From: Bryobacterales bacterium
Lineage (GTDB): Bacteria; Acidobacteriota; Terriglobia; Bryobacterales; Bryobacteraceae
DNA: 64,000 bases
Assembly (NCBI GenBank): GCA_003167255.1
Contig: PMTR01000074.1
Location: forward strand, 159,266 to 223,265
Reading direction: 5' to 3'
Shown here one piece after another: positions 1 to 64,000 of this stretch (positions within the stretch are counted from its first letter, which is position 1; each line of letters begins with the position of its first letter). The position numbers and the translations under genes are program-made. The notes below the pieces were generated by a model that saw nothing but the letters and a program-made list of their open reading frames with translations, had not been told where the DNA came from and ran no database searches.

Positions 1-2
1 AT

Positions 3-362
3 GGCGCGGCGATCGCCAACGGCACCGCTCAATTGGTGGCCGGACTGGGGATTTGGACCTACGTCTGGAGAACCACTGGCCTCGATCTCAAGCTGCGCGA
101 CTTCGGCCGGATTGTGGTCTGCGGCGCGACCATGGCGGTGTGTGTGCTCGCGTTCATCCGTGCAGTGCCGGGTTACGTGGGCATGTTCGGCTCGATCGCG
201 ATCGGTGCCGCCATCTGGCTGATCGCGCTTCGCGTCAGCGGGGCGTTGAAACCGGAAGACGCCAGCCGGATCCTTTCGGTTGGCGGCCAGCTCCCCGCCG
301 CCTTGCGGCCGCATTGGAAACGCCTGATCGCCTGGCTGGCTCCGGCGGGCGCAGCGGCTTGA
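3..362 (+). CDS. C-terminal fragment of a polysaccharide flippase-like membrane protein (truncated at left edge)
   Basis: Frame is open from position 3 (GAAIANGTAQLVAGLGIWTYVW...) to TGA at 362; hydrophobic segments. The 33 start is only a TTG inside an open frame. Confidence 0.55.
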   Translation, partial: GAAIANGTAQLVAGLGIWTYVWRTTGLDLKLRDFGRIVVCGATMAVCVLAFIRAVPGYVGMFGSIAIGAAIWLIALRVSGALKPEDASRILSVGGQLPAALRPHWKRLIAWLAPAGAAA

Positions 363-489
363 GGCACTCCGGAGCCATGATTAATCAGGATCTTTATCTA
401 CCGCTCAAGCGGCGGATGTGGACCGGTCCGTCCAGTGCAAGTGTTCGATCGGGACGGTTTTCTGAGGATCGTCTGCCCTGAGTCCGGGG

Positions 490-1653
490 TCAACCCGCTT
501 CGCCGCGGACTGCAGCGTCTACCGCCTGGCGCATCTCCCACGTGGACACATAGCGGAGTTGGTGGCCGTACTGGCGGCAACCCTCAACCAGCAGAGTGAA
601 CAACCGCTCCAGCCCGCCTTGGAGCAGCAGCGCGGATGAGTGCCTTTCCTGGGCGCCGTGCGTGTAAAGTTTGATGAAGATATCGCTGCCGATGCGCGGC
701 GCCAGGTCGAGCCACCGCTGCACGCGGCAGGGTGTCGGCAGGTCCTGGCAGGCGATTTCACCGGTTTCCAGCCTAGGCTTGAGGCGTTCCGCCCACCGCA
801 GGCCGAGGGGGCCGGGGATCATGAGCAGGTCGCCCGCACCCGGCACGCCCGGTTTCACCGCCACTCCGCGGTCGTAGGATCGCGGCTTCAACGGGTCGTC
901 GCACACCCAGTAGATCGTGTTGACCGTACGCGACTGAGTCGGCGAGTTTCCCGAGGGCATCGTGAAATCGGCATAGCAGCCCAGGTCCCGCAGCAGGGTG
1001 ATTTCGTTATTGAGTCCGCACCACCTGCCGTCCGGGCGCGAATTGTCCAGTGCCCAATTGCCGTGAATGAACCCGAAGACCGGACGCCCGTGCGAAAGCC
1101 GAAGCAGCCCGTGACGGGTGACCAGCGCTTCGATGAAGCCGCTCATGCGGTCGACGAAGTTCTGTTGGCCTTCGCCATCGTGGTGGATGTGCACGTCCAC
1201 ATCGGCAATGCCGGCCCGTTTCATTTCCGCCAGTGAGTCCAGAAATCGCGGCCGATATTCTTCCTGGGGATAGTAGAACGTGTACTGCGGGGCGCGCCCG
1301 GTGGAATCGGCGTGCCGCCGTGCGATTTCCGGCCAGTGTTTCACCCAGAGGGCTACACGTCCGGCGGCGGTTTCGTCGGAAGGATTCGACCAGTACGGCT
1401 CCCAATGATCGGCAATCGCCACCCACACACGCGCGCCGCGAAGCGCGGGTTGAGCGGCCAAGCGGTTGCGGATGTAACCGGGAAGCCAGAGCTCAGCATG
1501 GCGCGGCAGCGAGATAGTCAACCTTCTCAGAATAGCAGGCGCGGCGCGGGTTGCTGTCCACCTGCTCACGGATGGCGTAGGGCGGCCACTGCCCTGGTCG
1601 GCCGTCACTTGATAGTGAGGGAGTAATCTCCGGCGGTCTTGGACTGGGACCAA
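490..1653 (-). CDS. Hypothetical protein, polysaccharide deacetylase-like
   Basis: 387 aa ORF with DVHIHHDGEG, FIHGNWALDNSRPDG and IKLYTHGAQ motifs; true start probably downstream (e.g. TTG near 1521) because the 5' end overlaps the upstream gene. Confidence 0.55.
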   Translation of the reverse strand: MVPVQDRRRLLPHYQVTADQGSGRPTPSVSRWTATRAAPAILRRLTISLPRHAELWLPGYIRNRLAAQPALRGARVWVAIADHWEPYWSNPSDETAAGRVALWVKHWPEIARRHADSTGRAPQYTFYYPQEEYRPRFLDSLAEMKRAGIADVDVHIHHDGEGQQNFVDRMSGFIEALVTRHGLLRLSHGRPVFGFIHGNWALDNSRPDGRWCGLNNEITLLRDLGCYADFTMPSGNSPTQSRTVNTIYWVCDDPLKPRSYDRGVAVKPGVPGAGDLLMIPGPLGLRWAERLKPRLETGEIACQDLPTPCRVQRWLDLAPRIGSDIFIKLYTHGAQERHSSALLLQGGLERLFTLLVEGCRQYGHQLRYVSTWEMRQAVDAAVRGEAG

Positions 1654-2834
1654 ACCTGAATGTAATAGGTCTTGCCGGATTCGGCTTTCATGGAGAAACG
1701 GAGGTCGGAGCCGGGGGCACTCAGTTTGGGGCCAAAGCCATTGTTGGCCATTTCGGGAGTGAAAGTGGTGAGGGCGGGGATGAGGGCCTTGGAGCGGTTC
1801 TGAATCTCAATCGTGACGGTGCCGCGCGCGGAGCCGCGGAAGGAGTAATAATCGGTGTCTTCGCCGTCCATGATATTGGCTTCGACGGTTTGATCGAGGC
1901 CGATTTTGGTGGCGTTGAGGATGTCGTCGTTGGGCTCGAAAGCGTCAAAGGCTTTCATGGCAGAGACGGTAAGAGAGTAGGCGCCGGCGGTATCGATGAG
2001 GCCTTCGACGCGGAGAAAGAGAGTGGTATTGGGAGGCGGGGCGATGACTTCGCGGAGAGAAGCTCCGGGGTCCTGGGATTCCTTCGACCAGTCCAGCGGA
2101 CGGCCGTCGGCATCGTAGAGGCGGAGGCGGGGGGCGAGGCTCTGCGAGCGGTTGGCCAGTTCGACCCGCAGAAGATCGCGGGGCGCGGGCGGAGAAGTGA
2201 CGCGGAAGCAGTCGACATCGTTGACGTCGAGAGAGATTTCGGCGTCCACGGATTTGCCGAGGGAGATGACGTTGGCGAGGCGGTCGGTGCCGTTCGGTTC
2301 GACTTCGTGGGTGACTGGGTCGGCGGAGTTGCCGAGTTTGAAGCGCGCGAGATTCTGACGGACGGTGGGATACTGCAAGTCGCGGGCCAGAACCTCACGG
2401 AACGCGCCGACGGCCTTGATGCCGTCGTTGAGCTTGACGTAGATGACGCCGAGGTTGTTATAGATGACGGGAAGCTGGGCGGACTTGGCGAGGGTTTCGA
2501 GGAGGACGGCGGCGGAGGGATACTCGCCCTGGTACATGAGGTCGGAGGCGCGGTCGAAATCGTGTTCGAGGGCCGGATCGCCGAGGGGCTTGCCTTGAAA
2601 GCGGAGGAATTCCTGGCGCAGCACATTCGCTTCGGCGATGTAACCGGGGAGCGGCGGGTGGCGCGGCGATGGGCTGGTCCACCAGGAAGATATCCAGTGA
2701 GCGGAGAGGGCGACGGCGACGAGAGGGACCACCCACCAGATGCGCAGAATCCACGCCGGTCTTCTGCGGTGCCGCCGGCGGCGGGACCCTTTGCCCTGGG
2801 GTGATGCCGTCGGCTTGCTGTCGGTGGGAAGCAT
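1605..2834 (-). CDS. Membrane-anchored TPR protein with pre-peptidase C-terminal-like (PPC) domains
   Basis: N-terminal TM segment, TPR-like region (VIYNNLGVIYVKLNDGIKAVGAFREVL), two PPC-like repeats (DVNDVDCFRV, DGEDTDYYSFRG...GDYSLTIK). Confidence 0.7.
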   Translation of the reverse strand: MLPTDSKPTASPQGKGSRRRRHRRRPAWILRIWWVVPLVAVALSAHWISSWWTSPSPRHPPLPGYIAEANVLRQEFLRFQGKPLGDPALEHDFDRASDLMYQGEYPSAAVLLETLAKSAQLPVIYNNLGVIYVKLNDGIKAVGAFREVLARDLQYPTVRQNLARFKLGNSADPVTHEVEPNGTDRLANVISLGKSVDAEISLDVNDVDCFRVTSPPAPRDLLRVELANRSQSLAPRLRLYDADGRPLDWSKESQDPGASLREVIAPPPNTTLFLRVEGLIDTAGAYSLTVSAMKAFDAFEPNDDILNATKIGLDQTVEANIMDGEDTDYYSFRGSARGTVTIEIQNRSKALIPALTTFTPEMANNGFGPKLSAPGSDLRFSMKAESGKTYYIQVWSQSKTAGDYSLTIK

Positions 2835-2881
2835 GGTTTGGTCCGGGCGATCCAGGGTCGCTTTGCTACAATCCTAATTCT

Positions 2882-4000
2882 ATGCGCTTTGCGCGCGGCC
2901 GCGTCGCGAAAAAGGGGGTGAAGTTGGCCGCGTTGGCGTGCGGGCTGGGGCTTCTGGCGTTTCCTCAAAAGAAGAAGGACGAAACCCAGACGTTACAACT
3001 GCCCAGGGACCTTCCCACGGCGGTGGAAGGCAATCCGCGAAAGTTCATGTTCCATGTGACGCCGCTCTCGGCCAAAGGCCTGCTGACGAAGCAGGTCCGC
3101 GACGCGCTGAGCGCGCTGATCCGCGAAGCCAAGGGCGATTCCATTCTGAAAATCCGGGCTTTTGTGGCGGGTTCGGGCGATGCGCGGCGTGTGCGCGACC
3201 TGGTGAGCGAATTCTTCACGGAGCGCCGGGAGGCGCTGCCGGTGCTGAGCCTGGTGCAGGCGGGAGGGCTGCCGCTGGAAGGGGCGCAGGTGGTGCTGGA
3301 GGGAATCGCCGAGGGCAAGAAGGAGGTGAGCCGCTACGGGCTGGCGCTGATCTCGGCGCAATCGGCGGTGTCGGAAAACCCGCTGGACGCGGCGGGGCCG
3401 TTGGCCGTGAAATCGCTGGGTGCGCTGCGAGTGGCGGTGAAAGCGGCGGGTTCGGAGCCGGCGGATGTGGCGCGGGTGACGTGTTTTCTGAGCTCGCTGG
3501 ACGGGCTGGATGCGACGCGAAAGCTGGTTGTGGCGGAATTTCCTGGCGCGGCGGCGAACTTCGTCCAGACGCAACGGGCGCCGGCCAGGGCGCTGGCGGC
3601 ATGCGAAGCGGTGGCGCGGTTGCGCCGGGAGGTGGGTGCGCCGCTGGCCGTTTTGAACCCGGAAGGCCTGCCGCGGGATGCGGGACAATCGCAGGTGGCC
3701 TTGGTGGGCGCGTCGAAAGTGGTGCTGACGGGCTCGCAGGTGTCGTTTGGATTCGCGGAAAAGGACGCGCGGCTGGCGTTCGAGCGGCTGAAGAAATCGC
3801 TGGAGCAGGCCGGAGCATCCACGCGGGGGGTGGCGTTCGCGGGGTACTATGCGCTGTCATCGGGCATCGCGGAGCAGGTGCGGAAAGTGCGGGGGGAATT
3901 CTTCGACGCCGCGCGGCCGCCGGCGGGTTCGCTCGAGCCGGTGGAGGGTTTGCCTTCGATGGACGCCGGCTTCTCGATGGATGTGGTAGCGGTGAAGTAG
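2882..4000 (+). CDS. Secreted protein with RidA/YjgF-like domains
   Basis: ATG at 2882; RidA-like segments (SLGALRVAVKAAGSEPADVARVTCFLSSLDGLDATRKLVVAEF and a second C-terminal unit). Confidence 0.6.
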   Translation: MRFARGRVAKKGVKLAALACGLGLLAFPQKKKDETQTLQLPRDLPTAVEGNPRKFMFHVTPLSAKGLLTKQVRDALSALIREAKGDSILKIRAFVAGSGDARRVRDLVSEFFTERREALPVLSLVQAGGLPLEGAQVVLEGIAEGKKEVSRYGLALISAQSAVSENPLDAAGPLAVKSLGALRVAVKAAGSEPADVARVTCFLSSLDGLDATRKLVVAEFPGAAANFVQTQRAPARALAACEAVARLRREVGAPLAVLNPEGLPRDAGQSQVALVGASKVVLTGSQVSFGFAEKDARLAFERLKKSLEQAGASTRGVAFAGYYALSSGIAEQVRKVRGEFFDAARPPAGSLEPVEGLPSMDAGFSMDVVAVK

Positions 4001-4069
4001 GGGACCACGGCAACCACGGCAGGGGACGGGATGGCGGTTGGCGGATCGCGGTAGAATGAGGACAACGCC

Positions 4070-5152
4070 GTGACTACCATTTTGCGCGCTACCGCGATTG
4101 CCTGCGCCGGAGGGCTATTGCTATCGATGGCCGGCTCCCCGCAACAGGCGCAGCAGAAACCGCCGGCTCAGCAGCAGACGCAGCAGCAGCAGACGGCTGT
4201 GCCGACCATCCGGGTGACGGCAACCGAAGTCATCCTGCCGGTGACGGTGACCGACGATAAAGGCCGGTTTATCGACAACCTGGAACAAAAAGACTTCCGG
4301 ATCCTGGACGAGGGCCGGGTGCAGAGAATCAAGTTCTTCAGCCACGACCCAAGGCAGCCCACCGTAATCGGCTTTTTGGTGGACATGAGCAACAACAGCA
4401 CCATTCACTGGCAGAATTACAAAGACGCCGTGAAAGAGATGGTTTGGGGTCTGTTGCCGAACGATAAGAATTATACAGGTTACCTGATTTCCTTCTCCAC
4501 CACGGCGGAGCTGTTGGTGAATACAACTTGGGATCCGGACAAGCTGACGGCGCAAGTGGACCGGATGAAGCCGGGCGGCGGGGCGGCGTTGTTCGATGCG
4601 GTCAAGCGGGCGTGCACGGACCGTCAACTGATTCCGGGCGAGCCGTACCAGCCGCGGCGCATCATTGTGGTGTTTGGGAACGGGCACGACAGCGCGAGCG
4701 AGTATACGATTGACCAGGTGATCGAGCTGGCGCAGCAAAAGCTGGTGACGATTTACGGGGTGAGCACGGCGGCCTACGGGATGGAGGATCCGGATCGGGA
4801 CCAGTTGGAAAAGCTGGCCACGACGACGGGCGGGCGGGTATGGTATCCGCTGGACAACCCGTATTCGGAGGTTTCGGGGTTTCTTTCGCAGCCATCCGAC
4901 GAAGGCAATTACGCCTTGCATGTCGGGACCGGCGGGTATGCGGCAGCCATCAATTCCGCCATTTATAAGGCGGTAGGCGCACTCGAGGGTGAGATCACGA
5001 CGCAGTACATTCTGCGGTACCAGCCGGAATTCGATGCGGTATCTGCGAATAAAGACAAGCATCGGATCAAGGTGGAGATTCCGACGCTGCCGCCTGGATC
5101 TTATAAAGTGCTCACGCGGCCCGATTATTATCCCAACCGGATCGGGCAGTAG
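4070..5152 (+). CDS. VWFA-related domain secreted protein
   Basis: VILPVTVTDDKGRFIDNLEQKDFRILDEGRVQRIKFFS...VIGFLVDMSNN...GGGAALFDAV, typical of acidobacterial VWFA-related proteins. Confidence 0.8.
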   Translation: MTTILRATAIACAGGLLLSMAGSPQQAQQKPPAQQQTQQQQTAVPTIRVTATEVILPVTVTDDKGRFIDNLEQKDFRILDEGRVQRIKFFSHDPRQPTVIGFLVDMSNNSTIHWQNYKDAVKEMVWGLLPNDKNYTGYLISFSTTAELLVNTTWDPDKLTAQVDRMKPGGGAALFDAVKRACTDRQLIPGEPYQPRRIIVVFGNGHDSASEYTIDQVIELAQQKLVTIYGVSTAAYGMEDPDRDQLEKLATTTGGRVWYPLDNPYSEVSGFLSQPSDEGNYALHVGTGGYAAAINSAIYKAVGALEGEITTQYILRYQPEFDAVSANKDKHRIKVEIPTLPPGSYKVLTRPDYYPNRIGQ

Positions 5153-5176
5153 ACTTTTCGAAAACCTGCATTGACG

Positions 5177-5327
5177 GTGGGGCAGTCCCCCTGGACTGCG
5201 GCCGACGCCCCCGTCGGCCTGCTCGCGCTTTTCAGGATGTCGATATCGTTGCTCCGGCAGCGGGACGAGGGCGGCATAACCGGTATTGCGAAAACTATCT
5301 GGCATTGGCCTGACCAGGCTGCCCCAC
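5177..5327. repeat. MITE-like intergenic element with GTGGGGCAG/CTGCCCCAC ends
   Basis: Terminal inverted GTGGGGCAG (5177) and CTGCCCCAC (5319-5327); internal GGCCGACG-CCC-CGTCGGCC hairpin. Confidence 0.55.
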
Positions 5328-5355
5328 ATCAGTATTTAGTAGAGCGGGCAGCGCG

Positions 5356-5544
5356 CTAGCCGGCGTGGTCGATGGGCTGGGCGTGCGGGACGGCGCGCCG
5401 GCGGGCGTCCTCAGTGAGATAGAGGAGGGCCTGGCGGGCGAGTTCGGCAACGCTGGAATCGGGATGGCGGAGCAGGACGAGGAGCATACGGAGCCAGCGA
5501 AGCTCGCAGGGTTCGATTCCGATGACCGCGACCGGTTTGGGCAT
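5356..5544 (-). CDS. Small hypothetical protein (62 aa)
   Basis: ATG preceded by AAAAGGATTCT Shine-Dalgarno-like sequence on the minus strand. Confidence 0.45.
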   Translation of the reverse strand: MPKPVAVIGIEPCELRWLRMLLVLLRHPDSSVAELARQALLYLTEDARRRAVPHAQPIDHAG

Positions 5545-5591
5545 AGAATCCTTTTGCCTAACTCTTCGGCGGGGATGCGGGTTTCATGATT

Positions 5592-5618
5592 TACAGTTTT
5601 CGGGTGGTGCGCCGATAA
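5592..5618 (+). promoter_or_regulatory. Sigma-28 (FliA-type) promoter upstream of flaG
   Basis: TACAGTTT-N11-GCCGATAA against consensus TAAAGTTT-N11-GCCGATAA. Confidence 0.7.
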
Positions 5619-5689
5619 GGAAGGTGGGAGAAGGCGGGTGCGGTAAAGGAGACGCCTGGTCGGGCCCGAATTTTTCCCGAGGAGATGTT

Positions 5690-5974
5690 ATGGATATCAC
5701 CGCACTGAATCGCATTTCGCAGGATTTGCCATCGGTAGCGACTCCCATTCCGGTCGAAAAGGCTGCGGAGAACCGCGAAGTGGTTCAGGCCGTCAAGGCC
5801 CTGAACAGCGCGGAAATGTTCGGGCAGGAGAACGACCTGGTGTTCCAGAAAGACCCCCAGACGCGGCGCATGGTGATCAAAGTGATCAATCGTAAGACCA
5901 AGGATGTGATCTCGCAGATTCCGCCGCAATACGTATTGCAACTGGCGGAGAATCTGAAGACGGGCAAGGGTTGA
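5690..5974 (+). CDS. flaG: FlaG family flagellar protein
   Basis: DLVFQKDPQTRRMVIKVINRKTKDVISQIPPQYVLQLAENL; ATG after GAGGAGATGTT. Confidence 0.85.
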   Translation: MDITALNRISQDLPSVATPIPVEKAAENREVVQAVKALNSAEMFGQENDLVFQKDPQTRRMVIKVINRKTKDVISQIPPQYVLQLAENLKTGKG

Positions 5975-6026
5975 GGCGTAAGGAAGCTGCCAGATCTGCC
6001 GATGAGAGGGAGTGGGGAGAACGAGA

Positions 6027-6485
6027 ATGTGGCAGAACGCGCACGACGCATATCTGGAAAGCCGGGTGCTCTCGGCGGATCCGCTGGAACTGGTGCATCT
6101 GCTGTACGAGGCCGCGATAGAGGCGGTGCGGGAAGCGCGGCGGTATCTGGCGGCTGGAGAGATTGCGGCGCGGTCGCGTTCGATCACCAAGGCATTCGGC
6201 ATTCTGCAGGAACTGGTGGCGGCGCTCGATCATGATCGCGGCGGCGAAATCAGCGGGCGGCTGGCGCAACTATACGATTACATGCAGCGGAGGCTGCTGG
6301 AAGCAAATTTCCGGCAGGCCGATGAACCGCTGGCCCAAGTGCTGGGACTGCTGGCCACGCTGGCGGAGGCGTGGCAGGGGGTGAAGCAGGAAACTCAGCC
6401 GGCGGCGCCGGCCGAGAATCCCTGGGCACAGAGGCCGCCGGCGGAGCCGGTTCCCGCATACGGATCGTCGGCCTGGAGCTTCTAG
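6027..6485 (+). CDS. fliS: Flagellar export chaperone FliS
   Basis: AHDAYLESRVLSADPLELVHLLYEAAIEAV...DYMQRRLLEANF; follows flaG. Confidence 0.85.
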   Translation: MWQNAHDAYLESRVLSADPLELVHLLYEAAIEAVREARRYLAAGEIAARSRSITKAFGILQELVAALDHDRGGEISGRLAQLYDYMQRRLLEANFRQADEPLAQVLGLLATLAEAWQGVKQETQPAAPAENPWAQRPPAEPVPAYGSSAWSF

Positions 6486-6516
6486 CGGGATGGCGAGAGA
6501 GCACAACACCGAAATG

Positions 6517-7905
6517 TCATGCTCCTTGATTCTCCCGGCTTGGTGCTGTGAGACCGTGTTTCTCCATGCGGTATATCAGCGTCCGCCGGCTGATGTCCAG
6601 GTACCGTGCCGCCTGGGTCTGGTTCCAGTCGAATTTCACTAGCGAGCGTAGGATCAGTTCCTTCTCCACCGCCTCCAAGCTGATTCCTTGCGGTGGCAGG
6701 GCCAACTGCAAGGCCTCCAGCGCCGGACGTTCGGCGCGCAGGAAATCGGGCAGGTCGGCCAGCAGCACCTCATCCCCGGTGGTCAGGACAATCAAGCGCT
6801 CCAACACATTCTCCAGCTCGCGCACGTTCCCCGGCCAGGGGTATCCGCAGAAATGTTGAAGAAGCGACGAGTCCAGCCGGAGCTCGTTGCGATTCTGCTT
6901 GGCTTTGATCTTGATGAACAGGTTCTGCACCAACTCCGGAATATCATCGACGCGGTCGCGGAGCGGCGGAAGTTCCAGCGTGATCACCGCCAGCCGGTAA
7001 TACAGATCCTGCCGGAAGGCCGCATCCTCGATCATGCTTTGCAGGTTGCGATGCGTGGCGGCAATGATGCGCACATCCACTTCCATCGTGCTGGTCGCAC
7101 CGACTTTATCGATCTGCCCTTCCTGGATCAGGCGAAGAATTTTCACTTGGAGTTCGGGCGGCAGTTCGCCGATCTCATCCAGAAAAAGCGTTCCCTGGTC
7201 GGCCATTTCCACCTTGCCGGCCTTGTTGGCCATAGCGCCGGTAAACGATCCCTTGCAGTAACCGAACAGTTCGCTCTCCAGCAGGTCCTTGGGGATCGCG
7301 CCGCAGTTGATGGTGACAAACGGCAGGTCCTTCCGCCGGCTATTACGGTGTATGGCTTTGGCGAGCAGCTCCTTCCCAGTGCCGGTCTCGCCTCGTATCA
7401 GAACAGTGGAGTTGCTCTGCGCCGCGCGGGAAGCCAGGTCCAGCACATATAGCAGCTTTTGCGACTTGCCTACAATGCTTTCGAATCCGTACTTGCGATC
7501 CAGCGTGGTGCGCAGATAGCGCACTTCCTCCAATAGGTCCTGATGCTCCAGGGCGCGGCGTACCACGATTGCGAGCTGGCTGTAGTCTAGTGGTTTAGTG
7601 AGGTAGTCGTAAGCGCCTTCGCGCATGGCGAGGACGGCCGACTCCACAGTTCCGTACGCGGTGATTACCAGCACCGCAGTCTCCGTGTGCTCCTTGCGCA
7701 CCCGCCGGAGCAACTCCAGGCCGGACATACCCGGCATCTTCAGATCGGTAAGCACCACCGGTATGGCACGCGACGCCAGAATCTCCAGCGCTTCCGGTCC
7801 GGAAGCCGCCACCAGTACCTGGCAGCCGATCTCCTCCAGTTGCATCTCCATGACGCGGCGAAGGCTCTGATCGTCATCGACTACAAGAACTGTTCGGCGA
7901 TTCAT
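6517..7905 (-). CDS. NtrC-family sigma-54-dependent response regulator
   Basis: Receiver (VLVVDDDQSLRRV...VLTDLKMPGMSG), AAA+ GETGTGKE and ELFGYCKGSFTGA, C-terminal Fis-like HTH. Confidence 0.92.
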   Translation of the reverse strand: MNRRTVLVVDDDQSLRRVMEMQLEEIGCQVLVAASGPEALEILASRAIPVVLTDLKMPGMSGLELLRRVRKEHTETAVLVITAYGTVESAVLAMREGAYDYLTKPLDYSQLAIVVRRALEHQDLLEEVRYLRTTLDRKYGFESIVGKSQKLLYVLDLASRAAQSNSTVLIRGETGTGKELLAKAIHRNSRRKDLPFVTINCGAIPKDLLESELFGYCKGSFTGAMANKAGKVEMADQGTLFLDEIGELPPELQVKILRLIQEGQIDKVGATSTMEVDVRIIAATHRNLQSMIEDAAFRQDLYYRLAVITLELPPLRDRVDDIPELVQNLFIKIKAKQNRNELRLDSSLLQHFCGYPWPGNVRELENVLERLIVLTTGDEVLLADLPDFLRAERPALEALQLALPPQGISLEAVEKELILRSLVKFDWNQTQAARYLDISRRTLIYRMEKHGLTAPSRENQGA

Positions 7906-9071
7906 CGGGCGGCACCCTGCCTGCGAGGCAGCAGCATCTGAAATCTGGCGCCCTTCGGAGCCGCGGGTTTGGCCGCGATCGAGCCGCCGTGCTGATCAAC
8001 AATCTGGTGAACCACCGAGAGCCCCAATCCGGTGCCATCCTCTTTGGTGGTGAAGAAGGGGTCGAAGATCCGATTCATTGCCTCAGGCTCCACTCCCGGA
8101 CCTTCATCCCTGACTTCGACGCAGATCCGGTCATCATCCTGGTAGACCGCCACCACGACCTCGCCGGATTCGGGCGAGGCATGGATCGCGTTGAGCGTCA
8201 GGTTCAACACGGCCTGTTTGATCTGTTCCGGATCGCATTCCACATTGGGGATCTGATCGGGCAGTTCCAAACGGATGCGAACGGCCCTCCGTCCGATGGC
8301 GTGCGCGGCCAGGTCCACTACCGCCTCAAGCACGCTACGGATATCGATGACCTGGTACTGCGGCGTGCGCGGCCGGGCGAAGTCGAGGAATTGCGACAGC
8401 AGCCGGTTCAGCCGTTCGCACTCTCTCAAGATGATCTCCACGCATTCATCACGCCGCTGGTCGGAGGTCTGCGCCCGCTGCAAGAGGCCAGCCGCCCCGG
8501 CCAGGCTGGCCAGAGGATTGCGGATCTCGTGTGCCAGGCCGGCCGAGAGCTGACCGACGGCCGAGAGGCGCTCCGCCCTCTTAACCTGTTCAAAGCTGTC
8601 CTGTAGCTCTCGATAGACCTCCGTGAGCCGCAAAGTGGTCTGCTCCATCGCCAAACGATGTTCGCGCTCCCGTTGCGCCAGCATTCCGGTGAACACTCCC
8701 GCCGCGCAAAAAGCCAGGATGTCAAGCAGTTGGTCACCACCGTAGGACCGTATCACCGAGAGCAGATGAAGGCTGTAGGGCAGGCTGGAAATCCCGGCCA
8801 ACAGACCTGCAAACAATCCGCCACGCCAGCCGAAGTACATGCCCGCGAAGACAATTGGCAGATAGTACAGGTGTTGCAGAATGTTGTGCCAGTGCCCGAG
8901 AGTGAGCGGCAGGGCCGCATGCAGCACGCCACAGAATAGAATGCCCGCCAGGATGGCGATCCAGCGAACATACGCCAAGCGTTCGGGCTCGGCCCGGAGC
9001 CACAGAAAGGGTTTCAAATCAGATGCCATCTCCAGTTTATCCGGAAGCGCCCGCAAGGTCGCACTTACCAC
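7902..9071 (-). CDS. Sensor histidine kinase
   Basis: TM region, H-box GLAHEIRNPLASLAGA, ATPase motifs; 4-bp overlap with the downstream regulator gene. Confidence 0.92.
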   Translation of the reverse strand: MVSATLRALPDKLEMASDLKPFLWLRAEPERLAYVRWIAILAGILFCGVLHAALPLTLGHWHNILQHLYYLPIVFAGMYFGWRGGLFAGLLAGISSLPYSLHLLSVIRSYGGDQLLDILAFCAAGVFTGMLAQREREHRLAMEQTTLRLTEVYRELQDSFEQVKRAERLSAVGQLSAGLAHEIRNPLASLAGAAGLLQRAQTSDQRRDECVEIILRECERLNRLLSQFLDFARPRTPQYQVIDIRSVLEAVVDLAAHAIGRRAVRIRLELPDQIPNVECDPEQIKQAVLNLTLNAIHASPESGEVVVAVYQDDDRICVEVRDEGPGVEPEAMNRIFDPFFTTKEDGTGLGLSVVHQIVDQHGGSIAAKPAAPKGARFQMLLPRRQGAAR

Positions 9072-9173
9072 CTTGCGGGCGCTCCTTACCCTGTAGAAGT
9101 TTTGAGTCTACCTGAGGTCTTGAAGCGGGGTGTGACGACAGGCCCCGCCCAGCGCCGATGAAGGCTAACCTGC

Positions 9174-12100
9174 TCAGAAGACGTACTTCAGGCTCAATTG
9201 CAGGCGGCGCGGATAGCCGGCCTGGTTCGCAGCGGTGATCCTTCCGAAGGTGGCGGACGTGGGACCCATCTGCGGCGATGGGAACCCGGGGTGGTTGAAG
9301 GCATTCAATGCCTCCGCCCGGAATTGGATCTCTTTGCCTTCGCTGATGCGGGTGTTCTTGATGAGAGCGAGGTCCACGTTGTTGCTGTTCCGGCCGCGGA
9401 TCTGGGAGAACCGCAGCGGCCAGGTACGCAGGTTGTTCACCAACTGGTTTGCGGAAGCGGTTTCAAAACCGGCCGTGTTGAACCAGCCGTCGACCGTGCG
9501 CTGGTCGGCAGGTTTCACGATGTTGGCCGGATTCCCGTAGTAGAGCATGTTACCCCAAGCCAGCGGGAAGCCGACCTGGTATCCGAAGATACCGGAAAGC
9601 TGCCAGCCGCTCACGATGCGCGAAGCCACTGGGTCGTCGCTGTTCAGCAACGCCTTGCCCTTGCCGAACGGAAGTTCCGCCACGCTGCTGATGGAGAAGC
9701 GGTGCGGCACATCCTGGTCGGAGATCACCCGGAGGGGCGCCTTGTCTCCCGCGTTGAGAAGTTCATCGGCCTGCATAAACTTCGAGAACGTGTAATTCCC
9801 GGTCACCATGAAGCCCTTGCTGAATCTCTTCTCCACGACCGCAGTCAAGCCGTGATACCAGGAATAGCCCGAGTTCACGCTGGTGTTGACTGCCCCAAAT
9901 TCCGGGTAAGGTGTCAGGAGACCCGATCGGGCAATCGTGGTGTTGGTGAAGGTGCCCTGCGTGTTTCCCGCCGGTCCCAAGCCATAGAACGGGTTGGTGA
10001 CGGTTCCCGTCAAGTAGTTGTTGGTAGTGTTGTCCCGCACTGGGCTGGTGCTCAGGTACTGATCCAGCAACGGGTTCAGGCTGACGATGTTGGGATTGCC
10101 GGTGGGGTTGAGGTCGATGTGTATGGTCTTGTTGCCGGTGTAGTTGACGTCGAGCAGAATGCCGCCCGGGAACTGGTGCTGTATGCCCAGTTCCCACCGG
10201 AACACTCGCTGGGGTTGGGGATTCTGATTGAAGAACGAAATGGCCTGCCCCAGAAACGTCTGGTAACCCGCCGCCGTTCCGACCGGCTCGGTGATGCCGT
10301 TGGGGAACGGGTTGGAGAGGGTGCCGATGAAGTTGATGTTGTCCGTGGTGGGAACCACATTGGTGTTCTGGCTGAAGCCGCTCTGGATCACGTCGCTGCG
10401 GCGCTCGCCCAGAAAGCCGTAGAAGATTCCGAATCCGCTGCGCAGCACGGTTTGGCTGCCGATCTGGTACGCCAAGCCGATACGCGGCATGAACTCGGTT
10501 TTCGGAGTATTGTACAAGCCGCTGGGATTGCCGTTGATTCCCGCAAAGGTGAGACCGCCTTTCGCCGCAAACTGGGCGGCGGGGAGTTGCGCCAACGGAG
10601 CCTTGGCATAAATGGTCTGGGCCGCCGCCGAGAACGGCTGCACATACGTGGGATCGAAGCCCAGAACGCTGCGGTTGTAGCGCTCGTGGAGCGGTTGCTC
10701 GAACTCATAGCGCAATCCGAGGTTGACGGTCAGCCTGGGGGTCACTTTCCAGTCGTCCTGTACGAAGAAACCCCATGAATTGGATTGTTCCGCGTAAGAA
10801 GCGGAGCGCGCCACGTTGCTGGAAGATGAGGGCAGTCCGAGCAGCAGCGCGGCGACCGATTGCCCGATGCTGCCGGGGGAAACCGGGGAGTTGTCCAGCG
10901 GTCCGCGAGTCCAAGTGGAGTCGAAGTTGAAGGTGCCGGTCTGCTGGAAGCCGAAGAACTTGTCGTTTTCCTGGTAGGCCCGGAATTCCAGCCCGGTACG
11001 GATTGAGTGCGCTCCGAGGATCTTCGTCAAGGTGGAACTGAAAGTGTGGTTCATCACGGGGCGGTTCTCACCCGCCGCCGAGGCGGTGGGAATGTAACCG
11101 CTCATGTTGAATTGGGGGAACGTGCGGACGTCTGTGGGGATGGCTTTGTTGTACGCGGCGGGGAAACCCAGATTGGTGAGGTCGAATCCGTCCGCGGCCC
11201 GGTTGCCCTCCTGGTACCGGATGAAACGGCTGTAGCTGTACCTGGTGTTCAGGACCGTGGTCGGCGAAATAGTCGCCACGTGGTCGAATACCGCCGAGCG
11301 CGCCAGGAACTGGAAGGTCACGCCGGTCGCGATGTCGTTGAAGTAGTTGTTGTAGGTGCTGTCGCGCCGGTAGATGCTGACCCGCGCAAAAATGCGCTGC
11401 CTGTCGCTGAAGTTGTGGTCCACGCGCCAGCTCAGGTTGTAATACTTGGCTTTCTCCGTGACGCTGGAGTCCAACATGTTGTTAGTCCCGTCCGGGTTGC
11501 CGGCGCTGAGGGGCGTTGGGAAATAGGACAATACGGCTTTGCCCACGGGGTTGATCATTGAGGGAGGAATGATGTTCCCCGCGAACGGATCCTCCTGGTA
11601 CCGGCCGGCGGTGGATGCCGCGCGCCGCGAGAACGGATTGTAGATCTGGTAGCTGGCGCCTGTGCCGGGCACCGCCAGCAGCGCGGAAAAGTCGCCGGTC
11701 CTTTCGGCCGCGGTCGGAACGGTGTTGGTGGTGTCGTCATGCCGCGGGCGCGAGTCGTGGATCCCTTCGTAGCCAAACATGAAGAACGTCTTGTTCTTGC
11801 CGTTGTAGACCTTGGGGATGTACACCGGGCCGCCGAACGATCCGCCCCACCGGTTGAACATGAAGTCGGGACGGGCCTTGCCCGCTGAATTGCCGAAGAA
11901 ATCGTTGGCCCAGAAGCTCGGGCGCTGGAACGTGTAGCCCGCGGTGCCGTGGAAAGCGTTGGATCCCGATTTCAAACTGATGTTGGTCACGCCGCCCATA
12001 GTTTGCCCGAACTGTGCGTCGAATGTTGCGGTCTGCACCTTGAACTCCTGCACGATGTCGGTGGGCGGAACATAGGCGGCAATCACCTGGTTGCCGTTGG

Positions 12101-12710
12101 CCGTGGCGGTCGTCGGGGCTCCATCGAGTGTGACGTCGCTCAGGTTGCCGCGAGAACCGGCCATGGCATAGCCCACAATATGGGTCGGTTCGAACGGCCG
12201 GTCCAGACGGGCGTCCCCAATGAACGCAACTCCGGAGGCCGACCCGATCAATTCAAACGGATTGCCGTAGGAGAGCGGAAGATCCGCTACCCGCCTGGAA
12301 TCCACCACCGTGCCCACGGAAGCACTTTCCGTGTTCATGAGCGGCGCTTCCGCCGTCACCGTGACGGACTGTTCGGAGTTGCCGACTTCCAGCACCAGAC
12401 TGATTTCCAGACGATCCGCAACCCGGATCTCAATGTTGTCGCGCACCACTGTTTTGAAACCGTGCGCCGAACCCTCGACGCGATACACGCCGGGGATCAG
12501 ATAAGTTGCCTGGTAAAATCCCGTCTCGTTAGTCGTCAGGCTAGTCTTGGTCCCCATGGCGGTATTGGTAACCACCACTTTGGCGCCGGGAATGAAGGCG
12601 CCACTGGGGTCGCTGACCTTGCCTGCGATGTTTCCCCTGGTTTCCTGTGTCCAGCCGATAGCCGTCAGGAAACACAGGATAGCAATAAGCGAAAAAATAC
12701 GACTAAGCAT
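9174..12710 (-). CDS. TonB-dependent receptor/Oar-like outer membrane protein with N-terminal carboxypeptidase-regulatory-like domain
   Basis: Signal peptide, GNIAGKVSDPSGAFIPGAKVVVTNTAMGTKTSLTTNETG, plug and beta-barrel features; start at internal Met (MLSRIFSL) rather than ORF start 12764. Confidence 0.88.
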   Translation of the reverse strand: MLSRIFSLIAILCFLTAIGWTQETRGNIAGKVSDPSGAFIPGAKVVVTNTAMGTKTSLTTNETGFYQATYLIPGVYRVEGSAHGFKTVVRDNIEIRVADRLEISLVLEVGNSEQSVTVTAEAPLMNTESASVGTVVDSRRVADLPLSYGNPFELIGSASGVAFIGDARLDRPFEPTHIVGYAMAGSRGNLSDVTLDGAPTTATANGNQVIAAYVPPTDIVQEFKVQTATFDAQFGQTMGGVTNISLKSGSNAFHGTAGYTFQRPSFWANDFFGNSAGKARPDFMFNRWGGSFGGPVYIPKVYNGKNKTFFMFGYEGIHDSRPRHDDTTNTVPTAAERTGDFSALLAVPGTGASYQIYNPFSRRAASTAGRYQEDPFAGNIIPPSMINPVGKAVLSYFPTPLSAGNPDGTNNMLDSSVTEKAKYYNLSWRVDHNFSDRQRIFARVSIYRRDSTYNNYFNDIATGVTFQFLARSAVFDHVATISPTTVLNTRYSYSRFIRYQEGNRAADGFDLTNLGFPAAYNKAIPTDVRTFPQFNMSGYIPTASAAGENRPVMNHTFSSTLTKILGAHSIRTGLEFRAYQENDKFFGFQQTGTFNFDSTWTRGPLDNSPVSPGSIGQSVAALLLGLPSSSSNVARSASYAEQSNSWGFFVQDDWKVTPRLTVNLGLRYEFEQPLHERYNRSVLGFDPTYVQPFSAAAQTIYAKAPLAQLPAAQFAAKGGLTFAGINGNPSGLYNTPKTEFMPRIGLAYQIGSQTVLRSGFGIFYGFLGERRSDVIQSGFSQNTNVVPTTDNINFIGTLSNPFPNGITEPVGTAAGYQTFLGQAISFFNQNPQPQRVFRWELGIQHQFPGGILLDVNYTGNKTIHIDLNPTGNPNIVSLNPLLDQYLSTSPVRDNTTNNYLTGTVTNPFYGLGPAGNTQGTFTNTTIARSGLLTPYPEFGAVNTSVNSGYSWYHGLTAVVEKRFSKGFMVTGNYTFSKFMQADELLNAGDKAPLRVISDQDVPHRFSISSVAELPFGKGKALLNSDDPVASRIVSGWQLSGIFGYQVGFPLAWGNMLYYGNPANIVKPADQRTVDGWFNTAGFETASANQLVNNLRTWPLRFSQIRGRNSNNVDLALIKNTRISEGKEIQFRAEALNAFNHPGFPSPQMGPTSATFGRITAANQAGYPRRLQLSLKYVF

Positions 12711-12787
12711 AGTTGCTCCTCTAACCAAAAGTTTGCCTGCGCCAGTTCGAGTTGCACGTGCCATTCCAGGCCGCCATTGCGGGAAAT

Positions 12788-12816
12788 GCCCGATCGGGCT
12801 GTCCCAAATGGGACAG
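12788..12816. promoter_or_regulatory. Adjacent palindromes GCCCGATCGGGC and CTGTCCCA-AA-TGGGACAG upstream of the TonB receptor gene
   Basis: Read directly: 12788-12799 and 12799-12816. Confidence 0.5.
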
Positions 12817-13236
12817 CTAGGAGGAGGGCCGTACGCAAAACGGACATCCCTATCTCACTTTGAGGGTGCTGTTGCCCCCGCGTCCTTATTGGTCCTGCAA
12901 TTGCTACTCCATGCAGATCAGGAAAGAGCGGCTCTTACCTCGGAGGACGACTATAGGGGAGCGCTGCTCACGCCGGGCGGGAGGCCGTTCGACCGAGACG
13001 GTCTCCGCGCTTGGCGTTTCCCGTTCAGTCCCCGTCAGTTCCCGCCATTGCGCTCCTGTCATCTCCGCCCGGAATGGCAGCCGCAGGCGCTCGCCATCTG
13101 GAGAAGATCGTCAATCTCATACTGGACGCCAATCTTGAACTCGAGTATGGCTCTCCGGCGATTGGCAAAACGCTTCGGGGTGGAAGCAAACGTGCAGTTC
13201 CTTTTCCGGAAACAGACCAAGAGGAGGTCACTGAAG

Positions 13237-13596
13237 ATGAAGATCACTTTTATTCTCACCCTTGCGGTATTCGGACTATTGGTCCGCACTGCGTATGGCG
13301 ATGCGCCCAAGAGCTATAGCGTTGTGCTCTCGAGTGCGACAATCGGAACGGCTGAACTCGATGGGGGTGATTACACGATGCTTGTTCACCGCGACGGCAA
13401 TGAACCCAAGGTTCGCCTTACGGAGCTCAAAACCGGCAACGCAACTGATGTCGCCGCCAAGGTGGAAGGCGTGGACAAGAAGTTTGAGGACACCGAAGTT
13501 GTTTCTCGAGAAGAAAACGGCGTCAAACGGATCACTGAGGTCCACATCGGTGGAACCAAGCTCCGGATTGTCTTTCAGCAAGGTTCCTCCCTCTAG
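13237..13596 (+). CDS. Small secreted hypothetical protein
   Basis: MKITFILTLAVFGLLVRTAYG signal peptide followed by a compact 119 aa protein. Confidence 0.65.
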   Translation: MKITFILTLAVFGLLVRTAYGDAPKSYSVVLSSATIGTAELDGGDYTMLVHRDGNEPKVRLTELKTGNATDVAAKVEGVDKKFEDTEVVSREENGVKRITEVHIGGTKLRIVFQQGSSL

Positions 13597-13670
13597 CTTG
13601 CAGCGGTAACCGCCAGCCAGCGGAGGCGAGGGTCCCTAAGTACGTCACTTCAGAAGTTCGCTAACGTATC

Positions 13671-13783
13671 CAGGACCGCTTGCTGGCGCGCGGTTCCGAT
13701 CCGAGCCGCGACTTGTCGCACGACCGTGAGGGAGCGATCTTCGCAGAATGCGAAAGTGTACTTATGAAACGGTGTACTAAGGA
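13671..13783. repeat. Dispersed repeat family 1, copy A
   Basis: Clear similarity to 32369-32483 (CAG-ACCGCTTGCTG-CGCGCGG...CCGATC...GAGCCGCG...CGTGAGGGAGCG-TCTTCGC...GTATGAAACGGTG-ACT-AGGA). Confidence 0.8.
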
Positions 13784-13823
13784 ACTGCGCAAAAATAACT
13801 TCACATTCTCTGAGTGCGACCAT

Positions 13824-13932
13824 GTGGCGCACGCACTCGTGCGTGCCGTGTCGGCACTCCTGCCGACACGCTGGGGTGGTCGACGCGCGTCGCGATGAGT
13901 CGCGACGCGGCACGCAGGAGTGCGTGCGCCAC
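13824..13932. repeat. Dispersed cloverleaf repeat family 2, copy 1
   Basis: 24-bp TIR with one mismatch plus internal hairpins GTGTCGGCA-ctcc-TGCCGACAC and GCGTCGCGA-tgag-TCGCGACGC. Confidence 0.85.
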
Positions 13933-14080
13933 GGTTCGGCTCTGTATGTTTATTCTTGCGCGATCCCTAAGCAAGGTTTTGCGCGCATCGCACAGGCGCT
14001 ATCCGGGCTTCCAGAGGCGGTCCACGCCACTTTGCAGCGGCAATCGCAATCAAGTCAAGAGTCTCTGATGGGAGGATCAA

Positions 14081-14227
14081 ATGTTCACTAGCTTGGATGA
14101 AGAGATCAAACGCGACGATCAAGCCTCAACAACGCCGCGAGAGCGCCGGTTGTTCTACATCATGGTGCTGTTGATATCGGGTATCCTGTTCAGCGGCTTA
14201 TACGCCGGAATCAAGTATTTCGAATAG
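14081..14227 (+). CDS. Small single-TM membrane protein (48 aa), absent from the ORF track
   Basis: MFTSLDEEIKRDDQASTTPRERRLFYIMVLLISGILFSGLYAGIKYFE; GGGAGGATCAA upstream of ATG. Confidence 0.65.
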   Translation: MFTSLDEEIKRDDQASTTPRERRLFYIMVLLISGILFSGLYAGIKYFE

Positions 14228-14515
14228 CCTCGTAGACAAGAGAGCCGCGCAGGAGACGAAGACAAGCGGCCCCCTTAGTGGTTTTCGAGGCACAGGCATC
14301 GGCTCCCGCCGGAGGCGTCTTCATCCCATTGATGTTCCCGTTTCGGCCGATGGCGGCCAAACGCAGGTTTCTGGTGTAAGCTCTGGCGGCTCCTCGATGT
14401 AAGGCTCTCGCTGGGCACAGCCAGCAGGAGGGAGAGGCTACAGACTCGGGTCGCGCCGCCGTTGGAATGAGGGTTGGTCCGAACGGGTGCACCATCACGA
14501 GGAAAGAGGTGAGGA

Positions 14516-15013
14516 ATGAAGAACCAGGAATCGGTAACAGCATGGTGCGCATGGCCTGGCGAAAGCGTCGGTGCTGCTCCCACGCTTTTGATTGTCGGTC
14601 CGGTTGAGAATAACTGCGGCCGCGACCCCATTTTCGATCGTCTCCCGTGGCCGGCACACCGTGTACGGAACTGCCTGGAGGTGGCTCTCCATTTGCTTGA
14701 TAACCATCCTTGCATTGTCGTCTGTGAGCGGGACCTTGCAGATTGCGACTGGAAAGATGTTCTGGAGATAGCGCTGTCGCTGCCCAACCCGCCGCCCGTC
14801 ATTGTGACGTCCCGCCTGGCCGACGAGTACCTGTGGGCGGAAGTCCTGAACCTCGGCGGCTACGACGTGCTTGCGAAGCCGCTGGACAAACAAGAGGTGA
14901 GCAGGGTTTTGAACCTCGCCTGGGGGCATTGGGCAAACCAGGCATACCCGGCGGAACATCCCAAGTCGGCGCCTCTGCGAAGAGGAGATTTAGCAAAATG
15001 TTCAGTAGCTTGA
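14516..15013 (+). CDS. Receiver-domain-like protein (atypical response regulator)
   Basis: LLIVGPV...CIVVCERDLADCDWKDVLEIAL...VIVTSRLADEYLWAEVLNLGGYDVLAKPLDKQEV; RBS GGTGAGGA. Confidence 0.65.
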   Translation: MKNQESVTAWCAWPGESVGAAPTLLIVGPVENNCGRDPIFDRLPWPAHRVRNCLEVALHLLDNHPCIVVCERDLADCDWKDVLEIALSLPNPPPVIVTSRLADEYLWAEVLNLGGYDVLAKPLDKQEVSRVLNLAWGHWANQAYPAEHPKSAPLRRGDLAKCSVA

Positions 15014-15177
15014 ATGACGAAATCAGGAAGCAAGAGGCGGTGGAACTTGGCGGAATGGGGTGCTGCGCTATGCTGCCCCCAAGAACTATCGCGATAGAGC
15101 AGCGTGACGACGGTTGTCGGTTCCGGACCCGGGCAAGCTCGGGTGCGGTGAACCCACAGATGAGGCGAACGTCATGA
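14998..15177 (+). CDS. Possible small ORF with N-terminus similar to the 14081 small protein
   Basis: MFSSLNDEIRKQEAVE... against MFTSLDEEIKRDDQAS; GAGGAGATTTAGCAAA upstream. Confidence 0.4.
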   Translation: MFSSLNDEIRKQEAVELGGMGCCAMLPPRTIAIEQRDDGCRFRTRASSGAVNPQMRRTS

Positions 15178-15560
15178 AAAAAGGGAAAGCACCGGCGTTA
15201 ATAGAAGAAGCCCATCACGCAATCTTGCTTCCCAAAAGGCCTGAATGGACCTCAGTATCCGGCAAACTCGCCTCAGGCTTCACCGAGTTAAGGCGAGTTG
15301 CCGAAAATGACCAGGCACCCGTACTTCATGAGCAGTTCGTGCCGCCGCAGGTTCAGCCGGGAAGGCCAAGTCCTCCATCCGTGGATGTCGAGCGGATGTT
15401 GGCGGAATTGCGGGCAGAATCGGCATATCTGAATGCTGCGATCTTGAGGTTGCAACGTGCTTCATCGCCAGCCCCGAAAGAACGTTGGGCGGTGTTTAAC
15501 GGTCAGAAAGCCAAAGCCGGCCCGCGACGTCGAACAGGGTCACGGCACAGTGAGGGTTGA
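15174..15560 (+). CDS. Hypothetical protein
   Basis: ORF with ATG at 15174 in line with flanking genes; no family recognised. Confidence 0.5.
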   Translation: MKKGKAPALIEEAHHAILLPKRPEWTSVSGKLASGFTELRRVAENDQAPVLHEQFVPPQVQPGRPSPPSVDVERMLAELRAESAYLNAAILRLQRASSPAPKERWAVFNGQKAKAGPRRRTGSRHSEG

Positions 15561-15562
15561 CT

Positions 15563-16495
15563 ATGAAACGAACAGATTCGATTCTGCGTGCAGCACTGGC
15601 AATAGCACTTGGCACAGGGGCGCTGTTGCCGCTCGACGCGCAGTCCAAAGACCCAAAGAAAGACCCGGACCAGATCGGCAATCGCGACGTTGGCAAGGGC
15701 GTCAACTTCTATTCCTTGGAGAAGGAAATGGCCTTGGGCAAGCAGTTGGCGCAGGAAGTGGAGAGAGAAGCCAAACTGGTGGATGATCCCATTCCGGCGG
15801 AATTCATCAACCGTCTTGCCCAGAACCTGGCTCGCAACTCCGACATTAAGGTTCCGGTAACGGCCAAGATGATCGATAGCGACCAGGTGAATGCCTTCGC
15901 TCTGCCCGGCGGCTTTCTCTTCGTTAACACCGGCCTGGTTATGAAGGCCGAGACCGAGGCGGAACTTGCGGGAGCTATAGCGCACGAGATTGCGCATATC
16001 GCGGCACGTCACGGAACTCGTCAGGCTTCGCGAGGCCAGATCGTCGATATAGCCAGCCTCCCGTTGATCTTCCTCGGCGGGTGGCCCGGATTCGCCGTCC
16101 GCCAGGGCGCTGGCCTTGCCCTGCCACTCACCTTTCTGAAGTTCTCTCGCGGCTTTGAACAAGAGGCGGACTTGTTGGGCCTGCAGTATCTTTACAAAGC
16201 CGGTTACGATCCCACGGCGTTTATCGATTTCTTCGAAAGGATAGAGGCCCTGGAAAAGAAAAAACCCGGCACGGCATCGGAGCTTTTCCGCTCGCATCCG
16301 AAGACGGCGACACGTATCCAGTACGCCCAAACCAACGTGCAGGAACTGCTTCAGCAGCAACCCCAGTATGTGGTGACAACCTCGGAGTTCATCGAGGTCA
16401 AGCGCCAGCTAGAGCGCAATATGGGGCGCCGAAAGGCCGCACCTTCGAATACTGGTCCGACGCTCCGCCGGTCCACTAGTCTTAGCTATAGCTAG
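15563..16495 (+). CDS. M48 family metalloprotease, secreted
   Basis: Signal peptide; AGAIAHEIAHIAARHGTRQAS (HExxH) and FEQEADLLGLQYLYKAGYDP. Confidence 0.9.
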   Translation: MKRTDSILRAALAIALGTGALLPLDAQSKDPKKDPDQIGNRDVGKGVNFYSLEKEMALGKQLAQEVEREAKLVDDPIPAEFINRLAQNLARNSDIKVPVTAKMIDSDQVNAFALPGGFLFVNTGLVMKAETEAELAGAIAHEIAHIAARHGTRQASRGQIVDIASLPLIFLGGWPGFAVRQGAGLALPLTFLKFSRGFEQEADLLGLQYLYKAGYDPTAFIDFFERIEALEKKKPGTASELFRSHPKTATRIQYAQTNVQELLQQQPQYVVTTSEFIEVKRQLERNMGRRKAAPSNTGPTLRRSTSLSYS

Positions 16496-16496
16496 G

Positions 16497-16540
16497 TTCA
16501 TCAGCGGCTGAAATTGGGTCTTCCAGCAGCCTCTCTAGGG
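16497..16540. repeat. Truncated copy of dispersed repeat family 3
   Basis: ttcatcagcggctgaaattgggtcttccagcagcct matches ttcatcggcggctgaaattggctttttcagcatcct at about 28850-28886. Confidence 0.65.
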
Positions 16541-16879
16541 GGACGTTGGCGCTGGCTGGGAGGAATTGTTCTTGCGTTCGAGGCCTTGGGCGATCATCTT
16601 GGCGAGGCCCAAGCCACCGTTTTTGGCCATGACGGCGGCCAACTGCTGTTCGGCGTAATCGCCGAGGCTGTCGCTGGAGGAATCGCCGCCCGACCCAAGC
16701 CAGCCGCCTCCGCTTTCGTGCGCGGAGTGGAGAATCTGCGCCAGTAGGAGAGCTTCGAATTGTTGCGCGGCGTCCTTGATTTTGGCCGGACTGTCGGTGG
16801 CGGCCGCCGGCGGTGTGCGGGTGAGCGCCAGCGACGCGGCCATCCGGCCCACCGAATTCGCGGGGTTGACGGGACTCAT
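16535..16879 (-). CDS. flgJ: Rod-binding protein (FlgJ N-terminal-type)
   Basis: KIKDAAQQFEALLLAQILHSAHESG...YAEQQLAAVMAKNGGLGLAKMI; next to flgI. Confidence 0.8.
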   Translation of the reverse strand: MSPVNPANSVGRMAASLALTRTPPAAATDSPAKIKDAAQQFEALLLAQILHSAHESGGGWLGSGGDSSSDSLGDYAEQQLAAVMAKNGGLGLAKMIAQGLERKNNSSQPAPTSP

Positions 16880-17979
16880 TAGATCACCTCAATTTCGGCT
16901 TCGAGCGCGCCGGCGGAGCGCAGGCTCTGCAGGATGGCGATGATGTCGCGCGGGGTGGAACCGATGGCGGCCAGCGCGCGGCAGAGTTCCTCGACGGTGG
17001 CGCCTTGTTTCAGCACGATGCTGCGCGCCTTTTCCTCTTTGGCGCCGACGGTGGTTTGCGGAACCACCTCGGTAGAGCCCTGCGAGAGCGGGCCGGGCTG
17101 CGACACCGCCAGGTTGGTTTGGATTTCCACGTTTAGGTTGCCGTGCAGAATGGCGACCGGGGCGACGCGCACGTCCTTACCCAGGACGATGGTGCCGGTG
17201 CGCTCGTTGACGATCACGCGGGCGGGGCGGTCGGCCTCCACGGTGAGATTCTCGAGTTCGGAGAGGAATTCGGTGGTGCGGGACGCGAAAGGGGCCGGAA
17301 TCGACACGCTCACCAGGCCGGAGTTTTCGGCCCGCGCGGCGGGAGCGTCCTTGGCCGCGAACTTCTGGTTGATGGCCGCGACGATACGGGTCGAAGTGGT
17401 GAAGTCGGATTGGCGCAATTGCAGACGCACGGTGGATTTGGGGGCTACCGAAGGAGCGGCCCGCTCGACGGTGGCGCCGTTGGGCGCGCGTCCCACGGTG
17501 GGATGGTTGACGGTCTGGCTCGCGCCGCCGCGGCCGGCCACGAACCCGCCGGTCACCACCGGACCCTGCGCAACCGCGTAGACCTGGCCATCGGCGCCGC
17601 GCAGGGAGGTCAGAATCAGGATGCCGCCCTGCAGGGTGCCGGCGTCTCCGATGGCGGCCACGGTGGTGTCGATGCGCTGGCCAGGCTGGGCAAAGGCCGG
17701 AAGCGTGGCGGTGACCATGACGGCGGCGGTGTTCTTCACGCGGATGGCCGTCGGAGAGACCGAAATGCCCATGCGTTCCAGGAGGTTGGTGAGGCTCTGA
17801 TTGGAAAAGACGGTCTGCTGGGTGTCCCCTTTTCCGGCCAGGCCGACCACCAGGCCGTAACCGATCAACTGGTTTTCGCGAACACCCTCGATATCGACGA
17901 GGTCCTTCAAACGCGCCGCCGCGAGCGAGGAGGCCAGAAGCGAGCAGGCGATGGAGAGGGCAAGGAAGGATGGTTTCAT
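16879..17979 (-). CDS. flgI: Flagellar P-ring protein FlgI
   Basis: RLKDLVDIEGVRENQLIGYGLVVGLAGKGDTQQTVFSNQSLTNLLERMGI. Confidence 0.95.
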   Translation of the reverse strand: MKPSFLALSIACSLLASSLAAARLKDLVDIEGVRENQLIGYGLVVGLAGKGDTQQTVFSNQSLTNLLERMGISVSPTAIRVKNTAAVMVTATLPAFAQPGQRIDTTVAAIGDAGTLQGGILILTSLRGADGQVYAVAQGPVVTGGFVAGRGGASQTVNHPTVGRAPNGATVERAAPSVAPKSTVRLQLRQSDFTTSTRIVAAINQKFAAKDAPAARAENSGLVSVSIPAPFASRTTEFLSELENLTVEADRPARVIVNERTGTIVLGKDVRVAPVAILHGNLNVEIQTNLAVSQPGPLSQGSTEVVPQTTVGAKEEKARSIVLKQGATVEELCRALAAIGSTPRDIIAILQSLRSAGALEAEIEVI

Positions 17980-17981
17980 CT

Positions 17982-18698
17982 TCAGAAAGGCAGCAGCCCG
18001 AGCAACAGGCGGTAGAGGAAGAACGGACGTTTGATGGCGTCACCCACCACACCTTTGCCGTTGACACGGACTTCCAGTTCGCCGAGCCGGTTCGACTGGA
18101 CGCTGTTGGTGGGATCGATGTCGGCGGGGCGGACCACCCCGCGCACGGTGATGATCTGGCGTTCGGAATTGATCTGAATGTCCTTGGTGGCCTCCACCAG
18201 CAGACCGCCGTTGGGCAGCACGTGAGTGACGCGGGCAGTGAGAGTGGTGGACAGGGTGGTGGTGCGGCTGGTGGTGCCCTGGCCGTTGATTTGGGTGTTG
18301 CCGGCAATGTTCGCAAGATTGGCCAGCGCGCCGGTGGCTTTGGTAATGCCCGCCAGGGCGGCTATGCTGTTCTGGGTGCTGGAAGCCCGCTGCGTTTTGG
18401 TGTTGCCGGTGCTGACGGCGGAAGCCTGCTCGGCGACCACCACGGTGAGCACGTCATCCACCTGGCTGGCGCGCACGTCGCGAGCGGCGTCGGCCAGGCG
18501 CGAGCCGGCTAGCCAGATGGAGCCGGGGGTGGTGGCCGCCGATGCGGCGGAGCGGCGGGCTTCGGCCTCGGCCACGTAACGATCAAGCGGCGCGGGCGGG
18601 CTGGGAGCGGCCGTGCTTTTCTTTTTGGCCGCCGCGAGCGCGCTGTGGGAGCACGCCGCGAGCGCGAGCGAGACTGCCAGAATACGAAGCCGTTTCAT
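17982..18698 (-). CDS. flgH: Flagellar L-ring protein FlgH
   Basis: Lipoprotein-like N-terminus; LTVVVAEQASAVSTGNTKT...LTARVTHVLPNGGLLVEATKDIQINSERQIITVRGVVRPADI; ATG at 18698. Confidence 0.93.
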   Translation of the reverse strand: MKRLRILAVSLALAACSHSALAAAKKKSTAAPSPPAPLDRYVAEAEARRSAASAATTPGSIWLAGSRLADAARDVRASQVDDVLTVVVAEQASAVSTGNTKTQRASSTQNSIAALAGITKATGALANLANIAGNTQINGQGTTSRTTTLSTTLTARVTHVLPNGGLLVEATKDIQINSERQIITVRGVVRPADIDPTNSVQSNRLGELEVRVNGKGVVGDAIKRPFFLYRLLLGLLPF

Positions 18699-19570
18699 GG
18701 ATTCACCTTGGGGAGCGAACTGTCCACCGAGACGCGGCCCGAACCTTCGACACGCGCCCGGAACCGCCGGTGGGAAGCGGGATTGGAAACCGGGATCATA
18801 TCGCCGCGCGAGCCGGAAGCTTCGGCGCGAGCTTCGAGTGAAACGAGCGCGCCGCCGTCGCGGGCTGCGACGTGAACGGTCTCTCCGCGGACCACGTCGG
18901 GAGGCACCTGGAGCTCGACGGCGCGGATGGAAGAGCCGTCGCGAATGGCAACCCGCGGCCACTTGCCGGCCACCTCGTCGATGGACTTCGGAAAAACGCC
19001 GGCCGCAAAAGACTCGTCCCGTGTTTCGAGGCGCAGTTGGGTGGCGTCGATGGGCCGGTTGGGGGCGAGATCGGCGGCGGCGACCACGCGCTCGACCGCG
19101 ATAGAGAGCTTGATTCGGGCCCAGACGGTGAAGCGCCGGTCGCCGGCATACCGCACGTAGCCGATCCAGAGAGTCTCCCGAGGGGCGTGGCGCAGAGAAG
19201 CCGCGGGAAAGGTCAGATCGCCCGCGGGCAGCGGCTGGCGGCTGTAGTCCTCGATCTCGATGGCGGCTTGCGGCAATTCCTTCCGCATGGCAGCCAGAAA
19301 CAGGGCGGGATCGGGCGGCGAGACCGGACGGGCGACACAGACCTCCGAAGCGGGCGAGACTGGCAGGTTGAAGCGCGCCGCCAGACGGCGCAGTTCCGGC
19401 AGCCGGAACACGCGCTCGACGCCGGGCGCCGGAGCCAGCGCGACCGCGAGATCGGGCGCGACCGATTCCAAACCCGGAAAGGCGCCGGCCAGATCGCGGA
19501 TCAGGATGCGATCCGAGCCGGGGCTGATGGCCAGGCAGGCTGAGACAGCTAATGGAACGAGCGGGGTCAT
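18695..19570 (-). CDS. flgA: Flagellar P-ring assembly protein FlgA
   Basis: SAF-like C-terminus (RVVAAADLAPNRPIDATQLRLETRD...RGETVHVAARDGGALVSLEARAEASG); between flgG and flgH. Confidence 0.85.
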   Translation of the reverse strand: MTPLVPLAVSACLAISPGSDRILIRDLAGAFPGLESVAPDLAVALAPAPGVERVFRLPELRRLAARFNLPVSPASEVCVARPVSPPDPALFLAAMRKELPQAAIEIEDYSRQPLPAGDLTFPAASLRHAPRETLWIGYVRYAGDRRFTVWARIKLSIAVERVVAAADLAPNRPIDATQLRLETRDESFAAGVFPKSIDEVAGKWPRVAIRDGSSIRAVELQVPPDVVRGETVHVAARDGGALVSLEARAEASGSRGDMIPVSNPASHRRFRARVEGSGRVSVDSSLPKVNP

Positions 19571-20358
19571 CGCTGGAGATTGTTGACCTGCTGGTACATG
19601 TCGTTGGCGGCGGAAACCACTTTGGAATTGGCTTCGTAGCTGCGTTGCGCCTGGATCAGGTTGATGAACTCGTCGACGATGGAAACGTTGGACTGTTCGG
19701 TGTATCCCTGCAACAGGGTGCCCATGCCTTCGGCGCTGCCGGGCACACCGACCGTAGGGTCGCCCGACGCGTCGGTGGGCAGGTAGAGGCCATTGCCAAG
19801 GCTGTTGAGCCCGGCGGGATTCTGAAAGTTGGCGAGCTGGATCTGTCCGGCCTGCTGGGCGGCGATCTGGTTGGGGAGAGTGTAGGAGACCGTGCCGTCG
19901 GTGGCTATGGTAATGGCCTGGGCGTCCGGCGGAAGGGTGATTTGCGGCTGGAGGGGGTTGCCGTTGGCGTCTACGATGTTGCCGTTCTTATCGAGTTGGA
20001 ATTCGCCGGCGCGGGTATAGGCGAGGTTCCCGGTAGGCTGTTGCACCTGGAAGAAGCCGTTGCCCTGAATCACCAGATCCAGCGGATTGCTGGTCTGGGA
20101 GAAGGCGCCTTGAGTGAAGATGATCTCGTTCGAAGAGGCGCGCGTACCGAGGCCGAGTTGCAGCCCGGCCGGCACGATAGTCTGCTGGCCGGAAGCGGTG
20201 CCGGGCTGCAACACGCTCTGGTACATCAAGTCCTGGAATTGCGCGCGGCGCATCTTATAGCCCACGGTGTTGGCGTTGGCCAGATTGTTGGCGATGTTAT
20301 CGATGTTGGTTTCCTGCGCCTTCATGCCACTAGCGGCGCTGTAGAGTGCTCGGGTCAT
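19567..20358 (-). CDS. flgG: Flagellar distal rod protein FlgG
   Basis: MTRALYSAASGMKAQETNIDNIANNLANANTVGYK...NVSIVDEFINLIQAQRSYEANSKVV. Confidence 0.95.
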   Translation of the reverse strand: MTRALYSAASGMKAQETNIDNIANNLANANTVGYKMRRAQFQDLMYQSVLQPGTASGQQTIVPAGLQLGLGTRASSNEIIFTQGAFSQTSNPLDLVIQGNGFFQVQQPTGNLAYTRAGEFQLDKNGNIVDANGNPLQPQITLPPDAQAITIATDGTVSYTLPNQIAAQQAGQIQLANFQNPAGLNSLGNGLYLPTDASGDPTVGVPGSAEGMGTLLQGYTEQSNVSIVDEFINLIQAQRSYEANSKVVSAANDMYQQVNNLQR

Positions 20359-20369
20359 CGGATCTCCTG

Positions 20370-21101
20370 TCAGGAACCTACTCTGGCGACCTGCTCGATC
20401 GCCTGTTTGCCCATGTCGTTGCCGATTTGGGCGGCTTTTTGCAGCATTTCGAACTGGCGCATGATGCCGACGACACTAATGGCCGCCTGGGCGGAGCCGG
20501 CATTGGAATCTTCGAGCTTGCCCTGCTCGACGGAAGCGCCGGTGGCCGCCGCGGGCGCCAACGTGGGATCGGCGGCGCGGAAATAATTGGAGCCTTGCTT
20601 GAGGAGGCCGGCAGCGCCGGGAAAATCGGCCACGGAGAGCTGCCCGACGGTCTGGCCGCCTTGCTGGATGGAGCCGTCGCTCGCGACATCGATGGGGAGC
20701 GAGGCTTCGAGAGTCATGGCGCCGGCCGCGCCCCGCACGGGGTAGCCATCGGCGGTAACGAGTTTGCCCGTGCTGTTCAGGCGGAAGTTTCCATTGCGCG
20801 TATAGAGCGTTCCGCTGGGGCCATCGACACTGAAGAAACCTTTGCCGGAGAGGGCCAGGTCAAGCGAGTTTCCGGTGGGGCGGAGCGTGCCTTGGGCAAG
20901 GTCGATCCAGGGGCTCTCGACGAGCGGCATGGTCGTGGAGGAACCGGCATCCTGAGCTTCCGGGGCGACGTAGAGGCTATAGAACTCGCGGTCGGCCTTG
21001 TATCCGCTGGTGGACGAGTTGGCGGAATTGTTGGCCAGCAGGTCCAGCGATTCCATGCGGGCACGAAGGCCGCTGGCCGCGATAGCGGTCAAGGGATCCA
21101 T
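20370..21101 (-). CDS. flgF: Flagellar proximal rod protein FlgF
   Basis: AASGLRARMESLDLLANNSANSSTSGYK...GKGFFSVDGPSGTLYTRNGNFRL. Confidence 0.88.
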   Translation of the reverse strand: MDPLTAIAASGLRARMESLDLLANNSANSSTSGYKADREFYSLYVAPEAQDAGSSTTMPLVESPWIDLAQGTLRPTGNSLDLALSGKGFFSVDGPSGTLYTRNGNFRLNSTGKLVTADGYPVRGAAGAMTLEASLPIDVASDGSIQQGGQTVGQLSVADFPGAAGLLKQGSNYFRAADPTLAPAAATGASVEQGKLEDSNAGSAQAAISVVGIMRQFEMLQKAAQIGNDMGKQAIEQVARVGS

Positions 21102-21115
21102 AGCGGGGAGCAGAG

Positions 21116-21131
21116 TGCAAACCGAGGGCCA
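21116..21131 (-). promoter_or_regulatory. Candidate sigma-54 (-24/-12) promoter for the flgF operon
   Basis: Minus strand TGGCCCTCGGTTTGCA: GG-N10-GC with TTGCA, 15 bp before the flgF ATG. Confidence 0.5.
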
Positions 21132-21322
21132 AGAAGAGAAAAAGAGATAAACCTCTCAAACTGCGCGCACGGCGGCCGATGAGCAGTGGCGGGGAAGCGC
21201 CGGAGCGCGGCAGTTTCTTGCCGAGGAGAGGCCGCGTGGCAAGCTCTTGCCTTGCTTGGGCGCGGTAACCGGTTGAAGAATGTGCGCGGGCGGTTTGGGC
21301 GCCGATCTGCAATGGAGACGGC

Positions 21323-23644
21323 GTGCAGCCTCTCGCCCCTCAAGCATCTTTTGCGGCCGGCCAGGGGCCGGCGCTGGCTTTCGCGGGCAACGGGCTCGAC
21401 GGATCTTCCAGCCCGTGGCGCAAGGAAGCGGGCGGTGCGACGGCGACTGGACCGGTGGGACAGGCCGCAATGCCGGCCGCCAAGCCGCAGGCGCAGTTCA
21501 CCACGCTGCTGGAGAGCCTGGTGAGCGCGTGCGAAGCCGGCTCCGCTCCGGTGATCAAGAAAGACGCTCCGGCGGTCGACAAAGAAGACGCACCGCGGGT
21601 GGCATTCTGGATGGCGGCGCCGGCAGCCGCTCCGCAGGTGAGCCATCCGGCGAAACCGGCTGATGCCGGCGCGGAGACCGGGGATGGGGCCCTCGGAAAC
21701 TTTAGCCTGACCGCCGAGCGAGCGGCGACACCGGACCCGTCCGGCGATGCGGCGGCGGCCCTGGTGAAGGTGACTCCGCAATCGGGCGCCTCACTGCCGG
21801 TGGCCATCGCGACGCCGATGAGCGACGGGCCGGACGCGCCGGAAGATCGCGCGAGCCGCGACCGTAAGGGAGCGGAGTTCCGGACTACGCCTCTGAACTT
21901 CGCTCAGGCCGCGGCGCCGGTAACAAAGAACGGTGCGCCGGATTCGAAGCTCGCCGCGGCAGAGGCCGCGGCAGAGCAGGAGACAGCGGGCGGGACTGCG
22001 GCGGATGCGGACGCAACGTTCCGGCAGACGGCGGGCGGCAGGCAGGATCGCAACGAGGCCGCGGCCGGGCAGGCGCCGGCTGGTTCGCCGGCCCCCGGGG
22101 AAAGTGCGCCGGACGACCCCTTGCGAACCAAAGTGGGACAGACGCTTTCGTCTGTCAACCCGGCGATCTCAGCGGTTTCTTCACAGCTTCCGACGCTCGG
22201 GGCTCCGATCGGAGCCGGGCCCAGTGGGCGCCCCGTGACAGAGGGGTTGCGGGAAGGCACCATACCACGCGCTCAGGGACCTGGCGGGGTTGCGGCGAAG
22301 TCTCAGCGGGTGCGAGACGTGATGCAGGCGGGCACGGAGGTAAAGCTCCCGCGGACAGCCGGCGCTCGATCCGTAGCCAAAGCCAGCCCGAGCGCTCCGC
22401 AGGCGCGGCCGGGGGGCACGAAGGATCGGCCAGGGGCCGTGCCAGAACAGGAAGCGGTTCGGGGCCGCTCCGATGGTTTGCGGGTTTCGTCCACCGCCAG
22501 GATGGTTCCGGCGCAGACACAACTCCCCGCCGCCGGGTTGCCGGCAGCCGGGCGTCCGGCGGCAAGCCCCGTCCTGGAAGAAGATAGGCCGCCTCGTCCG
22601 TGGCGCGAAGGGCGATCGCCCTCCCCAGGCGCGACCGGGAAGAACAGGGCGCCGAACGCAGGGACCGTGGGCGGCCGACCGCTCGCGGCGCCGGCCGCGA
22701 CGGGGCAGACAGCCGCACAGAGCCAACCGGATGCGAATACGGAGGAAAGTGGGGAAGAGGCGGCGCCCGCTGCCGCGCAACCGGCCGCCAACTCCGTGCC
22801 AGCGGCCTTGGAACCGCCGGACGACGCGACCAAGAGCAGCGCGGCGCGGCCGATGGTGGTGGCTTTCACCGCGCGGCTCAGCCCGGTGGAGGCGGCGCCA
22901 GAAGCGCCAGGTGTCGAACTCCCGAATCGCGCGGCCGACCCGATCGAAGCGGGGCCGGTTGGGGATACGGCGGCAGCGACCGGCGCGACGGGACGCGGCG
23001 AGCGGGAGGATTTGCACGATATCCAGGCCGCTTCGAACAGGCAGCCGGACGTCTCACGGGAACCGGTTCGCAAACCGGAAGTCTCCGCCGCGGGGGCACC
23101 TGAGCCAGCGGTGACGGCGCGTCCGGCAACCACCCCGCAACCGCTTGCGGCAAACGACGCGCAGCCGCGCGAAAGCGCTCCGGATTCCCCGCCCCCGGCT
23201 GCGGCAACCGAACCGGCGGCCGCGCCCGTTGCACCCAAGCCGGCGGCCGCGCACGATATCAAGTTGGAATTGGCGGGCCAGGGAGACCGGCGGGTGGAAG
23301 TGCGGGTTTCGGAGCGCGCGGGCGACATGCACGTCGAGGTACGCACTCCCAACACTGGGCTGGCCGGAGAACTGCGCGAAGATCTGCCGGCGCTCTCGAC
23401 CAAGCTGGAGCAGACCGGATTCCGCGCCGAGACCTGGCATCCGGCGGGCACGGCCGAGCGCCAGCGCGCTGCCGAAGCGGCGCCCGCGGCGGCGTCGCAG
23501 AATTCCGAGCGCCAACCGGGACAGAACGGCGGCCAGAGACAACGCGAGCCGCAGCAGCAACCCAAACCCAAGGCTCAGGAGAACGAGACCCCATCCCAGA
23601 ACGCAGGAAAGGACTTCGCATGGCTTTTCTCATCTATTCCATAG
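21323..23644 (+). CDS. fliK: Flagellar hook-length control protein (FliK-like), very Pro/Ala/Gly-rich
   Basis: C-terminal FliK-like segment (IKLELAGQGDRRVEVRVSERAGDMHVEVRTPNTGLAGELREDLPALSTKLEQTGFRAETWH); immediately before flgD-flgE. Confidence 0.75.
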   Translation: MQPLAPQASFAAGQGPALAFAGNGLDGSSSPWRKEAGGATATGPVGQAAMPAAKPQAQFTTLLESLVSACEAGSAPVIKKDAPAVDKEDAPRVAFWMAAPAAAPQVSHPAKPADAGAETGDGALGNFSLTAERAATPDPSGDAAAALVKVTPQSGASLPVAIATPMSDGPDAPEDRASRDRKGAEFRTTPLNFAQAAAPVTKNGAPDSKLAAAEAAAEQETAGGTAADADATFRQTAGGRQDRNEAAAGQAPAGSPAPGESAPDDPLRTKVGQTLSSVNPAISAVSSQLPTLGAPIGAGPSGRPVTEGLREGTIPRAQGPGGVAAKSQRVRDVMQAGTEVKLPRTAGARSVAKASPSAPQARPGGTKDRPGAVPEQEAVRGRSDGLRVSSTARMVPAQTQLPAAGLPAAGRPAASPVLEEDRPPRPWREGRSPSPGATGKNRAPNAGTVGGRPLAAPAATGQTAAQSQPDANTEESGEEAAPAAAQPAANSVPAALEPPDDATKSSAARPMVVAFTARLSPVEAAPEAPGVELPNRAADPIEAGPVGDTAAATGATGRGEREDLHDIQAASNRQPDVSREPVRKPEVSAAGAPEPAVTARPATTPQPLAANDAQPRESAPDSPPPAAATEPAAAPVAPKPAAAHDIKLELAGQGDRRVEVRVSERAGDMHVEVRTPNTGLAGELREDLPALSTKLEQTGFRAETWHPAGTAERQRAAEAAPAAASQNSERQPGQNGGQRQREPQQQPKPKAQENETPSQNAGKDFAWLFSSIP
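22196..22252. repeat. Fragment of dispersed repeat family 1 within fliK coding sequence
   Basis: GGGGCTCCGATCGGAGCCGGGCCCAGTGGGCGCCCCGTGA...GAGGGGT matches 32388-32440 CGGCTCCGATCGGAGCCGCGTCCAGTGGGCACCCGCGTGAGGGAGCGGT. Confidence 0.7.
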
Positions 23645-23681
23645 ACTGCGCCGCAACCGCGGCGCCAGGAGGTAAATCAGC

Positions 23682-23975
23682 ATGACTACGATTACACCGC
23701 TCGCACTGACATCCAACGCGGCATCGAGCGGCCAGAGTCCCACTTCGACGGGCAGTTCGGCCTCGACGACCGCGAGTCAAACCCAGGACATGTTTCTGCA
23801 GCTTCTGGTGGCGCAACTCGAGAATCAAGACCCGACCAACCCGACCGACAGCACGACGTTCGTGACGCAGTTGGCGCAGATGCAGCAACTGCAGCAATCC
23901 GTCACCTCCGGCGAGGACATTACGGCCATCCGCCAGGATCTGGATCAACTGGTGGCCGGCCAGACCAGCAGCTAA
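23682..23975 (+). CDS. flgD: Short FlgD (hook capping N-terminal region only)
   Basis: TQDMFLQLLVAQLENQDPTNPTDSTTFVTQLAQMQQLQQ; 97 aa. Confidence 0.85.
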   Translation: MTTITPLALTSNAASSGQSPTSTGSSASTTASQTQDMFLQLLVAQLENQDPTNPTDSTTFVTQLAQMQQLQQSVTSGEDITAIRQDLDQLVAGQTSS

Positions 23976-24003
23976 GGCTTCACGAATTAAACGGGAGAAT
24001 CTT

Positions 24004-25260
24004 ATGTTTACATCGTTTTCGACCGCACTATCGGCTCTCAACGCGACTTCCACCGCCATCGACGTGGTAGGCAACAACCTGGCCAACATGAATACGCCGG
24101 GGTTCAAAATGAGCGAGGTCTGTTTCCGCGATCTGGTGACGCAGTCGCTGGGCGCCGGCTTGGGCGACACACAGGTGGGATTCGGGACCGGGACGCCGTT
24201 CACGGTCCGGGAATTCACCCAGGGGGCGATTCAATCGAGCGCCGGGGTGCTGGATGCGGCGGTCCAGGGAGACGGCTTCTTCGTGGTCCACGACTCCTCC
24301 GGGAATCAGTACTACACGCGCGCCGGCAATTTCGTGACGGACAAGAACGGCAACCTGCTGACCGATACCGGCGACACGGTACAGGGCTGGACCACCATCG
24401 ATCCGACTACCGGGCAGGTGGATACCAATGGCCCGATCGGGAACATCGTGGTGCCGGTGGGAACGCTGAAAGCTCCGACACCCACCTCATCGCTAACGAT
24501 CGACATGAACCTGAACTCGGCGGCGACAGCGGACGCGACGTCGGATTTTTCGGCGCCGATGACGGTCTACGACAGCCTGGGGACCTCCCACGTGCTGACG
24601 CTCAGCTTTCAAAAGACCGGGGCCAATGCGTGGAGTTACTCGGTGTCGATTCCGGGGTCGGATCTGGTGGATCCGACCGGGTCAACCATCGCCACGGGTA
24701 GCCTGACATTCGACGCGAACGGGAATCTCACGGATCCGGCCGATGGAAGCCCGATCGCGTTCACTATGCCGGACCTGGCCGATGGAGCGGCGTCGGGCCA
24801 AGCCATCACCTGGAATCCGTACAACAGCGACGGGTCGGGGAGGATCACGCAGTTCGGGCAGCCGTCGGCCTCGTCGGCGAGCGCGCAGAACGGGGCGGGG
24901 GCGGCGCAACTGGTTCACGTGGGCCTGGCCGACGGCGGGTCGATTGTGGCGCAGTATTCGGATGGCGAACAGGTCACCGTGGGTCAGGTGGCGCTGGCTT
25001 CGATCCGCAACCCGGATACGCTGATTGCCGCGGGCAACAACAACTTCCAGCTCAGCGAGCGGACCGCCACGCCATCCATCGGCGTGCCCGGAACGGGGGG
25101 CCGCGGAACCATCGCGGGCGGCTCGGTGGAAGCGTCGACAGTGGACATCGCGCAGGAGTTCACGAACCTGATTGTCTACCAGCGCGGGTATGAAGCCAAC
25201 GGCAAGGTGGTGACCACGGCCGATCAATTGAGCCAGGACACTATCAACTTAATCCGCTGA
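24004..25260 (+). CDS. flgE: Flagellar hook protein FlgE
   Basis: MFTSFSTALSALNATSTAIDVVGNNLANMNTPGFKMSEVCFRDL...IVYQRGYEANGKVVTTADQL. Confidence 0.93.
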   Translation: MFTSFSTALSALNATSTAIDVVGNNLANMNTPGFKMSEVCFRDLVTQSLGAGLGDTQVGFGTGTPFTVREFTQGAIQSSAGVLDAAVQGDGFFVVHDSSGNQYYTRAGNFVTDKNGNLLTDTGDTVQGWTTIDPTTGQVDTNGPIGNIVVPVGTLKAPTPTSSLTIDMNLNSAATADATSDFSAPMTVYDSLGTSHVLTLSFQKTGANAWSYSVSIPGSDLVDPTGSTIATGSLTFDANGNLTDPADGSPIAFTMPDLADGAASGQAITWNPYNSDGSGRITQFGQPSASSASAQNGAGAAQLVHVGLADGGSIVAQYSDGEQVTVGQVALASIRNPDTLIAAGNNNFQLSERTATPSIGVPGTGGRGTIAGGSVEASTVDIAQEFTNLIVYQRGYEANGKVVTTADQLSQDTINLIR

Positions 25261-25267
25261 TCCGCCG

Positions 25268-25513
25268 ATGAATCCCCAGGAAGAGATAGCGCCATTGGGG
25301 GATGTCCCGGTGGAGATCGAAGTCGAACTCGACCGGCGGGTGATGACCACGCGCGAGGTGCTGCGCCTGGAAGAGGGCAGCGTGATCGAGACCGCGCGCT
25401 CGGCCGGCGAAAACATCGACATTTACATCGGCGGCGTGCTGTGCGGCTCCGGCGAAGTGGTGGTGATCGAAAACAGGCTGGGGGTGCGGATCACCGACTT
25501 CCGGGAAAACTGA
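25268..25513 (+). CDS. fliN: Short FliN/SpoA-domain protein
   Basis: DVPVEIEVELDRRVMTTREVLRLEEGSVIETARSAGENIDIYIGGVLCGSGEVVVIENRLGVRITDF. Confidence 0.88.
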   Translation: MNPQEEIAPLGDVPVEIEVELDRRVMTTREVLRLEEGSVIETARSAGENIDIYIGGVLCGSGEVVVIENRLGVRITDFREN

Positions 25514-25525
25514 GGACGGATCGGT

Positions 25526-25813
25526 ATGGAATGGATCGGACAGATGGGAGCGGTAGGGGCGGTGCTCGCGCTGCTGGCCGCCACGCTGTGGTGGTTGCGG
25601 CGGCGCGGCATCGCCGGGATTTTGCCGGCGAGAAGAGCGGCGCGACGAAGAATGGAGTGTCTCGAGCGGTTGGCGCTGGGGCCGCAACACACGCTGCATC
25701 TGGTGCGGTTGGGCGATCGGACGATGCTGGTGGCGGCGTCGCCGGCCGGGTGTGCGCTGGTCGAGAGCTTCTCGAGCCGGGAGATTGACGGCGCGCGAGA
25801 GGCGGGGCGGTGA
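25526..25813 (+). CDS. fliO: FliO-like protein
   Basis: TM segment, LGPQHTLHLVRLGDRTMLVAASPAGCALVESF; between fliN and fliP. Confidence 0.75.
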   Translation: MEWIGQMGAVGAVLALLAATLWWLRRRGIAGILPARRAARRRMECLERLALGPQHTLHLVRLGDRTMLVAASPAGCALVESFSSREIDGAREAGR

Positions 25814-26547
25814 GACTGGTTAGCGTGATGGCGGTGGCGGCGGCGGCGGTGCCGCTGGCGAGAGGCGCGGCCGAACCTCTCTCCCTTCTCGGCATATCGG
25901 CCGGAAAAGACTCTTCTGGATTGAGCGTGCCCATGCAGGTGGTGATTCTGCTGACGCTGCTCACGCTCTTGCCCGCCGCCGTGATGGCCATGACGCCGTT
26001 CCTGCGCATCACCGTGGTGCTGCACTTTCTGCGGCAAGCGCTGGGAACGCAGTCCACGCCCTCGAATCAGGTGCTGCTCGGCCTGGCCCTGTTTCTGACG
26101 ATCGTGATCATGCAGCCGGTGGCGGCCGACATGTACCACCAGGGCTGGGAACCCATGGAAGCAGGCAAAATGAATCCGCAGCAGGCCATGGACGCGGCTT
26201 CCAGGCCGTTGCGCACGTTTCTGGTGCGATTCGCGCGGGAGAAGGACATTCGCTTGTTCCTCGAAATCGCGCGTGAGCCGGCGCCGCGCGCGCCGGCGGA
26301 TCTCGACCTCACAGTCCTGATCCCGGCCTACATTCTCTCCGAATTGAAGACCGGCTTCCAGATCGGCGCGGTGCTGTTCCTGCCGTTTCTGGTGATCGAT
26401 CTGGTGGTGGCATCGGTGACGCTCTCGGTGGGCATGGTGCAACTGCCTCCGGTGATGATCTCGGCGCCCTTCAAGATCATGCTGTTCGTCCTGGTGGACG
26501 GGTGGAACCTGGTGGTCGGCTCGCTGATGAAGAGTTTCTACTCATGA
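25810..26547 (+). CDS. fliP: Flagellar export protein FliP
   Basis: VVILLTLLTLLPAAVMAMTPFLRITVVLHFLRQALGTQSTPSNQVLLGLALFLT. Confidence 0.95.
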   Translation: MRLVSVMAVAAAAVPLARGAAEPLSLLGISAGKDSSGLSVPMQVVILLTLLTLLPAAVMAMTPFLRITVVLHFLRQALGTQSTPSNQVLLGLALFLTIVIMQPVAADMYHQGWEPMEAGKMNPQQAMDAASRPLRTFLVRFAREKDIRLFLEIAREPAPRAPADLDLTVLIPAYILSELKTGFQIGAVLFLPFLVIDLVVASVTLSVGMVQLPPVMISAPFKIMLFVLVDGWNLVVGSLMKSFYS

Positions 26548-26813
26548 GTCCGGAAGCGGTTGTCCAGATCATCCGCGATTGTCTCATGACGACGTTCTGG
26601 CTGGCGGCGCCGCTGCTGGCGATTGGATTCTTCGCCGGCATCGCGATCAGCCTGGTGCAGATCGCGACCTCGATGCAGGACAGCGCCTTCAGCACCATCC
26701 CGCGGCTGATTGCGTTTCTGCTGGGACTGCTGCTCATGATGCCGTGGATGGTGCAGAAGATCTGCGCCTACACCGCGGCGCTGCTGGGGGATCTGGGCCG
26801 CTATGCCCATTGA
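26544..26813 (+). CDS. fliQ: Flagellar export protein FliQ
   Basis: MSPEAVVQIIRDCLMTTFWLAAPLLAIGFFAGIAISLVQIATSMQDSAFSTIPRL. Confidence 0.93.
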   Translation: MSPEAVVQIIRDCLMTTFWLAAPLLAIGFFAGIAISLVQIATSMQDSAFSTIPRLIAFLLGLLLMMPWMVQKICAYTAALLGDLGRYAH

Positions 26814-27576
26814 GCTGGTGCTTTCGGCGGCCACGCTGTACGGCTTCCTGCTGGTGCTGGCGCGGGTGGCGGGAGCGCTCACCTTCGTGCCGCTACCGGG
26901 GGTAAAGGGCGCGCCCGAACCGGTGCGCGCGGCGCTGGCATTGGGATTCACGCTGGCGCTTCGGGCGCGCTGGCCGGTGGTCGAAGCCGGCCAGGTGACG
27001 GCCATGAAGATGACCGGTTGGGCGGCGTCGGAGGCCGTGGTGGGGATCTCGATCGGCGTGACGGTGGCGATTGTGCTCGAAGCCTTCACGCTGGCGGCGC
27101 AGGTGCTGGGGCTGCAGGCCGGTTACGCATACGCCCAGACCATCGATCCGAACACGGAGGCCGACTCCGGCGTGCTGCTGGTGTTCGCGCAACTGGCGGC
27201 GGGCATGCTGTTTTTCGCGCTGGGGCTCGACCGCGAGATCCTGCGGCTGTTCGCACAGAGCCTGGACCGGATTCCGGCCGGGACCTACGTCTTTGGCGTG
27301 CCGGCGGGGGAGGCTCTGATCAGGCTGGCCTCCGGCATGTTTTCCGTCGGTGTGCGCCTGGCGCTGCCGGTGGTGGCGCTGCTGGTGCTGGTGGATTTCG
27401 CTCTGGCCCTGCTCGGCCGGCTGAATCAGCAAATGCAACTGCTCGCGCTGGCTTTTCCGGCGAAAATGCTGACGGCTCTGGTGGTGTTGAGCTGGGTGAT
27501 GTCGCTGTTCCCGCGCATTCTGATGCAATCGAGCGGCCAAGCCTGGTCGGCGGCGCGGCGGATGTTGGGGATATGA
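26803..27576 (+). CDS. fliR: Flagellar export protein FliR
   Basis: Polytopic protein, LVLARVAGALTFVPLPGVKGAPEPVRAALALGFTL...LQAGYAYAQTIDPNTEADSGVL. Confidence 0.92.
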   Translation: MPIELVLSAATLYGFLLVLARVAGALTFVPLPGVKGAPEPVRAALALGFTLALRARWPVVEAGQVTAMKMTGWAASEAVVGISIGVTVAIVLEAFTLAAQVLGLQAGYAYAQTIDPNTEADSGVLLVFAQLAAGMLFFALGLDREILRLFAQSLDRIPAGTYVFGVPAGEALIRLASGMFSVGVRLALPVVALLVLVDFALALLGRLNQQMQLLALAFPAKMLTALVVLSWVMSLFPRILMQSSGQAWSAARRMLGI

Positions 27577-27582
27577 GGCGGG

Positions 27583-28647
27583 ATGGCGGACCGATCCTCG
27601 AAGACCGAGCAACCGACCCAGCGGCGCCTGGAAAAGGCGCGCGAAGAAGGCCAGTTTCCCTCCGCGCGGGAATTCGTCGGAGCGCTGCAGTTCATGGTAT
27701 TCCTGGGCCTGCTGGGCGTGGGAGGAGCGCACTGGTGGGCACAATTCCGCGTGACCACGCGCTGGCTGTTCGCGCGCGCCTTCGCCGGCGGTTGGGGGGC
27801 GGCCGACCTGACGCACATCGCCTGGCGGCTCTTCTGGCAGCACTTTCTGCCGCTGGCGCTGGGCGGCCTGGCGGTGGCATTGGCGACGCTCGCGTTCCGG
27901 CTGATCACCACGCGTTTCGGGTTCAGCCTGAAGAAGCTGGCGCCGGACCCGGCGCGGCTGAATCCGCTTTCCAGGTTGCGCGAGCTGCCGCGGCAGAACC
28001 TGCCGTCGCTGTTCCAGGCGGTCCTTCTGCTGCCGCTCTTCCTGTGGGCGGTGTACGCCATGGCGCGCCACAAGCTGGAGGAGATCCTGGCTCTGCCGCT
28101 CGCGAGCGTGGAGAACGGCTCGCGGTTCATCGGCGGCTCTCTGATCGAACTGTTCTGGAAAGCAGCCGGGCTGTTCCTGGTCTTTGGCGCCGTGGACCTG
28201 GTCCGGCAGATGCACCGCTACAAGCAAGACCTGCGCATGAGCAAGCAGGACATCAAGGAAGAGATGAAGGACCTGGAAGGCAATCCGCAAATGAAGGCGC
28301 GGATTCGCCGGCTGCAGCGCGAGCGCTTGCGGCGCCAGATGATGAAAGAGGTTCCCAAAGCCACCGCGGTGGTGGTGAATCCTACGCACTTTGCAGTGGC
28401 CATCCGCTACCAGGTGGAGAGCATGGCGGCTCCGGTGGTGGTGGCCAAGGGCAAGAACTATCTGGCGCTGCGGATCCGCCAGAAGGCCGTGGAACACCAG
28501 GTGCCGATCATCGAGAATCCGCCTCTGGCGCAGGCGCTGTACCAGTCGGTGGAAGTGGGGCAGGAGATCCCGCCGCATCTGTACCGCGCGGTGGCGGAGA
28601 TTCTGGCCTACATTTTCAAACTCATGAACGGAAGGCTCCCCGGCTAG
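27583..28647 (+). CDS. flhB: Flagellar export switch protein FlhB
   Basis: SKTEQPTQRRLEKAREEGQFPSAREF; autocleavage NPTH (VVVNPTHFAVAIRY). Confidence 0.95.
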   Translation: MADRSSKTEQPTQRRLEKAREEGQFPSAREFVGALQFMVFLGLLGVGGAHWWAQFRVTTRWLFARAFAGGWGAADLTHIAWRLFWQHFLPLALGGLAVALATLAFRLITTRFGFSLKKLAPDPARLNPLSRLRELPRQNLPSLFQAVLLLPLFLWAVYAMARHKLEEILALPLASVENGSRFIGGSLIELFWKAAGLFLVFGAVDLVRQMHRYKQDLRMSKQDIKEEMKDLEGNPQMKARIRRLQRERLRRQMMKEVPKATAVVVNPTHFAVAIRYQVESMAAPVVVAKGKNYLALRIRQKAVEHQVPIIENPPLAQALYQSVEVGQEIPPHLYRAVAEILAYIFKLMNGRLPG

Positions 28648-28765
28648 TGCGCATTTCTCAACCGTGGCCCGATGAGGTGGCGCACTCTCTCGCCGGGGTG
28701 TCGAGCCTCGTCCCGGCACCCTGGCGGGGTACGGGTCGCCGGTCGTCGCCGGTCGTCGGCATGAA
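28647..28765. repeat. Degenerate copy of cloverleaf repeat family 2 (copy 3)
   Basis: gtgcgcatttctcaaccgtggcccgatgaggtggcgcactc... aligns with the reverse complement of 52597-52752. Confidence 0.7.
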
Positions 28766-28770
28766 TGAGG

Positions 28771-28892
28771 TTGATGAAAAAGGCTTAGCCGCCGATGAAC
28801 GCAGATTAACGCAGATTGAAAACCAAAAACTGATCCGTGTTCATCGGTGTTCATCGGCGGCTGAAATTGGCTTTTTCAGCATCCTCATGAGT
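28771..28892. repeat. Dispersed repeat family 3 with long imperfect terminal inverted repeat
   Basis: GATGAAAAAGGCTTAGCCGCCGATGAACGCAGAT ... ATCCGTGTTCATCGGTGTTCATCGGCGGCTGAAATTGGCTTTTTCAGCATC. Confidence 0.8.
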
Positions 28893-28966
28893 GCCGGCGC
28901 GGCACGCCAGAGCGCGCGCGCCACCGCATCGCCACTGAACATCGGTGATAAACGGAGGTTAGCCTG

Positions 28967-31069
28967 ATGACGCCCGCGAAAACCATGGCGGCGCCGGCCG
29001 GGTTGCCGGCGGCAGGGGGCTCTCCCGGCTGGGTGCGCGGGCTGGCGCTCGAAGAGTTCCGCCAGTTGGCGGTGCCGCTGGCGGTGCTGGGGATCGTGAT
29101 TGCGCTGATCACGCCGCTGCCCGGCTTCGTGCTGGACCTGCTGATCGTCACCGATCTGCTGATGTCGATCACCGTCATGATGGTCTCGCTGTACCTGGTG
29201 CGGCCGGTCGAATTCACTTCGTTCCCGACCACGCTGCTGTTGCTGACGTTGTTCCGGCTGGCACTGAACATCTCGTCTTCGCGGTTGATCCTGCTGAACG
29301 GAAACACCGGGACCACGGCCGCGGGTAAGGTGATCGGCGCATTCGGCAGCTTCGTGGTGGGCGGCAATTACATCATCGGGGCGGTGATTTTCCTGGTCCT
29401 GATCGCGATCCAGTACGTGGTGATCAATCACGGCGCGGTACGCATTTCGGAGGTCACGGCGCGCTTCACGCTGGACGCCTTACCGGGCAAGCAGATGTCC
29501 ATCGACTCGGACCTGAACGGCGGGCTGATCGACGAAACCGAAGCCAAGCGGCGGCGCAAGCAACTGGCGACCGAAGCCGAGTTTTACGGCGCCATGGACG
29601 GGGCCTCGCGCTTCACGCAGCGCGACGCGGTGGCCAGCATCCTGATCACCGGCATCAACATCGTCGCGGGGTTCCTGATTGGGGTGCTGCAGCACGGCAT
29701 GGATTTCAGCAAGGCGCTCGAAACCTACACGGTGTTGACGATCGGCGACGGCCTGGTGACGGTGATTCCGGCGCTGATGATTTCCATTTCGGGAGGTTTG
29801 ATTGTCACGCGCGCGAGTTCCGACGCGCGGCTGGGCGCCGAATTCCAAAAACAGATTTTCAACAACTCGCGGCCGCTGATGCTGGCGGGGGGTGTGCTGG
29901 TGGCGCTGACGTTGTTGCCCGGGATGCCGAAGCTGCCGTTCCTGCTGCTGGGAACGGGCGCGAGCGCCGTCGGCTGGCGGATGCGGCAGAAGGAGGCTAG
30001 GCAGAAGACCGCGCCGCCGGAGCAGAAGCCGGCCTCGGCCAAAGACAACCTGGAGACGCTGCTGCGCGTGGAACCGCTGGCCATCGAAGTGGGGCTGGGA
30101 CTGGTGGGGCTGGTGGAGGGCGCGCAGGATTCGGCCCTGCTGCGGCGGATTTCGACCATCCGGCGGCAACTGGCGAGCGAACTCGGATACCTGCTTCCGC
30201 CGGTGCGGGTGACCGACAACCTTTCCCTGCGCAGCCGCGAGTATCTGATCTCCCTGAAGGGCGTGGAGATCTCGCGGTACGAGCTGCCGCAGGGTTGCGA
30301 ACTGGCCATTCCCACCGGGCACGGACAGACGCCGCTCGAAGGACAGGCCACGCGCGAACCGGCTTTCGGGATGAGCGCGCTATGGATTCCCGCCGAACGC
30401 GCCGAGCGGGCACGCAGTTCGGGCTACACGGTGGTGGATCCGGTGAGCGTGTTGGGCACGCATCTTTCCGAAGCCATCCGCCGCCACGCCCACGAGTTAT
30501 TCTCGCGCCAGGACGCCAAACGGCTGCTCGACCGGGTGGCCGTGGAACATCCCAAGGTGGTGGAAGACCTGGTTCCCAAGCTGCTGCCCCTGGCGACGGT
30601 GCAGAGAGTGTTGCAGAACCTGTTGCGGGAGCGGGTCTCCATCCGTGACGCGGTTTCGATTCTGGAGGCGCTCGGCGAAGCGGCCGGCGCGACCCGCAAC
30701 CCCATGCTGCTTACCGAATACGTGCGGCAGACACTGCGGCGCGCGGTGGTAAAGCCGTATCTCGGCCGTACCGGGGAACTGGCGGCGTGGTTCGTCGATC
30801 CCTCGATCGAGCAGACGGTGGAGGCCGCCGTCGAGCACGGCGAGCAGAGCAGCCATCTGTCGCTCGCGCCGCAGGCCATCCGCGACATACTCAACCGCGT
30901 AGCGTCGCGCGTGGGGTCGCCGGAGACTCCGGTAGTCGGGATCACTTCCGCGGGCGCCCGTTCCTTCCTTCGCCAGATCACCGAAGCGACCATTCCCAAC
31001 CTCTACTTCATCGCCCATAACGAAGTACCACCGGGCCTGCGGGTGCAATCTTTGGGGAATCTCTCGTGA
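28967..31069 (+). CDS. flhA: Flagellar export gate protein FlhA
   Basis: LPGFVLDLLIVTDLLMSITVMMVSLYLVRPVEFTSFPTTLLLLTLFRLALNISSSRLIL...FTLDALPGKQMSIDSDLNGGLIDE. Confidence 0.96.
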   Translation: MTPAKTMAAPAGLPAAGGSPGWVRGLALEEFRQLAVPLAVLGIVIALITPLPGFVLDLLIVTDLLMSITVMMVSLYLVRPVEFTSFPTTLLLLTLFRLALNISSSRLILLNGNTGTTAAGKVIGAFGSFVVGGNYIIGAVIFLVLIAIQYVVINHGAVRISEVTARFTLDALPGKQMSIDSDLNGGLIDETEAKRRRKQLATEAEFYGAMDGASRFTQRDAVASILITGINIVAGFLIGVLQHGMDFSKALETYTVLTIGDGLVTVIPALMISISGGLIVTRASSDARLGAEFQKQIFNNSRPLMLAGGVLVALTLLPGMPKLPFLLLGTGASAVGWRMRQKEARQKTAPPEQKPASAKDNLETLLRVEPLAIEVGLGLVGLVEGAQDSALLRRISTIRRQLASELGYLLPPVRVTDNLSLRSREYLISLKGVEISRYELPQGCELAIPTGHGQTPLEGQATREPAFGMSALWIPAERAERARSSGYTVVDPVSVLGTHLSEAIRRHAHELFSRQDAKRLLDRVAVEHPKVVEDLVPKLLPLATVQRVLQNLLRERVSIRDAVSILEALGEAAGATRNPMLLTEYVRQTLRRAVVKPYLGRTGELAAWFVDPSIEQTVEAAVEHGEQSSHLSLAPQAIRDILNRVASRVGSPETPVVGITSAGARSFLRQITEATIPNLYFIAHNEVPPGLRVQSLGNLS

Positions 31070-31169
31070 GCGGGGATCTACAGGAATGGGGCGCGCCCGA
31101 CGATAGATCCCAAGAGGCCGGACAGGGCCGGACGCGCTTCGCCCGAAGCGGCACGAGGAACCCGGAGCG

Positions 31170-32336
31170 ATGAGGATCAAAAGTTATTACGCCAACTCGG
31201 TGGAAGACGGTATGGCGATGGCGCGGGCGGAGCTGGGGCCGGACGCCATGTTGGTCAACAGCCGCCGGACGTCGCCGGAAACGCGTCACCTGGGCGATTA
31301 CGAAGTGGTCATCGTGACGGATCTGGCGGCAGCGGTGGAGATTGCCGCGCCCCCAACCGCGATGCCCGCTTCCGGCGGGCCGGCCAGGCGAGTGGCGTCA
31401 GGCGACCGGCTGTCGGCCGAGATCGCGCAATTGAAGAAGGAACTGGAAGGAATGCGGAGGGCTCTGACGCGCACGGCCTTTGCTCCCTCTGAGTGGCGGG
31501 CTTCGCCGGACGTTTCCGACGGGTATGCAGCGCTCACGGCGAGTGAACTGGCGCCGGACCTGGCGCGCGAGATCGTAAGCGCCGCCCAAGCCAGGCTGGC
31601 GCCGCCGCTCGCGGCCAAGGCGCGAGAGCCCGAGCGGATCGACGGCGCCCGCTTCCAGCGCGCGCTGGCCGAAGAACTGGAGTCGCGCGTCCGCGTCGAG
31701 CCGTTGCTCGGGCGGAGCGAAACCCGGCCGCGCATCGTGGCGCTGGTCGGTCCGCCCGGTGGGGGAAAGACCACCACGCTGGTCAAGCTGGCGGTGAATT
31801 ACGGCCTGGCCAGCCCGCGGCCGGTGCTGCTCCTCTCGGCGGACACCTACCGCGTGGCGGCGGCCGAACAGTTGCGGAGCTTCGCCACCATTCTGGGCGT
31901 CGGTTTTCAGGTGGTGGAAACAGTCGCCGCACTGGCCCAGGCGATCGAAGAGAACCGTGGCAAAGAGTTGATCTTCATCGATACCCCGGGGTTGGCAACC
32001 GGCGATGTGGCCGATTTCGGCGGGCTGGCGCAGTTTCTCTCCACGCGCAGCGATATCGATACGCAAATGGTCGTATCGTCCTCGATGAAATCCGCCGATC
32101 TATCTCGTGTGGTGGATTCGTTCGAAGCGTTCCGGCCCCAGCGTCTGATATTCACCAAGCTGGACGAAACCGGCTCGTTCGGCCCGATCTTCAATGAGTC
32201 GGTGCGAACCGGCAAACCGCTGTCCTTCTTTGCGACGGGGCAGCGCGTACCGGAAGATCTGGAGGCTGCCAGCCGCAGCCGGCTCGCGGAGTTGATTCTG
32301 GGCGGGCAAGGCAGCCGGGCACAGTCGGCGGCTTAG
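31170..32336 (+). CDS. flhF: Flagellar biosynthesis GTPase FlhF (SRP-type)
   Basis: MRIKSYYANSVEDGMAMARAELGPDAMLVNSR; GPPGGGKTTTLVKLA; DTPG. Confidence 0.93.
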   Translation: MRIKSYYANSVEDGMAMARAELGPDAMLVNSRRTSPETRHLGDYEVVIVTDLAAAVEIAAPPTAMPASGGPARRVASGDRLSAEIAQLKKELEGMRRALTRTAFAPSEWRASPDVSDGYAALTASELAPDLAREIVSAAQARLAPPLAAKAREPERIDGARFQRALAEELESRVRVEPLLGRSETRPRIVALVGPPGGGKTTTLVKLAVNYGLASPRPVLLLSADTYRVAAAEQLRSFATILGVGFQVVETVAALAQAIEENRGKELIFIDTPGLATGDVADFGGLAQFLSTRSDIDTQMVVSSSMKSADLSRVVDSFEAFRPQRLIFTKLDETGSFGPIFNESVRTGKPLSFFATGQRVPEDLEAASRSRLAELILGGQGSRAQSAA

Positions 32337-32368
32337 GACGTGGTTTTAGAAGTTCATTCATGTTTTGC

Positions 32369-32483
32369 CAGACCGCTTGCTGACGCGCGCGGCTCCGATC
32401 GGAGCCGCGTCCAGTGGGCACCCGCGTGAGGGAGCGGTCTTCGCGGAACACGAGAGTGTGTTGATGAAACGGTGCACTTAGGA
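32369..32483. repeat. Dispersed repeat family 1, copy B
   Basis: Similar to 13671-13783; contains the perfect 22-bp palindrome CGCGGCTCCGATCGGAGCCGCG (32388-32409). Confidence 0.8.
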
Positions 32484-32505
32484 GCGAAGTTCAAGGCGAA
32501 GGCGT

Positions 32506-33261
32506 ATGCAGTCGTATGCGGTGTCTGAGGCGATCAGTGACGACGAGCGGGAACGGCTCATTTTGCAGCACCTGCCACAGGTGCGGTTGATTGCGCGGCG
32601 GATCCAGGAGCGGCTGCCCGAGAACATCAGTCTGGAAGATCTCATTTCGACCGGGGTGATCGGTTTGATTGCGGCGATCGATAACTTCGATCCGAGCCAC
32701 AACGTTAAGTTGAAGACCTACGCCGAGTACAAAATCCGCGGAGCGATCCTCGACAGCCTGCGCGGTCTGGATTGGGCCCCGCGGCAGAAGCGCCGCCAAG
32801 CCAAGCGGATCGAAGCCGCGATTTCGACCGCCGAGCAGCGCCTGAAGCGGGCTCCCGACGAACAGGAGATCGCCGAAGAATTGGAGATCTCGCTCGAGGA
32901 ATACCATGAGCGCCTGGTGGAGATTCGCGGCTTGAACATCGCGAGCCTCGAGTACACCACCGGCGAGCACGGCAAGGACCTGCTGCACTACCTGCCGGAC
33001 GCAGACGACAACCTTCCTTCCAAAGTGCTGGAAAAATCGGAGCTGGAACGGCTCCTGGCGGAGGGAATTGACGGCATTCCCAAGATGGAGCGCACGGTCC
33101 TCGGTCTCTATTACCGGGAAGAACTGACCTTGCGGGAGATCGCTCAAGTGGTCAAGCTGCACGAATCCCGCATCTCGCAGTTGAAATCGCAGGCGATTCT
33201 GCGGCTGCGGAGTCACATGGCGAAACAGTGGCCGGTCTCGCGAGGCGTGGTGGAGGTATGA
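32506..33261 (+). CDS. fliA: Flagellar sigma factor sigma-28 (FliA)
   Basis: ISLEDLISTGVIGLIAAIDNFDPSHNVKLKTYAEYKIRGAILDSLRGLDWAPR...LTLREIAQVVKLHESRISQLKSQAILRLR. Confidence 0.94.
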   Translation: MQSYAVSEAISDDERERLILQHLPQVRLIARRIQERLPENISLEDLISTGVIGLIAAIDNFDPSHNVKLKTYAEYKIRGAILDSLRGLDWAPRQKRRQAKRIEAAISTAEQRLKRAPDEQEIAEELEISLEEYHERLVEIRGLNIASLEYTTGEHGKDLLHYLPDADDNLPSKVLEKSELERLLAEGIDGIPKMERTVLGLYYREELTLREIAQVVKLHESRISQLKSQAILRLRSHMAKQWPVSRGVVEV

Positions 33262-34142
33262 ACCAGGACGACGTTTTCAGCGCGGCCAACGTCAAGCAGC
33301 TCCTGGACCGGTGGACCGAGAGCCTGGCGCAGGTAATCGAATCCATGACCGATCAGCGGCCGGAAGTGAAGTGGCAGGCCGCCAGAGGGACCGCGTCCGA
33401 GTTGGGATGCGGCAAGGAGTATCTGTGGTGGGAGCAGCCCTTCCAGGCGGCGCCGCAAGTCACCGCGTGGGTGGCGGCGCCGCGCGCCACCTGGGAACAG
33501 GCCGGGGCTCTCACGCTCAAGGCAGCCGGCCTGGAGACGGTCGAGACCACCGAAGCGAAGAACACGTGGGTGGAAATCCTGGGACAATCGCTGGCCGTGA
33601 TGGCGCGCTCGATCGGCTCGCTCGTGGGGCGCGAGGTGACCACGGAAGCCGGCACGGAGCGGACTCCGGATTCCCCGCCCGGCGAATGGGCGGCGGTCAC
33701 GATCACTTTCGCCGGCACGCCCGAAGGCGCCGCGCCCAATGAACCACCCTTGCTGATGGGGCTCAGCCCTCAACTGGTCACCCTGGTCACTGCCCCGCCG
33801 CCCAACGACGCGGAAGCCAGTGGCCAGATGGCCATTGCGCAAGACGCCGGGGCCGGCTCCGCCGCTAGATCGGCTCCCGTCTCGCGGACCATGGAGCTCC
33901 TGCTGGACGTCGATCTACCGGTCAGCATTTCATTCGGCAAAGCCAAGGTTCCGATGAAAGATGTACTCAAACTGACTACCGGATCGATCGTGGAACTGGA
34001 CCGCGGCATCAACGAGATGGTCGAAGTGCTGGTGAACCACTGCCTGATCGCGCGCGGAGAAGTGGTGGTGGTGGAGGGCAACTACGGCGTGCGGATTCAG
34101 GAAATCGCCAGCCGGCAGGACCGCCTGCGGAGCTTGCGATGA
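33258..34142 (+). CDS. Long FliN/FliY-like protein with novel N-terminal region and C-terminal SpoA domain
   Basis: C-terminus LLLDVDLPVSISFGKAKVPMKDVLKLTTGSIVELDRGINEMVEVLVNHCLIARGEVVVVEGNYGVRIQEI; ATGA overlap with fliA. Confidence 0.82.
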   Translation: MNQDDVFSAANVKQLLDRWTESLAQVIESMTDQRPEVKWQAARGTASELGCGKEYLWWEQPFQAAPQVTAWVAAPRATWEQAGALTLKAAGLETVETTEAKNTWVEILGQSLAVMARSIGSLVGREVTTEAGTERTPDSPPGEWAAVTITFAGTPEGAAPNEPPLLMGLSPQLVTLVTAPPPNDAEASGQMAIAQDAGAGSAARSAPVSRTMELLLDVDLPVSISFGKAKVPMKDVLKLTTGSIVELDRGINEMVEVLVNHCLIARGEVVVVEGNYGVRIQEIASRQDRLRSLR

Positions 34143-34555
34143 ACGGAATCGCAGCTTCCATCGGGGCCGTTCCCCTGGTTGCGGGTGTCTCGGCGGTGTT
34201 CGCCGTGGCGGCCCTGGCGGCGAGCCTGTTTGCGGTGTGGCGGACGCGGGCCATGGTGAATGCCGCCGAAGACCGCATGAAGGCAGTAGGTCGAAGCGTC
34301 GAAGCCACCCTGCGCAACTGGCGCGAGACGCTCGACAGCCTCTCCGCGCAGGTGCGCGACCTGCCGCAGCAGGGCTTTCCGGCCGTAACTTCCTCTCCGC
34401 CCAAATCCGGCTTGAATATGAACAAGCGCAGTCAGGTGCTGCGTATGCACCGGAAGGGCGACGCCCCGGAGCAGATCTCGACCGCGCTCCAGGTTCCGTT
34501 GCAGGAAGTCGACCTCCTCCTTAAAGTCCAACGCATCGTGCTTCGTAATCTTTGA
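34139..34555 (+). CDS. Membrane-anchored DUF2802-like protein of the flagellar cluster
   Basis: N-terminal TM; C-terminal HTH-like MNKRSQVLRMHRKGDAPEQISTALQVPLQEVDLLLKVQRIV. Confidence 0.55.
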   Translation: MNGIAASIGAVPLVAGVSAVFAVAALAASLFAVWRTRAMVNAAEDRMKAVGRSVEATLRNWRETLDSLSAQVRDLPQQGFPAVTSSPPKSGLNMNKRSQVLRMHRKGDAPEQISTALQVPLQEVDLLLKVQRIVLRNL

Positions 34556-34636
34556 CGGCGGCCCCGCAGGCTCCCTCATTCGCGGTATGCTTGACGGGCA
34601 CGGCTGCCGTCACATGCCGGATAATAGAGAGAGCCT

Positions 34637-35479
34637 ATGAACGTCGAGATCGAAGGCGTCACACTGCATCTGGCTCATCCGGATGAACTGTCCGCCAAAT
34701 GGGTTGGGCAGGGCGAGCTGATGCGGCAGTTGCTGGCCGCCTGGATGGTGGTGAACGATCAGGACCTGCCCATGAATCCGCGCCTGTTGGGCAAGCCCGG
34801 CGTGGGCAAGACGACGCTGGCGTATGCCGCCGCCCGGCGCATGGGCCGCGAGGTCTACATCCTGCAGGCCACCATGGATACGCGTCCGGAGGATCTGCTG
34901 GTGACGCCGGTGATCGAGGGCGCGGGCAGTTTGCGCTATGTGGCGTCGCCGCTGGTGACCGCCATGCTGCGCGGCGGAATCGCCATCATCGACGAAGGCA
35001 ATCGCATGAGCGAGAAAAGTTGGGCCAGCCTGGCGCCGCTGCTCGACAACCGGCGCTACGTGGAGTCCATCGTGGCCGGCATCAAGATCAAGGCTCACCC
35101 GCACTTCCGCCTGGTGGCGACCATGAACGACGACGCCTCCACCTTCGAACTGCCCGAATACATCCATTCCCGGCTGCAGCCGCAGATCTTCATCGATTTT
35201 CCGGAACGCGACGAGGAGTACCAGATCCTGAAAGAGAACCTGCCATTCGCCGAAGAGCGCATCCTCGAGTACGTGACGGATTTCCTGCAGACGGCCCACG
35301 CGGCCGATGAGCGGTTTACGGCGCGCGACGGCATCAACGTGGCGCGGTTCGCCATCAAGCTCAAAAGCCTGGCCACCGAACGGACGCACGAGACGGCGGC
35401 GCTCGAAATCGCGGTGGTGCAAGTGCTGGGAGAGGAAGCGTTGCGCTATGTCCCAAGAGAGCGACCTTCGGCTTCCTGA
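34637..35479 (+). CDS. MoxR-like AAA+ ATPase
   Basis: NPRLLGKPGVGKTTLAYAAARRMG (Walker A), GIAIIDEGNRM (Walker B), RLVATMNDD. Confidence 0.85.
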   Translation: MNVEIEGVTLHLAHPDELSAKWVGQGELMRQLLAAWMVVNDQDLPMNPRLLGKPGVGKTTLAYAAARRMGREVYILQATMDTRPEDLLVTPVIEGAGSLRYVASPLVTAMLRGGIAIIDEGNRMSEKSWASLAPLLDNRRYVESIVAGIKIKAHPHFRLVATMNDDASTFELPEYIHSRLQPQIFIDFPERDEEYQILKENLPFAEERILEYVTDFLQTAHAADERFTARDGINVARFAIKLKSLATERTHETAALEIAVVQVLGEEALRYVPRERPSAS

Positions 35480-37283
35480 CGCGGGGAGTCTCCAGCGGGG
35501 ACGCTTCCAGTACTTCCCGGTGGCGCCGGGCCGGCTGGAGTTCGCGATCGAAGTGCGGCGCGCCATCCTGCGCGACCGCCCGCAAGTGATCGCGGTGGAA
35601 TTGCCGGTCACTCTTCAGTCGGCGTGGCTGCGGGCGGTCGCGCGGCTGCCGGAAATCTCACTGATCTTTTATCCCGACGAATCGGCCGGCGGAGACCGCG
35701 CCGTATACGTCCCGATTGAGCCGGCAGACCCCTTCACCGAAGCCATCCGCACGGGCCTCGAAACGGGCGCGGAAATCGTTTTCGCCGATCCCGACGCCGG
35801 CGAACGGCCCCATCTCAAAGACTCCTATCCGGATTCCTACGCCGTCCGGCATGTGGGCCTGGATCGTTACGTCGAGGCGTACCGCGTCTACCCGCAGCCG
35901 CGCTCCGAAGAGCTGGCGCGCCATGCCGCCGGAATCGCGTGGAAATTGCAGGGCACCGACCCTTCGGCGCGCGTCCTGGTGGTGATTTCGCTCAACTTGC
36001 TCGATCCGGTACTGGACGCCATGGAGGAGCCGCAGGCACAGCCCCTGGCGCGGACTCATCGCGACGGAATCGAGCTGCTCAATGCCCACCCCGAATCGCT
36101 GGGCGAAGTCTGCGCCGAGTATCCGCAACTGCAGTGGCGATACGAAGCCTACCGGCCGCTGCTCGCGGATGACAAGCTGATCGACCGGCGCCACGCGCAA
36201 CTGGCCGTGCTGCGCGAGGCGGAGAAGGATTACGAAGCCAATACCGGCGAGCGCATCGCGCATTGGCAGCGGCGGTTGCTGGCGCGCTATTCGCGCAACC
36301 TGGCGCTCGCCGGCAGCGATTTGAGCCCGGGCCTGTTCGACCTGGCCGTGGCCGCGCGCGGCGTGGCCGACGATAATTACGCCTGGGAGGTCTGGGAAGC
36401 CGCCAGCCGCTACCCGCCGCAACAGACGGCCTGCGACCTGATGACGGTGCGCATCGCCGGCGACGAAGTCTGGATGGACACGCGCCGCATCCGCCTGCGC
36501 CGCCGTCTGCCCAGCACCAAGCGCCGCCTGCGGCCCATCGGATTGAAGGCCCGCAAAAAGGAAAAGATTCCCGGCGAATGGGCCAGCCAGTTGAACGGCA
36601 CGAGCATCTGCTCCTATCCGCCCGAAGACCTCATCATTGAGGACTACGGCCGCTTCCTGAAGAAGAAAGGCAAGAGCATCCTGTCCGAAGAGCGGGTGCG
36701 AGTCGAGCCCTTCACGACCTCGATCCTCGACGGAATCGACATGCGCGAGACCATCCGCAAATGGTACGAAGGGCGCATCTGGGTGCGCCAGTTTCAGAAG
36801 ATACACGGCGAAGTGGGATCGATCGTAGTGATCTTCGATGACGACCGCGACGACCGTTACCCCTATACCACGACGTGGCTCGGTGAGAACCAAAACGAAT
36901 CGGATATGGCGTTTTACTCCACGTTGCCGTTCGATCACCTGGTGGGCCCAGGCATCGGCCGCGCCGAATACGGCGGCTTCCTGATGAGCCTTCCGGCGCG
37001 CCGCATGTACGACGTATGGCAGGACGCCGATTACGAATTGGCGGAATCGAAATCCGAGCGGTTGCTGCTGGCGGCGCTCGATTATTCCATCCACCACTAC
37101 GTGGTCTATGTGGCCGCCAAGCCGCCGCGCTCGATCTTTAAGACCATCGCCTCACGGGTGGGCCGCACGGTCATCTATATCCCCATCGGTCAGCTCTCGC
37201 CGGTCTCGCTCAAAAAGATCCGGGTGGTGCACGTGCTCGACGGCTACGACAAACGCGAGACCGCGAAGGACTACTTGTGGTGA
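35448..37283 (+). CDS. Large uncharacterised protein; N-terminal part TraB/ChaN-like
   Basis: RRAILRDRPQVIAVELPVTLQSAWLRAVARLPEISLIFYPDE...AVYVPIEPADPFTEAIRTGLETGAEIVFADPD; ATG at 35448 overlaps the moxR end by 32 bp. Confidence 0.6.
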   Translation: MSQESDLRLPDAGSLQRGRFQYFPVAPGRLEFAIEVRRAILRDRPQVIAVELPVTLQSAWLRAVARLPEISLIFYPDESAGGDRAVYVPIEPADPFTEAIRTGLETGAEIVFADPDAGERPHLKDSYPDSYAVRHVGLDRYVEAYRVYPQPRSEELARHAAGIAWKLQGTDPSARVLVVISLNLLDPVLDAMEEPQAQPLARTHRDGIELLNAHPESLGEVCAEYPQLQWRYEAYRPLLADDKLIDRRHAQLAVLREAEKDYEANTGERIAHWQRRLLARYSRNLALAGSDLSPGLFDLAVAARGVADDNYAWEVWEAASRYPPQQTACDLMTVRIAGDEVWMDTRRIRLRRRLPSTKRRLRPIGLKARKKEKIPGEWASQLNGTSICSYPPEDLIIEDYGRFLKKKGKSILSEERVRVEPFTTSILDGIDMRETIRKWYEGRIWVRQFQKIHGEVGSIVVIFDDDRDDRYPYTTTWLGENQNESDMAFYSTLPFDHLVGPGIGRAEYGGFLMSLPARRMYDVWQDADYELAESKSERLLLAALDYSIHHYVVYVAAKPPRSIFKTIASRVGRTVIYIPIGQLSPVSLKKIRVVHVLDGYDKRETAKDYLW

Positions 37284-37440
37284 GGCGGGGGAACTTAATG
37301 CGGTTGACTGAAGCGCTGCAGCGCGGCACAAGCGAGGTTTGGCGACTCTGCGGTCAAGTGAACTCCACTCGGATGACGCGCCGCTTGCTACACTGCCATC
37401 TGGGTGGTTATAAATAGGAGGTGCCCTTACTCTCGGCCTT

Positions 37441-39723
37441 ATGCTGAATAACATTTTTCCGGTAGACGACCTTCGGTCACTTGCGCGGAGAAAGAACAAC
37501 TCGTCGGAGTTGAAGAGTCTACCAAAGAGCGCCGATTCTAGTCTCCTGATAAGTGACGGATGGCAACAGCATCGCGAGGGAGCGACAACGGTCAGACTAA
37601 TCCGCAAGAAGACGAAAAGCGTTCTGCTTGCGGACAGGGTTTGGTGCCTGCTGTACAAGATGGGCTTCACACACCTCTCGGGTGAGGGCGGAGCGCAGCT
37701 TCTGCTCGATCCGAAGAGCGAGGGTGGTGCCTACAACCAAATCGATGTTGTCGGGCTGGATCCAGAAGTTGCTGTGGCCATAGAGTGTAAATCGGCTGAA
37801 CAGCCTCGCAAGTATGGTGACTTCCAAAAGGACCTTGCGAAACACGCGCTAATGCGTCAGCGATTCGCCAGTTCTGTTGCGGCTCTGTTCCCGGCGCCCC
37901 ACAAGAGGGTCTCCATCATCGTTATGTTCACGTGGGATTTCATTTTGACGGATAATGATATTCAACGTGCCAAGAACGAAAATGTTGTCTTGCTCAATGA
38001 AAAGGACCTCAACTACTACGAACTTCTTGCTGGCCATCTAGGGCAGGCCGCCAAGTACCAGTTCTTTGCCGACATGTTGCCCGGGAAGCGAGTGCACGGC
38101 CTAGAGCTACGCATCCCCGCGCTGCAAAGCAAATTTGGCAAGTACACCTATTACACATTCTCAATTGCTCCCGAGTACCTGCTCAAGATCGCCTATGTTT
38201 CGCATCGAGCGAAGGGCAAAGCAGCTGACGTTGACACCTACCAGCGGATGATCAAGAAAGCTCGACTCAAGAAGATTCGCGAATACATTGATGCGAATGG
38301 CATCTTTCCCACCAACATCGTCATAAGTCTCGAGGGAAAGAGGCACGTTAACTTCGAACCTTGGAAGCAAACGGGTAGAGAGGAGGGCGCAAAACACGGC
38401 ACTCTGATCCTCACACCGTCCTACAGGTGTGCATGGATCATCGATGGTCAGCACAGGCTCTTTGCCTATTCCGGCCATGACAAGGCGAAATCGAGTCATC
38501 TCAGTGTCCTGGCCTTTGAAGGGTTGCCAGCCAGTAAACAAGCGCAGTTGTTCATCGATATTAACCACGAGCAGAAGAGTGTTAAGCGGAGCCTGCTTCA
38601 GGAGCTTTACGCGGAGTTGAATTGGGATGCCGAGGACGACGATAAGAGGGTCAATGCAATCGTATCTAAAGCGGTGCAGGCCCTAAACGAGGACAAGGAA
38701 TCGCCGTTTTATGGGCGTATCCTGTTGGCTGACGAGGGTCGGACTGACACCCGATGCATCACTCTAGAAAGCCTGTTCCGCACTTTGAATCAGCCGGGTA
38801 TGTTTGTGATCAAGCCAGCCGTGGATTACGGTCCATTTTGGACAGCGGAGAACGAGACCACCCTTAAGCGCGTGATCCAAGTCATCAATGGCTGGTTCGG
38901 CTTCATCCGTGATGCGAGCACTGAATGGTGGGCGCTTGGCCAGGCTGAGGGCGGCGGGCTTTCGATGAACGACGGCGTTAGCATATGCATGACCGTCCTG
39001 CGGAGCATTTTCAGTTATCTGCTTGAGAAGAAACACCTAAAGCTTATTCATTTTGCAAACAGCGAGCTAGTGGCTGTATTACGGCCCTATGGCCAGGTGC
39101 TCGGACAACACCTGTCCAGCTACTCGGAGGAACAGCGCCGTGAGTTTCGCGTCGGCGCAAGAGGCAACCAAGGACAGACGGCCACGCGAAGAAAGTGTGA
39201 GAAGGCGCTAAACGAAAAGTTCTCTGACTTCGAGCCACCGGGCTTAGCTGAGGCCCTTCGTGCCCAAGAGGCACAGACGAACGAGCAGGCCTATAGGGTG
39301 ATTGTCGACCTCGAAAAGCGACTCTTTGAGTTTGTCCTCGGGACTCTGAAGTTGGAGTTTGGTAACGATGAGGCAGAGACATGGTGGTACTCTGGTGTCC
39401 CGCCGCAGATTCGCAAGAAGGCAGCAGAACGGTTCGAAGAGGAAAAGGGGAAAGGCAAGAAAGAGGGCTACGTAGACCTTATTGATCTGCGTACTATAGT
39501 GGTCAGCAACTGGCCTCTTTTCCAAGACTCCTTGGGATTTGGCAGGTCGGGTAACAAAGACGCGAAGACGGATTGGATGCACAAGCTGAACGAAGCACGC
39601 AAGATTGTCATGCATGGGACCAAGCAACAGACCGTCAGCTTTGAGCAACTCGCGCAGTTGCGGGAGTACGATCATATGCTTACGGAGAAGCTCAATGGTC
39701 AGGAAGCCGATTCCGAGTCATGA
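37441..39723 (+). CDS. DGQHR-domain (DndB-like) protein fused to N-terminal PD-(D/E)XK nuclease-like and C-terminal HEPN-like regions
   Basis: IDVVGLDPEVAVAIECKSA (D...ExK); CAWIIDGQHRLFAYSG; C-terminal NEARKIVMHG (Rx4H). Confidence 0.8.
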   Translation: MLNNIFPVDDLRSLARRKNNSSELKSLPKSADSSLLISDGWQQHREGATTVRLIRKKTKSVLLADRVWCLLYKMGFTHLSGEGGAQLLLDPKSEGGAYNQIDVVGLDPEVAVAIECKSAEQPRKYGDFQKDLAKHALMRQRFASSVAALFPAPHKRVSIIVMFTWDFILTDNDIQRAKNENVVLLNEKDLNYYELLAGHLGQAAKYQFFADMLPGKRVHGLELRIPALQSKFGKYTYYTFSIAPEYLLKIAYVSHRAKGKAADVDTYQRMIKKARLKKIREYIDANGIFPTNIVISLEGKRHVNFEPWKQTGREEGAKHGTLILTPSYRCAWIIDGQHRLFAYSGHDKAKSSHLSVLAFEGLPASKQAQLFIDINHEQKSVKRSLLQELYAELNWDAEDDDKRVNAIVSKAVQALNEDKESPFYGRILLADEGRTDTRCITLESLFRTLNQPGMFVIKPAVDYGPFWTAENETTLKRVIQVINGWFGFIRDASTEWWALGQAEGGGLSMNDGVSICMTVLRSIFSYLLEKKHLKLIHFANSELVAVLRPYGQVLGQHLSSYSEEQRREFRVGARGNQGQTATRRKCEKALNEKFSDFEPPGLAEALRAQEAQTNEQAYRVIVDLEKRLFEFVLGTLKLEFGNDEAETWWYSGVPPQIRKKAAERFEEEKGKGKKEGYVDLIDLRTIVVSNWPLFQDSLGFGRSGNKDAKTDWMHKLNEARKIVMHGTKQQTVSFEQLAQLREYDHMLTEKLNGQEADSES

Positions 39724-39772
39724 TTGCCTGGGGGAGCGTCGGTACCCGCAGTGACCTGTCTAGGCACATGGT

Positions 39773-40678
39773 ATGAGTTCAAGTGCACCTGTCATTCCCT
39801 CTCCGCAGGCCAGAGCCAAGCCATTCTTGAAGTGGCCGGGGGGGAAACGTTGGCTGACCCGGCACCTGCTGGGTCTCTTGAATGGGTCTAGCTATCGGCG
39901 ATACTTTGAACCATTCCTCGGTGGCGGAGCTCTGTTTTTTGCTCTTCAGCCGGAGAAGGCTGCACTATCCGACGTCAACAGCGACTTGATTAATGTCTAT
40001 GTTCAAGTGAGGAACCGTCCACATGAGCTGATCCGCCGACTGAAGGACCTTTCGGTAGACAAGGCAACTTACGCCCGCTTCCGTAGCGCGGACCCTAAGC
40101 TGAATCTTGACCGCGCGGTTCGGTTCTTGTATTTGAATCGCACCGCCTTTGGTGGTATGTATCGCTTGAACCGGCAGGGTTCGTTTAATGTTCCATTTGG
40201 CGGCGGCCAGCGCACGCCAGAGCCGCTCTGGAATGAGAATCTCCTGCAGGAAGCATCGAAGGCTCTCAAGGGTGCCCAACTGCAGACAAGTGATTTTCAG
40301 GAGCTGCTAGCTGACGCAGGGGAGGGGGATCTCGTTTACTGTGATCCGACCTATACGGTCGCCCATAATAATAACGGTTTTGTGCGGTACAACGAACGCA
40401 ACTTCAGTTGGGATGATCAGAAGCGACTCGCAGACACCTGTCAGCGGCTCGCCCGTGAAGGTGCAACCGTACTTGTCAGCAACGCGGACCACGACGACAT
40501 TATCCGGCTCTATGATCCGACGAGAGTCTATCGCCTGGATCGAATGAGTGTACTGTGTCCAGCTTCCGAGAAACGCAAACCGACAACGGAGCTCCTCCTG
40601 TTGTTTGATTCCCGCCGAACAAAACGTCCTGCCCAAAGGGTTCGCAGACCATTTGGCCGTATTACGCCCGATGCGTAG
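39773..40678 (+). CDS. Dam-type (D12 class) DNA adenine N6-methyltransferase
   Basis: PFLKWPGGKRWLTRHLL, YFEPFLGGGALFFAL, LNRTAFGGMYRLNRQGSFNVPFG, LVYCDPTYT. Confidence 0.9.
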   Translation: MSSSAPVIPSPQARAKPFLKWPGGKRWLTRHLLGLLNGSSYRRYFEPFLGGGALFFALQPEKAALSDVNSDLINVYVQVRNRPHELIRRLKDLSVDKATYARFRSADPKLNLDRAVRFLYLNRTAFGGMYRLNRQGSFNVPFGGGQRTPEPLWNENLLQEASKALKGAQLQTSDFQELLADAGEGDLVYCDPTYTVAHNNNGFVRYNERNFSWDDQKRLADTCQRLAREGATVLVSNADHDDIIRLYDPTRVYRLDRMSVLCPASEKRKPTTELLLLFDSRRTKRPAQRVRRPFGRITPDA

Positions 40679-40813
40679 AAATGCCGATTGCCGCTCAACG
40701 AGTGAAGTGAACACCATCGGGGCTTAACCCAACCCAGGCCTAGCCCAGGCCTAACCCGCATGTCTCGTCGGCTTTCTGCTGGCGCGAAACCTGGCGGGAA
40801 CAGCCCCCTAATG

Positions 40814-42184
40814 TCACGTCACGGCCGATTCCAGGCTGCGCACTTTGGCGGAGAGAGTGGTGCGCTTGAGGCACAACATCTCCGCCGCGGCCTTCTTGTT
40901 GCCACCGGTCTTACGCAAGGCCTGCTCCAGAATACTTCGCTCGATTTGCGCCAGGGTCCGCTCGTAGTCCATTCCTTGATCGGGCACCGAGATGACCGGC
41001 GGATCGACAGTCCCCATGCGGGAGCGGGAGGGGGCGGGAAGCGCAAAGTCGGCGGGCGCCAGCGTCTTGCGATCGCCACTCAGAGCCACCGCCATGGCGA
41101 TGAAATTCTCCAGTTGGCGCACGTTGCCGGGCCATGAGTAGCCCGACAGCCGCTCCACGGCTTCCGGGGAAAGGATCTTCGCCGCAATCCCCTCCGATTT
41201 ACAGATCTTCTCGACCAGGAAGGGCGCGATGACCGCGATATCCTGCCGCCGTTCGCGCAACGGCGGCATGTGAATGGGGACCACGTTCAGCCGGTAGTAC
41301 AGGTCTTCGCGGAATTTGCCCTGTTCGATGCGCCCGTTCAGGTCGCAATTGGTGGCGGCCACCACCCGCACGTCCAGATGAATCGTCTCGGAGCTGCCGA
41401 GTCTCTGGAATTCCCGTTCCTGCAGCACGCGCAGCAGTTTGGCTTGCAGGTCCAAAGGTAAATCCCCGATTTCATCCAGAAATAGGGTTCCTCCCTGAGC
41501 CTCTTCGAACCGGCCGACGCGGTTCTGGACGGCGCCTGTGAATGCGCCGCGCACGTGTCCGAACAATTCGGCTTCCAGGAGATGTTCCGGCAGCGCGCTG
41601 CAGTTGACAGCCACCCACGGCGACCGGCGTCGCGCGCCGGCCAGGTGCAGGGCGCGGGCGGCGAGTTCCTTGCCGGTTCCGGTTTCGCCGGTGATCAGGA
41701 CGGTCGAGCGCCGGCCGCCGACCAGCCTGATAATATGGCCGACCCGGCGCATTTCGCGGCTATCGCCAATCAACAAACGCTCCCACTCTTCGCGCCCCAC
41801 CTGTTCGGCCAGGCGGGCCAGGTCGTGCGTACGGCGTTCCTCGATGGCCTGCTCAATCTGCGCGGCGGCCTCATCGCCCGAGGCCAGGAATTGGTACACT
41901 CCCAACCGGGCCAGGCGGACCGCATCGAAGACCGAGGCGTGGGGGTCGCGAATCAGCACGGGAATCGACGGAGCCAGCCTTTGCACTGCTTCCAAAAGTT
42001 CGCACGGAGTCCAGCCGATCGCCGGGAAGCTCAGGACGATGGCGCTGAAGTCCTTCTGGCGGAGGACCTCGAAGGCCGTTTCGGGAGGAAGCCACTCGAT
42101 GCCGTAAGTTATTGAAAGCTTGGAGCACTCCTCCCCGGAACGGGGTGGCTCGGTGGCAATCCAAAGAAGTTTTTGGGCCTCCAT
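40814..42184 (-). CDS. Sigma-54-dependent transcriptional activator with degenerate receiver domain (FleQ-like architecture)
   Basis: AAA+ [55 protein letters not shown]; Fis-type HTH; receiver lacks acceptor Asp. Confidence 0.9.
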
Positions 42185-42258
42185 GGCGGTTACACCCAGC
42201 TATCGGCGGTGGCCGCGAAAACTTTAGCAAAGAGTATCCTCTTTTCGTGAAATCCGGC

Positions 42259-42286
42259 TAAAGCGCAGGGAGCGGGATGCCGATAT
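42259..42286 (+). promoter_or_regulatory. Candidate sigma-28 promoter upstream of flgM
   Basis: TAAA-N16-GCCGATAT. Confidence 0.5.
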
Positions 42287-42316
42287 GTAGTACAGCGGCA
42301 GGAATGGCATGCAGGT

Positions 42317-42619
42317 ATGAAAGTCTATGATGTGAATCTGACGGGCCCCTCGGCGAGCGAATCCGGGCGGGCACAAGAGACCCAGAAGGCGGATAGGGAC
42401 AGCAATTCCCGGCCGGCCACAGCGAATTCCTCGGGTGACCGCGTGGAACTGTCGGGCACCATGGCGCGCATTTCGCGCGCCGTATCCTCATATAGCACGG
42501 ACCGAGCCAGCAAAGTGCAAGCTTTGGCGCAGCAATACCAGAGCGGCAACTACCGGCCGGATTCCGTGCAGACCAGCCAGGGCATGGTCGCGGAAGCCCT
42601 CGGCGGCGGAACCACGTAA
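42317..42619 (+). CDS. flgM: Anti-sigma-28 factor FlgM
   Basis: SSGDRVELSGTMARISRAVSS...DRASKVQALAQQYQSGNYRPDSVQTSQGMVAEAL. Confidence 0.88.
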   Translation: MKVYDVNLTGPSASESGRAQETQKADRDSNSRPATANSSGDRVELSGTMARISRAVSSYSTDRASKVQALAQQYQSGNYRPDSVQTSQGMVAEALGGGTT

Positions 42620-42620
42620 G

Positions 42621-42983
42621 ATGCCGGCCGCGGACACGGCGGAGCATTTGTCGGCGGCCCGCTCGGAAGTGAAGCGGGCTTGCCACCTTTTGGAGGCACC
42701 CAGTCCGGCATCGCTGGAGGCCAGCTCAAGCGCCCTGGAGCGGGCGGTCTCCGGCCTCAACGATTGGCGGTGCGGGATACGGCCGGGTCTGGCTGACGCC
42801 CATTTCGCGGCCAAGGTCCGCCAGTTGCGGGCGGAGTTGCGGCATGCCGGCCGGTTGCTCGAAAGCGCGGCGGATTTCTATCGGGGTTGGGAGCGGATCC
42901 TGGGAGCGATGAGTGGCGGGTACACGGCCGGCGGCGAGCCCGCACCGGTGGCGCGCACCGGAAAGCTCTACTGCCAGGGATAG
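42621..42983 (+). CDS. flgN: FlgN-like chaperone
   Basis: 120 aa helical protein between flgM and flgK; RQLRAELRHAGRLLESAADFYRGWERILGA. Confidence 0.65.
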   Translation: MPAADTAEHLSAARSEVKRACHLLEAPSPASLEASSSALERAVSGLNDWRCGIRPGLADAHFAAKVRQLRAELRHAGRLLESAADFYRGWERILGAMSGGYTAGGEPAPVARTGKLYCQG

Positions 42984-42989
42984 GCGGCG

Positions 42990-44435
42990 ATGGCCAACAT
43001 CCTCTCTTCGCTCATCTCGGCAGCCGGCGCGCTGGACGCCTTCACCCAGGCCCTCGATGTCACCCAGAATAACGTCGCCAACGCACAAACGCCCGGTTAT
43101 GCGAATCAGACTCAGCTCCTGACCGCCATTCCGTTCGACCCATCCAACGGGTCGACCGGTGGAGTGCGCGCGGCGGAGGTGGTCAGCTCGCGAGACCAGT
43201 ACGCCGAACAGGCGGTCCGCCAGCAGAACGTCTTGCTGGGGCAGGCGCAGCAGAACGTCACCAGCTTCACGTCGCTTCAATCCCTGTTCGATATCTCCGG
43301 TAATTCCGGGATACCCCTGGCGCTCAACAACCTGTTTACAAGCTTCTCGGCGTGGGGGCAGACGCCCACCAGCACGGATGCGCGCCAGAACGTGATCGAC
43401 AGCGCGACCGACCTGGCCAACGCCTTCCAGCAAACCGCCACCGGCATGGCCCAGGCAGCGCAGAACAACAGCAGTCAGATCGATCAAACGGTGGTCCAGA
43501 TCAATCAACTGGCGGGGCAACTGGCCGGTTATAACTCGCAGGCCATGAGCGACGCGACCCCGGACGCCGGCTTGGATGCGCAAATCAATTCCACGCTGGA
43601 GCAACTGTCGCAATACGTCAACTTTACCGCCAGCCAGCAGTCGAATGGCTCGGTCACGGTGTTAGTCAACGGGCAGGTTCCGCTGGTGATCGGCGACAAG
43701 ACCTATGCGTTGCAGGGCCAGGCCGTGACGCCCGGTCCGGCATCGCCGAATCCCGGCGCGCCGCCCACCATGAGCATTCGGTCGTCGGACGGCACCGACA
43801 TCACCTCGCAAGTGACCAGCGGCCAGCTCGGTGCGCTGGTGAACCTTGCCAATAACGTGTTCCCCCAATACCTGGGCGATGGCAATAACGCCGGCGACCT
43901 GAACACCATGGCGAAGCAGTTCGCCGACCGCGTCAACCAGCTCTTGACTCAGGGCAACATTTCCGACGGGCCGCCGCCGGTGGCCGGCGTGCCGCTGTTC
44001 ACCTACGACACCACCAACGCTACCAATGTGGCGCAGACCCTGGCCGTCGATCCGACCGTCACCGCGGACCAGTTAGCCGCTATTTCCACCGGGCCGCCGG
44101 AAGTTTCCAATGGAGTTCCGCTGGCGCTTTCAGCGCTAGCCGATCCACGGTCCAGCGGCGACGAAATCAACGGCGCCAGTTTTACCGGATTCTACGGCCA
44201 CATGGCGGCGACCATCGGCACCGACCTGAACGACGCCAACGACAGCCTGCAAGTGCAGCAATCGGCGCTCGCCCAGGCGCAGAACCTGCGGCAGCAGGTG
44301 TCCGGGGTGTCGCTCGATGCGGAGGCCGCGGTTCTGCTTCAGTTCCAGCAGGCCTACGAAGCCAACTCGAAACTGATCACCATCCTGGACCAGTTATCGG
44401 AAGACACCATTAACATGCTTACCGCCACCTCCTGA
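42990..44435 (+). CDS. flgK: Flagellar hook-associated protein FlgK
   Basis: ALDAFTQALDVTQNNVANAQTPGYANQTQLL...LLQFQQAYEANSKLITILDQLSEDTINML. Confidence 0.93.
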   Translation: MANILSSLISAAGALDAFTQALDVTQNNVANAQTPGYANQTQLLTAIPFDPSNGSTGGVRAAEVVSSRDQYAEQAVRQQNVLLGQAQQNVTSFTSLQSLFDISGNSGIPLALNNLFTSFSAWGQTPTSTDARQNVIDSATDLANAFQQTATGMAQAAQNNSSQIDQTVVQINQLAGQLAGYNSQAMSDATPDAGLDAQINSTLEQLSQYVNFTASQQSNGSVTVLVNGQVPLVIGDKTYALQGQAVTPGPASPNPGAPPTMSIRSSDGTDITSQVTSGQLGALVNLANNVFPQYLGDGNNAGDLNTMAKQFADRVNQLLTQGNISDGPPPVAGVPLFTYDTTNATNVAQTLAVDPTVTADQLAAISTGPPEVSNGVPLALSALADPRSSGDEINGASFTGFYGHMAATIGTDLNDANDSLQVQQSALAQAQNLRQQVSGVSLDAEAAVLLQFQQAYEANSKLITILDQLSEDTINMLTATS

Positions 44436-44443
44436 GAACCGCC

Positions 44444-45367
44444 ATGATTACCAACCTCAATCCCGAATCCGCGCTGTTTATCGCCAACGTGAATCGCATC
44501 CAGCAGAGCATCGCCGAGGCCAACAACCAGGTCTCCTCCGGCAAGAAGATCAACGTCGCATCGGACGCGCCCGACCAGATCGACACGTTGCTGCAACTGC
44601 GGGCCAATCTGCAGCAGAACACCCAGGTGCAGTCCAACCTGACGCTCGCGACCACCGACGCCAACGCCGCCGACAATGCTCTCAGCTCCTCGATCCAACT
44701 GATGGACAGCGCGCTGAGCCTGGCCAGCCAGGGGGCCACCGCCACCACGGACGCTGCCGGCCGCCTCAGCATCGCGCAACAAATCCAGGCCATTCAGCAG
44801 CAAATGGTCTCTTATAGCCAGACCACCGTGCAGGGCCGTTTCATTTTCAGCGGAGATCAGGATAGCAGCCCGGCCTACAGTTGGGATTCGAACGCCGCGA
44901 ATCCCGCGGTGCAGGAGATCAATCCGCCCTCCACGCGCCTGATTGAGGACGCGTCGGGCGGATCGTTTCCGGCTTCCAAGACCGCGCCGGAAATTTTCGA
45001 CGACCGCGATCCGGTCACCGGCAACCCCACCGCCAATAACGTCTTCAACGCCCTCAATACGCTGTACTGGGCTTTGCGAAACAACGACACAACCGGAATC
45101 AACAATGCCATTCCGCTGCTCAAGTCGGCGTCCGCCCAACTGAATACCATGCAGGCTTTCTATGGCAACGTCGAGGACCGCATACAGAATGCCACTGATT
45201 TCGCCAACAATTACAACGTTCAGTTGCAAACGCAGATCAGCCAGACGGAAGACGCCGACATCACCAGCGCCGCGACGGAACTGACCGAAGGCAACACCCA
45301 GCTACAGGCGGCTTTTCAGATGCAAGGGCAGATGCCGCACTCGAGCCTGTTCAACTACCTGGGCTGA
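44444..45367 (+). CDS. flgL: Flagellar hook-associated protein FlgL
   Basis: RIQQSIAEANNQVSSGKKINVASDAPDQIDTLLQLRANLQQN; C-terminal QAAFQMQGQMPHSSLFNYL. Confidence 0.92.
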   Translation: MITNLNPESALFIANVNRIQQSIAEANNQVSSGKKINVASDAPDQIDTLLQLRANLQQNTQVQSNLTLATTDANAADNALSSSIQLMDSALSLASQGATATTDAAGRLSIAQQIQAIQQQMVSYSQTTVQGRFIFSGDQDSSPAYSWDSNAANPAVQEINPPSTRLIEDASGGSFPASKTAPEIFDDRDPVTGNPTANNVFNALNTLYWALRNNDTTGINNAIPLLKSASAQLNTMQAFYGNVEDRIQNATDFANNYNVQLQTQISQTEDADITSAATELTEGNTQLQAAFQMQGQMPHSSLFNYLG

Positions 45368-45386
45368 GCGCCTTCACCGGCCGCCA

Positions 45387-46046
45387 CTAAATCGGCAACT
45401 GCCGCAGGAGATCCGGGAACAACGCCTGGATGAAGCTCACGGCCGTCCGGGTGGCCGATTCGACATCGTCGTCTTTCACGGGCGCGATCACCCTGACCAG
45501 AGATGTATCGCTGCGGCGGTACCTCATGGAGTCCAGCACCAGCCAGAAGCGCGCCCAATACTCGCTGGCGATCACACGGTTGTGGCTCTGGAACCAGTAA
45601 ACGGCCACCATTTTGGAATCATCGCCGTTCGCCACCACATACTTATTCGCCACAATCGGTTCCCGCCAGACGGGAACGGCAATGGTGATGGTGGCGTCCT
45701 CGACCGGCTCCCATCCGGATCCGGGCAGGCAGGCCTTGGGAGAATGAGGCGTCTGGGCATAGCGCTGCGTCTTGTAGTAGGCAATCCACAGCGAAGCTCT
45801 CTTGGCCTGGGAGGCGTTGACGTAATCGCGATTGAGCGTGTCGTCGGCTCGCAAGACACGCTGCGTGTCGTCTGTCAGCGGATACTCCGCAGTCATGTGC
45901 CAGTCGCCAATCGTAGAAGGAAACAGCGCCAACTGAGCGACGTTGGGAATGATCTCGCGCCGCGACGACGCCACGTAATAGACCGCCGCCTGCAGCAGCA
46001 GCACTACCGTCAACAGCAGGGCGTACTTGCCTTTCAGGAAGCTCAC
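45387..46046 (-). CDS. EpsI-family exosortase-associated protein
   Basis: FPSTIGDWHMTAEYPLTDDTQRVLRADDTLNRDYVN...SPKACLPGSGWEPVED. Confidence 0.85.
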   Translation of the reverse strand: MSFLKGKYALLLTVVLLLQAAVYYVASSRREIIPNVAQLALFPSTIGDWHMTAEYPLTDDTQRVLRADDTLNRDYVNASQAKRASLWIAYYKTQRYAQTPHSPKACLPGSGWEPVEDATITIAVPVWREPIVANKYVVANGDDSKMVAVYWFQSHNRVIASEYWARFWLVLDSMRYRRSDTSLVRVIAPVKDDDVESATRTAVSFIQALFPDLLRQLPI

Positions 46047-46906
46047 GCGTGAGCCCTCTTCGCAGCCACGAAATTCAGGGTGCGCACGATCAGTTGATGG
46101 AACAGGATCAGAATCATCAACGCCACGATGAAAATCACCCAGCCGGTGGATTCGTGGAAAAAGCCCTCGGCCAGCTCGGGCTTAATCTGAGTCATGATTC
46201 CGGTAAACGCAACGCGGCTCCCGTTGGCGACGATGGCGATGGGAATGGTCGCGGCAAACAGCACCACCCGCAGCCATATCCGTTTCTCAAAAAAGTATCC
46301 GTATACCAGCGAAAGAAAAGTCAACGAAAGCAACGACCGGATCCCGCTGCAGGCCTCCACCACCGAAAGCGTCTGGTGCGGCAATTCCAGGACGTTGCCG
46401 TCCCGCAGCACGGGAATACCGAGCATGTCCAGTGCGCTGGCCGCCATGCGGCTGGCGATGAATTGCAGCGGCAAGGTGATTTTGTTGTAGATGATGAGGG
46501 GGATCGGAACCATGAAAAACAGCAGGAACAACGGAAAAGCCAGCGTTCTGAGGGTTTCGGTCCCTCGCAGCAGCCAGATCACACCGATCAAAGTGATGAC
46601 GACGGCAGTGTGGGTGAGGAATTGTTCCACTCCAAGGGTGCCGGCAATCAGTTGCGCTCCGCCCAGGATTACAACCACCAGTCCCCACAGGTTCGGTTTG
46701 GGTTCGATAGCCAGCAGTTCGTCGCGCCTCTGCCAGGCGATGAAAGCCGCGATCAACGGCACGAAGAAGCCATGCCCCATATCCGCGTCCGAGGCCCAAA
46801 TGGAAGCGAGCGAATACAAGGCAGGAGCGCTGCACACTGCTATCAGCAGGCCGAACCACGACAGAGCGATCCAAGGGATCTGGGGTTTGGGGGACGCAGG
46901 TGCCAT
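46043..46906 (-). CDS. Exosortase
   Basis: VVEACSGIRSLLSLTFLSLVYGYFF (active-site Cys region), IVANGSRVAFTGI, FFHESTGWVIF. Confidence 0.92.
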   Translation of the reverse strand: MAPASPKPQIPWIALSWFGLLIAVCSAPALYSLASIWASDADMGHGFFVPLIAAFIAWQRRDELLAIEPKPNLWGLVVVILGGAQLIAGTLGVEQFLTHTAVVITLIGVIWLLRGTETLRTLAFPLFLLFFMVPIPLIIYNKITLPLQFIASRMAASALDMLGIPVLRDGNVLELPHQTLSVVEACSGIRSLLSLTFLSLVYGYFFEKRIWLRVVLFAATIPIAIVANGSRVAFTGIMTQIKPELAEGFFHESTGWVIFIVALMILILFHQLIVRTLNFVAAKRAHA

Positions 46907-46984
46907 AACGGCTATCCATTAATGATAGCAAACGCAAGCTGCCAGCTACGTTCGAACGCACGTATGGAGTAAGATGATCTAACC

Positions 46985-49336
46985 GTGCCGACTCCCCCGC
47001 CATCGGAATCCGAGCCCAGTACGCGTTTCCCAACGGAAACCGCGGCCCCCGGTAGTGCCGGCAGCGGTCCGCCCGGAGCCAAGGGTCCGCAAATGAACCA
47101 CTGGATCGGCCGCCGTGTGGGGCCCTATCGGATCCAGAAACTGCTCGGCCGCGGCGGCATGGGCGCGGTCTTCCTCGCCAACCGCGACGACGACCAGTTC
47201 CGCAAGAACGTGGCGCTCAAACTTCTCCGTTTCGATACCGACGATCCAACCATCCTGGCGCGCTTCCGCAATGAGCGCCAGATTCTGGCCGCCCTCGATC
47301 ACCCCAATATCGCCGCCCTATACGACGGCGGGTCCACCGAGGAAGGTCTGCCGTACATCGTGATGGAGTTTGTGGTCGGCGAAACCGTCACCGGGTATTG
47401 CGAGTCGCAGCACCTGTCCATCCCGGGCCGCCTGCAGATCTTCTGCCAGGTCTGCGATGCCGTCCAATACGCCCACCAGAAGCTGATCGTGCATCGCGAC
47501 CTGAAGCCCGGCAACATCCTGGTGACGCGCGACGGTATGCCCAAATTGCTGGATTTCGGGATTGCCAAACTCCTGCTTGCTCCCGAATTGCTGGGTAACG
47601 ACGCGCCTCGTACCCAAACCGGTCTCTGCGCGATGACCCCGGACTACGCCTCACCGGAGCAGATTCGCGGCGAAGTGGTCTCCACCGCAACCGACGTCTA
47701 CTCGCTTGGCGCCGTCCTCTACGAAGTCCTTACCGGTCAGCGGCCCCATCGCCTCACAAGCTACGATTTGAACGAACTCCACAAAGAGATCTGCGACAGC
47801 GATCCCAGGACGCCTTCCACCGTCGGGGGCGCGGCCCTGAAGGGCGATCTGGACACCATCGTCCTCAAGGCCATGCATCGCGATGCGGCGCGCCGCTACC
47901 GTTCGGTGGAGCAGTTCTCCGAGGACATCCTCCGCCACCTGCAGCATCGCCCTGTGCTGGCGAGGCCCGATACCATCCGCTATCGCGTCTCCCGCTTCGC
48001 ATCGCGCAACCGCTGGGGCATTGCCGCCGGGGCGGCCATCCTGATCTCGCTCGGCGCGGGCACGGCCGTGTCGCTCTCCCAGGCGAGCGCGGCGCGGCAA
48101 CGCTTCCAGCAGGTACGCAAACTGGCGGGGCGTTTCATCGAACTGGAAACCGACGTCGCGCGCCTGCCCGGATCCACCAAGGTGCGGGAGAAGATGGTGG
48201 CCACCGCGCTCGACTACCTGGACAACCTTTCGCGCGGCGCGGGCAATGACGCGGAGTTGCTTCACGAAATTGGACAGGCTTACGAAAAGGTGGCCGACGC
48301 GCAAGGCGCCCCGGGACAGCCGAACCTGGGCCGCACCGATGACGCGCTCGTCAGTTTTCGAAAAGCCACCGAGTTTGATCGGCGGGCCGCCAGTCTCGAT
48401 CCGGCTTATCGCCCCCGCCTGGCATCCGTCGAGGCCCGCTCCGCCTACCTGGCGATGCTGTCCGGCCACCTCCCCGAAGCTCGCCGGAGCATCGAAGCTT
48501 CCGCGGCGTTACTCGGCCAGTTGCGGGCCGAAAAACCCGAAGACCCCGATATGTTGGTGCTCGCGGCCAGCGTCGCCATTACTCAGGGAGATCTGCAAGA
48601 GTACGAAGGCCATATTCGCGATCGCCTGCCGTTCTATCAACAGGCGCGGCAACTCACCGCCGAGTACGCGCGTATCAAACAGGACAACGCCTCCCGTGCC
48701 CGCCTCCACCTGGTCACTGGGTTGGTCGGCGTCGCTCTGACCGACAACCAACACTACCAGGAAGCGCTCGCGGTTCTGCATGAGGGCGAGCCGCTGATCG
48801 ACAGCCTGCTGGCCGACGAACCGGACAACCCCGTCTATCTGCGGCAGAAGATGTCGGAGGCCAACTACATAGGTCAGGTCTATGAGAACGAGACCGGCGC
48901 CAGCCTCGGCAAGCCCGCCGAGGCGGTCGCCGCCGACCGCCGTTATGTGGCCCTGGCCCAGCGGATGGCGAATGCCGACCCCAACAACGCCTCGGCCCGC
49001 CTGAGTCTGGCAATTGCCTACTACCGGCTGTCGTATCCACTGGGGAAAACCGCTCCGGCCGAGGCGCTCCAATTCGCTCAGAAGGCGTTGCAGATCTTCG
49101 ACGCCGACCTGGCGCGCAGCCCCAATGACCGGCTGCTGCGCTCACGCCGCGCCCGCGCTGTGCGTCACTTGGCCTACGCCCTCGATAGCAACCAGCGCCG
49201 CGCCGAAGCGCGGCAAGCCGCCACAGAGGCAGCCGGAATACAACGGCAGCTTCTGGAGGAGATCCCGTCCGATACCAGCGAGCGCGAGCAGCTCGAGCTC
49301 ACGCAGAAAGTGGTGGCGCGCCTGTCGAAGAACTAG
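46985..49336 (+). CDS. Serine/threonine protein kinase with C-terminal TPR-like region
   Basis: RIQKLLGRGGMGAVFLANRDDDQFRKNVALKLL; LIVHRDLKPGNILVTRDGMPKLLDFGIAK; C-terminal TM and helical repeats. Confidence 0.92.
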   Translation: MPTPPPSESEPSTRFPTETAAPGSAGSGPPGAKGPQMNHWIGRRVGPYRIQKLLGRGGMGAVFLANRDDDQFRKNVALKLLRFDTDDPTILARFRNERQILAALDHPNIAALYDGGSTEEGLPYIVMEFVVGETVTGYCESQHLSIPGRLQIFCQVCDAVQYAHQKLIVHRDLKPGNILVTRDGMPKLLDFGIAKLLLAPELLGNDAPRTQTGLCAMTPDYASPEQIRGEVVSTATDVYSLGAVLYEVLTGQRPHRLTSYDLNELHKEICDSDPRTPSTVGGAALKGDLDTIVLKAMHRDAARRYRSVEQFSEDILRHLQHRPVLARPDTIRYRVSRFASRNRWGIAAGAAILISLGAGTAVSLSQASAARQRFQQVRKLAGRFIELETDVARLPGSTKVREKMVATALDYLDNLSRGAGNDAELLHEIGQAYEKVADAQGAPGQPNLGRTDDALVSFRKATEFDRRAASLDPAYRPRLASVEARSAYLAMLSGHLPEARRSIEASAALLGQLRAEKPEDPDMLVLAASVAITQGDLQEYEGHIRDRLPFYQQARQLTAEYARIKQDNASRARLHLVTGLVGVALTDNQHYQEALAVLHEGEPLIDSLLADEPDNPVYLRQKMSEANYIGQVYENETGASLGKPAEAVAADRRYVALAQRMANADPNNASARLSLAIAYYRLSYPLGKTAPAEALQFAQKALQIFDADLARSPNDRLLRSRRARAVRHLAYALDSNQRRAEARQAATEAAGIQRQLLEEIPSDTSEREQLELTQKVVARLSKN

Positions 49337-49339
49337 AAG

Positions 49340-50185
49340 TCATTGGGCAGTCCTTGGAGGCAGGACCTTGTACTCAACTCCCGAGTCGGACACCACCTTC
49401 GCGCCCACAATCTCTTTCCCGTCTTTGTCTGTAATCGAGACTCCCACCAGCTTGATCACAAAGTCGACGGTCTCGTCGTCGCGAATCAGGCCCGGTAAAA
49501 CGGCAGCTACCCGTGCTCCGGGAGCCAGGATTCGCGAGTAGAAATTCACGAAGTACTGGAAATGCTCTCCAAATCGAAACTGCAACATCTCGGTCGGCTT
49601 GGGCTGGTAGAACTCATGCACGCTCGAAGCGCCCCCATGAGATTCCCAGATCTTCGGGCCGCAGCCACCTCGAGGAGTAGTGCCGAAACACAGCGCCGTC
49701 CATGGATCGAGGAACTTCTCACCCGAGCTGGCGAACGTCCCCTCCACTTCGTAAACCGGCAAGAAATAGGCAACACCATCCCCGCCGGCGATGGTTAGCG
49801 TGTCAAAGAGATAGACTTCCACAGAGGCCGGCCCGATGACTTTCTCTTCGAGAGCGCGAGTCCACTTCTCGAAGTTCGCCATCTGAATGTGGTTCGACAG
49901 GGTCACGCTGTCGCCCTGGACGGCGGCTATCGACTTGCCGTAGAAGGTAGGCCCCGAAGCGACGCCGAGGTGGAACGGAATCCCGGTTTCCATCTCGGCC
50001 CGGTCCTGAGTCGCCGCCGACCAGACACCTTTACGCGACTGAAACGGCGGCTCGCAGTTCATCTTCGAACAGTTGTAGGCCGAAAGCGAATAACTCGCGG
50101 CTGGCGCTGCTCCGTCGGAGATCGTGCCGGTAAGACAGGCCGAGACAAGTGCGGCCAAGGATATCAGAATCCCTCTCGAAGCCAT
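49340..50185 (-). CDS. Secreted/lipoprotein hypothetical protein
   Basis: MASRGILISLAALVSACLTG signal peptide/lipobox-like. Confidence 0.6.
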   Translation of the reverse strand: MASRGILISLAALVSACLTGTISDGAAPAASYSLSAYNCSKMNCEPPFQSRKGVWSAATQDRAEMETGIPFHLGVASGPTFYGKSIAAVQGDSVTLSNHIQMANFEKWTRALEEKVIGPASVEVYLFDTLTIAGGDGVAYFLPVYEVEGTFASSGEKFLDPWTALCFGTTPRGGCGPKIWESHGGASSVHEFYQPKPTEMLQFRFGEHFQYFVNFYSRILAPGARVAAVLPGLIRDDETVDFVIKLVGVSITDKDGKEIVGAKVVSDSGVEYKVLPPRTAQ

Positions 50186-50276
50186 CGCTTCCTCCCGGTT
50201 GGTGTTTGTTGAGGGCCGGCGCGCGGTTCGCGCACACTTACAATCGGTCGAAGTATATCACTAGCCGAACCTGCCC

Positions 50277-52559
50277 CTATCGGGTAGTGTCCCGACCCTT
50301 GATCTGATCTCCCGCCACAATCTCGAAAGGCACCGCCGGCAGCGAGCCCAGCGGAATCCGCTGCCGGTTGGCCGGCGCACTGCCGGCCGCCGCGGGCTTC
50401 CGCTCCCCGGAGATGGTGATGATCAGGTTTCCATTTTCGCCGGCTTTGGCTTTGGCCGGATCGCAAGCGAGCACGATTTCAGCGCCGTTGGGACCAGACC
50501 TGGTTTCGCGCAGCTCGACCCCCGCCGGCGGGTCGCTCAGCTCGTACACCAGCTTATCTATGAGATTGTTCTGGGGAAGGAATACTTGCACCGGAACCCG
50601 GACCGTACCGCCCGTGGGTATTCTCAAAGGCAGTTGGGCCATCACCTGGAGCGGCCCGCGGAAGGTATTGCCGCGCCGGATAGCCACCTTCAAGTCCTGC
50701 GCGGGAACCAGGTGCCAATAATAGAAAGCCTGCATCATGTTCTCCGCCGGAAGCGCCAGCCGCGCCACTTCCGTTCCGCGGATGGTCGCCCGGCCCTCCA
50801 CCTGCAAACTCAGTGGCTGCTGCTGGAGCTGCGGCTGCGGCGGAACCGAAAGCGTGAGCCGCACCTGGTCCCGGCCGGCCGGCAGCACCGCGCCCGAAAG
50901 CGTCATGCCCTTCGGAGCGTTCTTGAGCGCCAGCCGAATCTCACCCGAAAACCCGTCCCTGCGAATGGCATGGACGGTGACGGGGACCGTCATCCCGCCG
51001 GCCGTATTGATTGCCGAGGGCGTGACCCGCAGATCGAAATCCGGCCGCGGCGCGCTGATCCGCAGCCGGTAGGCATACTCCGGGCCGCCGCGGTGCTGGG
51101 CGTCGTTCAGATAGAGATAATATGTGCCGTTGGCCGGTAGCGTGAACATGATTCTGGAATCCGCGTGGTGCGTTTCCAGGCCCGCGCTCTGGTCTTCCTC
51201 ATCGTCGTTGAACGCCAGTTGGTGGCCCGCGGCGTTGGTCAGCCTCAGAACAGAATCGAGCGGCGAATCGAGGCGCCGCGCATAGACTTCCGCCACGATG
51301 GCTTCCCCCGCCCGCCCTTCGAAGCGGAATACGTCCTGGTCGTCCGGCCGCTCGACGCGCCCGTTCACGATAATCGGAAGCTTGACCCGCTGGGCATGGG
51401 CGGCGGTGTCGTTGGGCTCTTTTTCCAGGACCTCGGGCAGAGTGTCGGCCAGGAAGGGCCGCGCGCCGGCTACCGTATACATGCCGGGCCCTTTACCCTT
51501 GAGGTCCATCGCGACGCGCGTCGCCGGCAGGTTCCAGCCGGCCAACGCGACGCTGGTTTTGGAGCCGGCGCGGCCGCCCAACGGAAAGACGCCGGTCACA
51601 AGCGGCAGCTGGCCGATGGTCACGCGATAGACGAAATCTTCGCGGCCCCGGTAGATGGCGTCCTTGATCTCGACCGTGTATTCCCCATCCCGGGGCACCA
51701 CGTAATGGATCACCGGGTCCGGATGGAATTGGTAGTCGTCGTCATAGGCCACCTCTTTCCCTTCGGCGTCGTACAACGTCAGGACCGCCTGAAACCATCC
51801 CGGGACCGCATCCGCCAGGTAGGGGATCAGTTCGCGCGCGCTGGCGGCGATCACCAGGCTCTGGCCCGCGTGCGCCTGGAACCGGTAACGATCGGCTTCC
51901 CCCGGGGTGAACGGCTGGCCCTGGCGCCCCTGTTGCTGCAACGTGCCGATGCGCGGCTTGATCCGGCCATTGACAATCACCGGCAGCGCGATCGCCATAT
52001 TGGTGGGCGGCTGGGTAATGCGCACCTGGTTGACCGGCTGGTTAGCGGCTGGACGCACGATCTCGGTGGTCTCCTTCTCCAGGATCTCCGGGAGCTGGCC
52101 GACACAAAAGATGATCGGGTTGGAGAGGCCTTGCGGTGAAGAGACCCGGAGCTCGCGCCGGCCGGGTTCCGCATCCGGCGAAATCGCGATGCGCAGCGTG
52201 CGCGTCTCGGCCAGCACGGGGCTGATGAGCCGGGTGTGATTGAACAGCAGCAGCTTGGCCCGGATGTCCACCATTTCGTTCTGGACCGCGGGGCTCACCG
52301 TCTGCTTCTGCAACTCCTGCATCCGGTCGCGCAGTGTGGTCGCCTGCATTCCGGTCATGGGCCTGGCGAACTCGCCCACGGTGACTTCCACCCCGCGGCC
52401 TGATACGTACGCGGCGGACACATTGGGCAGGAACTGGCCGCCCATTTGAACCTCGACCGTGGTCCCCTGCCGGCCGCCGGCGGGGAGGACGTAGGCAACA
52501 TGCGGGACGTTTTGGGCGAAGGCGGCGGGCACCGCCAGGATCACCGCGGCGCGCCACAT
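50277..52559 (-). CDS. Secreted PPC-domain protein
   Basis: MWRAAVILAVPAAFAQNVPHVAYVLPAGGRQGTTVEVQMGG; GEADRYRFQAHAGQSLVI, DDQDVFRFEGRAGEAIVAEVYARRLDSPLDSVLRL. ORF start 53180 is an artefact of readthrough across a repeat. Confidence 0.8.
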   Translation of the reverse strand: MWRAAVILAVPAAFAQNVPHVAYVLPAGGRQGTTVEVQMGGQFLPNVSAAYVSGRGVEVTVGEFARPMTGMQATTLRDRMQELQKQTVSPAVQNEMVDIRAKLLLFNHTRLISPVLAETRTLRIAISPDAEPGRRELRVSSPQGLSNPIIFCVGQLPEILEKETTEIVRPAANQPVNQVRITQPPTNMAIALPVIVNGRIKPRIGTLQQQGRQGQPFTPGEADRYRFQAHAGQSLVIAASARELIPYLADAVPGWFQAVLTLYDAEGKEVAYDDDYQFHPDPVIHYVVPRDGEYTVEIKDAIYRGREDFVYRVTIGQLPLVTGVFPLGGRAGSKTSVALAGWNLPATRVAMDLKGKGPGMYTVAGARPFLADTLPEVLEKEPNDTAAHAQRVKLPIIVNGRVERPDDQDVFRFEGRAGEAIVAEVYARRLDSPLDSVLRLTNAAGHQLAFNDDEEDQSAGLETHHADSRIMFTLPANGTYYLYLNDAQHRGGPEYAYRLRISAPRPDFDLRVTPSAINTAGGMTVPVTVHAIRRDGFSGEIRLALKNAPKGMTLSGAVLPAGRDQVRLTLSVPPQPQLQQQPLSLQVEGRATIRGTEVARLALPAENMMQAFYYWHLVPAQDLKVAIRRGNTFRGPLQVMAQLPLRIPTGGTVRVPVQVFLPQNNLIDKLVYELSDPPAGVELRETRSGPNGAEIVLACDPAKAKAGENGNLIITISGERKPAAAGSAPANRQRIPLGSLPAVPFEIVAGDQIKGRDTTR

Positions 52560-52596
52560 CGCTCCGTATTTCTCACAGCAATTCGGTGGTGACGAA

Positions 52597-52721
52597 GTGG
52601 CGCACGCACTCGTGCGTGCCGCGTCGGCACTCATGCCGACGCCCGTTCCCGACAGATTTTCCATACCCCACCAGGGTGTCGAGAAGAGTCTCGACACGGC
52701 ACGCACGAGTGCGTGCGCCAC
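52597..52721. repeat. Dispersed cloverleaf repeat family 2, copy 2
   Basis: Perfect 25-bp TIR GTGGCGCACGCACTCGTGCGTGCCG plus hairpins GCGTCGGCA-ctca-TGCCGACGC and GTGTCGAGA-agag-TCTCGACAC. Confidence 0.9.
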
Positions 52722-52750
52722 GTCCTCGGGCCACGTGTGAGAAATGCGCA

Positions 52751-54064
52751 TCACAGCAGCTCCTTGAGGCGGCCGGCACCGCCGGCGGTGACGTTCACAT
52801 CCAGCCCCAGGTTGTTGGGCATTTTGCCGTCGGGGTCGATGCCGAGCTGCTGATAGATGCTGCCCAGCAGATCGGCGGGGTAGACCGGCCGGTCCTTCAC
52901 CTGCTCGCCCTTGGCATCCGACGCACCCACCACGCGGCCTCCTTTGAAACCGCCGCCGGCCACCATCGCGCAGAAACAGTCGCCCCAATGATTGCGCCCG
53001 CCGTTCCAGGGCGCTTCCCACATGACTTTGGGCGTGCGGCCGAATTCGCCGCTCCACCAGACAATCGTGCTGTCCAGCAGGCCCCGCTCGGAGAGATCCT
53101 GGAACAGCGTCGCCAGGCCGCGATCCATCTGCGGCAGTTTCTGGCGCATCACCTGGAAATTCTGGCGGTGGGTGTCCCACCCCTGGTAATTAATGGTGAT
53201 GTACGGAACCCCGCGCTCCACCAGGCGCCGCGCCGCCAAACACGACTGGCCGAACGTGTTGCGGCCATAGCGGTCGCGCACCTCGTCTTTTTCCTGCGCC
53301 AGGTCGAACACCTTGCCCGCGTCGCCGAGGATCAGCTCGTAGGCCTGCTGCTCGGTCTGATCCAGCGTCTTGATGAGGCCGTCGTCCTGCATGGCCTTCC
53401 CGAGGGTGTTGAGCTGGTGGAGCAGGTCGCGGCGATCGCGCTGGCGCTTGTCGGAAATGCCCTGGGCCACCACGCCTTCCACCGCGAAGCGGGCCTGTGC
53501 CGGGTCGCCGCCCGTGGCGAACGGCCGGTAGCGCTCGCCCAGGAAACCGTTCTCGGAAAACCGCCCCTGCGGCTGCGTGAGCACGATATAGGGTGGAATC
53601 AGGCCGCCCGATGCGGTCTCGCCTTTAAACAACGAGACCACCGCGCCGGCGCACGGGTACACCAGCCGCTCGCCCGGTTTCCTGCCGGTCTGCACCGCAT
53701 AGGACGCCGTTTCATGGGCGTAGATGCCGTGCGTCATGCTGCGGATGAGGGAATACTTGTCGGACTGTTGCGCCAGCAGCGGGAGCAACTCGTTGATCAG
53801 CACGCCATCCGTTTTGGTAGGGATCGGCTTATCGAACGGACCGCAGTAGTCGTAGCCGGCCGCCGGCTTGGGATCAAGCGTGTCCAGGTGCGAGGGCCCG
53901 CCCCACATCCAGATCTGAATTACCGACTTGGCTTTGGCCGGAAAGCCGCCGGCGCGAAGCGGAAGACTGGCGGCGCCCGCCGCTACTATCCCGCCGCCCA
54001 AAATGCAGCGCAAGGCGTCCCGCCGGGAAAACTGCAGGGCTGGGATGCTTCTCAATGACGACAT
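52751..54064 (-). CDS. DUF1501 domain-containing protein
   Basis: SRRDALRCILGGGIVAAGA (Tat-like), IWMWGGPSHLDTLDPKP, WWSGEFGRTPKV, GGRNHWGDCFCAMVAGGGFKGG. Confidence 0.92.
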   Translation of the reverse strand: MSSLRSIPALQFSRRDALRCILGGGIVAAGAASLPLRAGGFPAKAKSVIQIWMWGGPSHLDTLDPKPAAGYDYCGPFDKPIPTKTDGVLINELLPLLAQQSDKYSLIRSMTHGIYAHETASYAVQTGRKPGERLVYPCAGAVVSLFKGETASGGLIPPYIVLTQPQGRFSENGFLGERYRPFATGGDPAQARFAVEGVVAQGISDKRQRDRRDLLHQLNTLGKAMQDDGLIKTLDQTEQQAYELILGDAGKVFDLAQEKDEVRDRYGRNTFGQSCLAARRLVERGVPYITINYQGWDTHRQNFQVMRQKLPQMDRGLATLFQDLSERGLLDSTIVWWSGEFGRTPKVMWEAPWNGGRNHWGDCFCAMVAGGGFKGGRVVGASDAKGEQVKDRPVYPADLLGSIYQQLGIDPDGKMPNNLGLDVNVTAGGAGRLKELL

Positions 54065-55605
54065 AGAAACTCCGCACTGTTAATTAACGCCCACGCCAGG
54101 TCTACTGCCGCGGGCCATTTATTGCCTTGGACCGATTGAAAATACGCGCTCACGGTCTTCAATTCGTCATCCGTCGGGTAGCGCGAGAGAATCGCCAGGT
54201 ACAGGTGGTCGATGGGGTCGCGCGGCTTGCCGCCGGGTTGAACCTGCACCTGCGAACGCAGCGTGGCGCTCTGCTGGATCTTGAGTTGAATGTGGCTGGA
54301 ATTCAGCAGGTGCAGCCGCTGCCCGGCGGTGGGAAGATTGTTGCGCTCCGATTCGAGGCCGGTGTCGCGCGGCGGCCGTCCGAACATGTCCAGAAATGAG
54401 CTGCTGATGCTGCCGTCCGGCAGCGCGATCGACCGCTGGTCGTCCGGCAAAAACGTGAACGGCTCGGGGATCGGGCTGGAATAGTCTTCCGTCGTTCCGG
54501 TGATCTGGCATATGGCGTCGATCAGCACCTCCGCATCCAGCCGGCGCAGCGGATAAGCCGCGAAATGCGCCGCGGCGGCCGGGTTGCCGGTCCGCGGAAT
54601 GGAGGAGAGCTGATAGACCTGGGAGTTGAGAATCAGCCGGTAAATATGTTTCAAATCGTAGTGCGCCGACACCAGCTCGCGTTCGAGGAACGCCAGCAGC
54701 TCTGGATTGGCAGGCGGGTTGTCGGGCCGGATGTCGTCCGGTTCGTGGATGATCCCGCGGCCCATCAGCCAGCACCACACGCGGTTGACTGCATTGCGGG
54801 CGAACCAGGGATTGTCCCCGGCCAGCAGCCAGTCCGTGAATGCCGCGCGCGGGTCCTGACCGGGGAGCAGGCGAGCCGGTCTGCCGTCGGGGAAAATGGC
54901 CGCGGGGCGGCTCTTGTTGGGATCGAAGAAAACGATCTCCTCTTTCCATTCCGTCGTCGATTTGTACTCGATCTGCGAAAAAAACGCCGCCATGCCGTCC
55001 AGCCGCGCTTTGGGCCATGCGGCCGTCCGCGTTCCCATGAACGTCAGCGCTACGGCTTGCGCGAGGGCCTGCGGCTCCCGGCTCTCGACGGCCCGGTAGA
55101 AGTTGACCTCCGGCACGCGGAAATTGCTGCCGTTCGAAACCAGCATCTCGCGCACGAAGCGGTCGTAGGGGACGTTGTCGCGGATGGCCGCCCGCGTCCA
55201 GTGGTAATAGGCCTGCACCGCGTTGGGCCAGAGGTTAATCGGAAACTCGGATTTAACACGCAGCAGGTCGCACCACTTCATGGCCCAGTAGTCCCCGAAC
55301 TCGCTGCGCTCCAGCAGGCGGTCGATCAGGATGCCGCGCTTGTTGGGGTCGTGGTCCGCCAGGAATTTCCCAGCTTCCTCGGGGGCCGGCAGCGTGCCGA
55401 TCGCATCCAGGTAAGCGCGCCGGAGAAAGACCTCGTCGGAGGCGGGATTGGCCGGCTGGATGCCCATCCGCTTCCAGTCATCGAACACCAGTTGATCGAT
55501 TCTGCCGTGCGCCGCCGGTTCGCCGCCGATTTCAAATGGAGCCAGGAAGGGCTTGTCCCCGGCCAACGCCGCAGTCGCGATCAGAAAGATGAAGAGAGGT
55601 TTCAT
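54052..55605 (-). CDS. DUF1549/DUF1553 domain-containing protein
   Basis: DEVFLRRAYLDAIGTLPAPEEAGKFLADHDPNKRGILIDRLL...RNAVNRVWCWLMGRGIIHEPDDIRPDNPPANPELLAFLERE. Confidence 0.92.
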   Translation of the reverse strand: MKPLFIFLIATAALAGDKPFLAPFEIGGEPAAHGRIDQLVFDDWKRMGIQPANPASDEVFLRRAYLDAIGTLPAPEEAGKFLADHDPNKRGILIDRLLERSEFGDYWAMKWCDLLRVKSEFPINLWPNAVQAYYHWTRAAIRDNVPYDRFVREMLVSNGSNFRVPEVNFYRAVESREPQALAQAVALTFMGTRTAAWPKARLDGMAAFFSQIEYKSTTEWKEEIVFFDPNKSRPAAIFPDGRPARLLPGQDPRAAFTDWLLAGDNPWFARNAVNRVWCWLMGRGIIHEPDDIRPDNPPANPELLAFLERELVSAHYDLKHIYRLILNSQVYQLSSIPRTGNPAAAAHFAAYPLRRLDAEVLIDAICQITGTTEDYSSPIPEPFTFLPDDQRSIALPDGSISSSFLDMFGRPPRDTGLESERNNLPTAGQRLHLLNSSHIQLKIQQSATLRSQVQVQPGGKPRDPIDHLYLAILSRYPTDDELKTVSAYFQSVQGNKWPAAVDLAWALINSAEFLCRH

Positions 55606-56093
55606 GGCGCGGGCTCGGTCCGAAACATGGCGATCGCTTCAATTTCGATCAGCAATTCCGGCCGGCATAGGATCGCCTGGATTCCTGTCGAAGCCGGCAG
55701 CGGATCGAGTTCCTGGCGCGCGTAAAAGGCCGTGCGCTCCTCGTTAAACGCGGCGTAATCCCGCTCGATATCGCGCAGGTAGCAGGTGGTCCGGACGATA
55801 TCTTTCCACGTGGCCCCTTCGGCCGCGAGCAGCCCGGTGATGTTCGCGAACGTTCGCCGCGTCTGCGCACGGAAATCGCCGATATGGATGCTCTCGCCGG
55901 ATTCGCCGATGCTGGCGGTCCCCGAGATGAGCAGGATAGCCAGCCCATTGAGGTCGATGCGCAACCCGCGCGAAAAAGAACTCGGCTTGGGATAGTCGAA
56001 AGCCTCGTTCAGGACCCTGAGATTGGTGATGCTGCGTTTTTCAATAGGAGCCGCCGCCAGGCCGCTCAAAAGCTCTACATCCAGAAGTTTCAC
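55602..56093 (-). CDS. RidA family protein
   Basis: LLISGTASIGESGESIHIGDFRAQTRRTFANITGLLAAEGATWKDIVRTTCYLRDI. Confidence 0.8.
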   Translation of the reverse strand: MKLLDVELLSGLAAAPIEKRSITNLRVLNEAFDYPKPSSFSRGLRIDLNGLAILLISGTASIGESGESIHIGDFRAQTRRTFANITGLLAAEGATWKDIVRTTCYLRDIERDYAAFNEERTAFYARQELDPLPASTGIQAILCRPELLIEIEAIAMFRTEPAP

Positions 56094-56189
56094 GATAATA
56101 CAACCCTATTATCTCCGTAAAGTCTCGCCGCGCGACACGGCGCCCAGGGTGGTACAGGCGACGTTTTCCGCGTGGGCGTTTGGCCAAAT

Positions 56190-56260
56190 TGACCCATACC
56201 TGGGTCAGTTTTTGACGCGAACAAAGAACTTAAGGCCTGAAAGTGACCCATGCATGGGTC
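56190..56260. promoter_or_regulatory. Two operator-like palindromes TGACCCAT-RCMTGGGTCR
   Basis: TGACCCATACCTGGGTCA (56190-56207) and TGACCCATGCATGGGTC (56244-56260; GACCCATGCATGGGTC is a perfect palindrome), 54 bp apart. Confidence 0.65.
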
Positions 56261-56346
56261 GGTTTGTCAGTTTACTGTAGGTCTAAGCGCGCCGCCGAAG
56301 AGATCGCGTTTCAGCATAAAGCTGGCTAACGAAACGAAAATGGCAT

Positions 56347-56379
56347 ATCCTTTCGTTAGGAGCCGGCTAACGAAAGGAT
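56347..56379. promoter_or_regulatory. Inverted-repeat operator immediately before fic
   Basis: ATCCTTTCGTTAG-gagccgg-CTAACGAAAGGAT, 13-bp perfect arms; extra half-site ggctaacgaaa at 56325-56335. Confidence 0.75.
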
Positions 56380-56382
56380 TCT

Positions 56383-57561
56383 GTGTCCAAAACAAAGGAC
56401 AACAGCCCGCGCTTGGGCCGCTACATCGTCAAAACCTATGGCGAGGAGACCGTCAGGGCGTTCGTGCCACCGCCGCTCCCGCCGAATCCTCCGGTGCGCC
56501 CGGAGGCCGTCCAACGGCTGCTCGATCAGGCGAACCAAGCTCTCGGCCGCCTCGACGGCCTGGCTTCCGTTCTACCCAACCTATCGCTCTTCATCTACGC
56601 CTACGTTCGCAAGGAGGCGGTGCTCTCCTCTCAAATCGAAGGGACTCAGTCCTCTCTCTCCGACCTGCTGCTCTTTGAGAACGGCGAGGCGCCGGGCGTG
56701 CCGCTGAACGACGTCCAGGAAGTCTCGAACTACGTGGCGGCGCTGACCCATGGCCTCGAACGGTTGCGGGGGGGATTTCCGCTCTCCTTGCGGCTCATCC
56801 GCGAGATTCATGGGGTCCTTCTGTCGAAGGGCCGGGGCAGCGATAAGGAGCCGGGCGAATTCCGGCAAAGCCAGAATTGGATCGGCGGCAACCGCCCGGG
56901 GACCGCGGCCTTCGTTCCGCCGCCGCCTGAACTCGTACTCGATTGCATGAGCGCCCTCGAACTGTTCCTGCATGACGAGCGGGCGGGTCTCCCCATGCTC
57001 ATCAAAGCCGGTCTGGTGCACGTCCAGTTTGAGACGATTCACCCTTTCCTCGACGGCAACGGCCGCCTTGGCCGGTTGCTTATCACATTCCTCCTGTGCG
57101 CCGGCGGTGTGCTGCGGGAGCCGATCCTCTATCTGAGCCTCTACTTCAAGCAGCACCGTTCCGTTTACTACGATCTGCTCGATCGAGTGCGGACCCAGGG
57201 AGACTGGGAGACCTGGCTGGACTTCTTCCTGACGGGCGTCAGGGATACCGCCGAACAGGCCGCGGCCGCCGCGCGCCGCATCCTGGCGGTTTTCGAGGAG
57301 CACCGGCGCAAGATCGAAGCGCTGGGCCGTCCGGCGGCATCGGTGCTGCGCGTGTTTGAACACATGCAGCGCAACCCGATCGTGTCGATACCCGCCGCTG
57401 CCCGGAGCATCGGCATCTCCGCGCCCACCGTGGCGAAATCGCTGGAGCACATGCGGCGCTTGGGCATGCTGCGCGAGATCACCGGGCGACAACGCCACCG
57501 GCTCTTCGCATACGATGCCTACCTGGCGATTCTAAGCGAGGGAACCGAACCGATTCGGTGA
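56383..57561 (+). CDS. Fic-domain (AMPylase-type) protein with C-terminal winged-helix-like region
   Basis: FETIHPFLDGNGRLGRLLI (Fic motif), SSQIEGTQSS inhibitory-helix motif, C-terminal SIPAAARSIGISAPTVAKSLEHMRRLGML HTH. Confidence 0.9.
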   Translation: MSKTKDNSPRLGRYIVKTYGEETVRAFVPPPLPPNPPVRPEAVQRLLDQANQALGRLDGLASVLPNLSLFIYAYVRKEAVLSSQIEGTQSSLSDLLLFENGEAPGVPLNDVQEVSNYVAALTHGLERLRGGFPLSLRLIREIHGVLLSKGRGSDKEPGEFRQSQNWIGGNRPGTAAFVPPPPELVLDCMSALELFLHDERAGLPMLIKAGLVHVQFETIHPFLDGNGRLGRLLITFLLCAGGVLREPILYLSLYFKQHRSVYYDLLDRVRTQGDWETWLDFFLTGVRDTAEQAAAAARRILAVFEEHRRKIEALGRPAASVLRVFEHMQRNPIVSIPAAARSIGISAPTVAKSLEHMRRLGMLREITGRQRHRLFAYDAYLAILSEGTEPIR

Positions 57562-57666
57562 ACGATCGCCCGCGCAACGCGCTGCGGGACCGGCCCATTT
57601 CTATTCCGCCCCGGGTTGCCGCAAGCTCCGTGTTAGAATTTGCCAGGATCGCTGCAACCTGCCCAT

Positions 57667-58752
57667 ATGCTCGAAGATCAGCGCGGAAACAGCACGCCCG
57701 GCCATCCGAATGCCCCGAATACCTGGTCGCGTCATTTGCTCTGGCTCAGCGGCATCTGGGTTTTACCCCTTTGCTGGATCGTACGATGGATTCTTCCTCC
57801 CTCGGCTCTGGCCACCAGCCTGGTCTTGGTTGTCGCGTGTTCCCTGGCGCCTCTTCCGGCCCTCCTGCTTTCCCGCCGCCAGCGTAATCGCGCGCTCCGC
57901 GAGGCGAGGAACGCCCGCGAAGAGGCCGAACAACTGAAGCTGCAGTTGGAGACCGTCCGCTTTCGAACGGCAAGAACGCGTGAAGAACTGTCGGCCGCCG
58001 ACCAGCAGGCCCGGTTGTCGCATCAACTCACGATTCTGGGCCAATTCACGGCCGGCTTCATGCACGAATTCAACAATCCGCTGGCGATCGTGACCGGCCG
58101 CATCGAGGTGCTGCTGGAGGAACGGCAGGCGGACGCAGCGCTCTGCAGCGACCTCCAGCAGATGCTGAAGGAGATGCGCTACATGGGAAACATCGCGCGC
58201 ACGCTGCTGCAGGCATTGCGGCGCGAGCGGGGGGGCGAGGTCTTCGCTCCCTCGGCTCCGTCCGAGGCCTTGGAGGAGGCGCGAGCGGCGCTCCTGCCTT
58301 CAGCGCATGAGCAGGGGGTTCGAGTGGTGCAGGAAATCGCCGATGTCCCCCGCGTCAACCTGCCCGGGCATGTGGTGAACGAAGTGGTCCGCGGTCTGCT
58401 GAGCAACGCCCTGGACGCGCTCAAAGGGCGTGAGGACGCGACGATCTGGATCCGGCTGGAACCGTACCACACGCCGGGGGCCAAGGTGGTACTCAGAATC
58501 GAAGACAACGGGCCAGGTGTTCCCGAAAGCATCCGGGAGCACCTGTTCGAGCCGTTCGTTTCTCAGAGTCCCGGACGGGAGCGACTGGGGCTCGGACTGT
58601 TCCTGGGGGCCAGCCTCCTCGATATGTACGACGGCCGCATGTGGTATGAAGACAGGAGCGGTGGCGGAGCCAGTTTTGTTGTAGAGATACCCCCGGCGCG
58701 TTTTATGCGGGGCCAGCCCTACCATTGGTTTGTCGGAGGCAATCCGTCGTGA
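57667..58752 (+). CDS. Sensor histidine kinase
   Basis: TM segments, FMHEFNNPLAIVTGRIEVLLEE, RIEDNGPGVPESIREHLFEPF. Confidence 0.9.
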   Translation: MLEDQRGNSTPGHPNAPNTWSRHLLWLSGIWVLPLCWIVRWILPPSALATSLVLVVACSLAPLPALLLSRRQRNRALREARNAREEAEQLKLQLETVRFRTARTREELSAADQQARLSHQLTILGQFTAGFMHEFNNPLAIVTGRIEVLLEERQADAALCSDLQQMLKEMRYMGNIARTLLQALRRERGGEVFAPSAPSEALEEARAALLPSAHEQGVRVVQEIADVPRVNLPGHVVNEVVRGLLSNALDALKGREDATIWIRLEPYHTPGAKVVLRIEDNGPGVPESIREHLFEPFVSQSPGRERLGLGLFLGASLLDMYDGRMWYEDRSGGGASFVVEIPPARFMRGQPYHWFVGGNPS

Positions 58753-60116
58753 ATCGCATCTTCGTAATTGACGACGAGCCGGCCATGGGCGAGAACATTC
58801 AGCGCATGCTGAAGTTTCCCGAGACCACCGTGACGGCCTATGCGGATCCGCTCAAGGGCCTGGCGGATGCACTGGCAAAGCCGCCCGACCTCGTGTTGCT
58901 GGACATGCGTATGCCCGGGATGTCGGGCGATGAGGTTTTCGCGCGGCTGCACGAGGCGCATCCCGGCCTGCCGATCGTCTTTCTGACTGCGTTCGGATCG
59001 GTGGAGGGTGCGGTGCTGGCCATACGCAACGGGGCGTTCGATTACCTGCAGAAGCCGTTCAAGCGGGAGGATCTTCTGCTGGTGGTGAGGCGGGCGCTCT
59101 CTCACGCCGAGTTGGAGCAGGAGGTCGAGAGGCTGAAAGGAAGGCTGGAGGCGCTCGGCGAAAGCGACCAACCCCAGAGCCGCAGCGCCGTCATGCTGGA
59201 ATTGACCGAAAAGGCGCGGCGGGCGGCCGCAACCGATGCCACCGTTATGATTCTGGGGGAGAGCGGCACGGGCAAGGAGGTGATGGCCCGCTACATTCAA
59301 AGCCAGAGCCCGCGTAAAAACAGGCCCTTCGTGCCGGTGGAGTGCAGTGCCCTGCCGGGGTCGCTCATCGAGAGCGAGTTGTTCGGTTACGAGCGCGGAG
59401 CCTTCACCGGCGCGGAGCGCACCAAGAAAGGTCTGATCGAATCGGCCGATGGCGGCACGCTGTTCCTGGACGAGATCGGCGATCTGAGCGTGGAACTGCA
59501 AACGCGCCTGTTTCGCTTCGTCGAAGAACGCCAACTGCGGCGTTTGGGAGGTCTCGAGACGGTGCGCGTGGATTGCCGGATTCTGTGCGCCACGAACCAG
59601 GACCTGGCGGCGAAGATCAAGGCCGGCACATTTCGCGAAGAGTTGTACTACCGGCTGGGAGTGGTCACGGTCAAGCTGCCCGCGCTGCGCGAAAGGCCGG
59701 AAGACATTCCTCATCTGGCCCGTGTCTTCCTGGAGCGATTTTCCCGGCGCTACGGTAAGAGCCTGTCCGCGTCGCCGCAATTCTATGAAGCGCTTCTCAG
59801 CCAGCCCTGGCCGGGCAATGTGCGGCAGCTCAAGAATCTCATGGAGAAGCTCACGGCACTACACCCCGGCGGTGTTCTGGAGCCGGAAGACGTCGCCGAC
59901 GACCTGCAGCCAACCGGCGCGGCTTGCCATCTTTCCAGCCTTCCGTGGAAAGAGGCGCGGGAGCAGTACCTGGCGAGCTTCGAGCTCTCTTACGCCCAAA
60001 CGCTGTTGGCTCGTTGCGGCGGCAACATCAGCGCCGCGGCGCGCGAGGCCGGCGTGGATCGCAAGACGTTTTACGCGTTATTGAAGCGGGAGAAAGAACC
60101 GCAGGCTGGGGAATGA
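58749..60116 (+). CDS. NtrC-family sigma-54-dependent response regulator
   Basis: Receiver LVLLDMRMPGMSGDEV, GESGTGKEVMARYI, GAFTGAERTK; GTG start overlaps kinase stop. Confidence 0.92.
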   Translation: MNRIFVIDDEPAMGENIQRMLKFPETTVTAYADPLKGLADALAKPPDLVLLDMRMPGMSGDEVFARLHEAHPGLPIVFLTAFGSVEGAVLAIRNGAFDYLQKPFKREDLLLVVRRALSHAELEQEVERLKGRLEALGESDQPQSRSAVMLELTEKARRAAATDATVMILGESGTGKEVMARYIQSQSPRKNRPFVPVECSALPGSLIESELFGYERGAFTGAERTKKGLIESADGGTLFLDEIGDLSVELQTRLFRFVEERQLRRLGGLETVRVDCRILCATNQDLAAKIKAGTFREELYYRLGVVTVKLPALRERPEDIPHLARVFLERFSRRYGKSLSASPQFYEALLSQPWPGNVRQLKNLMEKLTALHPGGVLEPEDVADDLQPTGAACHLSSLPWKEAREQYLASFELSYAQTLLARCGGNISAAAREAGVDRKTFYALLKREKEPQAGE

Positions 60117-60180
60117 ACTAGAGCGCGCATTTAGCGACGGCAAGGAATACTGGAGTATATTGAGGTGACTAGGGGGTTAC

Positions 60181-60336
60181 TTGCCGCACAATCTCAAAGA
60201 CCCGGACCCACAGTGGATCGAGAAGCTTCGTGAGATCTCCGATCGTTGCGCCGCGCGAACAATGCTCGATGTGCGCTCGGACGATGAGTTGATAGGCTAC
60301 GACGAATTCGGGGCTCCCGCCGACCCTGGTGATTGA
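60181..60336 (+). pseudogene. Remnant of VapB/PSK-type antitoxin, internally deleted
   Basis: LPHNLKDPD...EKLREISDRCAARTMLDVRSDDELIGYDEFGAP resembles N- and C-terminal ends of Rv0623-type VapB antitoxins; no toxin gene follows. Confidence 0.5.
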
Positions 60337-60342
60337 TACGCG

Positions 60343-60383
60343 GCCGGCCTTCCGGCCGGCTGGACCCGCTGGAAAGCGGGTCC
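60343..60383. repeat. Two back-to-back hairpins with 4-nt loops
   Basis: GCCGGCC-TTCC-GGCCGGC (60343-60360) and GGACCCGCT-GGAA-AGCGGGTCC (60362-60383). Confidence 0.7.
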
Positions 60384-60537
60384 GCAGCCTGAAAGGCCGC
60401 CCCACCGGTTGGGGAATTAACTCCACAGCTCACCAGTTATTTCGGGGAATCATCTCCCCATATTAGGTTTGGAACATCTCTAAGCAATTGAGATAAAAGG
60501 AGTCCTTTCTTGGCCATCGGCGTGCTTTTCCGATGTC

Positions 60538-61839
60538 ATGGCTCTACCGCGAAGAAAGTCCTGGCTCCCGGCTGTCATGCCGATTCTGGCGGCCCTCGGT
60601 TACGCTGTCTTGGCTCCACAGCCGGCACGGGCGATTCCGGCCTTTGCCCGAAAGTTCGGGGTGAAGTGCTACGCCTGCCATACCATTCCGCCGGCCCTGA
60701 ACAAGACCGGCTATATGTTCAAGCGGCTGGGGTACCGGATGCCTCCCGACGAAATGGATGGCACCAAGGCGGCGCCAAAAATTTCCGAGCTGGACAAGAA
60801 CATCAAGTTCAGCATCACCAACTCGCTGGCGATCATCGCCCAGGGAAGCTTCACGGTGGACAAGACGGCGGGCGACGGCATCAGCCCCACCTCCAGTTCG
60901 AGCTTCAATCTGGATGAAGTCGCGCTGTTTGCGGCCGGGGCGGTGCCGGACAGCGGCTTTTCCTACTTCACGCACTTCGAACTGTCGCAGGGCGGCGCTA
61001 GTCCATTCCTGGAACAGGGGGTGCTGGGCTACACGGCGGGCCGCGCCAATAGCAGCTTTTTCGTCAAGGCCGGCCAGATGCACATGCAGGAGGGAGAAGG
61101 CACGCGGGCAGCCATGTTCTACAATCTGTTCCCCGACCCGGCTCCGCTGCTGACGAACACCAGCCCGATCAACTTTACGCTGGACCAGCATCCGGTGGGC
61201 GTCAACGTGGGATACACGTGGGCCTCGAACTATTTCAAGCAGGTGTTCGCGGTCTCGGCCAAAGTCACCAACGGGCTGAACGCCGACGGCAGCGAGATCG
61301 TTTTCGGCTCCACCAAGAACTCCAAAGATTTCTGGTTCGACGCCGATTACTGGTTCGGCCCCGATGGCGGCGTCACATTCATGACGTATTACGGCAAGAA
61401 AGACCAGGTACAGAATCAGGGAGCCGCGGACGAGTTCACGTACCAGCCCACGATTCGCCGCTACGGCGTCTTCGGCAACTACCTGTTCTTCGACAAATTG
61501 GACATTCTGGGAGGATTTCTGCGCGACAACGACGACTGGCAGGATGAGCCAGGCGCCAAACTTACCAACTTCACTTCGAATGGGTATCGCGCCGAGGCGG
61601 ATTACTACATCCAGCGAGGCTTCGCCGTGATGGCCAGGTACGATCGCATGAAGCAGACCATCGCCAACGGGCCGGCGAATCATACGCAGGCCTGGAACTT
61701 CGGCGGCGAAAAAGCGCTCACGGAACTCGGCAACGTGGTGTTGCGCGCCACCTACGGGCACGAGCGCGATCAGGACCCGACTTCGGGCCTGGTGACTACG
61801 GACAAACTCTTCAAAATCGATTTGCGGTTGATGTGGTAA
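60538..61839 (+). CDS. Fused monoheme cytochrome-beta-barrel (Cyc2-like cytochrome-porin candidate)
   Basis: Signal peptide, AIPAFARKFGVKCYACHTIPPALNKTGYMFKRLGY (CxxCH), then about 370 aa of beta-barrel-like alternating sequence ending FKIDLRLMW. Confidence 0.7.
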   Translation: MALPRRKSWLPAVMPILAALGYAVLAPQPARAIPAFARKFGVKCYACHTIPPALNKTGYMFKRLGYRMPPDEMDGTKAAPKISELDKNIKFSITNSLAIIAQGSFTVDKTAGDGISPTSSSSFNLDEVALFAAGAVPDSGFSYFTHFELSQGGASPFLEQGVLGYTAGRANSSFFVKAGQMHMQEGEGTRAAMFYNLFPDPAPLLTNTSPINFTLDQHPVGVNVGYTWASNYFKQVFAVSAKVTNGLNADGSEIVFGSTKNSKDFWFDADYWFGPDGGVTFMTYYGKKDQVQNQGAADEFTYQPTIRRYGVFGNYLFFDKLDILGGFLRDNDDWQDEPGAKLTNFTSNGYRAEADYYIQRGFAVMARYDRMKQTIANGPANHTQAWNFGGEKALTELGNVVLRATYGHERDQDPTSGLVTTDKLFKIDLRLMW

Positions 61840-61843
61840 AGGG

Positions 61844-62245
61844 ATGACGGACATGAAAAAACTAATCCAGAGAATGATAATGCTGGCGCCCCTGGTACTG
61901 GCGGCGCAGACCAGCAATGTGGTGCTTCCACAGGATAAGGGGCCGGACAAGATCGATGTGAGCGCCTACCCGGCTCCATTGCAGGCGGCTTATAAGCTGT
62001 TTGGCGCCAAGTGCTCCAAGTGCCACACCATCGCGCGGCCCCTCAATACCATGATGAAGCGCGATGAATGGCAGCGCTACGTCAGCCGCATGATGCACAA
62101 GCCAAACTCCGGCATCAGCGACGCTCAGGGAAGACAGATCTTCGATTTCATCGTTTACGATCAGACCGAGCGAAAAGACAAGAACCCGAAGGCCTTTTTC
62201 CCGGCCTTGAGCGACGAAGAAATCGAGAAGCTGAAGAAGCAGTAA
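61844..62245 (+). CDS. Monoheme c-type cytochrome
   Basis: Signal peptide; YKLFGAKCSKCHTIARPLNT (CxxCH) with distal Met candidates. Confidence 0.8.
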   Translation: MTDMKKLIQRMIMLAPLVLAAQTSNVVLPQDKGPDKIDVSAYPAPLQAAYKLFGAKCSKCHTIARPLNTMMKRDEWQRYVSRMMHKPNSGISDAQGRQIFDFIVYDQTERKDKNPKAFFPALSDEEIEKLKKQ

Positions 62246-62257
62246 CGGGAAGCCGCC

Positions 62258-64000
62258 ATGCGCTACAGCGTAACGGTGCCGGACCAGGAGTACTTCGACC
62301 GGAACATCCCGTGCCGTACCGCCTGCCCCATCCACACGGAATGCGGGCGGTACGTGCAAGCCATCGGGATATCCCAGGACGAAGAGGCCTATCTTCTGGC
62401 CCGCGCCCCGAATCCGTTTGCTTACGTGTTGGGGCGGATCTGTGCGCACCCTTGCGAAGATGCCTGCCGGCGCGGCAAGATCGACGAGCCGATCGCCATC
62501 TGCGCGCTCAAACGGTACGCCACCGAGCGGCATAACCTGGGCGCTGGGCACGACCCGGCGCGCAAGCGCCTGACACCCGCTCCGAAGCGCGGAAAGAAAG
62601 TTGCCATTGTGGGGGCGGGGGTATGCGGTCTCACCTGCGCTCACGACCTGGCGCTGTTGGGGTACTCGGTAGAAGTCTTCGAGTCGGCGCCAGTCCCGGG
62701 GGGGATGCTCTACCTGGGCATTCCCCACTTCCGGCTTCCCCGGGAAATCATCAAGATGGAAGTCGACAACATCCTGGCCATGGGGGTGACGCTGCACACG
62801 CGGATGACCGTGGGGCGTGACATTTCGTTTTCCGACCTGCGCTCCCAGTTCGACGCGGTGCTGCTGGCCACCGGCCTCAACAAGGGCCGCGAACTGAACA
62901 TTCCGGGCGCGCACCTGGCAGGGGTTTACAACGGCATCGATTTCCTGATTAACGTAAACCTGGGCTACGAAATCGAACTGGGCAAGCGGGTGGTTGTGGT
63001 GGGCGGCGGCAACGTGGCCATCGACGTGGCGCGCGCCGCAGTGCGGTTGGTGCAGGAGACGTGGCAATCGGGCGCGGCGGAGTCCGGCGCGGAGAGCTTG
63101 CAGCCGGCCTTGGATGCGGCGCGCATGGCGCTGCGGTCGGGCGCCGAACAGGTATACCTGGTGAGCCTGGAATCGCGCCAACAGATGCCCGCCTGGCAAA
63201 GCGAAGTCCACGAAGCCGAACACGAAGGCATCTCCGTGGACAACGGGTGGGGGCCCAAGGAGGTTGTAGGCACGGACGGCGTGGTGACCGGGCTCAAGGT
63301 GCGCGCCTGCGTCTCGGTCTTCGACGAGAACGGCCGCTTCAACCCGGCCTTCAGCGACGAGGAGAAGGTGATCCCGTGCGACACCGTGGTCCTCGCCATC
63401 GGACAGCAGGCGGACCTGTCCTTCCTGGGCGGCGACAGCGAGGTTCAGGTGACGCCGCGCGGAATTCTCAAAATCGACGAAAACCTGATGACAACGGCTC
63501 CGGGTGTCTTCGCGGGCGGCGACGTGGCGTTTGGACCGCGCGTGCTGGTGGAAGCCGTGGCCAACGGGCATCGCGCGGCCCGGTCGATCCACGTCCACTT
63601 CCACGGCAAGAGCACCAAGACCGTGCTGAGCCGCTTTCGCATCTTCAACAACTGGGAGATGCCGCGCGGCTTCCTGGGAATCCCGCGGCAGACTATGCCG
63701 GTGCTGCCGGCTAACCGCCGCATCGGGATCGCCGAGGTGGAACTGGGATTCGATGAGGCACAGGGCCGGGCGGAAGGCCTGCGCTGCCTGAAGTGCCAGG
63801 TCAACACGATTTTCGACGGCTCGAAGTGCATCCTGTGTGCCGGATGCGTGGATATCTGTCCGGAGAATTGCCTACGGCTGGTGGACCTGACTCAAGTGCA
63901 GGGCGATGAACGGTACGACGCCTTGATCCGAAGCCGCTACGGTGTATCCGCCGCGGAACTTCCCGCAGGTCAGGCGGGCGCCATCATCAAGAACGAAGAG
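62258..64000 (+). CDS. GltD-like FAD/NAD(P)-dependent oxidoreductase with Fe-S clusters (truncated at right edge)
   Basis: CRTACPIHTECGRYVQAI...RICAHPCEDACRRG; VAIVGAGVCGLTCAHDLALLGYSVEVFE; VVVVGGGNVAIDVARAA; CILCAGCVDICPENC. Open to window end, so missing from ORF track. Confidence 0.88.
   Translation, partial: MRYSVTVPDQEYFDRNIPCRTACPIHTECGRYVQAIGISQDEEAYLLARAPNPFAYVLGRICAHPCEDACRRGKIDEPIAICALKRYATERHNLGAGHDPARKRLTPAPKRGKKVAIVGAGVCGLTCAHDLALLGYSVEVFESAPVPGGMLYLGIPHFRLPREIIKMEVDNILAMGVTLHTRMTVGRDISFSDLRSQFDAVLLATGLNKGRELNIPGAHLAGVYNGIDFLINVNLGYEIELGKRVVVVGGGNVAIDVARAAVRLVQETWQSGAAESGAESLQPALDAARMALRSGAEQVYLVSLESRQQMPAWQSEVHEAEHEGISVDNGWGPKEVVGTDGVVTGLKVRACVSVFDENGRFNPAFSDEEKVIPCDTVVLAIGQQADLSFLGGDSEVQVTPRGILKIDENLMTTAPGVFAGGDVAFGPRVLVEAVANGHRAARSIHVHFHGKSTKTVLSRFRIFNNWEMPRGFLGIPRQTMPVLPANRRIGIAEVELGFDEAQGRAEGLRCLKCQVNTIFDGSKCILCAGCVDICPENCLRLVDLTQVQGDERYDALIRSRYGVSAAELPAGQAGAIIKNEE

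Follow-up and report, generated by a model that had tools for sequence, protein, structure and literature searches.

A two-gene insertion lying among the flagellar genes of a Bryobacterales bacterium carries a 760 aa protein, in which predicted PD-(D/E)XK nuclease, DGQHR and Swt1-like HEPN domains are fused, and a predicted Dam-family adenine methyltransferase. The pair is read here as a compact restriction-modification and abortive-infection module, with a probability of about 0.6. The pairing is conserved in unrelated genomes, and an intact DNase active site is linked to the presence of the methyltransferase. If the reading is true, restriction and abortive infection would be united in one polypeptide guarded by adenine methylation, in a two-gene system small enough for transfer by prophages. 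The window, i.e. the whole stretch of DNA analysed, comprises 64,000 nt of contig PMTR01000074.1, and the relevant features are given in Table 1.

Table 1. Features of the inserted stretch (positions are those of the window).
Feature	Position	Strand	Basis
Inserted stretch, from the stop codon of the upstream core gene to the stop codon of the sigma-54 regulator	37284..40813	.	empty site in relative L171
760 aa protein, PD-(D/E)XK - DGQHR - HEPN fusion, putative sensor/effector	37441..39723	+	ORF, profiles, full-length homologues
Predicted N-terminal PD-(D/E)XK fold, about residues 60-212	37618..38076	+	AF2 model, Foldseek, Pfam
PD-(D/E)XK motif, D102	37744-37746	+	sequence
PD-(D/E)XK motif, E115-C-K117	37783-37791	+	sequence
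DGQHR (ParB/sulfiredoxin-like) domain, residues 230-450	38128..38790	+	TIGR03187, Pfam DndB, Foldseek
DGQHR motif	38443-38457	+	sequence
Predicted C-terminal Swt1-like HEPN domain, residues 624-728	39310..39624	+	Pfam HEPN_Swt1, PADLOC PDC-M34B
RX4H motif, R720-KIVM-H725	39598-39615	+	sequence
Predicted Dam-family D12 class adenine-N6 DNA methyltransferase, 301 aa	39773..40678	+	ORF, profiles
Methyltransferase recognition hairpin	about 40130-40210	+	sequence
Methyltransferase motif IV, DPTY	40343-40354	+	sequence

Comparison with a relative (genome G1233, locus L171) indicates that the stretch was gained by insertion of two genes into an intergenic site, because L171 joins the same flanking genes without the pair. 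There, the upstream 610 aa gene and the sigma-54 regulator are about 77 bp apart, and the regulator is followed by FlgM, an FlgN-like gene and FlgK. In the window, the pair is preceded by a MoxR-type ATPase and a protein of 610-658 aa without a Pfam match, and followed, on the opposite strand, by the sigma-54 regulator and then FlgM and FlgK. The upstream 610 aa gene was found in 38 of 151 sampled genomes of the class, among them almost every sampled member of the host's family. The G+C content of the island (0.53-0.57) is below that of its surroundings (about 0.62-0.65), and GC3 is 0.635 for the 760 aa gene and 0.579 for the methyltransferase gene, against 0.74-0.85 in neighbouring genes. Flanking repeats and a tRNA were sought at the island as marks of integration, and none were found. 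A preliminary description of the window had placed the two genes, on the same strand and 49 bp apart, within 37300-40760, where they are confirmed here, and its proposal of an island of lower G+C content and different codon choice between flagellar genes is borne out by the measured drops and by the empty site.

The 760 aa protein has full-length homologues at 27-70% identity. Its AF2 model (pLDDT 83.9, pTM 0.58) has an alpha/beta domain at the N-terminus, and the best PDB matches of the model in Foldseek searches were Cdn1, VC1899, Card1 and AF1548, all of the PD-(D/E)XK fold. The Pfam profiles Hjc and Card1_endonuc also match the N-terminus of several family members. These results support a PD-(D/E)XK nuclease fold in this part of the protein, with domain boundaries taken from the predicted secondary structure. 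The DGQHR core is certain from its profile scores (TIGR03187, E=1.3e-41; Pfam DndB, 3.2e-15), and the DGQHR motif, YQR (residues 267-269) and F371/N375 are invariant among the scored homologues. When viral models (BFVD) were searched with Foldseek, the DGQHR region matched ParB, the N-terminal part of GmrSD and 'sulfur modification' proteins, which accords with the literature connecting DGQHR and GmrS to the ParB/sulfiredoxin fold (PMC4619093). The role of DGQHR (DndB-like) domains is debated. A genome-wide search found a single DndB-family protein in the host.

Profiles and the RX4H motif support the assignment of the C-terminus as a Swt1-like HEPN domain. The isolated domain scores 0.00014 and 22.5 bits against Pfam HEPN_Swt1, under the gathering score of 27.5 bits, while the best family member reaches 5e-5 and the C-terminal region matches PADLOC PDC-M34B at 1e-13. 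Residues R720 and H725 provide the RX4-6H motif by which HEPN domains are recognised, inside the HEPN_Swt1-similar region, and both are retained in every scored homologue except those at L077 and L078. Folded alone, the domain gives a confident helical bundle; with it, Foldseek returned no match at E<0.001, and Csx1 and Csm6 weakly, an outcome that counts against the restriction-modification and abortive reading. Among the sequences of solved structures, neither the full-length profile nor the HEPN profile found more than chance-level matches. The domain order had been proposed in the preliminary description from motifs (a PD-(D/E)XK-like N-terminus, a DGQHR core and a C-terminal Rx4H motif), and all three parts are recovered here, including the N-terminal nuclease fold for which a structure prediction had been recommended.

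The second gene is predicted to encode a Dam-family methyltransferase, and its earlier placement in the D12 class agrees with the profile scores: 1.7e-63 and 214.8 bits for TIGR00571, where the curated cut-off is 114.85, and 3.8e-46 for Pfam MethyltransfD12. The nearest solved structures are those of DpnII methylase 1 (5e-48) and then E. coli Dam (2e-31). The Arg and Pro of the recognition hairpin are kept across the adjacent partner methyltransferases, and the target is probably, by analogy, a short, GATC-like site, with GATC itself suggested by the structure of E. coli Dam. Motif IV reads DPTY in the window enzyme and its 63% relative, and DPPY in the other partner methyltransferases. This departure counts against the restriction-modification and abortive reading, catalysis by the window enzyme being a prediction.

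A methyltransferase gene adjoins the homologue at 14 of 18 loci with usable flanks, the window included; loci L023, L183 and L184, which are cut off by the ends of their contigs, were left out of partner scoring. The pair recurs in unrelated genomes, and in three arrangements. The methyltransferase lies upstream on the same strand in host-phylum genomes (L020, L022), in Paenibacillales (L077, L078, and, with overlapping genes, L002 of Paenibacillus sanguinis) and on viral or proviral contigs (L025, L026). It lies downstream on the same strand in another host-phylum genome (L182) and on further viral or proviral contigs (L028-L031), and is convergent in L019, also of the host phylum. The protein counted as L022 lies in two halves on different contigs of a single genome (L022 and L021), which were joined by inference. 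The gene-neighbourhood comparison recommended earlier thus found co-occurrence kept across phyla, with order and strand reshuffled and adjacency retained.

Many copies are on prophage or viral contigs or beside restriction-type genes, which counts in favour of the proposed module. Such neighbours include a terminase (L028), an S24-type repressor, HSDR_N and FRG (L027), Mrr (L022) and an SF2/PLD helicase (L077/L078). A direct scan of viral contigs with the window protein gave no match, and a viral scan with two alphaproteobacterial homologues as query also found none, but alignment-based viral scans did find homologues. The methyltransferase and effector trees are loosely congruent (Mantel r 0.39, p 0.016), which counts against the module. 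Strict co-evolution of the pair was dropped at this value. The weak congruence makes it likely that methyltransferases have been exchanged between loci while the association persists.

In the remaining 4 of the 18 loci the methyltransferase is absent, and a radical SAM gene lies in or beside all four: the copies on plasmids of Novosphingobium (L016) and Agrobacterium/Rhizobium (L017/L018), one on a proviral contig (L027) and one in a genome from the host class (L181). The radical SAM enzymes of L027 and L016 are 41% identical and weakly resemble radical SAM enzymes of the B12-binding type. The state of the predicted DNase active site follows the partner. The triad of D102, E115 and K117 is complete in 13 of the 14 proteins that have a methyltransferase partner, that of the window included, and broken in each of the four with a radical SAM partner, where K117 is changed to R or T (with D102N in addition in L027). 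Fisher's exact test gives p=0.0016, a value that overstates the association, since the tree demands at least two partner changes and only about two independent lineages underlie the association. The exception among the methyltransferase-paired proteins, L002, carries E115V and counts against the module; because L027 is sister to L002 on the tree, decay of the DNase may have preceded loss of the methyltransferase in the L027 line. The RX4H motif is lost in L077 and L078 only, both of which retain the methyltransferase and an intact DNase triad, and none of the scored homologues lacks both nuclease motifs. The pattern strongly suggests a DNase that would be tolerated only in methylated cells, together with a separate RNase effector, as such an arrangement would be expected to leave this signature.

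At the gene level, a predicted DNA methyltransferase and a predicted nuclease are encoded together, with the active-site residues of the nuclease intact, as in Type II-like restriction-modification systems. In the proposed mechanism, the Dam-type enzyme would methylate adenine at a short site, probably similar to GATC, marking and protecting self DNA. The 760 aa protein would bind or scan DNA via its PD-(D/E)XK and DGQHR domains, the latter being ParB/Srx-like and probably NTP-hydrolysing. When the protein meets invading DNA that is unmethylated, turnover of NTP by the DGQHR domain would free the nucleases; the PD-(D/E)XK domain would then cut the unmethylated DNA, and the HEPN domain would cut RNA as a second line, halting growth. 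There are precedents for parts of this scheme. In SspE, a related DUF262/DGQQR protein, GTP hydrolysis licenses the nuclease after recognition of the mark (PMC13251355), and for HEPN domains joined to restriction enzymes or to ATPases, though not to methylases, a role as second-line suicide effectors was put forward in the 2013 HEPN survey (PMC3710099). From the genomic comparisons we infer protection by methylation, the gating by NTP, the order of the two effectors and the anti-phage role. The preliminary description had suggested methylation-linked restriction or abortive infection, and the restriction-like part of that suggestion is now stronger, because DNase integrity tracks the presence of the methyltransferase.

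Other readings differ in what the methyl mark, or the methyltransferase itself, would do. The DGQHR domain could read the mark as an activating signal, methylated host DNA stimulating the NTPase and so arming the nucleases against invaders. SspE, which has a related ParB-like DGQQR domain, is stimulated in this manner by the phosphorothioate mark that its own operon makes, after which it nicks DNA (PMC13251355), and in two lineages the partner is replaced by a different putative modifying enzyme, as would suit a mark reader; however, such licensing alone gives no reason for decay of the DNase triad where the methyltransferase is missing, and we consider it rather unlikely. Alternatively, HEPN could be the sole effector in a purely abortive system, with the PD-(D/E)XK and DGQHR domains merely binding DNA and sensing methylation. 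The RX4H motif does persist beside a broken triad in L002, L016, L017, L027 and L181, but L077 and L078, which are without RX4H, still have the triad and the methyltransferase, and most methyltransferase-paired proteins have the full triad, which makes this possibility distinctly unlikely.

Less probable again is a regulatory or addiction pair, in which expression of the methyltransferase would be under the control of the DGQHR protein, following the proposal made for DndB, or the methyltransferase would be the antitoxin of a maintenance module. A negative regulatory role in modification has been reported for DndB (PMC4507180; discussed in PMC10853773), and the pair is found on mobile elements, but the nuclease and HEPN motifs, needless for regulation, are kept in distant homologues, and a radical SAM enzyme can be the partner. 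Finally, the two genes might be chance neighbours, an orphan phage-type Dam enzyme having come to lie beside an unrelated mobile gene with no shared function. Although mobile elements very often carry Dam-family enzymes (2455 plasmid records), adjacency persists across many unrelated loci with reshuffled orientation. Chance is also made very unlikely, with a probability close to negligible, because, at E<1e-5, the 7.35 Mb host genome yields this one Dam-type enzyme and no other.

Beyond the restriction-modification and abortive module itself, a wider scheme is possible, if doubtful. One PD-(D/E)XK - DGQHR - HEPN chassis may be served by differing self-marking enzymes, either Dam-type or of the B12-binding radical SAM type, the latter coupled regularly to another DGQHR protein; on a change of mark the DNase would be mutated off and the RNase would take over as principal weapon. 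The radical SAM branch hints at a possibly undescribed DNA modification, which, if the chassis scheme is true, would be an epigenetic one. Which active site survives with which partner offers a direct test of mark reading and of nuclease control by DGQHR (DndB-like) domains.

The pair had been put forward as undescribed. For the 760 aa protein this goes too far, since Saro_3948, a fusion of Swt1-like HEPN with ParB, is listed in Table 1 of the HEPN survey of Anantharaman et al. 2013 (PMC3710099). Saro_3948 is very probably the pNL1 protein of locus L016 in Novosphingobium aromaticivorans, the sole such plasmid-borne protein found in that organism. This copy differs from that of the window in its broken triad and in the absence of a methyltransferase, and adjoins genes for a radical SAM enzyme, a second DGQHR protein, an ATPase and a PIN protein. 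In the parts of the survey that concern Saro_3948, no mention was found of a nuclease N-terminus or a Dam partner. In the open-licence literature, neither a Dam partner nor a swap to radical SAM was found to be described for the PD-(D/E)XK-DGQHR-HEPN protein, nor was its nuclease N-terminus, and these features appear to be new. The MAE_28990 operon, as presented in the same survey, combines the same three ingredients as the window pair (HEPN, a ParB nuclease and a DNA methylase), but as separate genes and with another HEPN family, whereas the window protein matches HEPN_Swt1.

Among experimentally studied systems, PD-lambda-5 is a compact prophage 'RM+Abi' system for which blocking of phage was shown (Vassallo et al. 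2022, PMC9519451). It resembles the window pair in being compact and methyltransferase-bearing. Membership was rejected: the window methyltransferase weakly matches PADLOC PD-Lambda-5_B (3e-14), and the 760 aa protein has no match. SspABCD-SspE, GmrSD and BrxU (DUF262 with HNH) share with the window protein a ParB/Srx-like NTPase core, a DGQ(Q/H)R motif and a nuclease fusion, SspE being mark-dependent. They differ in acting with phosphorothioate or modified cytosine and in using an HNH nuclease, and have no Dam, HEPN or N-terminal PD-(D/E)XK component. DndB and DpdB have the DGQHR domain (TIGR03187) in common with the window protein, which carries additional nuclease domains. Identity with either was rejected on equivalog scores of 22.8 bits (DndB, cut-off 328) and 89.9 bits (DpdB, cut-off 300), and, as noted in the preliminary description, no Dnd or Dpd partner genes were found near the pair. 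For the PADLOC candidate PDC-M34, the M34B models (147-192 aa) match only the C-terminal HEPN region, and its partner was not found at the window locus. The cassette is rare: full or partial copies of the subfamily are present in 5 of 297 genomes of the phylum sample and 5 of 399 of the class sample, and in the order of Paenibacillus it occurs in 3 of 350 genomes.

Nearly all close relatives of the B12-binding type radical SAM protein (relatives in plasmids) are adjoined by a DGQHR gene. In the plasmids of Novosphingobium (L016) and Agrobacterium/Rhizobium (L017), the cassette also encodes a second, short DGQHR protein. The radical SAM and HATPase cassette appears to be a system for modification or defence that has not yet been described. 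In the Paenibacillales loci L077 and L078, where the RX4H motif of HEPN is lost, the neighbouring helicases are possibly a replacement effector for it; an HNH gene is also present there in L077.

Features of the homologue loci and of the stretch upstream of the pair
Feature	Position	Remark
Radical SAM (B12-binding type) and HATPase genes	L016:10323-14463; L017:10482-14705; L181 (host-class genome):7232-10429	Conserved cassette
PLD-nuclease SF2 helicases (ResIII/DUF3427)	L077:335-4431; L078:9548-12742	Adjoin homologues with lost HEPN motif
MoxR-type ATPase, then 610-658 aa protein	window:34637-37283	
Small GIY-YIG-type nuclease gene adjoining DndB-family (DGQHR) gene	L025:12248-13730; L026:10848-12351	Near main pair, same proviral contigs
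Two different Dam-type methyltransferase genes	L031 (viral/proviral contig):6933-7709, 10177-11085	One DGQHR-HEPN gene between them
Methyltransferase motif IV	window:40343-40354	DPTY, not DPPY

Motif IV has the same form in the closest relative, from a host-phylum genome (L019). Upstream of the pair, the protein that follows the MoxR-type ATPase had no match in a Pfam search; it is conserved in 38 of 151 genomes sampled from the class, and flagellar genes adjoin it.
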